This document shows positions 1-64,000 of a stretch of 64,000 nt of DNA, piece after piece (positions within the stretch are counted from its first letter, which is position 1; every line of letters begins with the position of its first letter). Both the position numbers and the translations under genes were made by a program. Source of the DNA: Nibricoccus aquaticus. GTDB lineage: Bacteria > Verrucomicrobiota > Verrucomicrobiia > Opitutales > Opitutaceae. The stretch spans positions 4,171,501-4,235,500 of the forward strand of contig NZ_CP023344.1 in assembly GCF_002310495.1 (NCBI RefSeq). Direction: 5' to 3'. The notes under the pieces are model-generated. The model did not search any database, was not told the DNA's origin, and saw only the letters and a program-made list of their open reading frames with translations.

Positions 1-1084
1 CTTTGACGTTGAATACGCCAGCGCGGTCAGCGTCTTCGATGTAGATCGAGACGTTGGTCTTGAGCTCGCGCATGAGGCGTTCGCGGAGCTGGCGGGAGGT
101 GACGAGCTTACCTTCCTGGCCGACGAGCGGGCCGTCGTTGACGGAGAACTGCATCTCCAGCGTGGGCGGATCAATCTGCTGGAAGGGGAGGGCGTGGGCG
201 TCTTCGCTGACGGCGAGGGTGTCGCCGATGTCGACGTCTTCGAAGCCGGCGAGGCCGATGATGTTACCGGCGTGGGCGGTTTCGACTTCGCGCTGACCGA
301 GGCCGGTGAACTCAAAAATCTTGGTGATCTTGGCGCGGACTTTTTTGCCACCTTCCGCGTGACGGATGACGAAGGTCGGGTCGCCGACTTTGACGACGCC
401 GCCGAGGACTTTGCCGACGGCGATACGGCCGACGTAATCGGACCAGTCGATGTTCGACACGAGCATGTGGAAGGGATCTTCCGGCTTGGCGAAGGGTGGC
501 GGGACGTGGTCGATGATGGTCTGGAAGAGCGGGGTCATGTCCTTCTTCTCTTCGCCGAGCTTGTACATCATGTAGCCGTCGCGGCCGGAGCCGTAAACGA
601 CGGGGGCGTCGAACTGTTCTTCGGTCGCGTTGAGCTCCATGAGGAGTTCGAGGACCTTGTCGTACATTTTGGCCGGGTCGGCGTTGTCGCGGTCGATCTT
701 GTTGATGACGATGACGACCTTGAGGCCGTGGGCGAGGGCCTTGCGGAGCACGAAACGGGTCTGGGCCTGGGGACCGTCGTAGGCGTCGATGACGAGGAGA
801 ACGCCGTCGACCATGCGGAGGGCGCGTTCGACTTCGCCGCCGAAGTCGGCGTGGCCGGGGGTGTCGAGAATGTTGACGATCTTACCCTTCCAGTGGACGG
901 AGGTGTTCTTGGCCTTGATCGTGATGCCCTTTTCCTTTTCGAGGTCCATGGAGTCCATGGCGCGGACTTCGACGGCCTGGTTGGCGCGGTACACGCCACC
1001 TTCTTTGAGGAGCTGGTCGACGAGGGTGGTTTTACCGTGGTCGACGTGAGCGATGATGGCGATGTTGCGGATGTTCTGGTTCAT
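1..1084 (-). CDS. typA: Ribosome-associated GTPase TypA/BipA, N-terminal 361 residues
   Basis: Translational GTPase of the EF-G-like family that binds the ribosome and supports assembly and stress or cold adaptation. The N-terminus carries AHVDHGKTT (residues 12-20, P-loop), an effector GITI motif near residue 55, DTPGH and NKID, which together define the GTP pocket. A domain-II segment with SNIDWSDYVGRIAVGKV is typical of TypA rather than EF-Tu, LepA or EF-G. The start is the ATG of MNQNIRNIAII, the usual TypA beginning. The gene runs off the left edge, so the C-terminal domains (TypA is about 600 residues) are not visible. It has no close same-strand neighbour upstream; 350 bases of repeat-rich DNA separate it from the next gene. 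Confidence 0.96.
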   Translation of the reverse strand, partial: MNQNIRNIAIIAHVDHGKTTLVDQLLKEGGVYRANQAVEVRAMDSMDLEKEKGITIKAKNTSVHWKGKIVNILDTPGHADFGGEVERALRMVDGVLLVIDAYDGPQAQTRFVLRKALAHGLKVVIVINKIDRDNADPAKMYDKVLELLMELNATEEQFDAPVVYGSGRDGYMMYKLGEEKKDMTPLFQTIIDHVPPPFAKPEDPFHMLVSNIDWSDYVGRIAVGKVLGGVVKVGDPTFVIRHAEGGKKVRAKITKIFEFTGLGQREVETAHAGNIIGLAGFEDVDIGDTLAVSEDAHALPFQQIDPPTLEMQFSVNDGPLVGQEGKLVTSRQLRERLMRELKTNVSIYIEDADRAGVFNVK

Positions 1085-1184
1085 AGCGCGTAGGGCGTTC
1101 GGATCTTTGGAAAAGGTCAGAACGTGCGGAGCGGGCTGGGGCTTGGCAAGGCCGAAGGCGGGGAGTTGCGATAAGGTGACGGAA

Positions 1185-1425
1185 GAGGGCAGATGCCAGA
1201 GGGCCAAATGCCGGAGGAGCTAAGGGCCGAGGGGCAAGCCGGACGGAAGTTTACCGCAGAGAGCGCGGAGGACGCGGAGACAGGAAAACTGAAGAGGCGG
1301 AATTTTTGGACAGGATTAACGGGATTAAGAGGATTGGGGAGGCGGAGGCGCAGTCGCGTGAAGGGAGCGGTGGACGCGAAGGCCGGAAATTTAACCGCAG
1401 AGATCGCGGAGATCGCAGAGGGATG
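1185..1425. repeat. Repeat-rich intergenic spacer between typA and the phosphatidyltransferase gene
   Basis: The 350-base gap 1085-1434 holds no convincing gene. It contains two diverged direct copies of a unit with a roughly 9-base period (ACCGCAGAGAGCGCGGAG at about 1253 and ACCGCAGAGATCGCGGAG at about 1393), spanning 1244-1279 and 1384-1420. Between them is a GGATTAACGGGATTAAGAGGATT-type stretch (1313-1335), and at 1192-1235 a GCCAGAGGGCC / GCCGGAGGAG stretch resembling the repeat found inside uvrA. Short ORFs reading TAEIAEIAE-like peptides are artefacts of the period. Confidence 0.7.
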
Positions 1426-1434
1426 CGAGGTGGG

Positions 1435-2046
1435 TTAGGCGGAGGGCGTTTGCGCGAGGGCGCGGCGGGCGCGGTTGAAGATCGTGATAACGAGGAGGGC
1501 GATCATCGCGGGCTGGGCGATTTGCTGCCAGGTGCCGGGGACGACGCCGAGGCCGAGGAGGAGGGCGGCGAGGCCGAAGAGGAAGGCGCGGTCGCTCTTG
1601 CCCATCGGGCCGTCGTAGCGGCGGGTGGCGCCGATCTGGATGGCGACGACGCCGGTCATTTCGCTGACGATGGCGAGGATGACGATGAGGACGATCTGGA
1701 GCGGATCGAAGCCGGGGACGAGGGCGAAGGGGAGGTAGAGGGCGGTGTCGGCGATGACGTCGCCGATTTCGTTGAGGACGGCGCCGAGGCGGGATTTCTG
1801 GGCGTGCTCGCGGGCCAACATGCCGTCGATGGCGTTGAGCGCCATGCGTACGAAGAGGAAGGCGGGAACGACGAGGAGCGGCCAGCGGGCGGTGGGTTGC
1901 CAGGCGAGGCACGAGCCGGTGGCGATGGAGAGAGCGGCGGCGAGGACGGTGATCTGGTTGGCGGTGACGCCGGCGCGAAAGAGGGCGCGCGTGAGCGGGC
2001 GGAGGAGGTTTTGGAAGGCGGGCTTGATGTCGTAGATCGAGGCCAT
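1435..2046 (-). CDS. CDP-alcohol phosphatidyltransferase, YnbA-like
   Basis: Predicted inner-membrane enzyme (203 residues) that would move a phosphatidyl group from CDP-diacylglycerol to an alcohol acceptor. Several hydrophobic segments surround the family motif at residues 71-96: NAIDG, AR at 78-79, G88, and D96. Two of the four signature aspartates are asparagine here (N71 and N92), as I recall for the YnbA/YnjF subgroup, so the acceptor is unknown. I chose the ATG at 2046 (MASIYDIKPAFQ), which matches the family start; a GTG 16 codons upstream adds an unrelated leader. It is divergent from hrpB. No signature allows a call of phosphatidylglycerophosphate or cardiolipin synthase. Confidence 0.82.
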   Translation of the reverse strand: MASIYDIKPAFQNLLRPLTRALFRAGVTANQITVLAAALSIATGSCLAWQPTARWPLLVVPAFLFVRMALNAIDGMLAREHAQKSRLGAVLNEIGDVIADTALYLPFALVPGFDPLQIVLIVILAIVSEMTGVVAIQIGATRRYDGPMGKSDRAFLFGLAALLLGLGVVPGTWQQIAQPAMIALLVITIFNRARRALAQTPSA

Positions 2047-2188
2047 GGGATGCGTGCCGATTGGTTTGAACCACTGATGTTCACTTAGGAACACTTATGG
2101 GAGCGGAAAAAGAAAGCAGACGAAGGGCGGGAACGTCGGGCTTGCCTTGAAGTGATGGCGCGGCGTTTTGGGCGGTTTACTTTTGCTC

Positions 2189-4771
2189 ATGCCGCCGCGC
2201 GAACTGCCTATCTACGAACTTGAGAATGCTGTTGTCGGAAGTCTGCGCGCGCAGGGGCGGTTGATTGTGCAGGCGCCGACTGGGTCGGGGAAATCGACGC
2301 AGATTCCTCAGATGCTTTTCAATCACGGGCTGCTCGCGGAACGTGGTGAAGTGGTCGTTTTGCAGCCGAGGCGGCTGGCGGCGCGCATGCTGGCGAAGCG
2401 CGTGGCAGAGGAGGTTGGGACGCGGATTGGGGACGTTGTTGGTTACCAGATACGGCTGGAGTCGCGGGTGAGTGAGAAGACGCGGATAAGGTTCGTGACG
2501 GAGGGAATTTTGCTTCGGCAGATGTCGTTTGATGCGACGCTGCGCGGCGTGAGCGCGATCGTGTTCGACGAGTTTCACGAGCGGCATTTGTACGGTGACA
2601 TCTCGCTCGCGCGGGCGGTGCAGATTCAGCAGACGACGCGGCCGGATCTGAAGATCGTCGTCATGTCGGCGACGCTGGATGCGGGAGCGTTGAAGAGCTA
2701 TCTCGCACCGTGCGAGGTGCTGGTGTCGCAAGGGCGGAGTTTTCCGGTGCGCGTCGAGTATCTCACCAAGACGGCGAATTTCGAACAGGAGCCGGTGTGG
2801 GACGTCGCGGCGCGGGAGTGTGCGCGGGTGGCGGGGCAGACGAGCAGCGGGGATTTTTTGGTGTTCATGCCGGGAGCGTACGAGATTTCGCGGACGGTGC
2901 AGGCGATCCAAGGGGACCGGGCGCTGCGGGATTTTATTTGTTTCCCACTGCATGGAGAATTGCCGCCGGAGCAGCAGGATCGTGCAGTGGCGCGGTATGA
3001 GGCGCGGAAGATCATCGTGTCGACGAACGTGGCGGAGACGTCGCTCACGATCGATGGCGTGACAGTCGTGATCGATTGTGGACTGGCGCGTGTGGCGCGG
3101 TTCGATCCGAACCGAGGGATCAACACGCTGCTGATCGAGAAAATTTCGGTGGCGAGTGCGGATCAACGGGCGGGGCGGGCGGGGCGCACGGCGCCGGGTG
3201 TGTGCGTGCGGTTGTGGACGGAGCGCGAGCATGGCGGACGGGCGTTGCAGGAATTGCCGGAGGTGAAGCGGCTGGATTTGTCGGAGGTGGTGTTGACGCT
3301 CAAGGCGAGCGGGATTGATGACGTCGGGGCGTTTCCGTGGTTGGAGAAGCCGGATGCGAAAGGGCTGGAGCGGGCGGAGATGTTGCTGGCGGATTTGGGG
3401 GCGGTGAGTGCGGTGTCCAAGGAGCGGGATGAGGGCACCCCGCCTACACCCGGAAGGATTACGGAGGTCGGGCGGAGGATGCTGCGGTTTCCGGTGCATC
3501 CGCGGTATGCGCGGATGTTGATCGAGGCGGATGCACGCGGGTGTGTGCGGCCGGTGGCGTTGATGGCGGCGCTGACGCAGGGACGGAGTTTTTTGATGCG
3601 GGGCGTGCCGAAGGATGTTGAGGACGCGCGCGAAGATACGCTGGGCGAGGAACACGAGTCGGATTTCTTCCTGCTGATGCGGGTGTGGCGGTTTGCGGAC
3701 AAAGCGAGCTACTCGATGGACGCGTGTCGGAGATTGGGGATTCACGCGCAGGGATCGCGGGCGGTGGGGCCGTTGTTCGAGCAGTTTTTGGAAATCGCGG
3801 AGAAGGAAGGGCTCGATGTGAGCGAGCAGCGCGTGGATGGCGTGGCGGTGCGGAAGTGTGTGCTCGCGGGATTTTCGGATCAGCTGGCGAAGCGGCTGGA
3901 TGCGGGGACGTTGCGTTGCGAGCTCGTGCATAAGCGCAAGGGCACGCTGGCGCGGGAGAGTGCGATTCAGAAAGCGACGCTGCTCGTGGCGGCGGAGGTG
4001 AGCGAGATCGGTGGGCGTGGCGGGGAAGTGAATACATTGCTCAATCTGGTGACGGCGATCGAGGAGCCGTGGCTGAAGGAATTGTTTCCGGATGACTACG
4101 TGAATGCGACGACGGTGAGTTATGATGAGTCGGCGAAGCGGGTGGTCGCGCGGCGGGAGCGGCGGTTTCGCGATCTGGTGATCGAGGCTAAGGCCAGTGC
4201 GGACGAAGTGCCGTTGGACGCGGCGGCGGCATTGCTCACGCAGCAGGTGCTCGCGGGAAATTTGAAACTGGAGGCGTGGGATGAGACGGTTGAGCAATGG
4301 ATCGTGCGCGTGAACCGGCTGGCGGAGTGGTTTCCGGAGCTGGAGGTGAATTCGTTGACCGAGGCGGATCGTGCGACGCTCGTGGAGCAGATCTGCTACG
4401 GCGAACTCGGATATAAGGATATTCGCGACAAGCCGGTGATGCCCACTCTTCGCGACTGGCTGACGGCGGAGCAGCTGGCGGTGATCGACGATTATCTGCC
4501 GGAGCGGCTCACCATGGCGAATGGGCGGAAGTCGCGGATCAGTTATGCGAAGGAAGGACCGCCGGTTTTGTCGGCGCGCATTCAGGAGCTGTACGGCGTG
4601 GAGGGGAAATTCACGCTCGGGAATGGACGCGTGCCGGTGAAGATCGAGGTGCTTGCGCCGAATCAGCGGCCGATCCAGGTGACGGACGATCTGACGAATT
4701 TCTGGCGCGAGCAGTACCCGAAGGTGAAGGCGGAGTTGTCGCGGCGGTATCCGCGGCACGAGTGGCGGTGA
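2189..4771 (+). CDS. hrpB: ATP-dependent helicase HrpB
   Basis: DEAH-family helicase (860 residues) of the HrpB type; its RNA or nucleic-acid substrate in bacteria is poorly defined. Visible are Walker [10 protein letters not shown] (29-37), the DEFH box (127-130), SAT (about 163), the motif VI segment QRAGRAGR, and the HrpB C-terminal signature RPIQVTDDL...FW...YP.VK.EL..RYP.HEW. The ATG at 2189 is chosen over an in-frame TTG at 2168 because MPPRELPIYELE matches the family start. Around residues 408-421 the reading frame contains extra residues (KERDEGTPPTP) compared with what I recall of HrpB; they coincide with a palindromic repeat listed separately. It ends facing pilT across a nested palindrome. 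Confidence 0.93.
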   Translation: MPPRELPIYELENAVVGSLRAQGRLIVQAPTGSGKSTQIPQMLFNHGLLAERGEVVVLQPRRLAARMLAKRVAEEVGTRIGDVVGYQIRLESRVSEKTRIRFVTEGILLRQMSFDATLRGVSAIVFDEFHERHLYGDISLARAVQIQQTTRPDLKIVVMSATLDAGALKSYLAPCEVLVSQGRSFPVRVEYLTKTANFEQEPVWDVAARECARVAGQTSSGDFLVFMPGAYEISRTVQAIQGDRALRDFICFPLHGELPPEQQDRAVARYEARKIIVSTNVAETSLTIDGVTVVIDCGLARVARFDPNRGINTLLIEKISVASADQRAGRAGRTAPGVCVRLWTEREHGGRALQELPEVKRLDLSEVVLTLKASGIDDVGAFPWLEKPDAKGLERAEMLLADLGAVSAVSKERDEGTPPTPGRITEVGRRMLRFPVHPRYARMLIEADARGCVRPVALMAALTQGRSFLMRGVPKDVEDAREDTLGEEHESDFFLLMRVWRFADKASYSMDACRRLGIHAQGSRAVGPLFEQFLEIAEKEGLDVSEQRVDGVAVRKCVLAGFSDQLAKRLDAGTLRCELVHKRKGTLARESAIQKATLLVAAEVSEIGGRGGEVNTLLNLVTAIEEPWLKELFPDDYVNATTVSYDESAKRVVARRERRFRDLVIEAKASADEVPLDAAAALLTQQVLAGNLKLEAWDETVEQWIVRVNRLAEWFPELEVNSLTEADRATLVEQICYGELGYKDIRDKPVMPTLRDWLTAEQLAVIDDYLPERLTMANGRKSRISYAKEGPPVLSARIQELYGVEGKFTLGNGRVPVKIEVLAPNQRPIQVTDDLTNFWREQYPKVKAELSRRYPRHEWR
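3424..3443. repeat. Palindromic repeat read through inside hrpB
   Basis: GCGGGATG-AGGG-CACCCCGC: 8-base arms with one mismatch around an AGGG loop. A nearly identical hairpin with perfect arms (GCGCGGTG-AGGG-CACCGCGC) lies between genes at 43751-43770. In hrpB it is translated in frame as part of extra residues between the ratchet-region segments LGAVSAV and GRITEVGRRM. Confidence 0.55.
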
Positions 4772-4797
4772 GTGCCGTAAAATTTTCTACGGCTAAG

Positions 4798-4900
4798 TTG
4801 AATCGCAAAGACGCGAAGAGGCTAAGGTAGGAGCAAAGAAAAACCGGGAGCGGAGTTCTCCCGGTTCGAAACTTAGCGTCTTTGCGACTTTGCGATTCAA
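4798..4900. terminator. Nested palindrome between convergent hrpB and pilT, probable bidirectional terminator
   Basis: Outer arms of 29 bases (4798-4826 and 4872-4900) pair at 26 of 29 positions; the left arm begins TTGAATCGCAAAGACGCG. They enclose a perfect inner hairpin AACCGGGAG (4842-4850) / CTCCCGGTT (4858-4866) with an A-run before it and no long T-run after it. The outer arms are copies, in opposite orientation, of the repeat family also seen at 6130 and 43649. Position between two gene ends suggests termination in both directions. Confidence 0.65.
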
Positions 4901-4913
4901 ATCCGACTTTTCA

Positions 4914-5996
4914 TCAGATCGCTTTGAGTTTGGCGCCGGCGGCGACGAGTTTGTCGCGCATGGTGTTTGGGTCCTGGGCTTTTTCGACGGCTTCGTCGGC
5001 CGTGATCATCTCGCGGTTGTAGAGGCTCTGGAGGTGCGAATCCATGGTGATCATGCCGAGGTTCGCGCCGGTCTGGATGTCGGAGGTGATGCGGAAGGTT
5101 TTGTTTTCGCGGATGAGCGAGGCGATCGAGGTTGTCGTCGTCATGATCTCGAAGCCAGCGACGCGGCCGCCGCCGATTTTTTTGCAGAGAACCTGGGAGA
5201 TGACGGCTTGCACCGAGGAGGCGAGCTGAGTGCGGATCATTTCCTTCATGTTGGCCGGGAAGGCATCGACGATGCGGTCGATGGTCTTGGCGGCGCTATT
5301 GGTATGAAGGGTGCCGAAAACCAAGTGACCGGTTTCGGCGGCGGAGATGGCGGCCTCGATGGTTTCGAGGTCGCGCATTTCACCGACGAGGATGATGTCG
5401 GGATCTTGACGGAGGGCACGGCGGATGGCTTCGGAAAAGCTGGGGACGTCGACGCCGATCTCGCGCTGCGTGACGATGCACTTTTTGTGCGGGTGATAGT
5501 ACTCGATCGGGTCCTCGATGGTGATGATGTGACCGTCGCGGTTTTCGTTAATGTAGTTCACCATCGACGCGAGGGTCGTGGATTTGCCGGAGCCGGTCGG
5601 GCCGGTAACGAGGATGAGGCCGCGGGGGAGGTAGAGGAGTTCTTTGATTTTGTCGGGCAGGCCGATGTCGCGGAGGCCGAACATGCGGTTGGGGATCTGG
5701 CGGAGGACGATGCCGTAGTTGCCTTTCGACTTCAGCACGCTGACGCGGAAGCGGGCTTTATCGAGGTAGGCGAAGCCGAAGTCGGTGCCGCCGTTGAGCT
5801 TCACGCCTTGCTGATGGCTGTCGGGCGTGATCGAGAGCATGAGCTTCTCGGTGTCGAGCGGGGTGAGGTCGGGGCCTTCGATGGGCACCATGCTGCCGCT
5901 GATGCGAAGGGTGGGCGGCTGGCCCACCTGGCAGTGGAGGTCGGACGCGTTTTGGTCCACCACCAGTTCCAGCAAGTCGTTCATTTCGTAGCTCAT
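4914..5996 (-). CDS. pilT: Type IV pilus retraction ATPase PilT
   Basis: Hexameric cytoplasmic ATPase (360 residues) that depolymerises type IV pili and drives twitching. Walker [11 protein letters not shown] is at 131-140, the Asp box EDPIEYY at 161-167, the Walker B region [15 protein letters not shown] at 195-209, the His box [12 protein letters not shown] follows, and LIRENKT matches the PilT C-terminal AIANLIRE-type motif. Length is normal for PilT, and no GspE-type N-terminal domain is present. It stands alone, 15 kb from the pilus assembly operon at 20.3-29.0 kb, which has only a PilB-type ATPase; PilT is the likely retraction motor for that machine, though this is inference. Confidence 0.95.
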
Positions 5997-6129
5997 GGGG
6001 ATAATGGTATTACGGCTTAAAAAGCGGACAGACCAACGGTTGGCGATGAACGTCTCGGGGGGAGGCGGGGTTTTACGCGGGATTTACCCGGTGTTTGCGA
6101 TAGCGAGGCGAACGTAGGCGACTCGGTGG

Positions 6130-6201
6130 TGAATCGCAAAGACGCGAAGACGCTCAGGTCGGAGCGAAGAGCGTGGTCACGCTCTCGGGGGCGCTAGCGC
6201 C
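6130..6201. repeat. Dispersed repeat unit plus two palindromes upstream of pilT
   Basis: A copy of the TGAATCGCAAAGACGCGAAG repeat starts at 6130 and runs to about 6170. It is followed by AGAGCGTG-GT-CACGCTCT (6168-6185) and the perfect palindrome GGCGCTAGCGCC (6190-6201). The remaining gap between pilT and the next gene shows nothing else I can name. Confidence 0.6.
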
Positions 6202-6225
6202 GGAGCAAAACGCAGAGGCTATCGG

Positions 6226-6606
6226 CTATTTTGGGGTGCGGACTATCGGGACTAACAAGAGTGCCATCTCAATGATCGCGAGTACGGTGCCCAATGGAAG
6301 GTACCAGAGTGAGCAGACGGAGCTCGTTAACAGGACCCATCGACCGAGGTCGGGCCGGAGGAAGAAAAGCACGAGGCCCGTCAGCCACAGGAGGCCGAGA
6401 GCGAGATGAACGGACTTGATGAGCGTGCCCCGTGGATTGATGCCTGCCTTTGCGACCAACAGCGACCAAGGGCCGAGCTGCCCGGAGCGCGGGCCGGTTT
6501 TGGCGGTAAGGAAATCCCCAACGGTGAGGGCGCGCGTGCCGTCAAAAACAAACCAGCCTCCGATCAGAAGCGCGATAACAGGAATAAAAATCCGGGCGGC
6601 GCTCAT
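6226..6606 (-). CDS. Small integral membrane protein, unknown function
   Basis: 126 residues with a hydrophobic segment at about 5-23, another at about 65-83, and two closely spaced ones at about 90-122, so probably four membrane spans. I do not recognise a family motif. It lies 39 bases downstream of rho on the same strand and is probably the last gene of a coaE-rho-membrane protein transcript. Composition matches the neighbours, so there is no sign of recent transfer. The start ATG at 6606 gives MSAARIFIPVIALL, a plausible first membrane span. Confidence 0.7.
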   Translation of the reverse strand: MSAARIFIPVIALLIGGWFVFDGTRALTVGDFLTAKTGPRSGQLGPWSLLVAKAGINPRGTLIKSVHLALGLLWLTGLVLFFLRPDLGRWVLLTSSVCSLWYLPLGTVLAIIEMALLLVPIVRTPK

Positions 6607-6645
6607 GAGGGAGGCTGGCAGCGAAGCGAGAACGGTAAGCTGAGT

Positions 6646-8790
6646 TTACCGATTCAGGCTCATCAAGAACTCGGCGTTGGTCTTCGTCTTCTTGAGGCGG
6701 TTGATGAGCATCTCCATCGCTTCGACGGGCGGGATGCCTTGCATGGCGCGGCGGAGGCCGTGGATGCGGGCGATCTCTTCCGGGTGATAGATGAGCTCTT
6801 CTTTGCGCGTGCCGGAGCGGTCGCCGTTGATCGCGGGGAAGATGCGCTTGTCCACGAGTCCGCGGTCGAGGTGAAGCTCCATGTTACCGGTGCCCTTGAA
6901 CTCTTCGAAGATGACTTCGTCCATGCGGCTGCCGGTGTCGATCAGAGCGGTGGCCATGATCGTGAGCGAGCCGCCGCCTTCGATGTTGCGAGCGGCGCCG
7001 AAGAAGCGTTTCGGGCGCTGGAGCGCGGTGGCTTCCATACCGCCGGACATGATTTTGCCGGAGTTGGAGGCGAGAGCGTTGTAGGCGCGGGCGAGACGCG
7101 TGATGGAGTCGAGGAGGATGATCACGTGTTTGCCCTGCTCGACGAGGCGGCGGGCTTTTTCGCCGACCATCTCGGCGCAGTGAACGTGGCTCTCGGGGGC
7201 TTCGTCGAACGTGGAGCTGACGACTTCGCCCTTCGTGTGGCGTTTGAAATCGGTGACTTCCTCGGGGCGTTCGTCGATCAAGAGAAGGATCAACGTGGCC
7301 TCGGGGAAGTTGTTGGAAATCGAGTTCGCCATGTTTTGCAGCAGCACGGTTTTTCCGGTCCGTGGCGGGGCGACGATCAGGCCGCGCTGGCCGAAGCCGA
7401 CAGGCGTGAGGATGTCCACCATGCGCATGGAGACGTCTTTGTGGACGTCGGTGGCTTCGAGGAGGATTCGCTGGAGAGGATAGTAGGGGACGAGTTCCTC
7501 GAAGGCGGTGACCTTGGAGATGTCGTCGGGCGCCATGTCCATGACCTTGTCGATCTTGATGACGGAGGGGCAGCGTTCGCCTTCGCGCGGGGCCTCGACC
7601 TGGACCTCGACCTGGTGGCCGCGTTTGAGTCCGTAGTGGATGACGAAGTTTTCCGGGAGGTACGAGTCCTCAGGATACACGCGATAGTTGAGCTTCGGGT
7701 GGACGATGAAGCCGTGGCCTTTGTCGGTGAGGTCGATGTAGCCGCGATCGAGGATCGGGCGCTTCGCGTCGGAGGCGAATTTGAAGATGGCGGCGAGCAA
7801 TTGCTTGCGGTTGGGCGCGCCCTCGAAGGAGACGCCGAGGCGGCGGGCTTCGGTGATGAGCTCGTGGAGATTGAGCGTGTAGAGCTGATCGACGTAGAGC
7901 GGCTCGCCGCCGCCGGAGGCGATCTCGGTGGCGGTGGCGGTCAGTACGGCGAGATCGGTGAAGCGGTTGGGATTGGGGAGGTCACCGAAGACGGGATTGA
8001 GGTTGGGTGGTGGCGGCTGTTGGGGGTGACGCGGGGCGCGTTCCTGTTGCTGCCAGTTGCCGCCGCCGTGGCCACCGCGATGATCGCCACGGTGTTCGCC
8101 GCGATCGCCGCCGTGTTTGCCGCCGCGATCGCCACCGCCACCGCCGCCGCGGTTGCGTTTGCCGCGTTTGTCGCGCTTCCAGAAAGGCTCGTTGGGATTG
8201 TGGGGGCGACCGCCGCCGCCTTGGTGTTGTTGATCGTTGCCGCCGCCCTGGCCGCCTTGGTGATGGCCGCCGTGTTGGGGACGAGATTGGGAGTCGGAGG
8301 GGGCGTTGCTGTCGTGAGAGCGGGGGGTACCGGTGCTGTCGGAAGGGCCGGACGCGGATGCGTCGGAGGCTTGAGCGGGGGAGGCGTAGTCGGAGGCGGA
8401 GGGCGTGGAGTCGTGGGCGGGAGACTGCGCTTCGTAGGAAGGCGAGGGCTGTTCGCGCTCGCGGCGCGGGGTGAAGACTTCGCGTTCACGGGGCGGCGGC
8501 TCTTCGGAGCGCTGGTCGGCGCGTTCGGCGCGGGCGGGGCGCTCTTCGCGTTCTGCGCGGATGGGAGCGGGTTCGGGAGCGGGGGCTGGCGCTGGTGATG
8601 GTGCGGATGGCTCGGGAGCGAACGAGAGTTCAGGGGCGCCGGAATCCTCCTTGGGAGCGCGCGATTTGGCGGGAGCCTTGGTGGCGGCTTTTTTTGCGCG
8701 GGGTGCGCGCGTGGCCGTGGATGCGGCGGCGGCGCGGGGTTTTTTCTTGGGCTTGGCGGCGTTGTCGCCGTCGGAGGAGGTGTCTGCCAT
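6646..8790 (-). CDS. rho: Transcription termination factor Rho with a long disordered N-terminal extension
   Basis: Hexameric RNA-dependent ATPase that ends transcription. The conserved core begins near residue 300: an N-terminal helical segment ([14 protein letters not shown]), the RNA-binding OB fold (about 346-415, with GFIVHP), Walker A APPRTGKT (474-481), Walker B region [11 protein letters not shown] (502-512), and the secondary RNA-binding Q/R loops. The common APPKAGKT P-loop has K to R here. At 714 residues it is far longer than the roughly 420 of E. coli Rho: residues 1-295 are low complexity, first Lys/Ala/Pro-rich, then Ser/Pro/acidic, then Gly/Arg/His/Gln-rich with RGG-like runs (205-250). 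It follows coaE by 77 bases, a spacer holding alternative hairpins. Confidence 0.97.
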
Positions 8791-8819
8791 AATAAAGGTA
8801 CGTTAGGAAAATGGATGGG

Positions 8820-8860
8820 GGAGCGCCGTTGACGTTAAGGGCGCTCCGAAAAAGGAGCGC
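8820..8860 (-). promoter_or_regulatory. Mutually exclusive hairpins in the rho leader, possible attenuator
   Basis: Three complementary segments lie between coaE and rho: GGAGCGCC (8820-8827), GGCGCTCC (8840-8847) and GGAGCGC (8854-8860). The middle one can pair perfectly with either flank, so the transcript can form one of two hairpins about 30-60 bases before the rho start. On the rho strand the first hairpin has a U-rich loop. E. coli rho is known to be autoregulated by attenuation in its leader; that this structure does the same is inference. Confidence 0.45.
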
Positions 8861-8867
8861 GCGGGAA

Positions 8868-9452
8868 TCAGCGATTCAGGCCGAGGCGGGCAACCAGATG
8901 GGCGATCTGGTCGCGCAGGAAGCGCGGGGAGCCGTCGTTGGACAGCACGAAGTCAGCTAACTCTGTTTTTTTTGCCAAGGGCAATTGCTTGGAAATCCGG
9001 GCCTCGGCGAGCGCTTGGGAAAGTCCGCGCTCTTGCAGCCGGGCGAATTGACGAGGCGAGGTTGTGGTTATGCAGACGATGAAATCAAACCATTTTTCCA
9101 GCTGTTTCTCGTGCAACAAGGGGACTTCGATGAGCCAATGTCGGGCGGGGGCGGCGTCGATGAAGGTGCGCCAGAGCCCGTAGAGGCGGGGGTGGACGAT
9201 CTCTTCCCACGTGCGCAGGCGGGAGTCGTCGCTGAAGATCGCGTGCGCGAGGGCGGTGCGGTTGATGCGGCCGCTGGCGGCGAGCACGCCGGAGCCGAAG
9301 TGCGTGGCGGCGGCTTTTTCCACCTCGGGATCGAGGAGAATGCGGGTGCGAATGAGTTCGTCGGAGTCCAGGCGGGCAAAGCCGAGTTCTTCAAAGATGA
9401 TGGCGGCGGTGGATTTGCCGCAGCCCATGCCGCCTGTGAGTCCGATGATCAT
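8868..9452 (-). CDS. coaE: Dephospho-CoA kinase
   Basis: Catalyses the last step of coenzyme A synthesis, ATP-dependent 3'-phosphorylation of dephospho-CoA. The N-terminal P-loop GLTGGMGCGKSTA (residues 4-16), the LDSDEL segment (28-33) that aligns with the family's DAD motif, the lid-region HPRLYG, the EVPLLHE motif and the C-terminal SNDGS motif are all typical of CoaE. Its 194 residues are the normal length. It is the first gene of the set coaE-rho-small membrane protein. An ATG at 9452 gives the canonical start directly before the P-loop. Confidence 0.95.
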   Translation of the reverse strand: MIIGLTGGMGCGKSTAAIIFEELGFARLDSDELIRTRILLDPEVEKAAATHFGSGVLAASGRINRTALAHAIFSDDSRLRTWEEIVHPRLYGLWRTFIDAAPARHWLIEVPLLHEKQLEKWFDFIVCITTTSPRQFARLQERGLSQALAEARISKQLPLAKKTELADFVLSNDGSPRFLRDQIAHLVARLGLNR

Positions 9453-9585
9453 TGCCGGTCGCGTGTAGTGTGGGGAAAGGGCGGAGATTGGGCTTGCCGG
9501 TTTTGTGCTGCAAATAATTAGTCACACGCTCCTCGCGAACCTCCGGCAGCTCGAAGCTGGCCCGGGTTTTGCAAGGGCTCACCCG

Positions 9586-10455
9586 ATGTCTCATCCGATC
9601 GACACAAAACGCGCATTTACCGTGGCGGAAGCCACGCTGGCGGTGTTTCGGCGGATGTTTCCGCGCATGGAGCCGGGTTTATTCGTACGGGTTTTTGCGG
9701 ACGTGGATGCGATGTTTGCCGGGCGGTACCTAGACTATCAGCCGATCGACACGCCGTATCATGATCTCGAGCACACGTTGCAGGTCACGTTTTGTTTCGC
9801 GGAGATCATCGAGGGCCGCCATCTCGCGGGCATCGAGCCGCGGATGGATGCGCGGCAATTTGAACTGGGGATCGCGGCGGCTCTGCTGCACGACACCGGT
9901 TATCTGAAGCTGCGCTCCGACCAGACGGGGACGGGTGCGAAATACACTTTCACGCACGTGCTGCGGAGCTGCGCGGTGGCGTCGTCGTATCTGCCGACTC
10001 TCGGCGTATCGCTCGATGAACTCGATGGCGTGCTCGGGGCGATCCGCTGCACGAATCCGACGACGGCGATCCGGCGTCTGCATTTTCAAAACCCGGTTGA
10101 AGGCATCATGGGTTGCGCCGTGGCGACGGCAGACTACCTCGGGCAGATGGCCGCGCCCAACTATCTCGGCGACCTGCCCAATCTCTTCGCGGAGTTTGAG
10201 GAGTCTGATAATTTTGCCGGTGTGCCGATGGATCAGCGTGTGTACCGCTCGGTCGAGGAACTGACGGCGAAGACGCCGAGTTTTTGGAAAAGCGCGGTAC
10301 TGCCGAAACTCGATAATGAGCTTATCGGGCTCTACCGGTTTCTTGCGCGGCCGTACCCGTCAGGCAGGAACCGCTATATCGATTCGGTGAATCAAAACAT
10401 CACGATCATCGAAGCGGCGGTCGCGGCGAACGCGGCCCGGCGCAGCGCATCCTGA
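9586..10455 (+). CDS. HD/PDEase-like phosphohydrolase domain protein
   Basis: 289-residue soluble protein with an HD-type metal site: YHDLEHT (58-64), LLHDTGY (100-106) and a following His at 124, spaced as in cyclic-nucleotide phosphodiesterase-like HD proteins. The pattern resembles the HNxxHA...HDxxH arrangement but is not identical, and there is no GYP motif, so the substrate is unknown. I chose the ATG at 9586 (MSHPIDTKRAF); an in-frame GTG at 9505 would add 27 residues without similarity to the domain. It is divergent from coaE and ends 6 bases from the convergent permease gene, with no obvious terminator between them. Confidence 0.78.
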   Translation: MSHPIDTKRAFTVAEATLAVFRRMFPRMEPGLFVRVFADVDAMFAGRYLDYQPIDTPYHDLEHTLQVTFCFAEIIEGRHLAGIEPRMDARQFELGIAAALLHDTGYLKLRSDQTGTGAKYTFTHVLRSCAVASSYLPTLGVSLDELDGVLGAIRCTNPTTAIRRLHFQNPVEGIMGCAVATADYLGQMAAPNYLGDLPNLFAEFEESDNFAGVPMDQRVYRSVEELTAKTPSFWKSAVLPKLDNELIGLYRFLARPYPSGRNRYIDSVNQNITIIEAAVAANAARRSAS

Positions 10456-10461
10456 GCGAAA

Positions 10462-12261
10462 TCACGGGGTGGCTGCTGCGGCGGCCTGGGTGAGCGGCCA
10501 GAAACGCGGGACGAGAACCAACGCGATGATAAAAATGACGAGAACCAGCGGGCCTCCTACGCGCACGAAGTCGGAGAAACGGTAACGACCCGGCCCATAC
10601 ACCATGAGACATGCGGGCTCCAATGGCGTGAGGTAGGAGCAGCTGGCGGCTAGGGCGATCATCATGGCGAAAGCGCGCGGGTTGAGGCCGAGCTGTTGTG
10701 CAGTCTGGACTGCGATGGGCAGGATCACGGCTGCGGCGGCCTGATTGGACATCGGCTGGGTGAGCGCGACGGTGAGCAGGAAAAAGCCGCCGAGCAGCCA
10801 AAGCGGCGGCAGGTCGGCAGTGACCCCAGCGAGCTGGGTGGCCAAGAACTGCGCGGTGCCCGTGTGGAGCATGGCTTCGCCGAGTGCGAGCATGCAGCCG
10901 ATGAGGATGATCGCGCGCCACTCGACCTCGCGGTAGGCCTCGGCTGGAGACACGCAGCGGGTGGCGAAAATCAAAAACGCGCCGAGCAGGCCCGCGACGG
11001 CGAGTGGCACGACGTTAAAGGATGCGAGGGCGAGCGCGCCGCCGAAGATCAGGCCGGAGCGCCACGCGCGGGCGCGGTCGGGGCGTTTCTCTTCGACGGA
11101 TTGGAGCACGCTGAGAACGCGTTCTTCGTTGAGCGTGTTGATGTTGTTGCGCGCTCCCTGAACGAGGAGCACATCGCCCGCGCTCAGCGTGATGTGGCTG
11201 AGTTTTTGCAGGAGGTTTTTCCCGTGCCTGTTGAGGCCGAGCACTTGCACGCCGAAGCGGTCGCGGAAGCGCAGGTCGCGCAGACGGCGGCCGACGAGTG
11301 GCGAACCGGGGACGACGAGCGCCTCGACGAGTGCGGCGTCTTCGGTGCGTAGAAGAGGATCGGAGAGTTCCACGTCGGCTTTGATCTCGACGCCGGCGGT
11401 GTCTTTGACCTTGAGCACGTTTTCGCGCGCGCCTTCGACGAGGAGGACATCGCCCGCCTGGAGGATCATGTCGCGGCGGGGGAGGCGGTAGTTTTTATCT
11501 CGAATGAGGCGCACGACATTGAGGTCCATGCTCTCGCCGAGCGCGGCCTGGCGGAGGGTTTTCCCGATGAGCGGGGATTTGGGCAGGAGGACGATCTCGG
11601 TCAGGAAAGGCCGCACGCCGAAGTGTTCGATGAGGCCGGCGGCTTTCGCGCGTTCAGGGATGAGGCGCCGGCCGATCAGGAACATGTAGGCTATGCCGGC
11701 CACCGCGATGGGGATGCCAACGGGGGCGAGTTCAAACATGCCCATCGGCTTGAGCCCGGCGTTGGTCATGAGGCCGCTGACCACGAGATTGGTCGAGGTG
11801 CTGATCAACGTCACTGAGCTCGTGAGGATCGAGGCAAACGCCACAGGCATGAGCAGGCGCGAGGGTGAGATGCCAGATTTTGCAGCGATGCCGATGACCA
11901 CCGGCACAAAGAATGCGGCGGCCGCGGTATTGCTGATGAACGCGCTTAGCGTGGCCACGGCCATCATGATCACGATGAGCAGGACATTGAGCCGTGTGCC
12001 CGCATGGCGGAGAATCGCGCGGCCGACGATATCGACAACCCCGGTTTTGAGCAGCGCCGCCGTCATGATGAGCAGGCTCAAAATCATGATGACCGTGTCG
12101 CTGCCGAAACCGGCGAACGCTTTGTTAACCGGTACGAGTCCGCTGAGGATGAGCGAGAGCACCAGGCCGAGTCCGACGACATCAGCCGAGACCCACTCGA
12201 AGGAAAAGAAGATCACTGCGACAACGATGAGTCCGAGGAGCAGGGCGATTTCAAATGTCAC
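10462..12261 (-). CDS. SLC13-family permease with two RCK_C (TrkA_C) domains
   Basis: Integral membrane transporter (599 residues) of the divalent anion:sodium symporter superfamily. Hydrophobic segments fill residues 1-205 and 400-595, with the Asn-containing hairpin motifs FISNTAAAAFF and TQPMSNQAAAAVILP typical of the fold. Between the halves lie two cytosolic TrkA_C-like domains (about 210-290 and 300-385), each ending in GDVLLVEGARENV / GDVLLVQGARNNI. This arrangement is common among bacterial SLC13 proteins annotated as sulfate or dicarboxylate carriers; the substrate cannot be read from sequence. It begins 51 bases after the lysR gene on the same strand and may be co-transcribed with it. 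Confidence 0.88.
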   Translation of the reverse strand: MTFEIALLLGLIVVAVIFFSFEWVSADVVGLGLVLSLILSGLVPVNKAFAGFGSDTVIMILSLLIMTAALLKTGVVDIVGRAILRHAGTRLNVLLIVIMMAVATLSAFISNTAAAAFFVPVVIGIAAKSGISPSRLLMPVAFASILTSSVTLISTSTNLVVSGLMTNAGLKPMGMFELAPVGIPIAVAGIAYMFLIGRRLIPERAKAAGLIEHFGVRPFLTEIVLLPKSPLIGKTLRQAALGESMDLNVVRLIRDKNYRLPRRDMILQAGDVLLVEGARENVLKVKDTAGVEIKADVELSDPLLRTEDAALVEALVVPGSPLVGRRLRDLRFRDRFGVQVLGLNRHGKNLLQKLSHITLSAGDVLLVQGARNNINTLNEERVLSVLQSVEEKRPDRARAWRSGLIFGGALALASFNVVPLAVAGLLGAFLIFATRCVSPAEAYREVEWRAIILIGCMLALGEAMLHTGTAQFLATQLAGVTADLPPLWLLGGFFLLTVALTQPMSNQAAAAVILPIAVQTAQQLGLNPRAFAMMIALAASCSYLTPLEPACLMVYGPGRYRFSDFVRVGGPLVLVIFIIALVLVPRFWPLTQAAAAATP

Positions 12262-12312
12262 GAACGGAAAGTGGGAACGGGGTTGGAGTTGGCGAGTGAT
12301 AACAGCGCGGAA

Positions 12313-13203
12313 TCAACGAGCATTTTGCACGGGCATCGCATCGAGCAAAACTCGAAGCGGCGCGGAGACGCGGCCGCGTTGCCAGGTGACGACAAGCGTC
12401 CATTTCAGCGCTGATTCCTTGAGCGGGACGAATCTCACGCCGGGCGCGCCGGATTTTTTAGCGTATTCGGGGATGAGTGACACGGCTCCTTCTGTCACGA
12501 CGAGGGAAAGCCCGTGGCTGAGGCTTTCCGCATCCTCGACGAAGCGCGCGCGAAAACCGGCCTTGCGGCAGATCTGCGTGATCCAGCGGTTGTGTCCAGG
12601 GAGGTCGCGCTCGTTTGCACCGACGAAGAGGTCTCCGCGCAACTCGGCGAGCGCGATGGTGGATTGGCCGGCGAGTGGGTGAGTCTCTGCGACGGCGACG
12701 GTGAGCGGAAGCGTGGCGAGTCGTTTCGCGTAGAACTCCTTTTCGGGCGTGGCCCCGGCGCGGCCCATCAACGCGACGTCGATCTCACCCTGGCGCAACG
12801 CTTCGAGTTGCTCGCCGGGAGACTGGTCGAGGAGTTTCACCTTCACCTCGGGATGCGCGCGCCGCAGGGCTGCGAGTGCGGGGTTCAAGTATTCCTGGGC
12901 GGCCGAGGAGATGTAGCCAACGCGCAGGCTCGCGGACTGGCCGCGGGCAAGTTTGCGGGCCTCGCCAAGCGCAGCATCGAATTTCGTGAGCAGCGGTTTC
13001 ATTCCATCGAACAGCACGTGACCGGTTGCGGTGAGAGCGACGCCGCTCGAACTGCGTTCGAAGAGCGCGCCGCCGATGTCGTGTTCGAGCGCGTGCATCT
13101 GTCGCGTGAGCGTGGACTGGGAAACGCGGAGGCGCTCGGCGGCTTTGTTGAGGCTGCCTAGCGTTGCGATTTCAAAAAAGGAGCGGAGGAGGTCGAGGTT
13201 CAC
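12313..13203 (-). CDS. LysR-family transcriptional regulator
   Basis: 296 residues. An N-terminal winged helix-turn-helix (MNLDLLRSFFEIATLGSLNKAAERLRVSQSTLTRQ region, residues 1-60) is followed by a periplasmic-binding-like effector domain (about 88-290). It is transcribed away from the small membrane protein/yceI/dioxygenase/wrbA/esterase run, with only 87 bases between, the classic LysR layout for controlling a divergent operon. The context suggests it senses a quinone, aromatic or other electrophilic compound; the effector is not known. Downstream on its own strand is the SLC13 permease, which could also belong to its regulon. Confidence 0.93.
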   Translation of the reverse strand: MNLDLLRSFFEIATLGSLNKAAERLRVSQSTLTRQMHALEHDIGGALFERSSSGVALTATGHVLFDGMKPLLTKFDAALGEARKLARGQSASLRVGYISSAAQEYLNPALAALRRAHPEVKVKLLDQSPGEQLEALRQGEIDVALMGRAGATPEKEFYAKRLATLPLTVAVAETHPLAGQSTIALAELRGDLFVGANERDLPGHNRWITQICRKAGFRARFVEDAESLSHGLSLVVTEGAVSLIPEYAKKSGAPGVRFVPLKESALKWTLVVTWQRGRVSAPLRVLLDAMPVQNAR

Positions 13204-13218
13204 GTGTAGGGGAGGGTA

Positions 13219-13253
13219 TGCGCAGCGCGCATGACGGCAAGCCGTCCTGCGCA
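13219..13253. promoter_or_regulatory. Nested dyad in the lysR divergent promoter region, candidate operator
   Basis: The 87-base spacer between lysR and the divergent gene contains GACGGC-AA-GCCGTC (13233-13246) flanked symmetrically by two TGCGCA copies (13219-13224 and 13248-13253). LysR proteins bind dyad-symmetric sites in such spacers, so this is the best operator candidate. It could also be a local palindromic repeat of the kind frequent in this window. Confidence 0.4.
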
Positions 13254-13290
13254 GTAGGCCGAATGGCGGTGCGCTGATAATCTCTAGTCC

Positions 13291-13578
13291 ATGAAACCAA
13301 CCACTTCGCTTCTCTCCTTCGGTCTTCGCGGTGCCGCCATCACGGCTCTGATCCTTACTCTCGGTACTTGGATCGCCACCGGTTCACATGTCGGTTGGAC
13401 GCAGACGAGCATCGTTCAGATGCAGCACGACGAAATCACCGGCATCGATTTTCCGGTTCACAAAGACGCATTCATCGCGGGGGTCGAAGTGCTCGCGGCC
13501 GGTCTGTTTTTCGCATCGGCCTTCGCCGGGCTCAGTTTTCTCCCACGTCTTCAGCGGGTGAAAGCAGTCCAGTCCTGA
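13291..13578 (+). CDS. Small membrane protein, first gene of the LysR-linked operon
   Basis: 95 residues with two predicted membrane spans (about 12-32 and 62-85) separated by a polar loop. I do not recognise a family. It follows the lysR divergent promoter and precedes yceI by 52 bases in the same direction. Small hydrophobic proteins often accompany YceI in such operons, sometimes as cytochrome b561 or DoxX types, but this one is too short for either and lacks the haem histidine pattern. Confidence 0.65.
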   Translation: MKPTTSLLSFGLRGAAITALILTLGTWIATGSHVGWTQTSIVQMQHDEITGIDFPVHKDAFIAGVEVLAAGLFFASAFAGLSFLPRLQRVKAVQS

Positions 13579-13630
13579 GCCAACGCTCATTCTTAACGCT
13601 CATCATTCACGCTCTCAAAATCGTCATTCT

Positions 13631-14269
13631 ATGAAAACTGCCTCCTCCCTCCGCTCTGCTCTTCAATTTGCCGTCGCGTTATCCGCGACCGCACTCGTCT
13701 CACAGGCTGCCTCGCAGTCCTTTGACTTCAAAGATCCGAAGGGCGTAAACAACGTTCAGTTCAAGCTCGATGCTCCGCTTGAGTCCATCACCGGCGCCGC
13801 CACGGGCATCAGCGGTAATGTCTCGTTCGACGCCGCGAATCCCTCCGCCATCTCGGGTCGCATCGTGCTGGATACTGCATCACTTACTGTAGGCAACCCT
13901 GTCATGGGCGATCACCTCAAAAGTGCCAACTGGCTCGATGTCGCAAAATATCCTGCGATCATATTTGAGGCCGCTTCCGTCGCCAATGTCCGCACGCAAG
14001 GCGTGCAGGTGCTCGCCGATGTTTCCGGCAAACTCACGGTCAAAGGCGTCACCAAGGACGTCACCGTGCCCGTCACCTTCACGTATCTCGCCGATAAGCT
14101 CGGCGCGCGTCTCGGTGACGACAAAGTGAAGGGGGATCTGCTCGTCTTGCGCGCCACCTTCGCGATCAATCGCAACGAGTACGACATCCAGCCAGGCCAG
14201 TACGCCGACAAGGTATCTGACACGATTAACCTTTCTCTCAGCATCGCCGGTGCAGCGCCTCGTTCTTGA
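13631..14269 (+). CDS. YceI-family periplasmic lipocalin-like protein
   Basis: 212 residues beginning with a Sec signal peptide (MKTASSLRSALQ...ATALVSQAAS, cleavage expected near 28). The rest matches the YceI beta-barrel, which binds polyisoprenoid or other amphiphilic ligands in the periplasm: features include SGNVSFDAANPSAISGRIVLD, the GDHLKSANWLDVAKYPAIIFEA core motif and KLTVKGVTKDVTVPVTF. It sits in a run of oxidative/electrophile-stress genes downstream of a divergent lysR, which fits a role in handling isoprenoid quinones, though its ligand is unproven. Confidence 0.9.
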   Translation: MKTASSLRSALQFAVALSATALVSQAASQSFDFKDPKGVNNVQFKLDAPLESITGAATGISGNVSFDAANPSAISGRIVLDTASLTVGNPVMGDHLKSANWLDVAKYPAIIFEAASVANVRTQGVQVLADVSGKLTVKGVTKDVTVPVTFTYLADKLGARLGDDKVKGDLLVLRATFAINRNEYDIQPGQYADKVSDTINLSLSIAGAAPRS

Positions 14270-14286
14270 GCACCGTTGATTTTCAC

Positions 14287-14313
14287 GGGACCGGATGTGT
14301 GTCCGGGCCCGTT
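14287..14313 (+). terminator. Weak hairpin after yceI
   Basis: GGGACCGGA (14287-14295) pairs with TCCGGGCCC (14302-14310) with one mismatch, followed by GTTT only. It may partly terminate or stabilise the upstream message; the 105-base gap to the dioxygenase gene leaves room for a second promoter. Confidence 0.35.
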
Positions 14314-14374
14314 TCAAGAGACTCCTTTCTGACTGCGTTTAACTTTTCATAATTTCTCGTACGCTCATTCCGCC

Positions 14375-15325
14375 ATGAACTCTCCCATCACCGGCATCCA
14401 TCACGTAACCGCCATCGCGAGCGATCCTCAGCGCAACGTGGATTTCTATACCGGCCTGCTCGGCCTCCGCCTAGTGAAGAAAACCGTCAACTTCGACGAT
14501 CCTTCGGCCTATCACCTCTACTATGGCGATGAAACCGGCACGCCCGGCAGCATCGTTACGTTTTTCTACTGGCCAGGCGGCGCGGGTCGCGGGCGGGTTG
14601 GCTCGGGTCAGACAACGCGCCTGAGTTTCTCCGCTCCTGCGGCGTCGTTGGATTTCTGGTACGCGCGTCTGCAAAAGCACACTGTCAGCGTGAAACGAGA
14701 AACGCGCTTCGGAGAAGATGTTCTCACGTTCGCTGATCCCGACCGCATCGCCGTTGAGATCGTGGCTGTCGCCAACGACGGCCGCACCGGCTGGACCGGC
14801 GCAGGCATCGCCGCCGAAAACGCGCTGCGCGGCCTGCACACGGCGGAACTCACGGTGCGCGACGCTGAAGCCACTGAAGCACTCGTCGGCGGTGAGATGG
14901 GCTATCGCCTCGTTAAGCGCGACGGCCTGCGCTCCCGCTTTGAAGCCGGTGCGGGCGGTTCCGGCACCTACATCGACGTGATTGCTTCACCCAACGGGCC
15001 TTCGGGACTCGGCGGCGTCGGCACGATCCATCACATCGCCTTTCGCGTGGCCGACGATGCGGGCGAACTGCTCATGCAAGAGCGCCTGGGGGACGCAGGC
15101 TACAATGTTTCCGATGTGCGCGACCGGAATTATTTCCGCTCAATCTACTACCGCGAACGCGGCGGCATCCTTTTCGAGATCGCCACCGATGTGCCCGGAT
15201 TCCCCGATGATGAGCCTGTTTCATCGCTCGGCACCGCGCTAAAACTGCCCGCGCAATTTGAATCCGCGCGCAAGCAGATCGAGTCTCTACTCCCTGCGCT
15301 GCAACCAGCGCGCCAATACACCTAA
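14375..15325 (+). CDS. Ring-cleaving dioxygenase of the VOC superfamily, MhqO/MhqA-like
   Basis: 316 residues made of two glyoxalase/bleomycin-resistance (VOC) modules. The first begins GIHHVTAIASDPQRNVDFY (7-25) and the second carries GTIHHIAFRV and GGILFEIATD, supplying the His and Glu ligands expected for a mononuclear metal site. This two-module architecture is that of the proposed ring-cleaving dioxygenases of the Bacillus MhqR regulon, which break down hydroquinones. Its neighbours here, a WrbA-like quinone reductase and a carboxylesterase, match that regulon. Substrate assignment rests on context and family resemblance, not on diagnostic residues. Confidence 0.86.
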   Translation: MNSPITGIHHVTAIASDPQRNVDFYTGLLGLRLVKKTVNFDDPSAYHLYYGDETGTPGSIVTFFYWPGGAGRGRVGSGQTTRLSFSAPAASLDFWYARLQKHTVSVKRETRFGEDVLTFADPDRIAVEIVAVANDGRTGWTGAGIAAENALRGLHTAELTVRDAEATEALVGGEMGYRLVKRDGLRSRFEAGAGGSGTYIDVIASPNGPSGLGGVGTIHHIAFRVADDAGELLMQERLGDAGYNVSDVRDRNYFRSIYYRERGGILFEIATDVPGFPDDEPVSSLGTALKLPAQFESARKQIESLLPALQPARQYT

Positions 15326-15402
15326 GCTATCGGCGACAACTCATCGCCTTCATCATCCCCTGTCTACTCACACCGCACATCTCGTCATCACCACCGCTTA
15401 CC

Positions 15403-16023
15403 ATGAGCACTAAAATCAAAGTCATCTTTCACAGCCTTTACGGCCATGTCTATCAACTCGCCGAAGCCATCGCGGCCAGTGCGCGCGAAGTCCCCGGCGT
15501 CGAAGTCGAAGTCCTTCAAGTCGCCGAGACGCTTCCCGCCGAAGTCCTCGGCAAGATGGGCGCGCTCGAAGCAAAAAAAGCCTTCGCGCACATTCCCGTC
15601 GCCGATCCCAAAAAACTCAGCGAGGCCGACGCCATCCTCCTCGGCTCTGGAACACGCTTCGGCAGCGCAACGTCGCAGATGCAGGGATTTTTCGACGCTA
15701 CCGGTGGTCTATGGGCCGCAGGCGCGCTGATCGGCAAAGTCGGCGGCGTGTTTGCCTCCAGTGCCACGCAACACGGCGGCCAGGAAACCACACTTATCAG
15801 CATGCAGACGTTCCTGTTTCACCACGGCATGGTGGTCGTCGGCGTGCCGTATGCCGCCAAAGAGCAGATGACGATTGCCGAGATTTCCGGTGGTTCGCCC
15901 TACGGATCGAGCACGATCACGGGCGGCGACGGCTCGCGCCTGCCGAGTGCCAACGAACTCGCCATCGCCCGCTTCCAGGGAAAGCACACCGCGCAGATCG
16001 CGGCTAAACTCGCGGCGAAGTAA
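15403..16023 (+). CDS. wrbA: NAD(P)H:quinone oxidoreductase, WrbA-type flavodoxin
   Basis: FMN protein (206 residues) that reduces quinones by two electrons, avoiding semiquinones. The flavodoxin phosphate loop FHSLYGHVYQLAEAIA is at 9-24, the flavin-contact segment GSGTRFGSATSQMQ and the WrbA-specific stretch GKVGGVFASSATQHGGQETTLIS follow, and the C-terminal GGSPYGSSTITGGDGSR region is typical. It lies between the dioxygenase and esterase genes, so a joint quinone-detoxification role is likely: reduction to hydroquinone followed by ring cleavage. Confidence 0.93.
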   Translation: MSTKIKVIFHSLYGHVYQLAEAIAASAREVPGVEVEVLQVAETLPAEVLGKMGALEAKKAFAHIPVADPKKLSEADAILLGSGTRFGSATSQMQGFFDATGGLWAAGALIGKVGGVFASSATQHGGQETTLISMQTFLFHHGMVVVGVPYAAKEQMTIAEISGGSPYGSSTITGGDGSRLPSANELAIARFQGKHTAQIAAKLAAK

Positions 16024-16121
16024 TCGCGCAACTCATCGCGAACGCCGTACGCACCGCGTTCGGCAGTGTCCGCGTTCGCTTATCAACGTCTCCGTCTCTG
16101 ACTTCTCAACTCACTCCGTCC

Positions 16122-16766
16122 ATGCAGCCTCAAACTATTCACTCCACTCAAGACACACTCCGGGGCGGCGCGCCGCTCGCTCAAGCCGCCGGTGCCGTGA
16201 TCTTGCTGCATGGACGCGGTTCGTCGGCAGACGACATCGTCGGGCTGGCGAAATCCTTGAAAGGCGCGCCCGCGCCACTCGCGTTTCTCGCGCCCAATGC
16301 CACCGACAACACCTGGTACCCTCAGCGTTTCTTCGTGCCGCTCGCGCACAACGAGCCATGGCTCTCCAGCGCGCTCGGCGTCATCGACGAACTCGTTGGC
16401 GAAGTGCATGCGTCGGGCATTCCGTTCGAGCGCATCGGCATCGCCGGATTTTCCCAAGGCGCGTGCCTGACTCTCGAATACGCCGTGCGCAACCCGCGCC
16501 GCTACGGTTTCATTGCGGGCTTGAGCGGCGGTTTGATCGGGCCACTCGACACCGCGCGTCCGCCGACGGATTTGCAGAAGACTTCCGTACTCGTCGCCTG
16601 CGCCGAAAGCGACGCGCACATCCCGCTGGAGTTCGTGGAGAAAAGCGCTGTCACGCTGACAGGATTTAATGCCGATGTGACCAAGCAGATCTTCCGCGGC
16701 AGCGCGCATACGGTGTTCCCCGACGAGATCGCGTGGCTGCGTCAGCAGGTCGCCACGTGGAAGTGA
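16122..16766 (+). CDS. Phospholipase/carboxylesterase-family alpha/beta hydrolase, MhqD-like
   Basis: 214-residue serine hydrolase. An LLHGRGSSADD oxyanion motif (28-38) precedes the nucleophile elbow GFSQG (Ser111); Asp164 in CAESDAHIP and His196 in GSAHTVFP complete the triad. The size and motifs match the acyl-protein thioesterase/carboxylesterase group to which Bacillus MhqD belongs. It closes the apparent electrophile-response run after wrbA and is followed by the convergent hpt gene. No signal peptide is present, so it acts in the cytoplasm. Confidence 0.88.
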   Translation: MQPQTIHSTQDTLRGGAPLAQAAGAVILLHGRGSSADDIVGLAKSLKGAPAPLAFLAPNATDNTWYPQRFFVPLAHNEPWLSSALGVIDELVGEVHASGIPFERIGIAGFSQGACLTLEYAVRNPRRYGFIAGLSGGLIGPLDTARPPTDLQKTSVLVACAESDAHIPLEFVEKSAVTLTGFNADVTKQIFRGSAHTVFPDEIAWLRQQVATWK

Positions 16767-16821
16767 CGAGCACGCTTCATCGTCAGCCTCTCCTGATCGT
16801 CGGAAACGCTTTTCTGAGCGC

Positions 16822-17184
16822 TCAGACTGGCGGGAGTAGTTTTTCCAGCGCCTGCTTCGCCACACTGAACGCCTGATCGAGATCATCGACGCGCGTCGCG
16901 AGTCCGGTGATCGGCTCGGTTTTGCCGCGTTGCTCCAGCTCGGCGGAAATAGTGCGCAGCTGCGTCGTTCCTAGATTGCTGGAGCTGCCTTTGATGCTGT
17001 GCGCAGCGCGAGTGAATTGCTCCCTGTCACCAGAGGCCATGCTCTGGCGCAACTCGGCGATGCGGGCGGGCGTGTCGTCGAGAAAGATCCCGATGATGTC
17101 GCGCAAAAAACTGTCCGGATCATCCGGAGTCAGTGCGCGAAGGTTTTCGATGGCCTCGGGATCGATGGGCGTTTCGGACGACAT
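16822..17184 (-). CDS. Histidine phosphotransfer (Hpt) domain protein
   Basis: Free-standing phosphorelay carrier of 120 residues forming a four-helix bundle. The phospho-accepting histidine is His62 in the motif AAHSIKGSSSNLG (60-72). The ATG at 17184 (MSSETPIDPEAI) is preferred because it starts at the first helix; an upstream in-frame extension of 42 codons reads into the metK leader and has no domain similarity. There is no kinase next to it, so it may serve the hybrid kinases elsewhere, for example the double-receiver kinase at 35759-38041. It is convergent with the esterase gene and divergent from metK. Confidence 0.87.
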   Translation of the reverse strand: MSSETPIDPEAIENLRALTPDDPDSFLRDIIGIFLDDTPARIAELRQSMASGDREQFTRAAHSIKGSSSNLGTTQLRTISAELEQRGKTEPITGLATRVDDLDQAFSVAKQALEKLLPPV

Positions 17185-17301
17185 GGCGTCTGGCAAAGTA
17201 AGTGTGATTTTAGGCTCGGCGCGACTAAACAAATGGCATCGCCGGTCAGGAGTTATGACAAGGTAGCCCCTCTTTTTCGGCACGGTCTTTGACGACTTAA
17301 G

Positions 17302-17343
17302 GTTAATCACGCATCACGTCATTCGGATGCGTTGATGTTTAAC
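17302..17343 (+). promoter_or_regulatory. Stem-internal-loop-stem structure in the metK leader
   Basis: GTTAA (17302-17306) pairs with TTAAC (17339-17343), enclosing the perfect stem ACGCATC (17309-17315) / GATGCGT (17326-17332) with a 10-base loop and an asymmetric internal loop (TC against TGATGT). It ends 44 bases before the metK start. It does not match the SAM-I, SAM-II or SAH riboswitch consensus I know. A regulatory role is inference from position. Confidence 0.35.
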
Positions 17344-17387
17344 TTGCCTCAGCGGTGTGCGGGTGATTTTTCCTGAAGCCTCTACCT

Positions 17388-18596
17388 ATGGCAAAATCCT
17401 TCGTTTTCTCCTCCGAATCGGTTGGTGAAGGTCACCCCGATAAAGTCGCCGATTTGATCTCCGACAGCGTACTTGATGCCTGCCTGGCATTCGACAAAAC
17501 CGCCCGCGTCGCCTGCGAAACCTTCGTGAAGTCCAATGTCGTCGTCGTCGGCGGCGAGATCACGCTCCCGAAGTTGCAGGACAAAAAAACCGGCAAGACC
17601 AAGCCGCTCAGCGAAGCCATCAACATCGACAAAGTCATCCGCGACGCGATCCGCCACATCGGCTATGTGAATGACGACGACGTTTTCCACGCCGACACCG
17701 TTTTCGTTAATAACTACCTCACCGCCCAGTCTGCCGACATCGCGCAAGGCGTCGATGCGAAGCAGGCCGAAGGTAAAAAACACGCCGAGCAAGGCGCCGG
17801 TGACCAGGGCCTCATGTTCGGTTTCGCCGCTGATGAGACCGAAGAGCTCATGCCCGCTCCCGTTATTTTCGCTCACCGCCTCGGCCGCGAACTCACCAAG
17901 ATCCGCAAGAGCGGCAAAGTGAAATGGCTCCGCCCCGACGCGAAGTCGCAGGTTTCCGTCCGCTACGTCGATGGCGTCGCCACCGAGATCGTGAACGTCG
18001 TTATCTCCACGCAGCACACCGCCGACGTGAAGCACGCCGAGATCGAGGCGTATTTGATTAAGAACGTCATCAAGAAGGTCCTTCCCGCGAAGCTCCTCAA
18101 CGCGAAGACCGAGTACCTTATCAATCCCACGGGCAAGTTTGTCATCGGCGGACCTCAGGGCGACTCTGGCCTCACCGGCCGCAAGATCATCGTCGACTCC
18201 TACGGCGGCTGGGGCCGTCATGGCGGCGGCGCTTTCTCCGGCAAAGATCCGTCGAAGGTCGATCGCTCGGCCGCCTACATGTGCCGTTGGGTCGCGAAGA
18301 ACATCGTGGCCGCTGGTCTCGCCAAGCAGTGCGAACTCCAGGTCGCGTACGCCATCGGTCATCCGAAGCCCGTCAGCGTTTACGTGAACACCTTCGAGAC
18401 CGGCATAGTCGCCGACGAGAAGATCACCGCCGCGGTGGAAAAAGTTTTCAGCTTCAAGCCCGCCGACATCGTGAAGCAGCTCGATCTGCTCCGCCCAATC
18501 TACCGCGAGACGACCAACTACGGCCACTTCGGCAAAGCCGGTCTCCCGTGGGAGGAGACCAACAAGGTCGCCGCGCTCAAAGCCGCGCTCAAATAA
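17388..18596 (+). CDS. metK: S-adenosylmethionine synthetase
   Basis: Makes SAM from methionine and ATP. The 402 residues show the three-repeat fold with [21 protein letters not shown] at the N-terminus (ATP and Mg binding), [12 protein letters not shown] in the middle (methionine/ATP contact), and [22 protein letters not shown], the phosphate-binding signature, in the C-terminal third. Length is normal. ahcY follows 75 bases downstream in the same direction, giving a SAM synthesis and SAH recycling pair. ATG at 17388 gives [15 protein letters not shown], the expected family start. Confidence 0.97.
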
Positions 18597-18671
18597 CGCA
18601 TCCGCCACCCAGCTGTGCGCGTACAAAATGCGCACAGCCAGCTCATATTCACGTCATTCGTTTTTCCTCTT

Positions 18672-20111
18672 ATGCCATCTGTTTCTCTTCTTAAAAACGT
18701 GCCCAAGGGCCAGGACTACATCGTTCGCGACATCGGCCTCGCCGATTGGGGCCGCAAGGAACTCAACGTCGCCGAGCACGAAATGCCCGGCCTCGTTTCT
18801 CTCCGCAAAAAATTCGGCGCGAAGAAGCCGCTCAAGGGCGTGCGCATCACCGGCTCGTTGCACATGACGATCCAGACCGCCGTCCTCATCGAGACGCTCG
18901 TCGCCCTCGGCGCCGATGTCCGCTGGGCTTCGTGCAACATCTTCTCCACGCAGGATCACGCCGCTGCCGCCATCGCGAAGACCGGCACGCCCGTCTTCGC
19001 ATGGAAAGGCGAGACGCTCGAAGAATACTGGGATCTCACATGGAAGGCCGTCTCCTTCCCCGGTGGCAAAGGCCCTCAGCTCGTCGTTGATGACGGCGGC
19101 GATGTCACGCTGCTCCTCCACAAGGGCTACGAGATGGAGCAGGGGAGCGACTGGTACAAATCCGAGTCCTCCTCGCACGAAGAGCAGGTCATCAAAGACC
19201 TCCTCAAGAAGATCGGCAAAACGCAGAAGGGCATTTTCACTGCGATGATCAAGGACTGGAAGGGCGTTTCCGAAGAGACGACCACCGGCGTTCATCGCCT
19301 CTACCAGCTGCACGAGCAGGGCAAACTCCTTGTGCCATCGATCAACGTGAACGACTCCGTCACCAAGTCGAAGTTCGACAATCTCTACGGCTGCCGCGAG
19401 TCCCTCGCCGACGGCCTCAAGCGCGCGACCGACGTCATGATCGCGGGTAAAGTCGCCTGCGTTTGTGGCTACGGCGATGTGGGCAAGGGCTCCGCGTTTT
19501 CGCTCAAGGGCTTTGGCGCCCGCGTCATCGTTACCGAAGTCGATCCGATCAACGCCCTCCAGGCCGCGATGGAAGGATTCGAGGTTAACACCGTCGAAAG
19601 CACCCTCGGCACTGCGGACATCTACGTGACCACGACCGGCAACAAGGACGTCATCACGCTCGAGCACATGCAGAAGATGAAGGATCAGGCCATCGTCTGT
19701 AACATCGGCCACTTCGATAACGAGATCCAGGTTGACCGTCTCTATAAAGCGCCCGGCGTGAAGCGCGTCACCATCAAGCCTCAGTACGACCAGTTCACTT
19801 TCCCGAAGGGCAACACGATCTACATGCTCGCTGAAGGCCGCCTCGTGAACCTCGGCTGCGCCACCGGTCATCCGTCGTTCGTCATGTCGAACTCCTTCAC
19901 CAACCAGACGCTCGCCCAGCTCGATCTCTGGAAGAACAAGGACGTGTACAAGGTTGGCGTGTATCGCCTGCCCAAGCACCTCGACGAAGAAGTCGCGCGC
20001 CTCCACTTGGAAAAGATCGGTGCCAAGCTCACCAAGCTCAGCCCGAAGCAGGCCGAGTACCTCGGCGTGCCGATAGAAGGCCCGTACAAGCCCGAGCATT
20101 ATCGCTACTAA
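18672..20111 (+). CDS. ahcY: Adenosylhomocysteinase (SAH hydrolase)
   Basis: Hydrolyses S-adenosylhomocysteine to adenosine and homocysteine, relieving product inhibition of methyltransferases. 479 residues: the substrate domain with [15 protein letters not shown] and a [10 protein letters not shown] segment, the NAD-binding Rossmann motif [11 protein letters not shown], and the C-terminal PDH(Y/F)RY-type tail that contacts NAD across the dimer (here KPEHYRY). I start at ATG 18672 ([13 protein letters not shown]); an in-frame GTG at 18615 would add 19 unrelated residues. It forms a unit with metK and ends before a strong intrinsic terminator. Confidence 0.97.
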
Positions 20112-20190
20112 GCGAAGGCTCTTTGCGCTGGAGATCGCGCTGGGAGCGCCGGCCGCTGGCCGGCAACCCCAGCTTTAGACAGCCTCTCAA

Positions 20191-20219
20191 AACCGACGCT
20201 TCACCGCGTCGGTTTTTTT
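20191..20219 (+). terminator. Intrinsic terminator after ahcY
   Basis: Perfect 9-base stem AACCGACGC (20191-20199) / GCGTCGGTT (20206-20214), loop TTCACC, continuing into a T-run to 20219. It lies 80 bases past the ahcY stop and separates the methyl-cycle genes from the pilus operon. Confidence 0.9.
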
Positions 20220-20353
20220 ATGCGCCGAATCCCGGCTGGGACAGGAGATGCCTCAGTTTGCACGGCAACGACTGCCCGGAGGAGCGTATGAATTTTACTT
20301 AAGCCAGTGCGCAGACGGCCGATTAAAACCGAGAGCCGTAGAGTAATTCACCC

Positions 20354-21031
20354 ATGAACAAATCCCCCTTCCGCCTCGTTACCCGCCGCAAGTCCGGCTT
20401 CAGCTTGGTCGAAATGATCGGCGTTCTCGCCATCATCGCGATCCTCGCCGTCGTCATCGTACCCAAAGTTTTTTCAACGATAGCCTCCTCGCGCATCACG
20501 AATGCCGTGGGCTCCATCACTTCGATGAAGACCGCCGTGGCGGACTTCGCATCCAAGTACGGCACCATTCCCGTCAGTGGCACCACCACCGCGCGTCTCG
20601 ACGATCTTCTCGTCACCGCAGGTGCCCTCGAATCCCGCTTCGTCGTCAAGATCGGCACCCAGCCGGTCAATCCTCCCATCGCGGGCGGTGTCTGGGCGCG
20701 CAACGCAGCAGGCACCTGGGCCGCCACCGGCGGTTCGACTCAAGCCACACAGACGCGCATCGTTTCACAGACTTCGAACACCACCGCGCCGGCAACCGCA
20801 GCAGGCCGTAACTTCCAGCTCGATGGCACCAACGACCTTCCGGCCGGCTCCATCGTGATCTCGGCCATCGTCATGCAGCTCACCGCTAACGAAGCTCGTG
20901 AATTGAGTGTGCGTATCGACGGCGACGTCGGCTCAGAGACGACCACGGCCACTGCGGATGCCCGCGGCAAAGTCGTGTACGCCGCCGGTGCCGGCACCAA
21001 GAACGTTTACGTTTACCTCGCGCACCAATAA
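20354..21031 (+). CDS. Type IV pilin / pseudopilin, first gene of the pilus operon
   Basis: 225-residue prepilin. A short basic leader ends at Gly15, and the mature protein begins F16-S-L-V-E20 followed by a long hydrophobic helix (MIGVLAIIAILAVVIVP), the standard type III signal with Glu5 of the mature chain. The C-terminal part is Thr/Ala-rich and shows no cysteine pair. Being first in the operon and followed by a terminator-like hairpin suggests it is made in excess as the major subunit, which is inference. No prepilin peptidase gene is in the window. Confidence 0.92.
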   Translation: MNKSPFRLVTRRKSGFSLVEMIGVLAIIAILAVVIVPKVFSTIASSRITNAVGSITSMKTAVADFASKYGTIPVSGTTTARLDDLLVTAGALESRFVVKIGTQPVNPPIAGGVWARNAAGTWAATGGSTQATQTRIVSQTSNTTAPATAAGRNFQLDGTNDLPAGSIVISAIVMQLTANEARELSVRIDGDVGSETTTATADARGKVVYAAGAGTKNVYVYLAHQ

Positions 21032-21067
21032 GCGCCGCGCTCTTTTCTAAAACTCTGCCGTTTTAAT

Positions 21068-21102
21068 GCGGGCTGCGGGCCAGAGCCTGCGCCCGCCTTT
21101 TT
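21068..21102 (+). terminator. Terminator-like hairpin abutting the pilus ATPase start codon
   Basis: GCGGGC-T-GCGGGC (21068-21080, one bulged T) pairs with GCCTGCGCCCGC (21085-21096) around a CAGA loop, followed by five T residues directly before the ATG of the ATPase gene. It could act as a partial terminator that keeps pilin transcript in excess over assembly genes; it also leaves no room for a usual ribosome binding site. Confidence 0.6.
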
Positions 21103-22815
21103 ATGTCCACCGCTTCCCCAGCACCGACATCCGCCGCCGCGCCAGCCGGAGCCGCTCCGGCTGCACCGCCCAAGCGTCTTGGCGACCGCTTGCTCGAAGC
21201 TGGGCTGATCACGCCGCACCAGCTCGAACTCGCGCTCCGCGAGCAAAAGCGCGCCGGCAAGATGATCGGCGCGGTCTTGCAGCAGCTCGGCTTCGTCACT
21301 GAGCAGGACATCGCCGCCTTCCTCGCGCAGGATGCGCAGACGCCGACCGTCAACATCGGTAAACTCGAAATCTCCCCCGAGATCGTCGCGCTCGTTCCCT
21401 ACGATTTTTGCAAAGAGGCCGTCCTCATCCCCTGTCGCCGGGAAGGCGATACGCTCACGGTTGTCATGGCCGATCCGTTCAACGTCGTCGCCATCGACCG
21501 CGTCGAGCAGTTGACGAAGCTCCGTGTCGAGGTGCTCAACGCGCCCAAGCCCGACATCCTCGAAAAACTCACCGCCGTCCACGACCGCGAGGGTTCTCTC
21601 GACCAGACCATCGACGAGCTGATGAAGATCAGCGGCCGCAAGGGCGACGACAACACCGCGCCCATGATCCGCGCGGTCGAGCAGATCATCGCCGCCGCCG
21701 TCCGCAAATCCGCCAGCGACATCCATTTCGAGCCCGACGAAAAATCCCTGCGCATCCGCATGAGAAACGACGGCGTGCTCCAGTCGTTCCTCCTCATCCC
21801 GAAAGATCTCCAGGACGCCTTCATCGCGCGCCTCAAGGTCATGGCCAACCTCGACGTCTCCGAGACGCGCCTCCCGCAGGATGGCCGCTTCAGTTTCACC
21901 CTCGGGCGCCGCGAGCTGGGCCTGCGCGTTTCCTGCCTCCCGACTAACTACGGCGAGAGCGTCGTGCTCCGCGTCCTCGATAGTGGCAACCTCCTCCTCA
22001 ATCTCCAATCGCTCGGCCTCCGCAAAGAAGCCGAGGTCTCGCTCGCTGAGGCCGTCGTCCGTCCTCACGGCGTCATCCTCATCACCGGCCCGACCGGTAG
22101 CGGTAAAACCACGACGCTCTACACCGCGCTCAACACCGTTAACCGCCTCGAGCGCGCCGTCTTTACCCTCGAAGATCCCATCGAGTACCGCCTGCCCCAT
22201 ATCCGACAGACGCAGGTCAACGAGAAGATCGGCCTCAGCTTCAGCAACGGTCTCCGCACTCTGTTACGCCAAGACCCCGACGTTCTTCTCGTCGGCGAAA
22301 CGCGCGACAAAGAAACCGCCCAGCTCATGGTGCGCGCCGCACTCACCGGCCACTTGGTCTTCAGCTCGCTGCACACCAACGACACTTTCAGCGCCATCCC
22401 GCGCCTCATTGATCTAGGCGTTGAGCCCTTCCTGCTTCCTTCGACGCTGCATCTGATCATCGCGCAACGCCTCGTCCGCCGTCTCTGCCCTGCGTGCAAG
22501 AAGCCCGTGGAAAATCCCTGCGATCACCTGCGTTCCTTCAATCTCCCGATCCCGACCGAGAACGAGCCAACCCTCTGGAAACCCGTCGGCTGCCCCGACT
22601 GCCGTCAGCAAGGTTATCGCGGCCGCGTCGCGATTTTCGAAGTCCTCGTCATCGACGATGATTACCACCCGCTGCTCCACACCGGCAACGCCGAGAAAAT
22701 CAAAGAACTCGCGCGCGCCAAAGGCATGCCGCTGCTCTTCGACGACGGCATCCGCCGCGCCTTCCGCGGCGACACCACGCTCGAAGAAGTTTTCCGCGTC
22801 GCCTTCGCGACCTGA
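21103..22815 (+). CDS. Assembly ATPase of the PilB/GspE family
   Basis: 570-residue cytoplasmic motor for pilus or pseudopilus extension. A GspE N-terminal domain (about 22-170, beginning RLGDRLLEAGLITPHQLE) precedes the ATPase core: Walker [13 protein letters not shown] (near 325-336), Asp box LEDPIEYRLP, Walker B region LLRQDPDVLLVGETRD and His box SSLHTNDTF. A zinc-binding four-cysteine element is present as CPAC (about 462) and CPDC (about 499), typical of GspE/PilB but not PilT. The start ATG sits immediately after a terminator-like hairpin. The gspF-like gene follows 3 bases after its stop. Confidence 0.95.
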   Translation: MSTASPAPTSAAAPAGAAPAAPPKRLGDRLLEAGLITPHQLELALREQKRAGKMIGAVLQQLGFVTEQDIAAFLAQDAQTPTVNIGKLEISPEIVALVPYDFCKEAVLIPCRREGDTLTVVMADPFNVVAIDRVEQLTKLRVEVLNAPKPDILEKLTAVHDREGSLDQTIDELMKISGRKGDDNTAPMIRAVEQIIAAAVRKSASDIHFEPDEKSLRIRMRNDGVLQSFLLIPKDLQDAFIARLKVMANLDVSETRLPQDGRFSFTLGRRELGLRVSCLPTNYGESVVLRVLDSGNLLLNLQSLGLRKEAEVSLAEAVVRPHGVILITGPTGSGKTTTLYTALNTVNRLERAVFTLEDPIEYRLPHIRQTQVNEKIGLSFSNGLRTLLRQDPDVLLVGETRDKETAQLMVRAALTGHLVFSSLHTNDTFSAIPRLIDLGVEPFLLPSTLHLIIAQRLVRRLCPACKKPVENPCDHLRSFNLPIPTENEPTLWKPVGCPDCRQQGYRGRVAIFEVLVIDDDYHPLLHTGNAEKIKELARAKGMPLLFDDGIRRAFRGDTTLEEVFRVAFAT

Positions 22816-22818
22816 GCC

Positions 22819-24027
22819 ATGAGCGCCTTCCATTACCGCGCCTACAACGCTGCTGGCCAGACGATCTCCGGCGTGCTCGAAGCCGATAGCGTGACCACGC
22901 TGGAAGCCCGTCTGCGCACCGCCGGCGTCTGGCTGCTCGAAGCGAAAGAAGGTGCCGCGCTCGCCGGTTCGAGCGACGGCCAGATCAGCTCCCTCAAAGT
23001 AAAGCGCAGCGAGCTCATCGCGTTCTTCGTGCAGATGTCGCTGCTCCTCAAAGCGGGCATCACGCTCCCGAATTCACTCGAGCGTCTCGCTCTGGATTTT
23101 GAAGGCTCCAAGCTCGGCACCGTCCTCGCCGGCGTGCGCGAACAAGTCGCCATCGGCGTCCCGCTCAACCAGGCGATGGCGCGTTACCCGAAGGTCTATT
23201 CGCGCGAGATCACTGCGATGGTCGAGGCGGGCGAAGTGAGTGGAAAGCTCCCCGAAGTTTTTGAAAGCCTGAGCACCTACTACGAATGGCTGGATCAGCT
23301 CACCGGCGACATCCGCCAGGCGCTCATTTATCCGCTGATGGTCATGGGCGCGGCCTCGGCGCTCGTGCTGTTGCTCTTCACGTTTGTTGTCCCGCGCTTC
23401 GTCGGCCTGCTCACGGAGCTGAACTTAAAAGTGCCGATGCTCACACGCATCGTCATGGCGATCAGCGACGCGTTGATCGGCTACTGGCCGGTGCTGCTCA
23501 TCGTCATCGTGGGCGTGCCCATCGGGTTGAAGATCGCGCTCAAAGTACCTGCATTCGCCGTCGCGTTTGATCGCGCGCTCATGGGCATCCCGATCTTCGG
23601 ACCGCTCGTCGGCATGTTCGCACTTTCCCGTTTCAGCCAGAACCTCGCGATGCTCTATCGCTCGGGAATCACGCTGCTGCGCGGCTTGGAAATCTGCCAG
23701 CAACTCGTGGGCAACCGCGCCGTGGAAAAGGCGCTCGTCGATGTCCGCCGCGGCGTCCTCGAAGGCACGCCGATGCACAAATGCCTCGGGCAACACGATG
23801 TGTTTACGCCGACGCTCATCACGATGATCGCGACCGGCGAGAGCTCGGGCAGCCTCGATTTCGCGCTCCAGAGCGTGGCCGATTACTACAACAAAATCAT
23901 CCCGCGCCGCATCAAGATCGTCTTCGCGGTCTTCGATCCGCTGATGATGGTGAGCCTGATTGCTGTCGTCGGCATCGTCGCGCTCTCGGTGATCCTCCCG
24001 ATCCTTCAACTGTGGGATGTGAAATGA
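22819..24027 (+). CDS. Inner-membrane platform protein of the PilC/GspF family
   Basis: 402 residues with two homologous cytoplasmic helical domains separated and followed by membrane spans (about 168-192, 215-240 and 370-395). It begins FHYRAYNAAGQTISGVLEADS, the typical GspF N-terminal segment, and has AMVEAGEVSGKLPEVFESL and MIATGESSGSLDFALQSVADYY, the paired signatures of the two domains. It couples the ATPase to pilin extraction from the membrane. Its stop overlaps the start of the next pilin gene as ATGA, so translation is probably coupled. Confidence 0.95.
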   Translation: MSAFHYRAYNAAGQTISGVLEADSVTTLEARLRTAGVWLLEAKEGAALAGSSDGQISSLKVKRSELIAFFVQMSLLLKAGITLPNSLERLALDFEGSKLGTVLAGVREQVAIGVPLNQAMARYPKVYSREITAMVEAGEVSGKLPEVFESLSTYYEWLDQLTGDIRQALIYPLMVMGAASALVLLLFTFVVPRFVGLLTELNLKVPMLTRIVMAISDALIGYWPVLLIVIVGVPIGLKIALKVPAFAVAFDRALMGIPIFGPLVGMFALSRFSQNLAMLYRSGITLLRGLEICQQLVGNRAVEKALVDVRRGVLEGTPMHKCLGQHDVFTPTLITMIATGESSGSLDFALQSVADYYNKIIPRRIKIVFAVFDPLMMVSLIAVVGIVALSVILPILQLWDVK

Positions 24028-24848
24028 AAACACGTTCACGCCCCTCAGCATGTGCCTCCCGCGCCGGTTTCTCTCTGATCGAGATGATCGGCGTCATGGC
24101 CGTGATGGCGATCCTGGCGACGGTGCTTGTTCCCAATACGCTCAAGATGATCGAGCGCGCCGCCGTTCGTGCAGAGGCGGAGACGCTTCGCAATCTCGGA
24201 GACCAGACAAAACTACATTTGAGATCTCGGGGTTATCTGCCCGGACTCAAACCAACGGCTCCTATTACTGCGTGGAATGTTGATCTCTCAACGTTTGGTT
24301 CGCTGAGCGCCGCTGATGTACTTGCGAACCGAAGGAACAATAATCGTTCTTTTCTATACGACACGGCGTCTACACCGCGTCCACGCGTTCTAATACTATC
24401 GAGTATGCGCGGTGGTCTGACCGTACCGGCAAACGCTACTTCCGCGCAATTCGATGCCATCTGGAACACTGCGGATAATTCCGTTCCTAGTGGCGCAGCG
24501 GCTGGCCTCTTTGCGGCCAATTGGGCAGGGCAGGGCGAGTATTTGCTTATCGAGCGGGTGAATCTAAAATCGCAGTTACCGATCAATAGGATCGTGCTCA
24601 GCGCGAATACTTCGTCCGTGCCCACCACTGTGAGCTTTGTGGTGCTTCACCCCGATGGGCAAAACACATCCGGATCACTCACCACGGTAACGGCAAATGT
24701 GACAGTGATCAGGCCCGATCTCATACTCAGAGACGGCGACATCTTGGTGCTCAGAAAACCAAATGGCACTGATGATTATCGCTATGTCGTCGCAGGCCGG
24801 GATGCAAATTTCCTCTACACGGACCTGAAAGGCTGGCTCCCCCAATGA
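24024..24848 (+). CDS. Second type IV pilin-like protein, compositionally mosaic
   Basis: 274-residue prepilin: a basic 15-residue leader ending in Gly15, then F-S-L-I-E20 and a hydrophobic helix. The ATG overlaps the platform-gene stop (ATGA), which fixes the start. After about codon 55 the DNA becomes noticeably richer in A and T (for example around 24200-24700) than either flank, while the helix-coding part matches the neighbours. This suggests that the exposed C-terminal domain was exchanged or is evolving separately. The C-terminal part (about 60-274) shows no motif I recognise. It may be a minor pilin or a second major subunit. Confidence 0.88.
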   Translation: MKTRSRPSACASRAGFSLIEMIGVMAVMAILATVLVPNTLKMIERAAVRAEAETLRNLGDQTKLHLRSRGYLPGLKPTAPITAWNVDLSTFGSLSAADVLANRRNNNRSFLYDTASTPRPRVLILSSMRGGLTVPANATSAQFDAIWNTADNSVPSGAAAGLFAANWAGQGEYLLIERVNLKSQLPINRIVLSANTSSVPTTVSFVVLHPDGQNTSGSLTTVTANVTVIRPDLILRDGDILVLRKPNGTDDYRYVVAGRDANFLYTDLKGWLPQ

Positions 24849-26311
24849 ACACGCCGTCGCCACTTCCTGCTCCCGAATCTGCTCCGGGTCCGAAACCCGC
24901 CTCCCGCGGCTTCATGCGGCGCAACAGCGACACCCTCGGCATCGCCTGGATGCACGGCTCCTTTCACGCCGCCGTCTTCCGCCGCCAGACTCTCGTCGCC
25001 TCCTGGGCGTGCGACGTCGAGGTGCCCGGCATCGAGGATTTCGAATACGCGTTCGACTCCGCGCTAGGTGCGCTCGGGTTCAAAGGCGAAGAGGTTTTCC
25101 TGATCCTCGCGCACGATCAATTCATCCATCAAGCGGAGCAGGCCCCCGGATTTTCCGAAGCGGCTTCGCGTTCCTACCTGCGTGGACGCGTCGAGCGTCA
25201 TGAGAAAGAGCAGGAGCCGGTTCTCTGGGTGAGCCAGCGCACGCTCTCAGCGCGTCAGGAAGCGGCCTTCGTGTTGCACATGCTGCCGTCGGCTTTTTAC
25301 GGACGCCTCAACAGCCTGCTGCTCGCGCGTCGTCTCGACCTCACGCGCATCCTGCCGGTCTCGGTACCGCTTCAGCTCATTCTCGAATCGCTCGAAACGC
25401 CCAAAGACCAGCCCGTGCTGCTCGCTGCGGAAACCGGCTCAACCACCACCGTGCTCGCCGCGCGTAACGACGGCCAGCTCCTGTTCTCCCGCACGTTGCT
25501 CGCGCGTTGGGACGCCGATCCGGCGCGCCTCGGCGTCGAGGTCAACCGCTCGCTGCTCTACGCCAAGCAGCAGTTCAGCGCGGTGATCGACCGCGTGTGG
25601 CTGCTCGGTGCTGCCAGCGAAGCCGCCCGCACCGAGGTGCAGGCCCGCTGTGGCTCCGGCAAAGAAATCACCGTCCGCGCCTCCGCTCCCGTTGACTGGC
25701 TGCAGGCCGTCGCGCGCCTTTCGCCGCGACACCCCGTGAATCTGGTTGCCGGATACCTCGGCCGGAAGCGCCGCCATCAATTCGTCCGCCGCGCGCTCAT
25801 CGCCGGCTGCTGGCTCGGCTTCGGCCTCATGACGCTCGATGCGTGGAGCCGCTCCTCGCGCTGGCAGGAGGAACGCCAACGCCTCGCCAGTCTCACGGCG
25901 ACAGAAGCCACCTTGCACGAGACGCGTGCCCGTCTGGAACAGCGCAACAACTCGGCCGACGCCCACCGCGCGTTCATCAAACAGGCATCTGAAGACCGCC
26001 TCCCGCCCGTGCCCGCCCGCCTGCTCGCGTTTATCTCCGCCGCGCTTCCGGCCGATGCCAGCCTCACCGACTTCCAGGTGAAGTGGGATGCCGCCACCGC
26101 CTCGTGGTCATTCCGTCTCGATGGACAGATCGACGGCGATGAAGAGACCGCCCGCGAAGCGCTGACCGCATTTCAGAAAGTCCTCGTGCGCAGCCCGCTC
26201 CGCGCGCGCTTCAACGACGCCACTCGCGCGCTCGCGCCGGTCCCTGTCGCAGGCACCGAACTGCCCAGCGCCCAACGCTTCAACCTGGAGGGAACGCTCT
26301 TTGAAAACTAA
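24845..26311 (+). CDS. PilM-PilN-like (GspL-like) assembly protein
   Basis: 488 residues. The N-terminal part (about 30-300) looks like the actin/ASKHA-type fold of PilM or cytoplasmic GspL, with an ETGSTTTVLAARNDGQLLFSRT-like segment. A single membrane span follows (about 310-330, ALIAGCWLGFGLMTLDAW), then a coiled stretch (335-365) and a small periplasmic domain, as in PilN. The protein thus combines cytoplasmic PilM and membrane PilN roles, the arrangement also found in GspL. It starts with an ATGA overlap with the pilin gene. Function is by fold logic and position rather than strong sequence motifs. Confidence 0.72.
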   Translation: MNTPSPLPAPESAPGPKPASRGFMRRNSDTLGIAWMHGSFHAAVFRRQTLVASWACDVEVPGIEDFEYAFDSALGALGFKGEEVFLILAHDQFIHQAEQAPGFSEAASRSYLRGRVERHEKEQEPVLWVSQRTLSARQEAAFVLHMLPSAFYGRLNSLLLARRLDLTRILPVSVPLQLILESLETPKDQPVLLAAETGSTTTVLAARNDGQLLFSRTLLARWDADPARLGVEVNRSLLYAKQQFSAVIDRVWLLGAASEAARTEVQARCGSGKEITVRASAPVDWLQAVARLSPRHPVNLVAGYLGRKRRHQFVRRALIAGCWLGFGLMTLDAWSRSSRWQEERQRLASLTATEATLHETRARLEQRNNSADAHRAFIKQASEDRLPPVPARLLAFISAALPADASLTDFQVKWDAATASWSFRLDGQIDGDEETAREALTAFQKVLVRSPLRARFNDATRALAPVPVAGTELPSAQRFNLEGTLFEN

Positions 26312-26945
26312 GCCCCCCGACGCCCTGAAGAATTTCTGGCTGATGCTGACCGAGGTCCCCGGCTGGCCGGATGCTCCTGCATGGGCGCGTTTGAAACGCG
26401 CACTGCCGGTACTCGTGCCATGCGCGGGCATGTTGTTTTTCGCTGTCTGGTATTTCGCCATCCACGCCCCGCGCGTCCGCATCGAGACCGAGGCGGCGCT
26501 CCCGTTGATCGCTCTCGAAGACGAGATCGCGATGCTCCAACTCGCCACTTCCGAGCAACAAGTCGCCGAACTCAACGAGCGCGCCGCCTCGGCTTCACGC
26601 CAGCTGCTCGACTCTCCGGCCGAGGCCGCCGCGTTTCTGAAAGGCCTCAAGAAAGAGGCGGCCGATCGCGGTTTCGACGCGACTTTGATCAGCTCCGAAG
26701 TATCCGCCGACTCGGCACCGGAAGGCGCGCTGGTTTCCTTCATTCCTGTTCGCGGCAAGCTCGTGGTTGGCCCGGGAAACACCGAGCCCTTCGTCAACCT
26801 GCTCGCGCTGCTCGACCGCTTCGCCAGTGCGGGCAAACGAATCGACCTCATGAGGCTCGCCGTCCGTGCCGATGACCAGAAATGGCAGGCCATCGAGGTT
26901 AACTTCCGCCTGGTCTGCCCTGTTGTGCATGAAAAAACTCCTTAA
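26301..26945 (+). CDS. PilO/GspM-like membrane protein with a TTG start
   Basis: 214 residues: a short cytoplasmic N-terminus, one membrane span (about 33-53), a coiled-coil-like stretch (about 62-100) and a periplasmic domain, the layout of PilO and GspM. The TTG at 26301 is supported by a perfect GGAGGG (26287-26292) eight bases upstream and by overlap with the previous gene's end. It would partner the PilM-N-like protein in the alignment subcomplex linking the platform to the secretin. No diagnostic residue motif exists for this family, so the call leans on order and topology. Confidence 0.68.
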   Translation: MKTKPPDALKNFWLMLTEVPGWPDAPAWARLKRALPVLVPCAGMLFFAVWYFAIHAPRVRIETEAALPLIALEDEIAMLQLATSEQQVAELNERAASASRQLLDSPAEAAAFLKGLKKEAADRGFDATLISSEVSADSAPEGALVSFIPVRGKLVVGPGNTEPFVNLLALLDRFASAGKRIDLMRLAVRADDQKWQAIEVNFRLVCPVVHEKTP

Positions 26946-27474
26946 CAATCCCTGGGTCGTCGGCGTGCTCGCGCTGGCCGCTGTGGCGTTTGTCGCCCAT
27001 TCGCTGATACCGGCGGGCGGCAGCCCGGGCGTGTCCGAGGTTGCGGAGGATGCGGGAAACGGTGAACTTCCCGGCGGCGAGTCCTCCGGAACTACGGCGG
27101 ACGCCGGAAGCGTTCGAGATGCGATCAAAGAACTTTCCGGCAATCCAGCCGCCACCCGCGATCCCTTTTCCTCTCGCGCCAAAGCGGTGGCCGTCTCCGC
27201 GACTCCTGCGGAAAAAGTCCCCGCGCCCGATGTCGTCGAAACCGTGCGCCTGACCGCGCTCTGGACCCAAAACGGCGGCACCTACGCCCTGATCAACGAG
27301 CGCATCTGCCGCGTCGGCGACAAGCTTGGCCGCATCACCATCGAAACCGCCACGCAAGACGGCGTGTGGGTGACGCATTGGAAAGGCCGCGACTTCATCG
27401 CGCTCGGTGCCGCCTTCACACTCACAACGCCCGCGCTCAAAGCGGCCGCACTTTCACTTTCTACCGATAGCTAA
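26929..27474 (+). CDS. PilP/GspC-like protein linking to the secretin
   Basis: 181 residues with an N-terminal membrane span (about 8-24, WVVGVLALAAVAFVAHSLI), a flexible Gly/Ser/Glu-rich linker, then a DPF motif (ATRDPFSS) and a small beta domain (about 100-165, with VRLTALWTQNGGTYALINERICRVGDKLG). The DPF-linker-beta domain layout is that of PilP and of the GspC homology region, which dock onto the secretin N-domains. It overlaps the upstream gene and ends 13 bases before the secretin start. An upstream in-frame start would add 21 residues lying within the previous gene; MKKLLNN fits better. Confidence 0.72.
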   Translation: MKKLLNNPWVVGVLALAAVAFVAHSLIPAGGSPGVSEVAEDAGNGELPGGESSGTTADAGSVRDAIKELSGNPAATRDPFSSRAKAVAVSATPAEKVPAPDVVETVRLTALWTQNGGTYALINERICRVGDKLGRITIETATQDGVWVTHWKGRDFIALGAAFTLTTPALKAAALSLSTDS

Positions 27475-27487
27475 GCCCCAACGGCCC

Positions 27488-28990
27488 ATGAAAAACACCC
27501 CGGCATTGACCGCCCAGATCTGTATCCTCGCCGCGTTGATGCTCACGGCTCCGCTCTCCGCCCAGGAGTCCGCCGCCTCTGCTCCGGCAGTCGTTGCCGT
27601 CGAACCCGCGCCGCTGGCCGCTGTGCCACCGACGTCTTTCAGCTTTCGCGCCGAGGGCGTGCCCATCAAGCAGGCACTCGCGATCTTCGCCCGCGCGAAC
27701 AATCTCAACATCGTCCCGGACCTCGACATCGAAGGGGACGTGACGGTGGAATTCAAAGATCTTCCGCTCGATCTTGCGATGCGCTCGCTGCTCGAAGCCA
27801 ACGGCTACTATTTCGTCCAGGACAAAGGCCTGCTACGTGTGCGCAACCGCGAGACACGCATCTTCCAGATCGATTACATCCAAGCCACACGCTCGGGTCA
27901 GGGCTCGAACGCCGTTCAGATCAGCTCGGGCGGCGGTTCCAGCGGCGGAGGCTCCAGTGGCGGCGGCGGCGGTTCGTCGGGCGGTGGCTCGGAGGGCTCG
28001 ACCATGACGGTGACCAACACCTCCACGATCAACTTCTGGGGCGATCTCAACGATCAGCTTAAGTCGATGGTTTCCGCAGGCGGTTCCTACACCGTCAACA
28101 GCCTTGCCGGCACGATCCTCGTTCGCGACAGCCACCGTAACATTGAGATGATCGCCGACTACCTTCACGCGGTGACCAACAGCGTCGTCCGCCAGATCGA
28201 TCTCGAAGTGGAAATCTACGAGGTCGCCCTCAGCGACTCGTTCCAGCTCGGCATCAACTGGCAGCAAATCTCCAATCGCGTGGATAGCTCCTTCAACACG
28301 ATTCCCGGCCAACTCGGCCTCGGTTCAGGTGGAGGTCTTATCATCCAGAATCCCGTTTATGGCACCGCCCCGGGCGCGCCCGGCATCCAGATCCGTCACC
28401 AGCGCGGAGAGTTCTCCGCCGTACTCGATGCGTTGAAGCAACAGGGCGAGCTCAAGATCGTATCCAAGCCTCGGCTTCGCACGTTGAACAACCAGCCCGC
28501 CGTCGTTCGCGTCGGCCAGGACATCCCCATCTTCACCCGCCAGGTCACCCAGTCACCCGGCAGCCCGCCGGTCATCACCACGACGGAAACCGTGACTAAC
28601 ATTACTGTGGGCACTGTGCTTTCGATCACACCTCAGGTGGCGGCCGATGGACGCATTACGCTCGATATTACCCCCGCCGTCAGCCGGCTGGTGCGGATGG
28701 ATTTTTCCGCCAGTAACGACACCAGCGCCCCCGTCATCGACATCCGCCAGGCTTCCTCGATCGTCCGCGTCCGCGATGGCTCGACCATCGTTATGGGCGG
28801 ACTCGTCCAGGACAGCGCGAGCGTCACCAAGCGCAAAATTCCGCTCTTCGGCGACATTCCGCTGCTCGGCAAAGCATTCACCGGGAAGTATGAAAACAAA
28901 GAGCGCACCGAACTGATTTTTTTCCTTACCCCGCGCATCGTCCGCGACGACGAAGCCGACGAAAAACTGGTCAAGACCGTGGCAAAATAG
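27488..28990 (+). CDS. Secretin of the PilQ/GspD/MshL family
   Basis: 500-residue outer-membrane channel. A signal peptide (MKNTPALTAQ...LSAQ) leads to an N0/STN-like domain (about 45-120, GVPIKQALAIFARANNLNIVPD), then a second N domain interrupted by a striking Gly/Ser-rich loop (about 145-175). The C-terminal secretin core carries the VRDGSTIVMGGLVQD and PLFGDIPLLGKAFTG signature and ends ELIFFLTPRIV. It is short for GspD and closest in plan to MshL or PilQ-type secretins with few N domains. It is the last gene of the assembly operon, and a response-regulator gene starts 40 bases on. Confidence 0.93.
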   Translation: MKNTPALTAQICILAALMLTAPLSAQESAASAPAVVAVEPAPLAAVPPTSFSFRAEGVPIKQALAIFARANNLNIVPDLDIEGDVTVEFKDLPLDLAMRSLLEANGYYFVQDKGLLRVRNRETRIFQIDYIQATRSGQGSNAVQISSGGGSSGGGSSGGGGGSSGGGSEGSTMTVTNTSTINFWGDLNDQLKSMVSAGGSYTVNSLAGTILVRDSHRNIEMIADYLHAVTNSVVRQIDLEVEIYEVALSDSFQLGINWQQISNRVDSSFNTIPGQLGLGSGGGLIIQNPVYGTAPGAPGIQIRHQRGEFSAVLDALKQQGELKIVSKPRLRTLNNQPAVVRVGQDIPIFTRQVTQSPGSPPVITTTETVTNITVGTVLSITPQVAADGRITLDITPAVSRLVRMDFSASNDTSAPVIDIRQASSIVRVRDGSTIVMGGLVQDSASVTKRKIPLFGDIPLLGKAFTGKYENKERTELIFFLTPRIVRDDEADEKLVKTVAK

Positions 28991-29030
28991 CCGATAGCTG
29001 AGAGAATCCTTCGTCGGTCGCTGCTACCCC

Positions 29031-29963
29031 ATGCTCTACCAGACCATCAAAGTCCTCCTCGTGGAAGACATGCTCATGATCGCCAAGATCACGGAGCAGA
29101 TGTTGAAAAAATCGCCGTCGAATCGCTATGCGGCGACGCATCGGGCGCGCCTCGCCGAAGCAGTCACGACGCTCAAGACCGAGGAGTTCGACGTCATCCT
29201 GCTCGACCTGAATCTTCCCGACAGCCGCGAACTCGACACACTCGCCCGAATCATCGAAGTCGCTCCGGATGTGCCGATCATTGTTCTCACGGCGAACAAC
29301 AGCGACGAAGTCGGACTCCAGGCCGTGAAGATCGGCGCCCAGGATTTTCTGCTGAAAGGGGATTTTAACTACCTCACGCTTGATCGCGCCATCGTTTACG
29401 CCATCGAGCGTCACCGCCTCCAGCGCACGATTCGCCAGCTCGCCGTTATCGACGAACTCACCGGCCTCTACAACCGCCGCGGCTTCAACACGCTGAATCC
29501 GGACGTGATCCAGAAGGTCAAGAAATCCGACCTGCGCGGCTATCTGGTCTATTTCGATCTGGATCGTTTCAAGCAGATCAACGACGTCCACGGTCACGCT
29601 AAGGGTGACGAGGCGTTGAAAGAATTTTCCCTCACGTTGCAGAGCGTCTTCCGCAAGGACTCGCTTCTCTCGCGTTTCGGCGGCGATGAATTCGTTGCGA
29701 TGGGCGTCGAGATGAACCCCGGGCAGGCCGAGCAAACGCTCTCGTCGCTCGATGTCGTGCTCTCCGTGCGCAACGCGCAGGCGGGCGTGATCTACAATTT
29801 GGAGTCGAGTCACGGCGTGACCTACTTCGACAAGGCCGGCCCGCACGACATCGAGGAACTCAGCGCCGCCGCTGACGCCGCACTCTATCAGAATAAAGAG
29901 CGCCGCCGACGTCTGCGCGCGCCAGCCCAGGCTGGTTTGCAGCCTCAGGAGGATCGCCGATGA
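29031..29963 (+). CDS. Response regulator with GGDEF diguanylate cyclase output
   Basis: 310 residues: an N-terminal receiver (about 5-125) with the phospho-acceptor Asp59 in DVILLDLNLPD, then a GGDEF domain (about 135-290) with an intact active site FGGDEF (216-221), so it should make cyclic di-GMP when phosphorylated. The inhibitory RxxD site normally found just upstream reads RKDS, so product feedback is probably absent. It overlaps the HD-GYP gene by ATGA. Immediately downstream of the pilus operon, it is a plausible switch between attachment and motility. Confidence 0.93.
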   Translation: MLYQTIKVLLVEDMLMIAKITEQMLKKSPSNRYAATHRARLAEAVTTLKTEEFDVILLDLNLPDSRELDTLARIIEVAPDVPIIVLTANNSDEVGLQAVKIGAQDFLLKGDFNYLTLDRAIVYAIERHRLQRTIRQLAVIDELTGLYNRRGFNTLNPDVIQKVKKSDLRGYLVYFDLDRFKQINDVHGHAKGDEALKEFSLTLQSVFRKDSLLSRFGGDEFVAMGVEMNPGQAEQTLSSLDVVLSVRNAQAGVIYNLESSHGVTYFDKAGPHDIEELSAAADAALYQNKERRRRLRAPAQAGLQPQEDRR

Positions 29964-30559
29964 GCACCTTCGACCCAAAAAATCCCGGCATCGAGATCGC
30001 GGTGCGTCTGCGTCTCGCCTGTGAAGCGCATGATACTTCGATCAGTTCTCATCTCGATCGTGTGAGCCGCTACGCCTGCGAAATCGGCCGCCTCATGGGG
30101 CTCGATAAAACGCGCATCCAGGAACTCCACTATGCGACGCCGTTGCACGATCTGGGCAAGATCGGTCTGCCTCAAGAGCTCCTCAGCAAGCCGGGCCGGC
30201 TGACGCGCGAGGAGATGGAAGTCATCAAATCTCATTCGATGATTGGTTTCAGGATGCTCGATGGCAGTCCCTGGCCGATCATCCAGTGCGCGGCCCGCAT
30301 CGCGCTTGCGCACCACGAGTGCTGGGACGGCAGCGGTTATCCGCACGGACTTGTGGGTGAAAATATCCCTCTCGATGCGCGCATCGTCGCTGTGGCCGAT
30401 GTGTATGATGCGCTGCTTTCACAACGCGCCTACAAGCCCGCGTGGGAAGAGGATCTCGTGATCGCGGAGATGCGCCGGATGCGCGAAACGAAGTTCGATC
30501 CGGCGATCCTCGATCTCTTCCTGAATCATCTGCCGGCGATGGCGGTGGCTGCGGGCTGA
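29960..30559 (+). CDS. HD-GYP cyclic di-GMP phosphodiesterase domain protein
   Basis: 199 residues that are almost entirely one HD-GYP domain. Visible are the HD residues in PLHDLGKIGLP, the HHECWDGSGYP segment carrying the GYP motif, and DVYDALLSQRAYK. All main metal-ligand and GYP residues appear present, so it is likely an active cyclic di-GMP hydrolase. It has no receiver of its own but is translationally coupled (ATGA) to the preceding receiver-GGDEF protein, so synthesis and breakdown enzymes would be made together. No membrane segment. Confidence 0.92.
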   Translation: MSTFDPKNPGIEIAVRLRLACEAHDTSISSHLDRVSRYACEIGRLMGLDKTRIQELHYATPLHDLGKIGLPQELLSKPGRLTREEMEVIKSHSMIGFRMLDGSPWPIIQCAARIALAHHECWDGSGYPHGLVGENIPLDARIVAVADVYDALLSQRAYKPAWEEDLVIAEMRRMRETKFDPAILDLFLNHLPAMAVAAG

Positions 30560-30666
30560 GCGAGGGGGATGGCGAACAACGCGCCGGAAAGGCGCGTTTC
30601 ACCTCGGAATTATCGGGCGGAGATTTTGGCGTTTGGAATTTTGGCGTTTGGGATTTCTCTGTGCGG

Positions 30667-31827
30667 ATGCCGATCCCGACCATCGTCCATCTCGATGCCG
30701 ACGCGTTTTTCGTGTCGGTCGAGCAGGCGTTGAATCCGTCGTTGCGTGGGAAAAAAGTCGCGGTCGGAGGACGCGAGCGCGGGATTATTTCCTCGGCTAG
30801 CTATGAAGCGCGGGCGTGCGGCGTGTATACGCCGATGCCGACGCAGCGAGCGCTCAAGGTGTGTCCCGATCTGGTGCTCGTGCCGCATACGGCGGGCGTG
30901 TACGGCGAATACTCGCGGAAGCTTTTCGACCTGTGTGAACAGCTCACGCCGTACGTGGAGCGGAACTCGATCGATGAAGGGTATCTCGATGTCGGACCGT
31001 GCGGGCATAAGACGGCGGCGGCGGTCGAGGCGGTCGTGCGCGGGTTGCAGCAACGCATCTGGGATCGGTTGCAGATCACGGTTTCGTTCGGACTCGCCTC
31101 GAACAAACTCATCGCGGCCATCGCCAGCAAGCTCCGCAAGCCGCGCGGATTCATCGTCGTGCCGCCGGGGACGGAAGCGGCGTTTCTCGCGCCATTGGAG
31201 ATCGGCAGGTTGCCGGGCGTGGGCACGAAAACGGAAGCGTCGCTCAAGGAGAGAGGCATCGAGCGCGTGCGGGATTTATTCGAGCGCCCGGAGGCAGAGC
31301 TGCGATCGGTGTTTGGCGAAGGCTGGCGCGGGATGCTGGCGATGGCGCGCGGCGAGGACGATCGCGTCGTCGAGACGGAGCATGAGGACGCGAAGTCGTA
31401 CTCGCAGCAGGAGACGTTTGGGAAAGACATCTCTGATTTCGCGGAGATCGAGCGCGTCGCCAAAGGGATGATCGACGACTTGCTGCCGAAGATCCGCGCC
31501 GACGGGAAACGCGTGCGCACGCTCACGGTGAAAGTGCGATATCCCGATTTCGAGCAAGCCTCGGCCGGACACAGCCTGCCGGAGGCGGTGGAGCTGGAGA
31601 CGCCGTTTTATCCGTGGATCGCGCCGCTGTTGAAGCAGGCGTGGACGAAGCGGCGGCCGTTGCGGCTGGTGAGTGTGAAGCTTTCGGGCGTGGAGGCGCC
31701 GCAGGCGCAGCTGGAGATGTTTGCGGAGGGCGATGAGAAGCGGAAGCGCCTGGCGGCGACGCTCGATGCGTTGAAGGCCGCGCGGGGCAGCGGGGCGATC
31801 GTGCGCGGCGCGCAGATCAAGAAATGA
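30667..31827 (+). CDS. dinB: DNA polymerase IV (Y-family)
   Basis: Translesion polymerase of 386 residues. The catalytic acids are in IVHLDADAFFVSVEQA (N-terminus) and SIDEGYLDV (about 101-109); helix-hairpin-helix and little-finger domains follow. A QLEMF pentapeptide near residue 348 resembles the beta-clamp binding motif (QLxLF) and is followed by a basic tail. ATG 30667 (MPIPTIVHLDADAFF) is the natural start; a long upstream in-frame extension overlaps the HD-GYP gene and has no domain. Just upstream is a tandem ATTTTGGCGTTTGG duplication (about 30622-30655). Confidence 0.93.
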   Translation: MPIPTIVHLDADAFFVSVEQALNPSLRGKKVAVGGRERGIISSASYEARACGVYTPMPTQRALKVCPDLVLVPHTAGVYGEYSRKLFDLCEQLTPYVERNSIDEGYLDVGPCGHKTAAAVEAVVRGLQQRIWDRLQITVSFGLASNKLIAAIASKLRKPRGFIVVPPGTEAAFLAPLEIGRLPGVGTKTEASLKERGIERVRDLFERPEAELRSVFGEGWRGMLAMARGEDDRVVETEHEDAKSYSQQETFGKDISDFAEIERVAKGMIDDLLPKIRADGKRVRTLTVKVRYPDFEQASAGHSLPEAVELETPFYPWIAPLLKQAWTKRRPLRLVSVKLSGVEAPQAQLEMFAEGDEKRKRLAATLDALKAARGSGAIVRGAQIKK

Positions 31828-31887
31828 AGTGTCGCGCGCTCGCGGCGGCGGCTTAAGAAATGTCTTCACGTTACCAATCTGCGCCTC

Positions 31888-32436
31888 ATGCCGATCTACG
31901 AGTATTACTGCCCGGATAACCATACGGTCTATCAATTCTTCGCGAAGACGCTCGCGCAGGGGCGCACGATCCCGAAGTGCCCGGACAATCCGAAGTTCCG
32001 GATGCAGAAAGCGGTCTCGGCTTTTGCGGTGACCAGCGGCGGGAAAAGCACCGAGGCCGGTGAGGCCGCTGGCGATGCGGGCGCGCCGGGCGATGCAGCG
32101 GAAGATGCGCGCATGGAGGCGGCGATGGGGGTGATGGAGAAAGAATTTTCATCGGTGGACGAAAACGATCCGCGCGCGATGGGGCGGATGATGCGGCGGA
32201 TGGCGGAGATGACGGGCGAGAAGATCGACGGCGAGATGGAGGAGGTCGTGCGCAAACTCGAAGAAGGCGCCGACCCAGAGTCGCTCGAAGATCAACTCGG
32301 CGGTGGAGGTCCGTCGGATGAAAATGGTCAAGGCGGACCGGGAGGGCCTGCACCCGAGCCGAAGGAGAAGCGGCATCGCTATAAACCGGCGCAACGCGCG
32401 CTCAGGCGCGATCCGGCGCTGTACGATTATAGCTGA
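31888..32436 (+). CDS. FmdB-like putative zinc-ribbon regulatory protein
   Basis: 182 residues. The N-terminus MPIYEYYCPDN matches the FmdB/CxxC_CXXC_SSSS family, but only C8 and C31 are present where the family usually has two CxxC pairs: the sites read CPDNH and CPDNP, so metal binding by four cysteines is not possible. The middle is Ala/Gly/Glu-rich, with Met-rich helices (about 70-120), and the C-terminus is acidic then basic. The family's function is poorly known. It follows dinB by 60 bases and is followed by a terminator. Confidence 0.75.
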   Translation: MPIYEYYCPDNHTVYQFFAKTLAQGRTIPKCPDNPKFRMQKAVSAFAVTSGGKSTEAGEAAGDAGAPGDAAEDARMEAAMGVMEKEFSSVDENDPRAMGRMMRRMAEMTGEKIDGEMEEVVRKLEEGADPESLEDQLGGGGPSDENGQGGPGGPAPEPKEKRHRYKPAQRALRRDPALYDYS

Positions 32437-32602
32437 GCGCGGAGCCTGCAGCAGCGGACGCAAGCGACGGTCAGCGGCCGGCAATCGAGAGTGGACGCTT
32501 CGTGTCGCGGTTGATTCGCTGAGCAAACGGCGCAGCAGGGTAGAGTGAAGTTATGCTGATCGCGTCTGCGAAATTACGCAGGGAACCTGTGTGAAGATGC
32601 GC

Positions 32603-32623
32603 AAAGGACGGGCGTCCTTTTTT
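32603..32623 (+). terminator. Intrinsic terminator after the FmdB-like gene
   Basis: AAAGGAC (32603-32609), loop GGGC, GTCCTTT (32614-32620) then further T residues to 32623. It lies in the 246-base gap before the sensor kinase gene. Stem is short but the U-tract is good. Confidence 0.6.
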
Positions 32624-32682
32624 CCTAAACGCAGAAAGAACACTTTCCCCGCGTCCGATTTTTGTTAGCCGTATTCCCGGTG

Positions 32683-35298
32683 ATGAGCGGGACAAATGAT
32701 AAGATAACCCTCTGGGCTATGATCCTTTCCTGCGCGGTGCTCATTACCGTGAGCTGGCTGGCGGTGAGGACGATCCATGCGTTGCGCGATGCGAATGATC
32801 GCGTGGTGCACACGCAGGAAGTGCTGGTCCGGCTGGAGCGGTTGAAGTTCGATTTGAAGGGTGCGGAGTCAGCCGCGCGCGGTTTTGTGCTGGAGCCGAA
32901 GCCGGTGTTTATCGACGAAATCGCTGAGAGCAGGATGGGAATTGAACGCGGACTCGATGAGCTGAGCATGCTGGTGAGCGACAACAGGCGGCAGGTGGAT
33001 GGCCTGGTGACGCTTCGGCCGCTGATTGCGCGGAGGCTGGGTCTTATTCAGGAAGTGGTCGCGTTGCGGAGCGGCGGCACTCTCACCGATGCGGTGAGGG
33101 AGCGCCTGTTGGGCGACGGGCTGGAAACGATGGCGCTCGTCATGGACGTCATCGAGGGCCTCGCGCAGCAGGAGAAATTATTGCTGGGGATGCGGGTGAA
33201 GCGATCGGAGGGCAGGCTCAACTGGGTGTACGCGGCCATCGGTGGAGGATTTTTCCTTAGTCTGATCCTCACGGGCTGGCCGATCTTGCGATTGCGCGGC
33301 GAGCTGCGTGAGCGCGAAAAAGCGCGCCGCCAGCTGGTCGCGTCTTCGGAGCGCATCCAGGATCTCTACAACCAGGCGCCGTGCGGTTATTTTTCGGTGA
33401 GTGGTGGCGGGCAGATCACGGCCATGAACGACACGTTGCTACGCTGGATGGGGCTGGAGCGGGCGGGCTTGACACGGCTCACGCTCGAAGCGCTTTGCGC
33501 GCCTGAGATGCGCGCGGATATCGCGAAATGGCTGCGCGGATCGGATACCTCAGCCGCGTTTCATGAACGTGAGCTGGAGTTCGTGGCGCGGGACGGAAAG
33601 AAGCGGCCGGTCTGGCTGACGGCGGCGCAATCGACGGGCGGAGTGGACGAGTGGCGGATCACGGCGGTGGACATCGCGGAGCGGAAACGCGCGGAGGCGG
33701 TGGTGGCGCACGCGCGCGATCAGGCGGAGAGCATCGTCAATACGGTGAGGCAGCCGTTGATCGTGCTGACGGAGGATCTGCGGGTCGCGTCAGCCAACCG
33801 GGCGTTTCACACGCTCTTCAATACGGATGAGTCGTTGGTCGCGGGGAGGCGTTTCGCGGAGATTTGTGACCGGCAGTGGAACGTGCCGGAGTTGTTGCGG
33901 GCGCTGGAGGATGTGGTGCCGAAGCAGAAAGCGGTGGAGGGTTTTGAGGTGTCGGTGAATCTGCCGAAAAAGGGGCGGCGTCTTTTCGAGATCAACGCGA
34001 GCAAGCTCTATCGTGCAGGCAACCACACGACGATGACGCTGGTGGCCATCGAGGATGTGACGGCGCGAAAGGATCTGGATGATGTTCACCGCCAGTTCCG
34101 CGCGCTTTTTGAATCGTTGCCCGGGCGTTATCTTGTGCTGTCTCCGGAGTTCACGGTCGTCGCTGTCAGTGATGCCTACCTTGCGATGACCATGACGAAA
34201 CGCGCAGAGATTTTGGGGCGGAATATGTTCGAGATTTTCCCCGAGAATGCCGACGCGCCGACGACCACGGCTGGCAGCAGCGTGCGCGCGTCGCTCAATC
34301 GCGTGCTGCAAACCGGGAGCGCTGACACGATGGCGGTGTTGCGGTACGATATTCTGCGTCCGGATGGCTCGTTTGAGGAGCGGCACTGGAGTCCGGTGAA
34401 CTCGCCGGTCTTCGGCGCTGACAAGAAAGTGGAGTACCTCATCCACCGGGCGGAGGACGTCACCGAGTTCGTGCTGGCGAAAAAATTGCAGGGGGATGAG
34501 CCGCAGGCGGGCGGGCAGGATACGCGGCGCGAGCGGCTGGAGACGGAGATGCTTTCGCATTCGCGCGAGCTGGGATCGGCCAACGAGCAGTTGCGCGCGC
34601 TCAACGAGGAGCTGGAGGCGTTTTCTTATTCGGTCTCGCACGACTTGAGAGCGCCGCTGCGGCATGTGGCGGGATTTTCCGAGATGCTGGCGGCGCACGC
34701 GGCGGAGTCGCTCGATGATAAGGGGAGGCGTTATTTGAAAACGATCACGGACTCGGCGGCGCGCATGGGCACGTTGATCGACGATTTGCTGATGTTTTCG
34801 CGCATGGGTCGCACCGAGATGCGTCGGCAAAAAGTGGCGCTCAATGAGATGGTGGCTACAGTGCAAGAGAGCTTGAAGCCTGAGATCAACGGGCGAGCGG
34901 TGATCTGGGACATCGCTGCGCTGCCCGAGGTCGAGTGTGACGTGCCGATGCTACGGCAGGTGTTCGCGAATCTTTTGGGCAACGCGGTCAAATACTCGCG
35001 CAAGCAGGCGGAGGCACGGATCTCCGTTTCCGCACGCAGTGAAAGTGACGTGATGGTGGAGATCACGGTGCGGGACAATGGCGCAGGCTTCGACATGAAG
35101 TATGCGCCGAAGTTGTTCGGCGTTTTCCAGCGGTTGCACAGTGAGTCGGAGTTCGAGGGCACGGGGGTGGGGCTGGCGATCGTGCGGCGGATCGTGCAGC
35201 GTCACGGCGGTCGCATCTGGGCGGAGAGCGCTCCGGGTGCGGGCGCGGCTTTTTATTTCACACTGCCGGTCGCCCGGGCGCGCGACGCAGTCTCTTGA
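32683..35298 (+). CDS. CHASE3-PAS sensor histidine kinase
   Basis: 871 residues. A first membrane span (about 9-29), a CHASE3-like periplasmic helical sensor (about 35-180) and a second span (about 185-202) are followed by three PAS-like segments (roughly 220-335, 350-460 and 470-590), a coiled coil, the HisKA H-box FSYSVSHDLRAPLRHVAGF (about 645-663) and a HATPase_c domain with NLLGNAVKYS and VRDNGAGFDMKYAPKLFGVFQRLH. The kinase form resembles phytochrome-type light sensors (HDLRAPLR), but no photoreceptor domain is present. The receiver gene begins 4 bases after its stop, so they are a transmitter-receiver pair. I start at ATG 32683; a TTG 21 bases upstream is possible. Confidence 0.92.
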   Translation: MSGTNDKITLWAMILSCAVLITVSWLAVRTIHALRDANDRVVHTQEVLVRLERLKFDLKGAESAARGFVLEPKPVFIDEIAESRMGIERGLDELSMLVSDNRRQVDGLVTLRPLIARRLGLIQEVVALRSGGTLTDAVRERLLGDGLETMALVMDVIEGLAQQEKLLLGMRVKRSEGRLNWVYAAIGGGFFLSLILTGWPILRLRGELREREKARRQLVASSERIQDLYNQAPCGYFSVSGGGQITAMNDTLLRWMGLERAGLTRLTLEALCAPEMRADIAKWLRGSDTSAAFHERELEFVARDGKKRPVWLTAAQSTGGVDEWRITAVDIAERKRAEAVVAHARDQAESIVNTVRQPLIVLTEDLRVASANRAFHTLFNTDESLVAGRRFAEICDRQWNVPELLRALEDVVPKQKAVEGFEVSVNLPKKGRRLFEINASKLYRAGNHTTMTLVAIEDVTARKDLDDVHRQFRALFESLPGRYLVLSPEFTVVAVSDAYLAMTMTKRAEILGRNMFEIFPENADAPTTTAGSSVRASLNRVLQTGSADTMAVLRYDILRPDGSFEERHWSPVNSPVFGADKKVEYLIHRAEDVTEFVLAKKLQGDEPQAGGQDTRRERLETEMLSHSRELGSANEQLRALNEELEAFSYSVSHDLRAPLRHVAGFSEMLAAHAAESLDDKGRRYLKTITDSAARMGTLIDDLLMFSRMGRTEMRRQKVALNEMVATVQESLKPEINGRAVIWDIAALPEVECDVPMLRQVFANLLGNAVKYSRKQAEARISVSARSESDVMVEITVRDNGAGFDMKYAPKLFGVFQRLHSESEFEGTGVGLAIVRRIVQRHGGRIWAESAPGAGAAFYFTLPVARARDAVS

Positions 35299-35302
35299 TT
35301 TT

Positions 35303-35746
35303 ATGAACAACCCGACGAAAAAAATCCTGCTGGCCGAGGACAGTCCGCAAGACGCGGAGATGACGCTGGAGGCGCTAGCGGATTATCATTTGAGCAACAA
35401 CGTGGTGCTGGTCGGCGATGGCGAGGAGGCGCTCGATTACTTGTTTGCGCGGGGGAAGTACGCGGGGCGCACCGACGGGAATCCGCTGCTGGTGTTGCTC
35501 GATCTGAAGATGCCGAAAGTGGACGGGTTGGAGGTGCTCAGAATCATCAAGAGCGATCCCAATCTGCGGACCTTGCCGGTCGTGATGCTGACGGCTTCAC
35601 GCGAGGAGCAGGACGTGGTGAGGAGTTACCAGCTGGGCGTGAACGCTTATGTGGTGAAGCCGGTGGGGTTCCAAAAATTTGTCGAAGCGGTGAAACAGGT
35701 GGGCGCGTTTTGGACGATACATAATGAGCCGCCTCCCGGCGCGTAA
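35303..35746 (+). CDS. Single-domain response regulator, Rcp1-type
   Basis: 147 residues forming only a receiver domain: acidic pocket AEDSPQD (11-17), phospho-acceptor Asp67 in LLDLKMPKVDG, Thr in VVMLTAS and Lys in VVKPVGF. The extra loop with YLFARGKYAG is characteristic of the Rcp1/CheY-like receivers that pair with HDLRAPLR-type kinases. No output domain, so it must pass the signal by protein contact or phosphotransfer, perhaps to the hybrid kinase encoded 12 bases downstream. Confidence 0.94.
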   Translation: MNNPTKKILLAEDSPQDAEMTLEALADYHLSNNVVLVGDGEEALDYLFARGKYAGRTDGNPLLVLLDLKMPKVDGLEVLRIIKSDPNLRTLPVVMLTASREEQDVVRSYQLGVNAYVVKPVGFQKFVEAVKQVGAFWTIHNEPPPGA

Positions 35747-35758
35747 CCGCACGCCCAC

Positions 35759-38041
35759 ATGTCTGCCCTGCGCATTCTCCACCTCGAAGATGATCCGCAC
35801 GATGCGGGCTGGGTGCATGCGCTCATCGCGAAGCGCTGGCCGGAGAGCCGGCTGGAGCGCGTGGATGGCCGGGCTGGTTTCGAGGCGGCGCTGGATGCGG
35901 GCGCACCGGATGTGATCTTGTCGGATTTTTCCATGCCGGGCTTCGACGGGCTTTCGGCACTGACGATCGCGAGAAAACGTTATCCCGACGCGCCGTTTAT
36001 CTTTTTGTCCGGAACGATCGGCGAGGAGGTCGCGGTGGAGGCGCTGCGCAATGGAGCGACGGACTATGTGCTCAAGGACCGGAGCATCCGGTTGATTCCG
36101 GCGATCGAGCGGGCGCTGGGCGAGGCGCGAGATCATGCGAGGCGGCGCGAGGTGGAGCGCGAGTTGTTTCAGAGTCAGGCGCATTTCCAGCAGATCACGG
36201 AGAATGTGGCGGACCTGATCGTGGTGCTCGATACCACGGGACGGCGTATCTACAACAACCCGGCCTACCGCACGATCCTGGGCGATCCATCGAGCCTGCG
36301 CGGGACGATGTCGTTCGATGATATTCACCCCGCCGACCGTGAACGGGTGAGGGCGATTTTTTTAGAGACGGTGCGAACGGGAGTCGGGCAGCGCGCGGAA
36401 TATCGTTTTTTGCTCGGTGACGGATCGGTGCGCTACATCGAGTCGCAGGGAAGCGTGATCCCGGATCAGCAAGGCGGCGTGGCCAACGTGCTGGTCGTCT
36501 CGCGCGATGTGACTGAGCGGCGGCGCAATGAAGAGCGTATCCGGGAACAGGCTTCACTGCTGGACCAGGCGCGAGACGCGATTTTCGTGACCGGGCTGGA
36601 TGGGCGCGTGACGTACTGGAACGCGCAGGCGGAGGCGTTGCTGGGCTGGACGCGCGATGAAGTGATGAAACGCGATGTGCGGCCTTTGCTGTTTCCCGAG
36701 GGGAAATTCGAGTGCGTGGCGATCTGCCAGAAGGTGCGCGCCGACGGGCGCTGGCAGGGCGAGCTGCGGCCGCAGACGAAGAGCGGGGCAAAGTTAATTG
36801 TGGAAAGCCGCTGGACGCTCGTATGCGACGACCTGGGGGCGGCGAAGTCGGTGCTGTTTATCAACACGGATGTCACCGAGCAGCGGCGGATCGAGACGCA
36901 GTTTTTGCGGACGCAGCGTATGGAGAGCATCGGCACGCTCGCGGGAGGCATCGCGCACGATTTGAACAATGTGCTCACGCCAATCCTCGTGGCGGCGCAG
37001 GTGCTCCAGTCGCAGAAACTCTCCGCCGAGAGCGCCGAGATGCTGCACACGATCGAGAAGAGCGCGATCCACGGGGCGGCGTTGGTGAAGCAGGTGCTGA
37101 TGTTTGCGCGAGGATCGGATGGCGAACGCGTACCGGTGCAGTTGCGCCACCTGATCTCGGAGCTGACACGACTGCTTCGGGAAACGCTGCCGAAGTCGAT
37201 CGAGGTGCGCACGCGGATCGACGCGGGGCTGGGGCTGGTGATGGGCGATGTGACGCAGCTCAACCAGGTGCTGATGAATTTCGCGATCAATGCGCGCGAT
37301 GCGATGCCGGGCGGTGGGACGCTGGAGATCGCGGCGCGCAATGTGACGCTCGATGCGGAGTTCGTACGCCAGCATCCCGCGCTGAAGACCGGACCGCATG
37401 TGTGTATCGGCGTTCAGGATTCGGGCACGGGCATCCCGCCGGAGGTGCTGGAGAGGATTTTCGATCCATTCTTCACGACGAAGCCGCCGGGGAAGGGGAC
37501 GGGGCTGGGACTTTCGACGGTGTTGGGCATTATCAAAGGACATGGCGGCGTGGTGCAGGTGCGCAGCGAGGTCGGCAAGGGGGCTTGCTTCGATGTTTAC
37601 CTGCCGGCGCACGAAGCGGTGGAAAAAGCGAAGACGCTGGATTCGCGTTCGCCCATTCCTCGCGGTCACGGCGAAGGCATTCTGGTGATCGACGACGAGC
37701 AGGTGATCCGGGATGTGTTTCTCTCGATCTTGCGGCGCTTCGGTTATCGTGGCTTTGAAGCCCCGGACGGAAAGACCGCCGTGGATTTATATGAACACCA
37801 TCAACGCGACATCGCGCTGGTCGTGGTGGATATGATGATGCCGGGCATGGATGGGCGGGCAGTCATCCGCGCGCTGCGAAAAATAAATCCACAGGTGAAT
37901 GTGATCGTTGTGAGCGGGATGCTGGAGAACGATCAGTTCAACGCGGATGGGGAATTCGGCGAGGTGGAGCTGATCCGCAAGCCGGTGATGTCGGAGCTGC
38001 TGCTGGGGAAAGTGGCTCAAGCGCTGGGCTCGCGGGGTTGA
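35759..38041 (+). CDS. Hybrid histidine kinase with receivers at both ends
   Basis: 760 cytoplasmic residues in the order receiver (1-120, Asp56 in DVILSDFSMPG), PAS (about 140-260), PAS (about 265-380), HisKA (H-box GGIAHDLNNVLTPI, near 400), HATPase_c (about 500-625, MNFAINARDAMP and GTGLGLSTVLGIIKGHGG) and a C-terminal receiver (about 635-755, Asp near 690 in VVVDMMMPGMDG). With no membrane segment, its input is presumably the N-terminal receiver, fed by the upstream kinase. The C-terminal receiver would need an Hpt protein; the one encoded at 16822-17184 is a candidate. No DNA-binding output gene lies in the cluster. Confidence 0.94.
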   Translation: MSALRILHLEDDPHDAGWVHALIAKRWPESRLERVDGRAGFEAALDAGAPDVILSDFSMPGFDGLSALTIARKRYPDAPFIFLSGTIGEEVAVEALRNGATDYVLKDRSIRLIPAIERALGEARDHARRREVERELFQSQAHFQQITENVADLIVVLDTTGRRIYNNPAYRTILGDPSSLRGTMSFDDIHPADRERVRAIFLETVRTGVGQRAEYRFLLGDGSVRYIESQGSVIPDQQGGVANVLVVSRDVTERRRNEERIREQASLLDQARDAIFVTGLDGRVTYWNAQAEALLGWTRDEVMKRDVRPLLFPEGKFECVAICQKVRADGRWQGELRPQTKSGAKLIVESRWTLVCDDLGAAKSVLFINTDVTEQRRIETQFLRTQRMESIGTLAGGIAHDLNNVLTPILVAAQVLQSQKLSAESAEMLHTIEKSAIHGAALVKQVLMFARGSDGERVPVQLRHLISELTRLLRETLPKSIEVRTRIDAGLGLVMGDVTQLNQVLMNFAINARDAMPGGGTLEIAARNVTLDAEFVRQHPALKTGPHVCIGVQDSGTGIPPEVLERIFDPFFTTKPPGKGTGLGLSTVLGIIKGHGGVVQVRSEVGKGACFDVYLPAHEAVEKAKTLDSRSPIPRGHGEGILVIDDEQVIRDVFLSILRRFGYRGFEAPDGKTAVDLYEHHQRDIALVVVDMMMPGMDGRAVIRALRKINPQVNVIVVSGMLENDQFNADGEFGEVELIRKPVMSELLLGKVAQALGSRG

Positions 38042-38241
38042 GTGCGATCACGTCTGCGGAGGACAACGCCGTCATAGGCAGGCAGGCCTATCGATTTGTG
38101 TCCGGCACTGTCCCTGAAGGCGAAGGCGGACGGGCGCTCATAGCGCACAGGGATGGACCGTGTTATCGGAATGCGTGTGCAAAGTGCAAAGTTTGACCCC
38201 TTTTTCCGCTTTTTCTCATCCTTACTGGTTCGGCTTTTTCT

Positions 38242-38547
38242 TCATGAGACGCTGATGCCATCAGACTCGCCGACTAAGTGGAGACTGCCTTCAGGACTGT
38301 GCATCTCGATTCGCTCTTTATTCTCATCTCGGGAGAGAACTGCGACCTGCTTGCCCTCAATCGGCCCAATGCCGATCGCAACTCCCTCGTCTGGATAAGC
38401 CAGTGCGGTATCGTGTGCGACGCGCTGCCAAGTCTCGACCGCGAAAACCGCACGGCCCGAATGAGACACTGTGAGGAGAGATCTTCCCGATGCGTCGAAG
38501 CCCATGGCGACAAGACCTCCGATCATGAGATGCGTGGGGCGCTTCAT
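38242..38547 (-). CDS. Hypothetical protein in a cassette-like position
   Basis: 101 residues from ATG 38547 (MKRPTHLMIGGLVAMGFD). It reads like part of a beta-propeller-type repeat (FDASGRSLLTVSHSGRAVFAVETW) and looks genuinely coding, but I cannot name a family. It starts 6 bases after the GTTCGGC box of an attC-like element (38553-38644) that separates it from the 148-residue gene upstream, and both ORFs share the context GGCAAA...AAAGATGAAG around their starts. Composition is lower in GC than the flanking kinase and enolase genes, consistent with a captured gene. A GTG 18 bases upstream is an alternative start. Confidence 0.6.
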   Translation of the reverse strand: MKRPTHLMIGGLVAMGFDASGRSLLTVSHSGRAVFAVETWQRVAHDTALAYPDEGVAIGIGPIEGKQVAVLSRDENKERIEMHSPEGSLHLVGESDGISVS

Positions 38548-38552
38548 CTTTT

Positions 38553-38644
38553 GCCGAACGATCACTGGTCAGCCACGCCGAGCTGGCGACTGGAAATTCG
38601 AAACGGACCCCGTCGAGGCGTTGTGCTGTAACGACTGGTTGGGC
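38553..38644 (-). other. attC-like recombination site between two small ORFs
   Basis: On the minus strand the segment begins GCCCAAC and ends GTTCGGC, imperfectly complementary boxes like the R'' and R' sites of integron attC elements; inner segments CAACGCC and GGCGTGG give a second short pair, with a non-pairing spacer between boxes. The 3' box departs from the GTTRRRY consensus at one base. It encodes the NQSLQHNAS-type tail of the upstream protein, as attC sites often do. No integrase gene is in the window. Confidence 0.4.
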
Positions 38645-39015
38645 TCTTCTTTCAGTAGCTCTCCAATCTTCGTCGTCCACACAGCGGCAGCCAGCGGCTC
38701 TGGCTTCGACTTGGTCTTCACCAGACCGCCGTCGAGTCTAAATACTTCCACTACGACAACACTCGAATAGGCGGCTTTCTGGCGCACCGTAATGCGAACC
38801 TCCTCGAACCAAGTCTTCTCGGCTTTCGTCCAGAATGCGTAGTGCCACTCGGCGCCATCACGCTTCGCTTCAAACAGTCGATCTACCGCAAGCTCCGGAA
38901 GCTTCTTTTGGAGAATCTCCGCGACACCGGAGCAGTGCCGATCAGCGACAAACGAGTCGGCGCGTAAGACGGCGGAGACGCATAGAAACGCGAATGATAG
39001 TCCGAGTGGCTTCAT
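38569..39015 (-). CDS. Secreted hypothetical protein with an attC-encoded tail
   Basis: 148 residues. A signal peptide (MKPLGLSFAFLCVSAVLRADS, cleavage about 19-20) precedes a small mixed domain (HYAFWTKAEKTWFEEVRITV, SSVVVVEVFRLDGGLV). The final ~23 residues (from NQSLQ) are encoded by the attC-like element and probably not functional. The ATG lies 9 bases after a GTTGGGC box belonging to a second attC-like element at 39025-39078. I do not recognise the domain. GC content is lower than in the neighbouring housekeeping genes. With the 101-residue gene it looks like a two-cassette remnant on the minus strand. Confidence 0.62.
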   Translation of the reverse strand: MKPLGLSFAFLCVSAVLRADSFVADRHCSGVAEILQKKLPELAVDRLFEAKRDGAEWHYAFWTKAEKTWFEEVRITVRQKAAYSSVVVVEVFRLDGGLVKTKSKPEPLAAAVWTTKIGELLKEEPNQSLQHNASTGSVSNFQSPARRG

Positions 39016-39024
39016 CTTTTCTTT

Positions 39025-39078
39025 GCCCAACAGTGTTATTCGGCTGCACTCGGTGCAGCCTTGGGGGTGGAGTTTCTC
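39025..39078 (-). other. Second, degenerate attC-like element
   Basis: On the minus strand GAGAAAC (39078-39072) ... GTTGGGC (39031-39025) span 54 bases, close to a short attC. In the centre is a perfect hairpin GGCTGCAC-CGA-GTGCAGCC (39060-39042). The 3' box fits the GTTRRRY consensus exactly; the 5' box is poor. It ends 9 bases before the start of the secreted hypothetical gene. Confidence 0.35.
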
Positions 39079-39133
39079 GCCATGACAAACGCCTAAGCGG
39101 CTAGCCGGTCGCGGTCGAGGTTCTAAATTTTTT

Positions 39134-39186
39134 GCGAGTGCCGCTTTACGCAGGTCGGTGCAGTTCCCGCGTAAAGCGGCACTCGC
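39134..39186. repeat. Perfect 18-base inverted repeat
   Basis: GCGAGTGCCGCTTTACGC (39134-39151) is matched exactly by its reverse complement at 39169-39186 around a 17-base spacer. It has no flanking T-run and lies in the 420-base gap 39016-39436 between the cassette-like genes and enolase, which contains no gene. The perfection of the arms suggests a recent mobile palindromic unit rather than a terminator. Confidence 0.8.
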
Positions 39187-39237
39187 GACCACGGGGATCA
39201 TGGCGTCGCACGAGCGCGAACCCTCCATGCCGGGCGT

Positions 39238-39397
39238 GGACGACACGGAGGTCGTCCCTCCATTAAAATGAAAAGGCCGACGGCGCTTGGGCGCGGTCGG
39301 CCTTGGGGAGAAATCACAGCGTGAAGTCGCTGCTACTGTCGCCGGGCGTGAAGAGGGCTCCACGCCCGGCGAGTCGGCGGGTTACGGTTAACCCGCC
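39238..39397. repeat. Two hairpin repeats downstream of enolase
   Basis: GGACGA-CACGGAGG-TCGTCC (39238-39257) and GGCGGGTTA-CGGT-TAACCCGCC (39376-39397, perfect 9-base arms followed by CTACCTT). Both recur in the same order at 49918-49986. Either could help terminate eno, whose stop is at 39437, but as shared units they are dispersed repeats first. Confidence 0.7.
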
Positions 39398-39436
39398 CTA
39401 CCTTTGGCCTGAGCACGCTCAGGCCCTACAACGGAA

Positions 39437-40927
<1,491 letters not shown>

Positions 40928-41220
40928 TTATTTTGGCAGTCCGTGCTCATGCGACTGCTTGGCGTGCAGGACTCGAAAGACGATCACGCGGTCATCGATG
41001 ATCTGATAGAAAGTTTGTACGGAAAACGTCTCATGAGCATGCGGCGAAAATTAAGGAAGTAGAGCCGTTCGCGTTCTGGCGCAGTCTCCAGCTGCCTTAT
41101 CGCAATGGCTATTTCGTCGAGAAACTCATCGCCAAGTTGCGGGCGATTCCGGTCGTACCATGTTTGAACGGCGATCAGATCCTTTTCCGCTTTGCCGTGA
41201 AGAAACACCCTCCAGCTCAT
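40928..41220 (-). pseudogene. ParE/RelE-type toxin gene, frameshifted near its 3' end
   Basis: The main frame from 41220 encodes 78 residues (MSWRVFLHGKAEKDLIAVQTWYD...FRRMLMRRFPYK) typical of ParE-family toxins, then ends in an unrelated LSIRSSMTA tail. In the neighbouring frame, from about 41012 down to a stop at 40928-40930, the sequence reads IIDDRVIVFRVLHAKQSHE, the expected conserved C-terminus. Loss of one base around 41009-41016 explains this. ParE toxins inhibit gyrase through this fold, so the toxin is probably inactive. Its start overlaps the antitoxin stop by four bases. A sequencing error is the alternative explanation. Confidence 0.78.
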
Positions 41221-41429
41221 GCGCGTTTACGCAGGCGGGCCTGAACTTCGGACCAAGGTGAAACCGCGTTGGGATTAGCGTCATACGCGGCCTGCGCGTC
41301 GTTGAGCGCGTATTTTTCATAATCAGTCAGGCCAGCGGCTTCTTCCAGACGCCAGAGCTGCTCCAGGATTTCGCCGCGCTCTTGGGACGATAGCTTTGGA
41401 AGTTCGGCGAGAATTTCCGATTTGCTCAT
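41217..41429 (-). CDS. Antitoxin of the putative addiction-module component family
   Basis: 70 residues beginning MSKSEILAELPKLSSQERGEILEQLWRLEE, the helical pattern of small antitoxins that pair with ParE/RelE toxins (Unstab_antitox type), with a C-terminal acidic to basic toxin-binding tail ending in WSEVQARLRKRA. It is upstream of the toxin gene with an ATGA overlap, the usual order. With the toxin frame broken, it may now be a relic or may neutralise related toxins elsewhere. The pair is less GC-rich than the flanking genes. Confidence 0.82.
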   Translation of the reverse strand: MSKSEILAELPKLSSQERGEILEQLWRLEEAAGLTDYEKYALNDAQAAYDANPNAVSPWSEVQARLRKRA

Positions 41430-41525
41430 GGGTGGATTCTTGGACGATTTCGAGCGACGTTCAAGTCGGGTTATCCTGTCTTAACTATCCGTCGCTCGGG
41501 GGCCTACGCTCCTACACCTCTCCGT

Positions 41526-41963
41526 TCAATTCAGCCACCATTTGAAAACCTGGCCGGGGTCCCAGTAGGTGAGGAGGAGGCTGGCGGCGAAGGCGAGGAG
41601 GCTGATGATGAGGCGGGAGAAGGCGCGTTTGCTGTGACTCTTGGGTAGAAAGAATCCCCACATGAATGTCACGGAGCTGGCGGCGAAGAAGAGGCCGAAC
41701 ATGGCGGGCAGGAGCGAGCCGGAGGCGTCGTGGACGAAGGCGGCGAAACCGTGGAGCTGGGTCGGTGCATCGACGGCGGGGCGCGGGGCGTGGCCCAGCT
41801 GCATGCGGGCGGCGAGCCAGGAGAGGAATACGGGGACGGTGACGGCCATCGCGGAGGCGATGGCGAAGTTGGCAAACAGCAGGCAGCGTTTGCAGCAGCA
41901 GAGCGAGGCGCAGGGTTTTAGAGTGTGCGTGTGAGCTTGCTCCGGATTGACGGTACTTTCCAT
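41526..41963 (-). CDS. Membrane protein downstream of the ankyrin gene
   Basis: 145 residues with hydrophobic segments at about 32-52, 83-103 and 118-137, and a cysteine cluster near the N-terminus (CASLCCCKRC, 18-27). No family recognised. It begins 31 bases after the ankyrin gene's stop on the same strand and is probably co-expressed. The Cys-rich N-terminus could bind metal or be acylated, which is speculation. Another frame in this region stays open across the ankyrin gene but encodes Ser/Pro-rich shadow sequence before reaching this protein, so I start at ATG 41963. Confidence 0.65.
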   Translation of the reverse strand: MESTVNPEQAHTHTLKPCASLCCCKRCLLFANFAIASAMAVTVPVFLSWLAARMQLGHAPRPAVDAPTQLHGFAAFVHDASGSLLPAMFGLFFAASSVTFMWGFFLPKSHSKRAFSRLIISLLAFAASLLLTYWDPGQVFKWWLN

Positions 41964-41994
41964 TGCGACGACTGGCTGGAGGGCTGGAGGAGAA

Positions 41995-43017
41995 TCAGGC
42001 GCTGCGAGCGAGGCCCAATTTATTGAGCACGCGCGTGAAGGCACCTGGGGGTTTGGGACGGACTGAAGGGGGAAGTTGGGAAACGAAACCGCGGGAGACG
42101 GCGACGCGGATGGGGGTGACGCCGTCGTAGTTCCGGGTTTCGAGGTTTTGCGCAGTGAGGAGAGCGGGCGGGATCTGGTCGAGGTGACCTTCATAGGCGG
42201 CGGCGTGAAGCGGGGTGTCGCCGTGGTCGTTGCGCGTGAGAAGGAGTTCGGCAGTGAGCTCGGCGGCGGGGAGTTTATCGAGCTGGCCGCTTTCGGCGGC
42301 GGCGTGGATGACGGTGTAGCCGGACTTGCTGGCGAGCGTGAGGTGGGCGCGGGTGAAAAGCGCAGGAGGAATTTGTTCGAGGCGGCCGGCGATGGCGGCG
42401 GCGTGGAGGACGGTGTCGCCTGAACTGGTGGTGGCGAGGACCGCAGCGGGGGTGAGGAGTGCGGGCGGGAGCTGGCGGAGGTTGCCGTTGAGCGCGGCGA
42501 CGTGGAAGACGGTCTCACCAGAGGCGTTGAGTTTGGTGAGCAGCTCGGGGGTGAGGAAATTTTTCGGGAAGCGGTCGAGGGTGCCGTTTTCGGCGGCTTC
42601 GTGGAGGAGGGTGTTGCCCAGATCGGTGTGGGACTGGACGGCTTCGGCGGTGAGGAGTGTGGGCGGGATCTGGTCGAGGTGGCCGTTGCCGGCGGCAACG
42701 TGGAAGACGGTGTAGCCGGAGTTGCTGCGGGTGTTGAGTGTCTCGGCAGTGAGGAGCGCGGGCGGGAAAAGGCTCAAGTAGCCGCCAAGAGCAGCGTGAT
42801 GAAGCGGGGTGTAGCCGGAGTCGTTTTTGACGAGGAGATTTTCCTTCGTGAGGAGCGCAGCGGGCAGCAGACGGAGGGAGCCGTACTTGGCGGCGGTGTG
42901 AAGCGGGGTGGTGCCGGCGGAGTTGCGGGCGGTGATTTGCGCGACCGTGAGAGCGGCGGCGGCTTCGGGGGAAAGCAGCTGGTCGCGGAGGGCTGAATGG
43001 AGTTCGTCGACCGTCAT
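41995..43017 (-). CDS. Ankyrin-type repeat protein with regular 33-residue units
   Basis: 340 residues with a short N-terminal helical cap (1-34) then eight complete and one truncated 33-residue units (35 onward). Each unit follows G-x-T-x-L/F-H-x-A-A-x-x-G-x-L-x-x-x-P-x-x-L-L-T, the ankyrin helix-turn-helix with an unusual P-x-x-LLT second helix. No other domain is present, so a protein-binding scaffold is the likely role. No signal peptide. The unit length never varies, pointing to expansion by internal duplication. It is divergent from a receiver-protein gene and precedes a small membrane protein gene. Confidence 0.88.
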   Translation of the reverse strand: MTVDELHSALRDQLLSPEAAAALTVAQITARNSAGTTPLHTAAKYGSLRLLPAALLTKENLLVKNDSGYTPLHHAALGGYLSLFPPALLTAETLNTRSNSGYTVFHVAAGNGHLDQIPPTLLTAEAVQSHTDLGNTLLHEAAENGTLDRFPKNFLTPELLTKLNASGETVFHVAALNGNLRQLPPALLTPAAVLATTSSGDTVLHAAAIAGRLEQIPPALFTRAHLTLASKSGYTVIHAAAESGQLDKLPAAELTAELLLTRNDHGDTPLHAAAYEGHLDQIPPALLTAQNLETRNYDGVTPIRVAVSRGFVSQLPPSVRPKPPGAFTRVLNKLGLARSA

Positions 43018-43164
43018 ACCGAGTGTCGTAAAAATCGGCGCAACTCCGTTAGTGGCAAACAAAAAGCCGGGTGGGAGCGTGAATGGAATGTGAACTTTTT
43101 TTGAACGCGTTGGGTGTGGGATTTCGGTTTGCCAACCGAGGCGTGCAAAACATGGTCTCGATTC

Positions 43165-43593
43165 ATGAGCGAAGCCCCCGTGTCGAACGCAGCCGATCCC
43201 ACTGTGAAGCGAGATGCCATCCTGGTGGTCGATGACGAGCGGCCGATTCTGGACATGTTCGGCTCCGCGCTTGAGACGCAGTTCGATGTGGTGACGGCGA
43301 CGTCGGCGCGCGAGGCGGAGTTCGCGCTGAGGAAGAAGGCATTCAAGGTGGTCGTGGCCGATCATCTGATGCCGGGCGGAAATGGGATGAGTTTTTTGGT
43401 ACGCTGCCGTGAGGAGTATCCGCACATGCAGCGCGTGCTCGTCACGGGTTACATGAAGCCGGAAATGCTTTTGAGGAGCGTGAACGAGGCGGCGCTCTAT
43501 CGGTATTTGCTGAAGCCGGTGCAGATGACGGATCTGCTGCGCATCGTGCAGGACGCGGTGCGTGCGCACGATGTGGCGGTGAAAACGGCGTGA
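43165..43593 (+). CDS. Single-domain response regulator
   Basis: 142-residue receiver with acidic pocket VVDDERP (about 22-28), phospho-acceptor Asp in VVADHLMPGGNG (about 66), Thr in VLVTGYM and Lys in YLLKPVQM. The VTGY and LLKPV features resemble receivers attached to HD-GYP or hybrid-kinase systems. No output domain follows. It is divergent from the ankyrin gene with 147 bases between and has no adjacent kinase. ATG 43165 (MSEAPVSNAADP) is chosen; an upstream in-frame extension lies in the spacer. Confidence 0.9.
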   Translation: MSEAPVSNAADPTVKRDAILVVDDERPILDMFGSALETQFDVVTATSAREAEFALRKKAFKVVVADHLMPGGNGMSFLVRCREEYPHMQRVLVTGYMKPEMLLRSVNEAALYRYLLKPVQMTDLLRIVQDAVRAHDVAVKTA

Positions 43594-43648
43594 GCAGCGT
43601 GCGAATGCGGCGAGTTTCGCTGCTGGGCCGAAAGCGGACGATCTTTTG

Positions 43649-43770
43649 GTTAATCGCAAAGACGCGACGACGCTAAGGTCGGAGCGAAGGATGCTTGTGG
43701 AGCTGGGGGGCCCTCCCCCCGCTTAATGTAGTAAGCGAGACTGACGTTAAGCGCGGTGAGGGCACCGCGC
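43649..43770. repeat. Composite dispersed repeats between the receiver gene and uvrA
   Basis: A TTAATCGCAAAGACGCGACG copy of the family seen at 4798 and 6130 starts at 43650. It is followed by a GGGGGGCCCTCCCCCC palindrome (about 43705-43720), the hairpin GCTTA-ATGTAG-TAAGC (about 43721-43736) and the perfect hairpin GCGCGGTG-AGGG-CACCGCGC (43751-43770), whose relative lies inside hrpB. The 200-base gap has no gene; the last hairpins may also terminate uvrA, which ends at 43795. Confidence 0.7.
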
Positions 43771-43794
43771 CTCCAACGGGAAAAGGGAACGACC

Positions 43795-46700
43795 TTAAGC
43801 GCGGCCTTTGAGTTTAGTGCGGAGATAGGGCGCGGTGGGGGAGTCTTTGACTTTGAGGAGGCCGTCCAAGGGTCCTTGATACAAAAGCTGGCCGCCGTCG
43901 GGGCCGCCGACGGGGCCGAGTTCGATGATCCAATCGGCTTCGAGGAGGAGGTCGAGGTGGTGTTCGATGACGACGACGGTGTGGCCTTGGTCGACGAGGG
44001 AGTGGAGAACGCGGATGAGCTTTTCGCAGTCGCTCAGGTGCAGGCCGATGGTCGGTTCTTCGAGGAGGTAGAGGTTGTGCGGTTGCTGGCCGCGGCTGCG
44101 TTCGCGGTAGCTGGCGAGACCGGCGGAAAGTTCGGTGACGAGTTTGAGGCGCTGGGCTTCGCCGCCGGAGAGTGTGGGCGAACTCTGACCGAGGGTGAGG
44201 TAGCCGAGGCCGCAATCGACCATGAGCTGGCAGATTTGGGAGAGCTGCGAATGGAAATCGAAGAACTGGGCGGCTTCTTCGAACGTGAGCTGGAGGACCT
44301 GGCCGATGTTTTTGCCCTTCCATGCGATGTCGCTGAGGTCGGCGCTATAACGCGAACCGCGGCAGTCATCGCACGGCAAATACGTGTCGGGCATGAAGGC
44401 CATTTCGAGTTTGATGCGGCCGGCGCCGGAGCAGGTTTCGCAGCGGCCGCCCGCGGTGTTGAAGGAGAAGCGCGAGGCGGAGTAGCCGCGGATTTTTGCT
44501 TCGGGCAACGACGCGAAGAACTGGCGGATGAGGTCGAAGATGCCGAGGTAGGTCGCGGGCGTAGAGCGAGGGGTTTTGCCGATGGGCGATTGGTCGACTT
44601 CGATGACGGCTTTGAAGTGGGAAGCGCCGGTGAGTTCGTCGAAGGGCGGGAGCGATTTGGCGTCCGGGGTTTGAGTGAGTGTGTCGGCGGTGAAGCCGGT
44701 GGCTTTCACGAAGTCGCGGCCGGTGAGTTTGGTTTTCTTGGCTTTGATCGCGTGCGTGACGGCGGGATTTAAGAGGTCGCGGAAGAGCGTGGATTTGCCT
44801 GCGCCGCTTGGGCCGGCGGCCATGATGAGGCGGCCGTGCGGGAGACGGAGGTCGAAGTCTTTGAGATTTCGGAGGCGCGCGCCGGTGAGGGACAGAAAAC
44901 CAGATGCCAGAGGCCGGATGCCAGAGTCGGAGTCGGCGGAGGGAAGAGATGAAACGTCTTTGGCGATGGCATTAGCTTTTGAGGTCTTGGCTGGCTTCTG
45001 GGATCTGGCTTCTGGTTTCTCGATTGGTCGGTACGCGCCGCGCAACGGATGTTTGATGCCGCGCGCGAGGAAGAGGCCGGTGAGGGATTTGTCGCTGGCT
45101 TTGATTTCGGCGGGCGTGCCGTTGGCGAGGAGATCGCCGCCGTGAATGCCGGCGGCAGGTCCGAGATCGATGATGCGGTCGGCGTGCTCCATGAGCTCGT
45201 CGTCGTGCTCGACGACGAGGAGCGTGTTTCCTTTGGCGCGGAGGGATTCGAGGGTTTCGATGAGACGATCGTTGTCGCGGGCGTGGAGGCCGATGGACGG
45301 CTCGTCTAGGACGTAGAGGACGCCGGAGAGGTTGGAGCCGAGTTGCGCGGCGAGGCGGATGCGCTGGGCTTCGCCACCGGAGAGCGTTTCAGTGGGACGG
45401 TCGAGCGAGAGGTAAGCGAGCCCGACGTGGTCGAGGAAGCGGAGGCGTTCCTCGATCTGCGGGACGATGTCTTGCGTGATGAGTTTGCCGCGGGCGTCGA
45501 GTTCGAGGGCGCGGAGGTTGGCGAGCAGTTGTGAGGGAGTTGTGCGCAGCAGATCGGGGAGAGAAAGCGGCGGCTGTTTCTTGGACGTGAAATGAAGTTT
45601 CACCGCGCGGGCGATGCGGTTGAGGCGGGCGCCGTGGCACTCGGGGCAGGGCTGGCCTTCCTCGGCGACGTCGTCGGCAGATTCGACACCGAAGGCGCGG
45701 AGGCGGAGGGCGGAGTCGGCTTCGTCGTCGTTGGCTTCCTCTTTTTCGAGCTGAAGCATCCACGGGAACACGCGGCCGTGGCCGCGGCAGGTCGGGCACC
45801 AACCGCGCGGGGAGTTGAAGGAGAATTGTTTTGGGTCGAGCTCGGGGAAGGATTCGCCGGTGTCGATGTCGGTGCGCGTGGTGGAGAACCAGGAGAGGAC
45901 GTCGCCTTGGGGCGTGACGAGGAAGCAGGAGCCTTTGCCGAGGCGGAGGGCTTCTTCCAGAACGTTAGAGGCTAGAGGCCGGACGGCAGAAGCGGAGGGG
46001 GCGGAGGTGTCCTTGGCGGAGGTTTTAGATTTCGCGGCCTTGGCTGGTTTCTGAGATCTGGCTTCCAGATTCTTCAGGTCGGCGACAACGACTTCGATGT
46101 CGTGTTCTTTGTAGCGGTCGAGTTTTTGGAAGGTATCGACGCGCAGGAGACGGCCGTCGGCGCGCATCAGTTCGTAGCCGTGGTTTTCGATCCAGGTCGC
46201 GATGGGCTGGTGGTGGCCTTTGCGGCCGCGGATGAGCGGCGAGCAGAGGTAGAGGTGTTTGGCTTTCTTCGCTTTTGGGGTGGCGAGGACGCGGGTGAGG
46301 AGGGCTTTGAGCTGGCCTTGGGAAAGCGGCTCGACGGGGCGGTCGGTGTCGGGGTGATGCTGAATGCCCATGCGGGCGTAGAGCAGGCGCAGGTACTGGG
46401 CGACCTCGGTGATGGTCGCGACGGTGGATTTGCGGGAACCGCGGGTGACGCGTTGCTCGATGGCGACGGTGGGCGGGATGCCGGTGAGGCGGTCGATATC
46501 GGGGCGCGGGAGTTGTTCGACGAACTGGCGCGCGTAGGGCGACATGGACTCCATGAAGCGGCGCTGGCCTTCGGCGAAGATGATGTCGAAGGCTAGAGTG
46601 GATTTGCCTGAGCCGGAGACGCCGGTGACGACGGTGAGCTCGCGGTGCGGGATGGAGAGCGAGAGGTTTTTGAGGTTGTTCTCGCGGGCACCTTCGAGAC

Positions 46701-49700
46701 GGAGGACGGAGGATGAAGGGAGTGCGGCGAGTGCGGCGCGATAGGGAGCGGGAGATTCGGCGGCGAGAAATTCGGTAGCGCCGCGGGCGTGTTCGTCGAG
46801 GGCGTCGCGGAGGAAGGGGCTCGTGGCGGTGTTGGCGGCGGCGATGGTTTCTGGCGTGCCCGTGGCGATGATACGGCCGCCATCTGCGCCGGCTTCAGGT
46901 CCGACTTCGAGGATCCAGTCGGCGGATTTGAGGACATCGAGATTGTGCTCGATGACGACTACGCTGTGGCCGCGATCGACGAGTGCGTGGAGAACGGTGA
47001 GGAGGCGTTTGACGTCGTGGCGGTGGAGGCCGGTGGTGGGCTCGTCGAGGAGCAGGAGTGCGCCGTTGGACGGAGCAGCGTTGTCGGGCTTCGTGGATTT
47101 GACGGCTGAGATTTCTCCGGTGAAGCCGGAGAGGTAGCGGACGAGTTTGAGGCGTTGGGATTCGCCGCCGCTGAGGGTGTTGAGCGGCTGGCCGAGCGTG
47201 AGGTAGCCGAGGCCGACGGATTGGAGGCTGGCGAGGCGGCTGCGGATGGTGGCGTGTTCGGCGAATAGCGTGAGCGCGTCGTCGATGCTGGTCGCGAGGA
47301 GGTCGGCGACGGAGCGGCCGTTCCAAGTGATGGCGAGGACTTCGGGTTTGAAGCGGCGGCTTTCGCAGACCGGGCAGGGGACGAAGACGTCGGAGAGGAA
47401 TTGCATCTCGACGCGTTCGTAGCCGAGGCCCTGGCAGTGGTCGCAGCGTCCGTCGCCGCTGTTGAAGGAGAAACTCGACGGGCTGAAACCAGCTTCTTGG
47501 GCGGCGGGGGTTTGGGCGTAGAGTTCGCGGATAAGATCCCAGGCTTCGGTGTAGAGCGCAGGGTTGGATCGCGGCGTGCGACTGAGCGGGGATTGGTCGA
47601 CGAGGACGATCTCTGAGAACTCGAGGTCGCTCTCGATTTTTTCGATAACGGCGACGTCTTCGGTGAGCAGGTGACGCTGGGTGAGAAGGCCCTGGTGGAT
47701 GACGCTGTCGAGGAGCGTGGATTTGCCGGAGCCGGAGACGCCGGAGAGGCAGACGAGACGCTGAAGCGGGAGCGTGACGTCGACGTTGCGGAGGTTGTGC
47801 TTGGAGGCGCCGGTGAAACGGAGGGTGGGCGATTTTTTAGTGACGGGGCGGCGCATGCCCGGTGTTTCGATACGTTCGCGGCCGGAGAGGTAGGCGCCGG
47901 TGATGGCGGCGTCGGAGGCGAGGAGTTGGGGGACGTCGCCTTGGAAGACGATGTGGCCGCCGCGGCTGCCGGGAGTGGGGCCGACTTCGAGAACATGGTC
48001 GGCAGCGCGGATCATGGCTTCGTCGTGTTCGACGACGACGACGGTGTTGCCGGTGTCTGTCAGCGTGCGGATGATTGCAATGAGGCGGTCGATGTCTCGC
48101 GGGTGCAGGCCGACGCTGGGTTCATCGAGGACGAAGAGCGTGTCGACGAGCGAGGTGCCGAGGCAGGACGTGAGGTTGACGCGTTGGACTTCACCGCCGG
48201 AGAGGGTTTTGGAGGAGCGGTCGAGCGTGAGGTAGTTGAGGCCGACTTGCTGCAGATAACGGAGACGCGTGCGGATGGACTCGAAGGCGAGTTCGGCGCT
48301 GCGGGACGATTCGGCGGAGCGCGTGAGTAGCGAGGTGGAGAGGCCGACGAGTTCGAGGAGTTCGCTAACGGGAATCTGGTAGAGTTCGGGGAGAGTTTTA
48401 CCCTGCCATTTCCAGCAGAGGGATTCGGGCTGGAGGCGCGTGCCGCCGCAGGCAGGGCAGGGGTTGTAGGCGCGGTAGCGGGAGAGGAAAACGCGCACGT
48501 GCATCTTGTACGTGTTTTTCTCGAGCCACTTGAAAAAGCCTTTCACGCCGTACCAATACTGCGGCCAGGTTTTGTTGTTCTCTTCGCCGTAGCCGGGCTC
48601 GCCATCGATGACGAAGGCGCGTTGCTCGGGCGTGAGTGAAGCGAAAGGAACGTTGGTCGGGATTTTTCGCTTCTTGGCGAACGTCATCAGGTCGCGTTTC
48701 GACTCGGAGTAGACTTCGCCTTCCCAGCACTTGAGCGCGCCGTCGTCGATTGACTTGGTCTGATCGGGAATCGCGAGACGGTAATCGATCTCGATGACGC
48801 GGCCAAAGCCGCGGCATTGCGGGCAGGCGCCGAGCGGGGAGTTGAAGGAGAAAAGCGCAGGCGATGCGGCGCGAAAGGTTCGGCCGGTTTTCGGCGAGTG
48901 GAGTCCGCGGGAGAAGTGGGCGACCTCGCGGAAGGTGGAGTCGGCGGTTGAGAAGAGACGGACTTCGTTGTGGCCGAAGTGGAGCGCGGTTTCGGTGGCT
49001 TCGAGGAAGCGGGCGCGGCTGGCGGCGTCGATGGTGACGCGGTCCTGGACGACGAAGATGTGGTCGCTGAGTTGGCTGGCCGGTGCGGACGGTTTCGCGG
49101 CGGAGAGGTCGGTCAGGAAATCGTCGATACGGTGGGCGGTCGTGTTGCCATCGACGGCAGGGACAAGGATGCGGACGTAGGACTGGCCTTTGAGGTTTTG
49201 GAGGATTTCGGGCCAGGTGAGGTTGTCGGGTTTCTTGACGCGGAAGGCGATGATCAGGGTTTGCTTCGCGTGGATAGCGGAGATTTTTTCCCAGATGGAT
49301 TGCGGGGTGTCGTCTTCGACTTTTTCGCCGGTGACGGGGTCGAAGCATTCGGCGACGTGGCTGAACCAGACTTTGAAGAAGTCGGTGAGCTCGGTCATCG
49401 TGCCGACGGTGGAGCGCGACGTTTTGACGGTATTGGTCTGCTCGATGGCGATCGACGGGCGGATGTTTTCGATCGAGTCGACCTTGGGCTTGTCGAGGAG
49501 GTCCAGGAACTGGCGCGTGTAGGCGGAAAAGGTTTCGACGTAGCGGCGTTGTCCTTCGGCGTGGAGCGTGTCGAAAACGAGCGAGGATTTGCCGGCGCCG
49601 CTCAGGCCGGTGACGACGATGTATTTGCCGAGGGGAAGATCGAGGTCGAAGCCCTTGAGGTTGTTCTGGCGGACGCCGCGGAGGCGGATGGATTCGGGGG

Positions 49701-49812
49701 AGGGAACGGACCGCTCGCTGGTGCTCGCGGCTAGGGCGGAGGCTTTGCGGGAAACGGAGGCGGCGGTGGGCTTGGCGGTGCGTTTGGACACAGGGCGAAC
49801 ACCGATGTACAC
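43795..49812 (-). CDS. uvrA: Excinuclease ABC subunit A, tandem double-length form
   Basis: DNA damage sensor of nucleotide excision repair, here 2005 residues, about twice the usual 940. It consists of two complete UvrA modules in one frame (about 40-980 and 1000-2005). Four Walker A motifs (GLSGAGKSS near 71, GVSGSGKST near 692 and 1066, GPSGAGKST near 1669), four LSGGE signatures and paired CxxC zinc modules in each half (for example CDHCQG...CPVCES and CETCSG...CDDCRG) are visible, so all four ATPase sites look intact. Chlamydial UvrA has this double form. Two repeat-derived inserts lie at about 1246-1283 and 1597-1639. The start is GTG 49812, with GTG 49791 (MSKRTAKPT) as an alternative; neither has a clear ribosome binding site. 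Confidence 0.95.
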   Translation of the reverse strand: MYIGVRPVSKRTAKPTAASVSRKASALAASTSERSVPSPESIRLRGVRQNNLKGFDLDLPLGKYIVVTGLSGAGKSSLVFDTLHAEGQRRYVETFSAYTRQFLDLLDKPKVDSIENIRPSIAIEQTNTVKTSRSTVGTMTELTDFFKVWFSHVAECFDPVTGEKVEDDTPQSIWEKISAIHAKQTLIIAFRVKKPDNLTWPEILQNLKGQSYVRILVPAVDGNTTAHRIDDFLTDLSAAKPSAPASQLSDHIFVVQDRVTIDAASRARFLEATETALHFGHNEVRLFSTADSTFREVAHFSRGLHSPKTGRTFRAASPALFSFNSPLGACPQCRGFGRVIEIDYRLAIPDQTKSIDDGALKCWEGEVYSESKRDLMTFAKKRKIPTNVPFASLTPEQRAFVIDGEPGYGEENNKTWPQYWYGVKGFFKWLEKNTYKMHVRVFLSRYRAYNPCPACGGTRLQPESLCWKWQGKTLPELYQIPVSELLELVGLSTSLLTRSAESSRSAELAFESIRTRLRYLQQVGLNYLTLDRSSKTLSGGEVQRVNLTSCLGTSLVDTLFVLDEPSVGLHPRDIDRLIAIIRTLTDTGNTVVVVEHDEAMIRAADHVLEVGPTPGSRGGHIVFQGDVPQLLASDAAITGAYLSGRERIETPGMRRPVTKKSPTLRFTGASKHNLRNVDVTLPLQRLVCLSGVSGSGKSTLLDSVIHQGLLTQRHLLTEDVAVIEKIESDLEFSEIVLVDQSPLSRTPRSNPALYTEAWDLIRELYAQTPAAQEAGFSPSSFSFNSGDGRCDHCQGLGYERVEMQFLSDVFVPCPVCESRRFKPEVLAITWNGRSVADLLATSIDDALTLFAEHATIRSRLASLQSVGLGYLTLGQPLNTLSGGESQRLKLVRYLSGFTGEISAVKSTKPDNAAPSNGALLLLDEPTTGLHRHDVKRLLTVLHALVDRGHSVVVIEHNLDVLKSADWILEVGPEAGADGGRIIATGTPETIAAANTATSPFLRDALDEHARGATEFLAAESPAPYRAALAALPSSSVLRLEGARENNLKNLSLSIPHRELTVVTGVSGSGKSTLAFDIIFAEGQRRFMESMSPYARQFVEQLPRPDIDRLTGIPPTVAIEQRVTRGSRKSTVATITEVAQYLRLLYARMGIQHHPDTDRPVEPLSQGQLKALLTRVLATPKAKKAKHLYLCSPLIRGRKGHHQPIATWIENHGYELMRADGRLLRVDTFQKLDRYKEHDIEVVVADLKNLEARSQKPAKAAKSKTSAKDTSAPSASAVRPLASNVLEEALRLGKGSCFLVTPQGDVLSWFSTTRTDIDTGESFPELDPKQFSFNSPRGWCPTCRGHGRVFPWMLQLEKEEANDDEADSALRLRAFGVESADDVAEEGQPCPECHGARLNRIARAVKLHFTSKKQPPLSLPDLLRTTPSQLLANLRALELDARGKLITQDIVPQIEERLRFLDHVGLAYLSLDRPTETLSGGEAQRIRLAAQLGSNLSGVLYVLDEPSIGLHARDNDRLIETLESLRAKGNTLLVVEHDDELMEHADRIIDLGPAAGIHGGDLLANGTPAEIKASDKSLTGLFLARGIKHPLRGAYRPIEKPEARSQKPAKTSKANAIAKDVSSLPSADSDSGIRPLASGFLSLTGARLRNLKDFDLRLPHGRLIMAAGPSGAGKSTLFRDLLNPAVTHAIKAKKTKLTGRDFVKATGFTADTLTQTPDAKSLPPFDELTGASHFKAVIEVDQSPIGKTPRSTPATYLGIFDLIRQFFASLPEAKIRGYSASRFSFNTAGGRCETCSGAGRIKLEMAFMPDTYLPCDDCRGSRYSADLSDIAWKGKNIGQVLQLTFEEAAQFFDFHSQLSQICQLMVDCGLGYLTLGQSSPTLSGGEAQRLKLVTELSAGLASYRERSRGQQPHNLYLLEEPTIGLHLSDCEKLIRVLHSLVDQGHTVVVIEHHLDLLLEADWIIELGPVGGPDGGQLLYQGPLDGLLKVKDSPTAPYLRTKLKGRA
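44894..45020. repeat. In-frame repeat insert in uvrA, copy A
   Basis: About 127 bases bounded by imperfect inverted repeats: AGAAAACCAGATGCCAGAGG at the left (44894-44913) and CTGGCTTCTGGTTTCT at the right (45005-45020). It encodes a low-complexity linker in UvrA (KPEARSQKPAK ... SGIRPLASGF). Copy B and the typA-side intergenic GCCAGAGGGCC stretch are relatives. Confidence 0.7.
45964..46074. repeat. In-frame repeat insert in uvrA, copy B
   Basis: About 110 bases sharing with copy A the blocks TAGAGGCCGGA, CTTGGCTGGTTTCTG and GATCTGGCTTC in the same order. It encodes EARSQKPAKAAK ... AVRPLASNVL, inserted in the second UvrA module between LKNL and EEALRLGKGS. The peptides of copies A and B align, which shows common origin. 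Confidence 0.7.
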
Positions 49813-49917
49813 GCGGCGCTGGAATTCAACTGCGCGATGAAGATGACGGCCGTAGTTGGGATGATTACTGACAGGACGGTGTCAGGATTGGCGGAGCGTA
49901 CAGAAATTCCAGAGAAC

Positions 49918-49986
49918 GGACGACACGGCGATCGTCCCTCCAGGGAACGAGCGGAGTCGAACCGGCGGGGTTAAGGCTAACCCGCC
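49918..49986. repeat. Hairpin repeat pair upstream of uvrA
   Basis: GGACGA-CACGGCGA-TCGTCC (49918-49937) then GGCGGGGTTA-AGGC-TAACCCGCC (49964-49986) followed by CTACCTT. Same two units in the same order as at 39238-39397. They lie between uvrA and the 3' end of the glycosyltransferase gene and may terminate the latter. Confidence 0.7.
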
Positions 49987-50005
49987 CTACCTTCGGAAGC
50001 GCGAG

Positions 50006-51094
50006 CTATGCGTGGAGCAGGCGCTGGAAGAGTTCGAGGTGGGCGGCGGCCTGGCGCTCGGGGGCGAAATGCGCGGCGGCGTAGGCGCGGACGCGGGTAG
50101 ATTCGTTGGTGCGGGTGGTGGCGTCGGTGAGGAGCGGAGTGAGTGCGGCGAGAAAAGCGGATTGGTCGCCGGGAGGGACGACGAGGCCGCCGCATTCGGC
50201 GACGCCGCTGACTTTGTAAGCGACGGACGGGAGGCCGTGGGCGTGGGCTTCGACGAGGAAGTTAGAAAGAGATTCGCTCTTCGACGTGAGGACGGCGAGG
50301 TCGGCGGCGTGGTAGAGCGGACGTGGGTCGGACTGGAAGCCGGTGAATTTTACGCGGTCACCGAGATTTTTGGAGACGACGAGCGCTTTGCAGTCGGCGA
50401 GGGCGGCGCCTTCGCCGCCGAGCCAGAGCTGCCAGTCGCGGTCGCGCGGAAGTTGAGCGGCGAGTTCGATGAGTTCGCGTTGATTTTTTTCGGGGCGAAA
50501 CATCGCGACGCAGAGGAGGACGATGGTTTTTTCGGAGGCAGCGAAACGGGCGCGGAGTTGGGCGCGGTCGTTTGCGGCGGTGGCGGGATCGGCGGTTGGA
50601 GCGAAGACGAGGGAGTTGTGGATGACGCTGATTTTGTCCGGCCGCACAGCGTAGTTTTCGACGAGGATTTTTTCGGAGACGTGGCTGTTGGCGATGACGT
50701 GACGGACCTGGTGCAGCGAGTGCACGAAGAGCATGGGCAGGCGTTTGCCGGTGCGCATGGTGCAGAGCATGGCGCTGCCGGGGAATTTCACGCGCAGCAT
50801 TTGGTTCACGGAGCCGGCGTTGCAGTTGGCCATGCGGCCCATGCAGAGGATGATGTCCGGCGCGAACGAGATGACTTTCTTGAAGAGACCGGGTGCGAAC
50901 CAGTCGAGGTGTGTATCGAAAGGCTGGAGCACGATGCGCGGGAGGTCGGCGGCGGTGGGGCCGAGCGCTCCGCCGGGGCGAAAAGTGAGGAGGGCGGCGT
51001 CGTGACCAGCGGCGATGAACGCGCGCGTGAGCAGGATGGACTGGCGTTCGGTGCCGCCGCTGCGGAGGCGGTCCTGGATGACGAGAATTTTCAT
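50006..51094 (-). CDS. Glycosyltransferase family 4 protein
   Basis: 362-residue GT-B fold enzyme. The N-terminal part has RLRSGGTERQSILL, the donor-side part has the VLLCVAMFRPEKNQRELIELA segment and the C-terminal E-x7-E-type region SKSESLSNFLVEAHAHGLPSVAYKVSGVAE, typical of GT4 sugar transferases that retain configuration. The acceptor is unknown; such enzymes build polysaccharide, lipopolysaccharide or glycolipids. It is a lone gene divergent from the small 4-TM protein gene, so context gives no further clue. Confidence 0.9.
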   Translation of the reverse strand: MKILVIQDRLRSGGTERQSILLTRAFIAAGHDAALLTFRPGGALGPTAADLPRIVLQPFDTHLDWFAPGLFKKVISFAPDIILCMGRMANCNAGSVNQMLRVKFPGSAMLCTMRTGKRLPMLFVHSLHQVRHVIANSHVSEKILVENYAVRPDKISVIHNSLVFAPTADPATAANDRAQLRARFAASEKTIVLLCVAMFRPEKNQRELIELAAQLPRDRDWQLWLGGEGAALADCKALVVSKNLGDRVKFTGFQSDPRPLYHAADLAVLTSKSESLSNFLVEAHAHGLPSVAYKVSGVAECGGLVVPPGDQSAFLAALTPLLTDATTRTNESTRVRAYAAAHFAPERQAAAHLELFQRLLHA

Positions 51095-51132
51095 TGCGCG
51101 GGAAATGAGCCGTCGAAGAGTGGGCGGCTCAG

Positions 51133-51636
51133 ATGAAACATCCGTTTGTGCAACTCCTGGTTCGTTGGTGCGTGCTCGCCGTGGGCGTGACGATGGCGAC
51201 GAAGCTGGTGAATGGGATTCATTGCGACAGCCGGGAGACGTTGATCGTGGTCGTGCTGCTGCTGAGTTTCTTCAATGCGATCCTGAAGCCGGTGCTGATG
51301 TTATTCGCGATGCCGTTCATCGTTATGACGCTGGGGCTGGGGATTGTGGTGATCAATGCGTTGTTGTTCTCGTTGGTGGGAAACCTCGTCAACGGCTTTT
51401 ACGTCGATGGATTCTGGTCGGCGATTGGCGGAGCGATCATCGTCAGCCTGACCAATCTCGTCGCGAATGCGCTGCTGGGTAATCAGGGGCCGCGCGGGCC
51501 GCGTCCGCCGGGCGGTGGCGTTGGCGGCGGAATGGGTGGACGGGGATTTGGTGGCTTTGGCGTTCCGCCGCGGCCACAGGTGAAGCAGCCGGAGAAGAGT
51601 GTGCCGCCGGGCAAGGGCGATGTGATCGATATCTGA
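51133..51636 (+). CDS. Membrane protein of the YvlD / phage-holin family 4 type
   Basis: 167 residues. Four hydrophobic segments (about 7-24, 32-52, 54-78 and 90-108) with conserved features NAILKPVLMLFAMPFIVMTLGLG and NALLFSLVGNLVNGFYVDGF place it in the DUF360/YvlD family, often labelled holin by similarity alone. A Gly/Arg/Pro-rich cytoplasmic or periplasmic tail (from about 113) is unusual. No phage genes are nearby, so a lysis role is unlikely; Bacillus relatives respond to envelope stress. Confidence 0.85.
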   Translation: MKHPFVQLLVRWCVLAVGVTMATKLVNGIHCDSRETLIVVVLLLSFFNAILKPVLMLFAMPFIVMTLGLGIVVINALLFSLVGNLVNGFYVDGFWSAIGGAIIVSLTNLVANALLGNQGPRGPRPPGGGVGGGMGGRGFGGFGVPPRPQVKQPEKSVPPGKGDVIDI

Positions 51637-51781
51637 ACGCGTTCGAGCACGCCTATGAAGCTGGAGCGCGGATGCGAGGTCCGGCCCTACTAGGATTTGG
51701 GGTGCGGATTTTCCCGTTTGACGGTGCTGGCGGGGGGCGTGACGGTTGCGGTTTTCCGCGAACTCACACCTCTTTCCTACC

Positions 51782-53179
51782 ATGGCTGAAACCACTGAAT
51801 ATGACCTGATCGTTATTGGCGGCGGTCCCGCGGGCTACGCGGGCGCGATTCGTGCCGGACAGCTCGGCAAGAAAGTTGCCTGCATCGAAATGGAGCGCGC
51901 GGGCGGCACGTGCCTTAACTGGGGTTGTATTCCCACGAAGGCGCTGCTGAAGAGCGCGGATCTCTATCAGAAGATCAAAAAATCCGAGTCGTTCGGGATC
52001 AGCGTGAAGGATGTGTCATTCGACTTCGCCAAGGTCATGGAGCGTTCGCGCGGCGTTGCCACGCAGATGGCCAAGGGCGTGGAATTTCTCTTCAAGAAGA
52101 ACAAGGTCGATTATATCGTCGGCAAGGCGCAGGTGAGCGCGCCGGGCATGGTCTCGGTCACCGAGGGCGAGCACAAAGGAAAGTTCTTCAAAACGAAAAA
52201 CATCCTCATCGCCACCGGCTGCAAGATGCGCCGCATCCCCGGTCTCGAGTACGACGGCGTGCGCGTGATGACTTCGCGCGAGGCCCTCGCGAACACGAAG
52301 CTGCCGAAGTCGGTGATCATCGTCGGCGCCGGCGCGATCGGCGTGGAGTTCGCTTATTTCTACAACGCGTTTGGCACGAAGGTGACGCTCGTCGAGATGC
52401 TGCCGCAGATCGTGCCCGTCGAGGACGAGGAAATCGCGAAGACGCTGCACCGCTCGTTCGAGAAGCAGGGCATCGTGATTCACACGGACACGAAGTGTGA
52501 AAACTTCCGCGTCGGTGCGGACGGCGTGAAGGTCGATCTCGTGAAAGGCGACCAGAAGACCGAAGTCGAAGCGGAGCTGTTGCTCTCGGCTATCGGCGTC
52601 GTCGCCAATGTCGACGGCCTCCTCGCGGGCAACGTGAAGCCCGAGCTGGAGAAGAATTACCTGAAGGTCGGTGACGATTATCAGACCTCGATCAAGGGCA
52701 TCTACGCCGCCGGTGACATCATCGGGCCGCCGTGGCTCGCGCACGTGGCGACGTTTGAAGCGGTCAGCTGCGTCAATGGCATCTTCGGCCACGGCAAGCC
52801 GAAGCGCGTGCAGAAGTTTCCTGGCTGCACCTACTGCCAGCCGCAGATTTCCAGCACGGGCCTCACCGAGAAGGCCGCGAAGGAAAAGAAGCTCGATTAC
52901 AAGGTCGGCAAATTCCCGTTCACAGCGTCGGGCAAGGCGGTCGCCTCGGCCGACAGCGAAGGCTTCGTGAAGGTGATCACCGATGCGAAGACCGGCGAAA
53001 TCTACGGCGCGCACATCATCGGCTCGGAAGCGACCGAGCTCATCGCCGAGTACGGCCTTGCGATCGAACTCGAAGCGACGGTCGAAGAAATCCACCAGAC
53101 GATCCACGCGCACCCGACGTTGAGCGAAGCGGTGATGGAAGCCGCCGCGGCTTCACTGGGTGAGGCGATTCATATTTGA
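51782..53179 (+). CDS. lpdA: Dihydrolipoyl dehydrogenase (E3)
   Basis: FAD enzyme that reoxidises dihydrolipoamide in 2-oxoacid dehydrogenase complexes, 465 residues. N-terminal FAD motif GGGPAGYAGA, redox disulfide in GGTCLNWGCIPTKALL, NAD motif VGAGAIGVEFAYFYNAFG, the second FAD motif YAAGDIIGPPWLAHVA, and the catalytic His-Glu pair in HAHPTLSEAVMEAA at the C-terminus. ATG 51782 (MAETTEYDLIVIGGG) is right; 12 upstream codons are not conserved. No E1 or E2 genes are adjacent. An excellent terminator follows. Confidence 0.97.
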   Translation: MAETTEYDLIVIGGGPAGYAGAIRAGQLGKKVACIEMERAGGTCLNWGCIPTKALLKSADLYQKIKKSESFGISVKDVSFDFAKVMERSRGVATQMAKGVEFLFKKNKVDYIVGKAQVSAPGMVSVTEGEHKGKFFKTKNILIATGCKMRRIPGLEYDGVRVMTSREALANTKLPKSVIIVGAGAIGVEFAYFYNAFGTKVTLVEMLPQIVPVEDEEIAKTLHRSFEKQGIVIHTDTKCENFRVGADGVKVDLVKGDQKTEVEAELLLSAIGVVANVDGLLAGNVKPELEKNYLKVGDDYQTSIKGIYAAGDIIGPPWLAHVATFEAVSCVNGIFGHGKPKRVQKFPGCTYCQPQISSTGLTEKAAKEKKLDYKVGKFPFTASGKAVASADSEGFVKVITDAKTGEIYGAHIIGSEATELIAEYGLAIELEATVEEIHQTIHAHPTLSEAVMEAAAASLGEAIHI

Positions 53180-53214
53180 GCGAGTTGATCACCAGACAAA
53201 GTTTCTTAAACGCG

Positions 53215-53245
53215 AAACGGCCGGAATTTTTTCCGGCCGTTTTTT
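53215..53245 (+). terminator. Intrinsic terminator after lpdA
   Basis: Perfect 12-base stem AAACGGCCGGAA (53215-53226) / TTCCGGCCGTTT (53231-53242) with a TTTT loop and a continuing T-run to 53245. It marks the left boundary of the AT-richer island. Confidence 0.93.
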
Positions 53246-53270
53246 GTGCTTCGAGGTGTGGGCGATAAGT

Positions 53271-53381
53271 GAGCTAGGAGTCGCTAGCTCGATATAGCCG
53301 TTATCGGATTGGTCTAATGCTATTTGCAGCTCGACCGTCTGCCGGGGTCGATCTAAGTCCTATCAGGAGGAGAACAGCATA
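53271..53381 (+). promoter_or_regulatory. Leader of the RelA/SpoT-type gene: hairpin, strong Shine-Dalgarno and an in-frame AUA
   Basis: A hairpin GAGCTAG-GAGTCG-CTAGCTC (53271-53290) lies at the island's left side. Further on, a perfect AGGAGG (53365-53370) is spaced 8 bases from ATA (53379-53381), which is in frame with the downstream gene; the first ATG is 27 bases later with no ribosome binding site of its own. The AUA could be a weak start limiting expression or a mutated ATG. Confidence 0.5.
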
Positions 53382-53405
53382 AGACCAAAACGTTCTGTTA
53401 GATTT

Positions 53406-54467
53406 ATGACTGACGACTTGGATAGCGTAATAGCGGCATACCGTAAAAATCTTCCTCTCTATGCATCCTTTGCGAACAAGGTGCGCGATTTGGTAGATGA
53501 GCTGCTAGTCATAAATAAAACCAAATTTCATTTTGTAGAAGCTCGGGCTAAGTCGCCAGAAAGTCTGACGGAAAAGCTGCAGCGTCCTGGTAAGTCATAT
53601 TCAAATCCGCTCAGCGACATACCTGACCTAGTTGGAGTACGTGTAGTTTTGTACTACTCGGACGACGTCGCAAAAATAGGCAAAATGCTGAAAGGGGAGT
53701 TTGAGCTGATAGGAGAAGAGTTAGGTCATCAGCCCAAAGGTTTGTCTGCAGATCGATTTGGGTATCTCTCACTTCATTGCGTACTGCGCCTTGCTACCCG
53801 CCGTTCTAAATTATCTGAGTGGAGTAGATATAAAGGACTGCACTTCGAGCTGCAGCTACGCACAGTTCTTCAGCATTCTTGGGCGGCGGTTTCTCATGCT
53901 CTGCAGTACAAGAAAGAAGGCGATGTCCCGCACGAGCTACGTAGGAAACTCCATAGATTAGCTGGCCTATTTGAGTTGGCTGATGAGGAGTTTCTGGAAC
54001 TCAGGGATCTTGCGGCGGAGAAGGCACGAGAAGCCTCCGTTGCGGTAAAAAAAGGAGTCGATGAAATCGGGTTAGATATATCTTCGCTCCAAGCCTTTGT
54101 TAGGCAATGGAAGCCATTGAAAGATGTGCTGAACGAGCTTGAAGCCAGAGGTATAAATCCCGCGGATCTAGAAGACGTCAGGGATGAAGAGGAGCCGCAT
54201 AATTACCTCGGCGATATCGTGGAGCATTGTGAGCGGATTGGCATCAGAACAATTAGCGAATTGAAGAAAATGCTATCTAAGGATTTCACCAGTTTTGTAG
54301 AATATGTCGCCGAACCGCGGTGGTGTATGGGGGTAGAATTCGTGCTGTATCTGTTGTTGATTGCTTCCAGACCGAAGGATTTCTCAGTTGAAATTTTAAC
54401 TCATGCGGGCTTTCACGAAAATATCGCTAAGCGCGTCCTCAATGCTGCGGCTAAAGCACAAACGTGA
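53406..54467 (+). CDS. RelA/SpoT-type nucleotidyltransferase (small alarmone synthetase-like) with an extra C-terminal domain
   Basis: 353 residues. Residues 15-175 form a Rel synthetase domain: KSPESLTEKL, DIPDLVGVRVVLYYSDDV (71-88, Mg-site Asp74 and Arg79), GYLSLH (119-124, G-loop with the guanine-stacking Tyr), FELQLRT (147-153) and WAAVSHALQYK. It could make (p)ppGpp or, as in toxSAS enzymes, pyrophosphorylate tRNA. There is no HD hydrolase, TGS or ACT domain. The C-terminal 170 residues are helical and unrecognised. The gene is clearly richer in A and T than all neighbours and sits alone between a terminator and the end of the RND operon, suggesting acquisition. An alternative start at AUA 53379 has the better ribosome binding site. 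Confidence 0.85.
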   Translation: MTDDLDSVIAAYRKNLPLYASFANKVRDLVDELLVINKTKFHFVEARAKSPESLTEKLQRPGKSYSNPLSDIPDLVGVRVVLYYSDDVAKIGKMLKGEFELIGEELGHQPKGLSADRFGYLSLHCVLRLATRRSKLSEWSRYKGLHFELQLRTVLQHSWAAVSHALQYKKEGDVPHELRRKLHRLAGLFELADEEFLELRDLAAEKAREASVAVKKGVDEIGLDISSLQAFVRQWKPLKDVLNELEARGINPADLEDVRDEEEPHNYLGDIVEHCERIGIRTISELKKMLSKDFTSFVEYVAEPRWCMGVEFVLYLLLIASRPKDFSVEILTHAGFHENIAKRVLNAAAKAQT

Positions 54468-54476
54468 TTGGATTCA

Positions 54477-57400
54477 TTAGGCACGAGTTACCGTTGGTTT
54501 TGCGACTAGCACTGTAGGCGAGTGGGCGGGATCAGTGTGAGTCGCGGTGCGGCGGAAGAGGCCTTTTAAACGCTCCATGTAGATGTAGAGGACGGGCGTC
54601 AGGTAGAGCGTGAGGAGTTGGGAGACGACGAGGCCGCCGACGACGGCTAGGCCGAGTGGGCGGCGGGATTCGGCGCCGGCGCCGATGCCGAGGGCGATGG
54701 GAAGTGCGCCAGCCAAGGCGGCGAAGGTGGTCATCATGATCGGGCGGAAGCGGGCGACGCAGGCTTCGTAGATGACTTTTTCGGGGGAGAAGTTGGCGCC
54801 TTGTTCGCGTTCGGCGGCGAGGGCGAAGTCGATCATCATGATGGCGTTCTTTTTCACGATGCCGATGAGCAGGATGAGACCGACGTAGCCCATGATGTTG
54901 AGCTCTTCGCCGAAGAGCCAGAGCGTGAGCAGCGCGCCGAGGCCGGCGGCGGGCAGACCGGAGAGAATCGTGAGCGGGTGGACGAAGTCTTCGTAGAGAA
55001 TGCCGAGCACGATATAGATGACGAAGATGGCGAGGATGAGGAGCAGGCCGATGTTACTCATCGATTGCTGGAAGGCCTGGGCGGTGCCTTGCAGTGAATA
55101 GGAAATCGAGGGCGGCAGGCTTTCGGCGGCGCGGGCGATGGCGGCGGTGGCATCACCGAGCGCGGCGCCGGGCTTGAGGTTGAATGAGTAGGTGACGGCG
55201 GCGGATTGACCGATGTGGCCGACGGTGAGCGGGCCGACCTTGGGCTTCACGGTGACGACGGTGTCGAGCGAAACGAGTTCGCCGGTCGAGGTGCGCAGGT
55301 GGACGGAGCGCAGCGAGGCGGGATCGAAGCCGAGCGCGGGGTCGATCTCGAGGATGACGTAGTATTGCGCGTTGGAGGTGTAGATCGTGGAGGCCTGGCG
55401 CGTGCCGAAGGCGCTGTAGAGCGCGCTCTCGATGGCGGCGGGTGAAATGCCGAGGGCGCCGGCGCGGTCGCGGTTGATCTCCACGCTGAGCTGCGGGCTG
55501 GTGATCTGGAGATCGGAGTTGAGGTCGGTGAGCTCGGGGAGTTCGCGGAGTTTTTTCTCAAAGTCGCCGGCGGTGGCGTAGAGGCTGTCGAGATCGGAGC
55601 CGGAGATGGCGACCTGGTAGAGCGCTTTCGACGCGATGCCGCCGATGCGGATCGTGGGGGGAACTTGTGGATACGCGCGGATGCCGACGACTTTGGAGAG
55701 GCTGGCGCGGAGTTCGTTGGCGACGATGAATGCGGAGACGCGTTCGCTGCGGTCTTTGAGGCGGACATTCATCGAGCCGGTGTTGGTGCCGGTGCTGCGG
55801 CCGCCGCCGATGCTGGACTGGACGGCGTCGACCGCGGGATGGTCTTTCACGATGCGCGCGGCCTGATCGAGGTAGGTGCGCATGGCGGTGACGGAGGTGC
55901 TCTGGGCGGCCTCGATGTTGACGTTTAGCATGCCCTGGTCGTCGGTCGGGATGAAACCCTGGCGGAGCTGCGTGAAGAGGACGCCGGTGAGGACGAGCGA
56001 GACGACGGCGGAACCGATCGTGATCAGACGGTGGCGCATGAAAAACTTCAGCGAGCGCTCGTAGGTGTGGAGCATACCGTCGAACATTTTTTCGCTGAAG
56101 CGGTAGATGCGGCCGTGTTTTTGGGCGTGCGCGTGCGGTTTCAGGAAGCGGCTGCAGAGCATCGGCGTGAGCGTGAGCGAGACGATGCCGGAGACGATGA
56201 TCGACGCGGTGATCGTGATGGCGAACTCGTGGAGAAGCATGCCGAGGACGCCGCTCATGAACATGAGCGGGATGAACACGGCGATGAGCGAGAGCGTCAT
56301 GGAGAGAATCGTGAATCCGATCTCCTTTGAACCGATAAGGGCGGCCTCGCGGACGCTTTTGCCCATCTCGATGTGACGGACGATATTTTCGAGCATCACG
56401 ATGGCGTCATCGACCACGAAGCCGACGGAGAGCGTGAGCGCGAGGAGCGAGAAATTATCGAGGGTGAAGTCGAAGAAGTGCATCACCACGAATGTGCCGA
56501 GCAGCGCGAGCGGGATGGCGATGCTGGGGATGACGGTGGCGGTGGCGGAGCGCAGGAAGAGGAAGATGACGAGGATGACGAGTGCGATGGAGAGCAGGAG
56601 CGTGAACTCGACGTCGTGGACGGATTCGCGGACGGCCTGCGAACCGTCGCGGAGGATCTCGAGTTTGATGGCGGGTGGCAGTTCCGCCTCGAATTTCGGG
56701 AGCGCGGCGCGGATGGCGTCGACGACGGCGACGGTGTTGGAGCCGGGCTGTTTCAAGATACCCAGCATGATGGTCGGGCGCGCGCCGTCGGCGGTGTAGA
56801 CCATCGCGGAGACGCGGGTGTTTTGGATGCTGTCGATGACCTTGGCGATCTGGCCGAGGCGGACGGGCGTGCCGTCGCGCCAGGCGACGATGATCTGAGA
56901 AAATTCTTTGGCCTTCGCGAGCTGGCCTGTGGCGGTGATCGTGTAGGTCTTGGCAGCGCCGTCGACCTGACCGGTGGGTTGATTGACGTTTTGGGCGGCG
57001 AGGGCGGACTGGACCTGATCGATGGTGATGCCGCGGGCGGCGAGCTGGCGCGGATCGAACTGGACGCGGACGGCGTACTTTTGGGAGCCGTACACATTCA
57101 CATCGGCCACGCCGGTGATCATGGAGATCTGCTGTGCGAGGATGTTCTCCGCGTAGTCATTCACCTCGGAGAGCTGCAGCGTCGGCGAGCTCATAGTGAT
57201 GAAGAGAATCGGGCGGTCGGACGGATTGGATTTCCGGAAAGAGGGCGGCGACGTCATCTCGTTCGGCAGCTGACGTTGCGCGGCGGAGAGTGCGGTCTGC
57301 ACATCCTGGGCGGCGCTATCGATGTTTCGATCGAGGGAGAATTGCAGCGTGATGCTGGTGCTGCCGAGTGAGCTGGTGGAGCTCATCGAATCGATGCCGG

Positions 57401-57623
57401 AGATGGTGGAGAGCTGGCTCTCGATCGGCGTGGCGACGGCGGTGGCCATCGTTTCGGGCGAGGCGCCGGGGAGGGAGGCGTTGATGCTGATGGTCGGGAA
57501 CTCGACGTTGGGCATGTCGCTCACCGGAAGGATGCGGAAGGAGATGACGCCAAAGACGACGAGGGCGACGGTGAGCAGCGTGGTCATCACCGGCCGCTTG
57601 ATGCAGAGCTCGGGGAGATTCAT
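54477..57623 (-). CDS. RND multidrug efflux transporter (HAE-1 family)
   Basis: Inner-membrane proton-drug antiporter of 1048 residues, the usual AcrB/MdtB length. N-terminal IKRPVMTTLLTVALVVFGVISF, a TM4 segment GFVVDDAIVMLENIVRH with the paired aspartates of the proton relay, GFIPTDDQGMLNV after TM7, and GIVKKNAIMMIDFA in TM10 are all standard. Sequence flavour is nearer MdtB/MdtC than AcrB. Its ATG overlaps the stop of the adaptor gene. No outer-membrane TolC-like gene is in the window. It ends 9 bases from the convergent RelA/SpoT-type gene. Confidence 0.95.
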   Translation of the reverse strand: MNLPELCIKRPVMTTLLTVALVVFGVISFRILPVSDMPNVEFPTISINASLPGASPETMATAVATPIESQLSTISGIDSMSSTSSLGSTSITLQFSLDRNIDSAAQDVQTALSAAQRQLPNEMTSPPSFRKSNPSDRPILFITMSSPTLQLSEVNDYAENILAQQISMITGVADVNVYGSQKYAVRVQFDPRQLAARGITIDQVQSALAAQNVNQPTGQVDGAAKTYTITATGQLAKAKEFSQIIVAWRDGTPVRLGQIAKVIDSIQNTRVSAMVYTADGARPTIMLGILKQPGSNTVAVVDAIRAALPKFEAELPPAIKLEILRDGSQAVRESVHDVEFTLLLSIALVILVIFLFLRSATATVIPSIAIPLALLGTFVVMHFFDFTLDNFSLLALTLSVGFVVDDAIVMLENIVRHIEMGKSVREAALIGSKEIGFTILSMTLSLIAVFIPLMFMSGVLGMLLHEFAITITASIIVSGIVSLTLTPMLCSRFLKPHAHAQKHGRIYRFSEKMFDGMLHTYERSLKFFMRHRLITIGSAVVSLVLTGVLFTQLRQGFIPTDDQGMLNVNIEAAQSTSVTAMRTYLDQAARIVKDHPAVDAVQSSIGGGRSTGTNTGSMNVRLKDRSERVSAFIVANELRASLSKVVGIRAYPQVPPTIRIGGIASKALYQVAISGSDLDSLYATAGDFEKKLRELPELTDLNSDLQITSPQLSVEINRDRAGALGISPAAIESALYSAFGTRQASTIYTSNAQYYVILEIDPALGFDPASLRSVHLRTSTGELVSLDTVVTVKPKVGPLTVGHIGQSAAVTYSFNLKPGAALGDATAAIARAAESLPPSISYSLQGTAQAFQQSMSNIGLLLILAIFVIYIVLGILYEDFVHPLTILSGLPAAGLGALLTLWLFGEELNIMGYVGLILLIGIVKKNAIMMIDFALAAEREQGANFSPEKVIYEACVARFRPIMMTTFAALAGALPIALGIGAGAESRRPLGLAVVGGLVVSQLLTLYLTPVLYIYMERLKGLFRRTATHTDPAHSPTVLVAKPTVTRA

Positions 57624-58801
57624 GGCTGGGCGGAGGGTTTGGCTTCGGACTTGGTGGCCACGGCGTCGGCGGGCTTTTGTTTGCCGCCGCCGTTGCCTGC
57701 GCCGGAAACGACGACTTTGGAGCCGGAGAGCAGGCGGAGCTGGCCGTCCGTGACTACGGTTTCGCCGGCTTTGACGCCGTCGATCACGACCTCGTTGCCG
57801 GAGGTGATGCCGGGATGAATGAGGCGGACCTCGATGGTGTTGTCGGGCTTCACGACGAAGACCTGCGAGCCCTGTTGTCCATCGACGACGGCAGTGGCGG
57901 GAACGAGGAATGCGCCGGGCTGTTCACCGATCTTGATGGAGAGCGTGACGAACTGGCCGGGCCAGAGCTGGGCGTCTTCGTTGGCGAAGTTGGCGCGGAG
58001 GGCGATGGTGCCGGTGTTGAGGCCGACGGTGTTGTCGACGAAGTCGAGTTCGCCGGTCCAGACGCGTTTGGCGTCGGAAGGTTTGCGGGCTTCGACGGTG
58101 ACCTTGCCGGCTTTGAGGGCGGATTGAACGGCATCGAGATCGACCTCGGGCAGGGAGAAATTCATGCCGATGGGCGCGAGCTGATTGATGGTGAGGAGGG
58201 GGGTGCTGGCGTCGTTGGCACGGACGAGTGAACCCTCGCGGAGAGCGAGGCGGCTGGTGCGACCGTCGATGGGCGCGCGGATCTCGGTGTAGTCGAGATT
58301 CAACTTCGTGGTGGCGGCAGCGGCTTCCTGGACGGCGACAGAGGCGCGGGCGCTGGTGGCGACGTTGGTGTACTGGCTGAAGTCGGTGTCGGAGACGGCC
58401 TTTTGCTCGTGGAGTTTGGTGTAGCGCTCGAGGTCGGCACTGGCCTTCTCGAAGTTGGCGCGAGCTTGGGCGAGTTGAGCTTCGGCCGAGCGGGAGGCCG
58501 CAAGGAAAGGGCGTTGGTCGAGAGTGACGAGGAGATCGCCCGCCTTCACGTTGTCGCCCTCGCGAAAGTGGACCTTGGTCAGCACGCCCTCGACCTGACT
58601 GAGGATGGAGACGGTGTGGAGCGGCTGAACGACACCGACGGCGGCGCGCGTGACGGGAACGTCACGCTGAGTGACCGCCGCGACCTTCACAGGCACGGGT
58701 GGCGCGCCTGCGCGTTGGGCGGAGGGCTTTTTGCAGCCATTGAAAATCAGGAGCGTCGAAAAGAGTGCGACGGGGAGATACCGGGAAACGTACACGCGCA
58801 T
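57620..58801 (-). CDS. Periplasmic adaptor (membrane fusion) lipoprotein of the RND pump
   Basis: 393 residues. A lipoprotein signal (VALFSTLLIFNGC, Cys23) anchors it to the inner membrane. Lipoyl half-motifs VEGVLTKVHFREGDNVKAGDLLVTLD and LDYTEIRAPIDGRTSRLALREGSLV flank a coiled-coil hairpin (about 97-160), then beta-barrel and membrane-proximal domains. It bridges the pump to an outer-membrane channel. Start at ATG 58801 because it places the signal at the N-terminus; the 19-residue longer form does not. The stop overlaps the pump gene start. The tail is Gly/Lys/Pro-rich. Confidence 0.93.
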   Translation of the reverse strand: MRVYVSRYLPVALFSTLLIFNGCKKPSAQRAGAPPVPVKVAAVTQRDVPVTRAAVGVVQPLHTVSILSQVEGVLTKVHFREGDNVKAGDLLVTLDQRPFLAASRSAEAQLAQARANFEKASADLERYTKLHEQKAVSDTDFSQYTNVATSARASVAVQEAAAATTKLNLDYTEIRAPIDGRTSRLALREGSLVRANDASTPLLTINQLAPIGMNFSLPEVDLDAVQSALKAGKVTVEARKPSDAKRVWTGELDFVDNTVGLNTGTIALRANFANEDAQLWPGQFVTLSIKIGEQPGAFLVPATAVVDGQQGSQVFVVKPDNTIEVRLIHPGITSGNEVVIDGVKAGETVVTDGQLRLLSGSKVVVSGAGNGGGKQKPADAVATKSEAKPSAQP

Positions 58802-58904
58802 AGAGGAGCGATGCAGACAAAGTGTCCGCGTCTCAAGCATGACGCTTTGATGGGGCAAAGGTTTCGGGACGAGCCCTGATCTGAGCCAGAGGCAGTCGGC
58901 GTGC

Positions 58905-60830
58905 TTATGGCGTTATGTGCTTACCGAAATAGGCGCTGAGGATTTCGCGGGCGATGGGGGCGGCGTGGTGGGCGCCGGCGTATTCGACGTTTGGGGAATC
59001 GCCTTCGAGGGCGATGGCGAGGGCGATCTCGGGTTTTTCGGCGGGGGCGAAGGCGAGGAACCAGGCGATGTTTTTGCGGCCTTCGGTGGTATCGATCTGG
59101 GCGGTGCCGGTTTTGCCGGCGATTGTGATACCGGGGACTTGGGCTTCGCTGCCGATGCCGGATGCGACGACATTGCGAAGACTCGTGAGGAGGGCGGTGT
59201 AGTTGGCGTCGGAGATGTCGAGTGGTTCGCGGGGGAGGTCGCCGGTGGGATTGCGGCCGAGTTGACGGAGGAGTGTGGGGACGGTGAGCGTTTCGCGGCG
59301 GGCGAGGGAGGCCATGGCGCAGGCGGCTTGAAGCGGGCTGATGCGGAGGAAGCCCTGGCCGATGGCGAGGTTCACGGTGTCGCCGTCGGTCCAGGGGCCG
59401 AGGTCTTTGGATTTTTTCCACGCAGGATCGGGGATGAGCGAGCGTGTGGTTTCGGACGGGAGGTCGATGGCGGTGGGTGAGTCGAAGTGGAAGCGGCGGG
59501 CTTCAGCGGCGAGGGCGTTGGGGCCGGCGGCGAGGCCGGTGCGGGCGGCGAAGATGTTGCAGCTGTGAGCGAGGGCTCGGTTGAGCGTGAGCGTGCCGTG
59601 GCCTGCGGAGTTATGGCAGGGGAAGCGGCGATTACCGATCTGGATCCAGCCGTCGCAGCGATGGGCGGTATCCGGATTCAGGGCACCGGAACGGAAGCCG
59701 GCGAGAACGGTGAAGATTTTGAGGGTTGAGCCCGGCGGATAGAGGGCTTGGGTGGCGCGGTTGAGCCAGGCGCCGGAAGCGTCGAGTTGCTGCTTGGTGG
59801 CGGCGGAGATCGACGGAGAGACGGCGTTGAGGTCGAAACCGGGGCGGCTGACGAGGGCGAGGATTTCGCCGGTGCGGATATCAATGGCGACAGCGGAGCC
59901 GCGGGATGAACCGGTGGCAGCGTCGAGCGCGGTTTCGGTGGCGCGCTGGAGATCGAGGTTGAGGCTGAGCGTGAGGTCGCGGCCGGGTGTGGAGGCGTGG
60001 GTGGAGAGCGGAGTGGCGACGGTGTAGCCGAGGGCGTTAACGCGGCGGGTGGTTTCGACGGGCGAGCCGGCGAGGAGAGTGTCGTGGAGTTTTTCGAGGC
60101 CGGACTCGCCGGTGAGTTCGGTGGCTGCGAGCGTGTGAAGATCGGAATCGGACGCAGAGGTGATCTGTATTGGCTCGTTGCGGACGCGGCCGAGAAGGTG
60201 GGCGGCGAGTGAACCGTGAGGATACGTGCGGGTGGGCGTGCGTTGGAGACGGATGATGTCGTCAGATGCGAGTGCGGAGGTGAGACGCGCGGCTTCGGCG
60301 GACGTGAGTGTTTCGATCAACGTAAACGGGAAGACGCGGGAGCGGGCGAGGTGGCGCGTGAGACGGGCGGCGTCGAGCGTCGAGGCGGGTCGGGCTAGGA
60401 GATGGTTGAGGCGGTCGAGGTGAGATTGGAGGAGCTGGAGACGCTGGTCGCGGGTGAGGTCAGCGTGGAGTTTGCCGAGGTCAATGGAGGCGGAGATGCG
60501 GTTAGTAGTGTCGGCGAGGACGCGGCCTTCGCGGTCGAGGATGCGGCCGCGTGGCGCGGGTTCGAGGAGACGGCGCAGGCTTTGGCGCTCGGCGGCGGCG
60601 GAGTATTCGTTGGAGCGGAAGAGTTGGTGGCGGGCGATGGCGGCGAGGAGAGTGAGGAGTGCGGCAGCGAGGACGAAGCGGAGGAGACGAAGGCGCGGGG
60701 CGAGGGATTGGCCTTCGTTGGACTCAATGGGTCTGGCCGATGTACGGATGCGTGAAGCGGCGGACGCGCCCCTGGCGTTGGCCAAAGGCGCGGGCAGCGG
60801 AAGCAGATCGAGATCGGCAGCGGGTTTCAC
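58905..60830 (-). CDS. mrdA: Penicillin-binding protein 2-type transpeptidase
   Basis: 641-residue class B PBP for peptidoglycan cross-linking in cell elongation. One membrane span (about 50-67), a dimerisation/pedestal region (about 88-290) starting PRGRILDREGRVLADT, then the transpeptidase domain with SxxK in PPGSTLK (near 366), SxN in HSCN (near 420) and KTG in AGKTGTAQ (near 571). The cytoplasmic N-terminus (1-48) is long and includes ANARGASAASRIR, encoded by a palindromic segment (60766-60791). No rodA or mreBCD genes are adjacent, so PBP2 rather than FtsI rests on general resemblance. It lies 42 bases downstream of a large secreted-protein gene and 103 upstream of the efflux adaptor. 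Confidence 0.88.
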   Translation of the reverse strand: MKPAADLDLLPLPAPLANARGASAASRIRTSARPIESNEGQSLAPRLRLLRFVLAAALLTLLAAIARHQLFRSNEYSAAAERQSLRRLLEPAPRGRILDREGRVLADTTNRISASIDLGKLHADLTRDQRLQLLQSHLDRLNHLLARPASTLDAARLTRHLARSRVFPFTLIETLTSAEAARLTSALASDDIIRLQRTPTRTYPHGSLAAHLLGRVRNEPIQITSASDSDLHTLAATELTGESGLEKLHDTLLAGSPVETTRRVNALGYTVATPLSTHASTPGRDLTLSLNLDLQRATETALDAATGSSRGSAVAIDIRTGEILALVSRPGFDLNAVSPSISAATKQQLDASGAWLNRATQALYPPGSTLKIFTVLAGFRSGALNPDTAHRCDGWIQIGNRRFPCHNSAGHGTLTLNRALAHSCNIFAARTGLAAGPNALAAEARRFHFDSPTAIDLPSETTRSLIPDPAWKKSKDLGPWTDGDTVNLAIGQGFLRISPLQAACAMASLARRETLTVPTLLRQLGRNPTGDLPREPLDISDANYTALLTSLRNVVASGIGSEAQVPGITIAGKTGTAQIDTTEGRKNIAWFLAFAPAEKPEIALAIALEGDSPNVEYAGAHHAAPIAREILSAYFGKHITP

Positions 60831-60872
60831 GGTGAAGTGACGGCGAGGGTACGCCTCCTTCTGGTGGGTTTG

Positions 60873-63635
60873 TTAGCGGGTTTTGTTTTTGGGCGGGGGA
60901 TTGTTGCGCCAGACGCGCCACTTGAGGACGACCTCGAGATCGAACTGCGGGACGAAGGGGAGGTTGCCGAGGCCGTCGAAGGTCTTGGTGCCTTCGTAAT
61001 AATCCTGCGTGCCGTCGTTATCTTCGATGACGCGGAATTCGGACGGGTACACGCCGTCGAGGAGACTGAGGAAGCGGGTTTCGGCACGGTTGCTGGAGCG
61101 GCTGCCGTTTTTTTCGTAGGTGCCGACGACGCATTCGGCGCCGAAGAAGGGCTCGATCTCGAGGATCATCTTGCCGCCGGTGAAGCTGAGCGAGGCGTTG
61201 CCGCTGGGTTCGGAGCGGCCGTAGTAAGCGAGCTGGTTCTGGCCGGAGGGCTGGATCTGGACGGGGCCGGTGGCTTCGTAGCGGTTGTCGATGCGGGAGG
61301 ATTTCGCGGATGAGGAATCGTCGAGTTTGAAGTAGCGGGAATCGCCATCAACCTCGAGGGTGTAGCGGGCGAGCGTGGGGTCTTTTTTCTGAGAGTCGTC
61401 TTCGTCCCAATCGGGCGTGATGAGGCGGCCTTCCATGCTGCGCTCCATCTTCCATTTGTAGGTGACGGGCGGGCCGCCTTTTTCGCCTTTGTTAGATTTG
61501 GAGCCGGAGGCTTTGGCGGTGATCTCGAAGTCGCCTTCCCAGTGCGGTTCCTTCCAGTCCTTCACGTCGAAGACCTGGCTTTTTTGGAAGAAGAAGGAGG
61601 TGCGGAGAACCATGTCAGCGAGGAAGCTAAGGCCGCCGCCGACGGGGCCGCCCATGGCGGTGTTGATGGCGTCGTTCATGTCCTGGGTGATGTTGCCAAC
61701 CTTGATGGTGACCTCGACGGCGATGGCGGCGCGGCGCATGTAGGGACGCACATTTTTCGGGAGAATTTTTTTCTGAGGAGCGCCTTCGATCGTGATGGTG
61801 GCTTCGCCCGCGTCGTTGGTGGTGGAGGTGTAGCCGGCACCTTCGGCGAACTGGACGACGGCGAGCTCGGGTTTGTATTCCCAGCCGCCTTTCGCGGTCT
61901 GGTATTTGTTGTTGTAGCTGCCCTCGACGAGACGCCAGACGACCTTTGCGCCGGAGACGGGGCCGCCGTCGGGGAGCTGGAGGTCGATGGTGGTGAGATT
62001 GCCGGCGGCGCGGATGGCTTTGAGGACGTCGCTCTTGGGGAAATCGATTTCGACCGTGGCCTTGGCGGTACGTTTTTCACCGGCGGTGCGGTTCTTGGTG
62101 CGGACGAGCGGGGCGTTTTCGACCTCGATGGTGATCTTCTGCCGCGCGACAGACATGATGGTTTTGTACCAGGCGATGATGACGTTCGCGATGCCGGCGG
62201 CTTTGGAGAATTTGCTGTCGGGCAGGTGGTGATCGAGAACCGCGCCGGTGTAAGCGCCGGTGACGGTGGCCCAGATGTCGCCGCCGGCGCCGGAGAATTG
62301 ATCGCCGAAGTTCGGGGCGGGCGCGGGAGCGAGTTGCGCGAGGGTGATCATCGCGAAGGGGAGTGAGCCGCTGATGCCGGAGGTTGAGGAGAGCGAGGGT
62401 GAGCGTGGTGAGAAGAAGGAGCCGAGGCGTGCCCGGGATTTGGATGCGGGGGCGGACGTGCGTTTGGCGTAGAGGCGGAGGTCGGCGGAGAGGACGCGGG
62501 TGAGCAGGGAGACTTGGAGGAGCGAGAGGGGTTGATCGCGCCACTCGGCGATGAAGCGAGGGCCGGAGGATTTTTTGTCATCATCCTCGTCGTCGGAATC
62601 GGAGTCATCGTCTTCTTCGCTTTCGTCGTTTGAGTTGGATTTGCTTGAATGGGGTTGAGTCAGTTTGCGCATGGTGGCGGCGGCCTGGAGAGTGGAGGCG
62701 GTGGCGGAGCGGTTGGAGATGGCAGCCATCTCGGTCATGAGCTTGTTGAGTTTATCCTGGAGGATTTTTTGGGCGGCGGGATCGGTGGCGGCACCGATTT
62801 TTTCGGAGAGCGCGTTGAGCTCGTCGGAGAGTTCGTCGAGGCGTTTTTGGTCGCGCTGCTGGATGGTGGAGCGCGGGTCGTCTTCGTCGCGCTCGGGGCG
62901 TGGCGAAGCAGCGAGGACGGGATCTTTTTCGTCCCAGACGGGCTGGGGCTGCATCGCGGCGATGAGGGCGAAGGGGTTTCCTTTGGCCTGTTTTTCGAGG
63001 GCTTTGAGCTGCTTTTGAGAAGGCTGAATAACGGGAGCAGGCGCGAGGCCGGTGAGGTCGTAACCGGAGGGACTGACACGGCCGAGGGCGATGATGAAGC
63101 GGGCCCAAAAACGTTGCTGCGGGTTATCGCTGTCGGCGGATTTGCGGAGCGTATCGAGGAGGTCTTGAGCGAGTTCTTCGGGGTCGGCGTCTTCGAAGGG
63201 AATGGCGACGGCTTGAGCGAAGGAGATGAAGCGGACGGTGGGCTGGTCGGCGGGTTTCCAGAGGAGTTCGTCGATCTCGTAGTCGCGCATGGCGAGTCCG
63301 GTGGCGGTGCCGGCGGGCGCGGGATGGGTGATGAGGCCGGGGTGATTACGGACGTCCCAGCCCATGCGGCCGAGGGCGTCGAGGAGCGCGATGCGGGAAT
63401 CGGCGTTGCCCTCGCCGGCGACGTAGCGGCGGGCGAGAATGAGGGCCATCGCGTCGGCGTCGTAGGTGACGGGAGCGTCGGGGGCGAGAGTCTCTGAAGA
63501 CGCGGACGCGGGTGTGGCAGGAAGGGAAGCGGGCGCGGATTTTTGCGCTAAGAGCGCGGTGGTGAGCGCGAGGGCGACGGTGCTGAGGAGGAGGCGTTGC
63601 GGGAGGCGCGACCAGCGGGGAAGCGGGAGATTCAT
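60873..63635 (-). CDS. Large secreted protein of unknown function
   Basis: 920 residues with a signal peptide (LLLSTVALALTTALLAQ). Regions visible: an Ala/Pro-rich start, an alpha-helical region with a coiled coil (about 255-310), a strongly acidic Ser/Asp/Glu stretch (about 333-355), a Gly/Ser-rich region, and a C-terminal half of beta-rich segments. One (about 520-610) contains VSGAKVVWRLVEGSY ... TNDAGEATITIEG, which resembles an Ig-like or carboxypeptidase-regulatory module; the last 150 residues are beta-rich and end in FDLEVVLKWRVWRN. I do not recognise the family. It is upstream of and probably co-transcribed with the PBP2 gene, suggesting an envelope role, but that is context only. 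Confidence 0.8.
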   Translation of the reverse strand: MNLPLPRWSRLPQRLLLSTVALALTTALLAQKSAPASLPATPASASSETLAPDAPVTYDADAMALILARRYVAGEGNADSRIALLDALGRMGWDVRNHPGLITHPAPAGTATGLAMRDYEIDELLWKPADQPTVRFISFAQAVAIPFEDADPEELAQDLLDTLRKSADSDNPQQRFWARFIIALGRVSPSGYDLTGLAPAPVIQPSQKQLKALEKQAKGNPFALIAAMQPQPVWDEKDPVLAASPRPERDEDDPRSTIQQRDQKRLDELSDELNALSEKIGAATDPAAQKILQDKLNKLMTEMAAISNRSATASTLQAAATMRKLTQPHSSKSNSNDESEEDDDSDSDDEDDDKKSSGPRFIAEWRDQPLSLLQVSLLTRVLSADLRLYAKRTSAPASKSRARLGSFFSPRSPSLSSTSGISGSLPFAMITLAQLAPAPAPNFGDQFSGAGGDIWATVTGAYTGAVLDHHLPDSKFSKAAGIANVIIAWYKTIMSVARQKITIEVENAPLVRTKNRTAGEKRTAKATVEIDFPKSDVLKAIRAAGNLTTIDLQLPDGGPVSGAKVVWRLVEGSYNNKYQTAKGGWEYKPELAVVQFAEGAGYTSTTNDAGEATITIEGAPQKKILPKNVRPYMRRAAIAVEVTIKVGNITQDMNDAINTAMGGPVGGGLSFLADMVLRTSFFFQKSQVFDVKDWKEPHWEGDFEITAKASGSKSNKGEKGGPPVTYKWKMERSMEGRLITPDWDEDDSQKKDPTLARYTLEVDGDSRYFKLDDSSSAKSSRIDNRYEATGPVQIQPSGQNQLAYYGRSEPSGNASLSFTGGKMILEIEPFFGAECVVGTYEKNGSRSSNRAETRFLSLLDGVYPSEFRVIEDNDGTQDYYEGTKTFDGLGNLPFVPQFDLEVVLKWRVWRNNPPPKNKTR

Positions 63636-63790
63636 GCGCGCGACGATGCGAGGGGGGCGCAGTTGTCGGCAAGAGCCGGGTGGTTAGCCGATGGGCGAAT
63701 CCAAGCGTTCGGACGTGTGTTTCTGGTAAGCGTATCAGCGAAACTCTGCCCAATGCCTGGACGGATCGGAGCTTGAGTTTTGGGCATAAA

Positions 63791-63816
63791 AAAGCCCGCT
63801 GCGAAGAGCGGGCTTT
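63791..63816 (-). terminator. Intrinsic terminator of the right-edge gene
   Basis: AAAGCCCGCT (63791-63800) and AGCGGGCTTT (63807-63816) form a perfect 10-base stem with a 6-base loop; read on the minus strand the stem runs into six U residues. It begins 6 bases after the stop of the right-edge CDS, which supports that reading frame. Confidence 0.93.
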
Positions 63817-63822
63817 GAGCCG

Positions 63823-64000
63823 TCATTGGATGCTCACATTTATATCCATCCATCCCCATCCAGAGTAGGGATCCCATAAATCTATCTCTGCCGAGTTTCC
63901 CCATGAATTGGATGAAAAGTCGGTGAGCTGAGAAGACGTTGCGGTCACTCGATAGTTGCCTGCCGTGAGGCCTGTGACTGTGGCGTATGCATGACTTTGG
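63823..64000 (-). CDS. C-terminal fragment of a secreted-looking beta-domain protein
   Basis: The last 58 residues of a protein whose start lies beyond the right edge. The minus-strand frame is open across the whole 178 bases and ends with TGA at 63823-63825, six bases before a strong terminator. The peptide reads SHAYATVTGLTAGNYRVTATSS ... WDPYSGWGWMDINVSIQ. The TVTGLTAGNYRVT phrase is typical of fibronectin- or Ig-like beta modules in exported proteins. Another frame here is also open but reads through the terminator and encodes an improbable peptide, so I reject it. Confidence 0.7.
   Translation of the reverse strand, partial: QSHAYATVTGLTAGNYRVTATSSQLTDFSSNSWGNSAEIDLWDPYSGWGWMDINVSIQ

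Follow-up and report, generated by a model that had tools for sequence, protein, structure and literature searches.

The gene at positions 53406-54467 of the window (the whole 64-kb stretch of DNA that was analysed) is proposed to be a laterally acquired, self-contained growth-arrest gene, which combines effector and sensor in one protein and probably acts against phages; the probability of this reading is estimated at roughly 0.55. The gene encodes an alarmone synthetase-like core with intact active-site residues followed by a second, faster evolving domain, it has spread laterally, and relatives of it are carried as prophage cargo. In the proposed mechanism, the helical C-terminal domain would hold the core in an off-state and sense a trigger, for which a phage product is the likeliest candidate. 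The triggered core would then use ATP as pyrophosphate donor and a guanosine nucleotide as acceptor, yielding (p)ppGpp or one of its close analogues, and growth would stop before the phage cycle is complete, with protection as the presumed outcome. In the window's host, the product would escape clearance by the usual enzyme, since the genome encodes neither another RelA/SpoT protein nor an HD_4 hydrolase. The idea of a single-gene toxin-regulator, which was put forward in a preliminary description of this DNA, is reasonable and gains indirect support.

Gene, borders and lateral origin

The gene and its borders comprise the following features (window coordinates):

53214-53243, plus strand: intrinsic terminator of the upstream gene lpdA, forming the left-hand boundary of the AT-rich island (stem of 13 pairs, loop of 4 bases, T run)
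53260-53405, plus strand: AT-rich leader, in which an AGGAGG resembling a Shine-Dalgarno sequence lies at 53365-53370 (sequence, composition)
53406-54467, plus strand: alarmone synthetase-like gene, 353 amino acids, full-length member of PHROG 9640 (PHROG profile match, AlphaFold2 model)
54477-57623, minus strand: RND-type efflux transporter gene, whose 3' end forms the right border and which lies outside the system (list of open reading frames)

The gene is solitary, with the lpdA terminator on one side and, 10 bases downstream, the 3' end of the minus-strand RND-type gene on the other. Its GC content is 47.0% (46% at third codon positions), compared with 61.9% for the window; the next-lowest value among window open reading frames of at least 150 amino acids is 57.8%, and every one of the 1062-base segments with the lowest GC content in the 64 kb falls on this gene. 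The earlier claims of an AT-rich island unlike its surroundings, and of its borders at the lpdA terminator and the end of the RND gene, are borne out by these data. The start of the gene had been placed at 53250 and is corrected to 53406, where the open reading frame list places the 353-amino-acid frame. The strong AGGAGG lies about 35 bases 5' of this ATG, which is beyond the usual Shine-Dalgarno spacing, and at the usual spacing from it only an in-frame ATA (53379) is available. The homologues favour the ATG at 53406 as the probable start. A scan of the leader (53260-53405) for sigma-70-type promoters gave no match. Insertion at a tRNA gene or by way of repeats was rejected, as no tRNA genes are present within the 64-kb window and no flanking repeats framing the island were found. 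No phage association of the window copy itself was seen.

In the host's family, lpdA is present in 38 of 41 genomes, and at none of the 29 lpdA loci inspected there does the RND gene or the alarmone synthetase-like gene follow lpdA. A clean empty site could not be demonstrated in the relatives; the lpdA-RND junction is rearranged, and the ends of the insertion are not definable.

The gene carries the sole RelA_SpoT domain of the complete 4.73-Mb genome, and this domain was found in none of 56 relatives. Of the 387 genomes sampled from the window's phylum, 16 were positive; five of these match PHROG 9640 at 1e-20, and two of the five matches are strong. Atkinson et al. (2011; PMC3153485) described Planctomycetes, Verrucomicrobia and Chlamydiae without RSH proteins, and the distribution seen here resembles this absence, a parallel that we infer and take as a parallel only. 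Two genomes of the window's phylum (L159 and L164) carry RelA_SpoT in far longer open frames of 889 and 902 codons. An HD_4 hydrolase is absent from the whole genome of the window's host, while control genomes were positive in the same search. Since HD_4 proteins are encoded in each of the 25 hosts of named homologues that were tested, the window's host is unusual in this respect. An Rfam model and a probe pattern for 16S rRNA likewise had no match in its genome, which is listed as complete, probably owing to masking of such sequences.

In a tree of the homologues, the window protein groups with two alphaproteobacterial proteins (99% SH-aLRT), and the phylum labels switch 22 times (minimum 13), a pattern that fits a gene moving laterally but also persisting at the level of clades. 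The gene is real and laterally acquired.

The synthetase core

The following features were assigned to the N-terminal part of the protein:

53406-54017, plus strand: synthetase core, residues 1-204, with a RelQ/RelP-like fold
53544-53585, plus strand: putative ATP (donor) site R47, K49, S53, K57 and R60 (conservation; equivalents of FaRel2 R64, K66, S70, K74 and R77 by motif spacing)
53625-53642, plus strand: D74 (predicted Mg2+ ligand) and R79 (predicted adenine stacking), roles assigned by motif equivalence
53712-53777, plus strand: putative acceptor loop (G-loop) and GYxSxH motif with Y120 and H124 (G119, Y120, S122 and H124 invariant in 87 homologues)
53847-53882, plus strand: E148, Q150 and R152 (ExQxRT motif), H157 and W159 (invariant in 87 homologues)

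The Pfam domain RelA_SpoT (PF04607) was detected on residues 47-172 with an E-value of 1.4e-17 and 64.5 bits, the curated cut-off being 27. An AlphaFold2 model of the whole protein, which was built from 87 homologues, reached a mean pLDDT of 91 and a pTM of 0.85. Residues 1-204 of this model superpose on RelQ (5dec) with a Z-score of 18.5 (2.6 A over 180 residues) and on RelP (6ewz) with 18.1, whereas CapRel and FaRel2 reach 13.2 and 7.5. Sequence profiles rank the relatives of the core in the same order, with 5e-27 to 1e-20 for RelQ/RelP-type proteins, 3e-7 for CapRel and 0.14 for FaRel2; the identity to the RelQ/RelP-type protein 2be3 is 28%. Residues R47, K49, K57, D74, R79, Y120, H124, E148, Q150 and R152 are invariant in the 87 homologues, and S53 is kept in at least 90% of them; the FaRel2 residues to which the donor site was compared are named as active-site residues in PMC11782079. 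Judged from these motifs, the core is proposed to be a catalytically competent RelQ/RelP-like synthetase. The core had been called divergent, which did not hold up: no pyrophosphotransfer residue is missing, and the nearest relatives of known structure are of the RelQ/RelP type. Close kinship to CapRel is not supported. The pairing of the core with no hydrolase, in contrast, was confirmed, since the 353-amino-acid protein has no HD domain, unlike long RSH proteins, and HD_4 is missing genome-wide.

RelQ and RelP (YjbM, YwaC) share all active-site motifs with the window protein, but they are chromosomal enzymes of about 210 amino acids and do not possess its C-terminal domain. The window protein scores 62.7 bits against the NCBIfam model YjbM, which is below the equivalog threshold of 320. 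The likeness of the core to RelQ points to a guanosine product, and (p)ppGpp-specific synthetases can arrest growth when they are active in the cytoplasm (PMC12691689). The same architecture could also serve an anti-phage role with a different product, either tRNA pyrophosphorylated at its CCA end or (p)ppApp. CapRelSJ46, a fused phage-sensing synthetase of similar size (373 amino acids), modifies tRNA (PMC9712102), and the characterised toxic members are adenine-specific (PMC11782079); however, both the profile and the fold comparisons place the core far closer to the guanosine-specific RelQ/RelP enzymes than to CapRel or FaRel2, which makes this alternative unlikely, although it is the one to be taken most seriously. 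An inactive remnant without a present function in the window genome is hardly credible. The window copy is an isolated transfer, and one frameshifted copy in Escherichia coli indicates that losses occur, but the window gene has an intact frame, retains all catalytic residues and gives a confident full-length model.

The C-terminal domain

Three features were assigned to the remainder of the protein:

54018-54464, plus strand: C-terminal domain, residues 205-353, all-helical, proposed regulator or sensor (modelled alone, pLDDT 88.7)
54240-54275, plus strand: GIxTIxxLxxxL, residues 279-290, the most conserved motif of this domain (column counts, 87 homologues)
54300-54323, plus strand: residues 299-306, aligned to the replacement-rich patch of the E. 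coli prophage copies (gapped alignment, equivalence approximate)

The domain is helical throughout in both the full-length and the stand-alone model, as had been predicted, but it comprises about 149 residues instead of about 170. Its type had been called unrecognised, and this assessment stands: a Pfam search returned no family and a PDB sequence search no relative, while searches with the domain model found nothing with Foldseek against the PDB (best E-value 2.7), with VIA-align (best Z-score 3.0) or against BFVD (best E-value 1.1). The domain has no detected relative outside PHROG 9640, a missing match that does not prove a new fold.

A system of similar design is CapRel (CapRelSJ46 and CapRelEbc), a group of fused toxin-antitoxin tRNA pyrophosphokinases, in which the fused C-terminal domain doubles as inhibitor and phage sensor (PMC9712102). 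CapRel is likewise encoded by a single gene of similar size, has an N-terminal synthetase core and a fast-evolving C-terminal domain and is carried by prophages. The tail of CapRel, however, contains a beta-containing pseudo-zinc finger, whereas that of the window protein is modelled as all-helical; CapRel was not among the structural matches of this tail, although a missing match is not proof. The YXXY motif, which is inhibitory in CapRel, is absent from the window protein and occurs in 25 of the 87 homologue tails compared with 17 expected by shuffling (range 9-28); it is not a feature of PHROG 9640. Membership in CapRel was rejected on the basis of the core distance and the missing motif, and the likeness is one of design, not of descent.

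The usual tail is not the only one that can be joined to such a core. A plasmid-encoded homologue of Limnohabitans (479 amino acids; L006:3989-5437), which is adjoined by several toxin-antitoxin genes, has TPR-like repeats at the position of the tail, indicating that other C-terminal modules can replace it.

Distribution and genomic context of the PHROG 9640 family

The window protein matches phrog_9640 with an E-value of 5.7e-69 over residues 6-314 (profile positions 5-318 of 365). All 87 homologues match this family with both the core and the C-terminal domain (best 1.1e-196), and no structural difference separates the family from the window protein. PHROG 9640 is annotated as "unknown function" and is, as far as searched, functionally uncharacterised. 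All 87 homologues also match the PADLOC phage-defence candidate PDC-S33 in the core region; for the window protein, this match covers the core only (profile positions 45-177 of 349) and leaves the tail unmatched. No literature naming PDC-S33 was found.

Alignment-based scans recovered at least 80 loci from named genomes, and viral contigs contributed a further 62; a query with the single protein returned no close viral relatives, and the viral members came from the alignment-based queries. Complete homologues almost all have a length of 340 to 380 amino acids and are distributed over at least 14 phyla, including one archaeon. The AT-rich island recurs across the family, as the GC content of 55 of 77 chromosomal homologues lies under that of the flanks by more than 3 points (median -6.8), with values of 40.5% and 68.2% for the homologue of Brevundimonas and its flanks, respectively. 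Lone homologues are found in a prophage of Mycobacterium abscessus, a phage-plasmid of Bacteroides, a filamentous phage of Vibrio and a plasmid of Klebsiella. The gene is antiparallel to the adjoining phage genes in the elements of Mycobacterium and Bacteroides, and in Klebsiella it is the main cargo gene of the 3.5-kb ColRNAI plasmid NZ_CP058965.1 (L004), where it adjoins the replication genes.

The toxic two-gene synthetases FaRel, FaRel2 and PhRel belong to the pyrophosphotransferase superfamily as well and are partly linked to phages, but they have a separate antitoxin gene, and no such antitoxin gene is conserved beside PHROG 9640 genes. Neither an antitoxin nor a hydrolase gene is located beside the window gene, and no neighbour family recurs more than three times among the 128 nearest neighbours of the chromosomal copies, a scan in which simple open reading frames served as gene calls and no control set was used. 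A separate antitoxin or constant partner was therefore rejected, and the comparison agrees with the proposal of a self-contained single gene. The chromosomal neighbours are mostly ordinary genes. A defence-island context, which had been considered for the homologues, was not found among these 128 neighbours; since only isolated matches, for example to GajB-like, DRT and TOTE proteins, were seen, defence islands around chromosomal copies are not claimed.

A maintenance toxin of plasmids or prophages, i.e., an addiction module with the tail as fused antitoxin and no phage sensing, would fit with the sole cargo of a 3.5-kb plasmid and the lone cargo in prophages. Rapid evolution of the tail would be unexpected for such a module, however, and post-segregational killing is hard to explain with a cis-fused inhibitor, which is inseparable from the toxin and cannot be lost separately; this explanation is thus very improbable.

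Cargo of P2-like prophages in E. coli

A homologue is present in 14 of 5,426 E. coli genomes and is always chromosomal. The three contexts that were read are P2-like prophages, in which the gene lies between genes V and S and is antiparallel to the late operon. In one of the three, the gene is broken by a frameshift. The annotation of the copy in E. coli Res13-Lact-PEB08-01 (L171:9180-10100) gives a partial pseudogene and, separately, an open reading frame, which marks a broken copy. Flanks of the V-S site were matched in 1,565 genomes, a few of them by short stretches, and the homologue occupies the site in 14 only; other inspected V-S sites are empty (L177) or contain one different gene. The differing lone cargo genes are located at L172:1039-2283, L173:1016-1801, L174:1008-1751, L175:747-1532 and L176:1010-1750. 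One cargo ATPase matches the PADLOC candidate PDC-S59 (2.8e-31), and the other cargo genes match nothing. A defence hotspot of P2-like prophages between genes A and Q has been described (PMC9122126), and the V-S junction is a cargo site separate from it.

Evolution of the two halves

Among the homologues, the median pairwise identity is 44% for the core and 16% for the tail, and pairs with cores that are 82% identical can have tails with an identity of only 36%. A comparison of eight distinct E. coli-type sequences revealed ratios of replacement to silent variants of 1:8 in the core and 14:3 in the tail (Fisher p=0.0008). Several replacements of the tail are concentrated in codons 294-316, and two codons carry two hits each. 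As 14:3 comes close to what neutrality would give, relaxed constraint explains the tail as well as diversifying selection does; the counts show a contrast between the halves and not proven positive selection. In evolving far more rapidly than the catalytic core, the C-terminal half behaves like a sensor or regulator, and it is to this extent that its earlier description as a regulator is supported.

Taken as a whole, PHROG 9640 might represent a widespread, uncharacterised class of one-gene phage defence that couples a RelQ-type (p)ppGpp synthetase, as opposed to a toxic enzyme acting on tRNA or ATP, to a new, fast-evolving helical phage sensor and that would cause irreversible growth arrest in a host without RelA/SpoT proteins or a hydrolase; this wider claim is tentative. 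If the anti-phage reading is correct, alarmone synthetases fused to a phage sensor would comprise a second lineage, whose sensor domain is independent and which is found in at least 14 phyla, with prophages, a filamentous phage and small plasmids among its carriers; this lineage would link classic (p)ppGpp-making enzymes to phage defence. The window's host would provide a natural test of (p)ppGpp effects in a lineage without stringent-response enzymes, and with the copies in P2-like prophages of E. coli the idea can be tested directly in laboratory strains.

Strong purifying selection in Exiguobacterium and the chromosomal copies outside defence islands count against the anti-phage reading. 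Unlike the copies on mobile elements, those of Exiguobacterium are chromosomal and syntenic, with dN/dS ratios of about 0.01 in both domains (close pairs). A housekeeping role is likely in this genus because both halves are conserved and the gene order is kept. Homologues thus appear as core genes without a defence context in Exiguobacterium, but not in the family as a whole, which may have both defence and housekeeping uses. A stress-signalling synthetase, with a tail that senses a metabolite or stress, would give the window's host a (p)ppGpp signal that its lineage otherwise lacks. The RelQ-like core, the strongly conserved syntenic Exiguobacterium copies and the chromosomal copies outside defence islands are consistent with this explanation, but the patchy distribution, the occurrence as cargo of prophages, phages and plasmids, the rapid evolution of the tail and a host without a hydrolase to reset the signal argue against it, and it is considered rather improbable for the window gene; a growth-arrest gene probably directed against phages remains the preferred reading. 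The downstream neighbour of the Exiguobacterium copies is also conserved and encodes a protein of about 145 amino acids, which is 67-100% identical among the loci L067, L074, L077, L079, L080, L083, L087 and L090.
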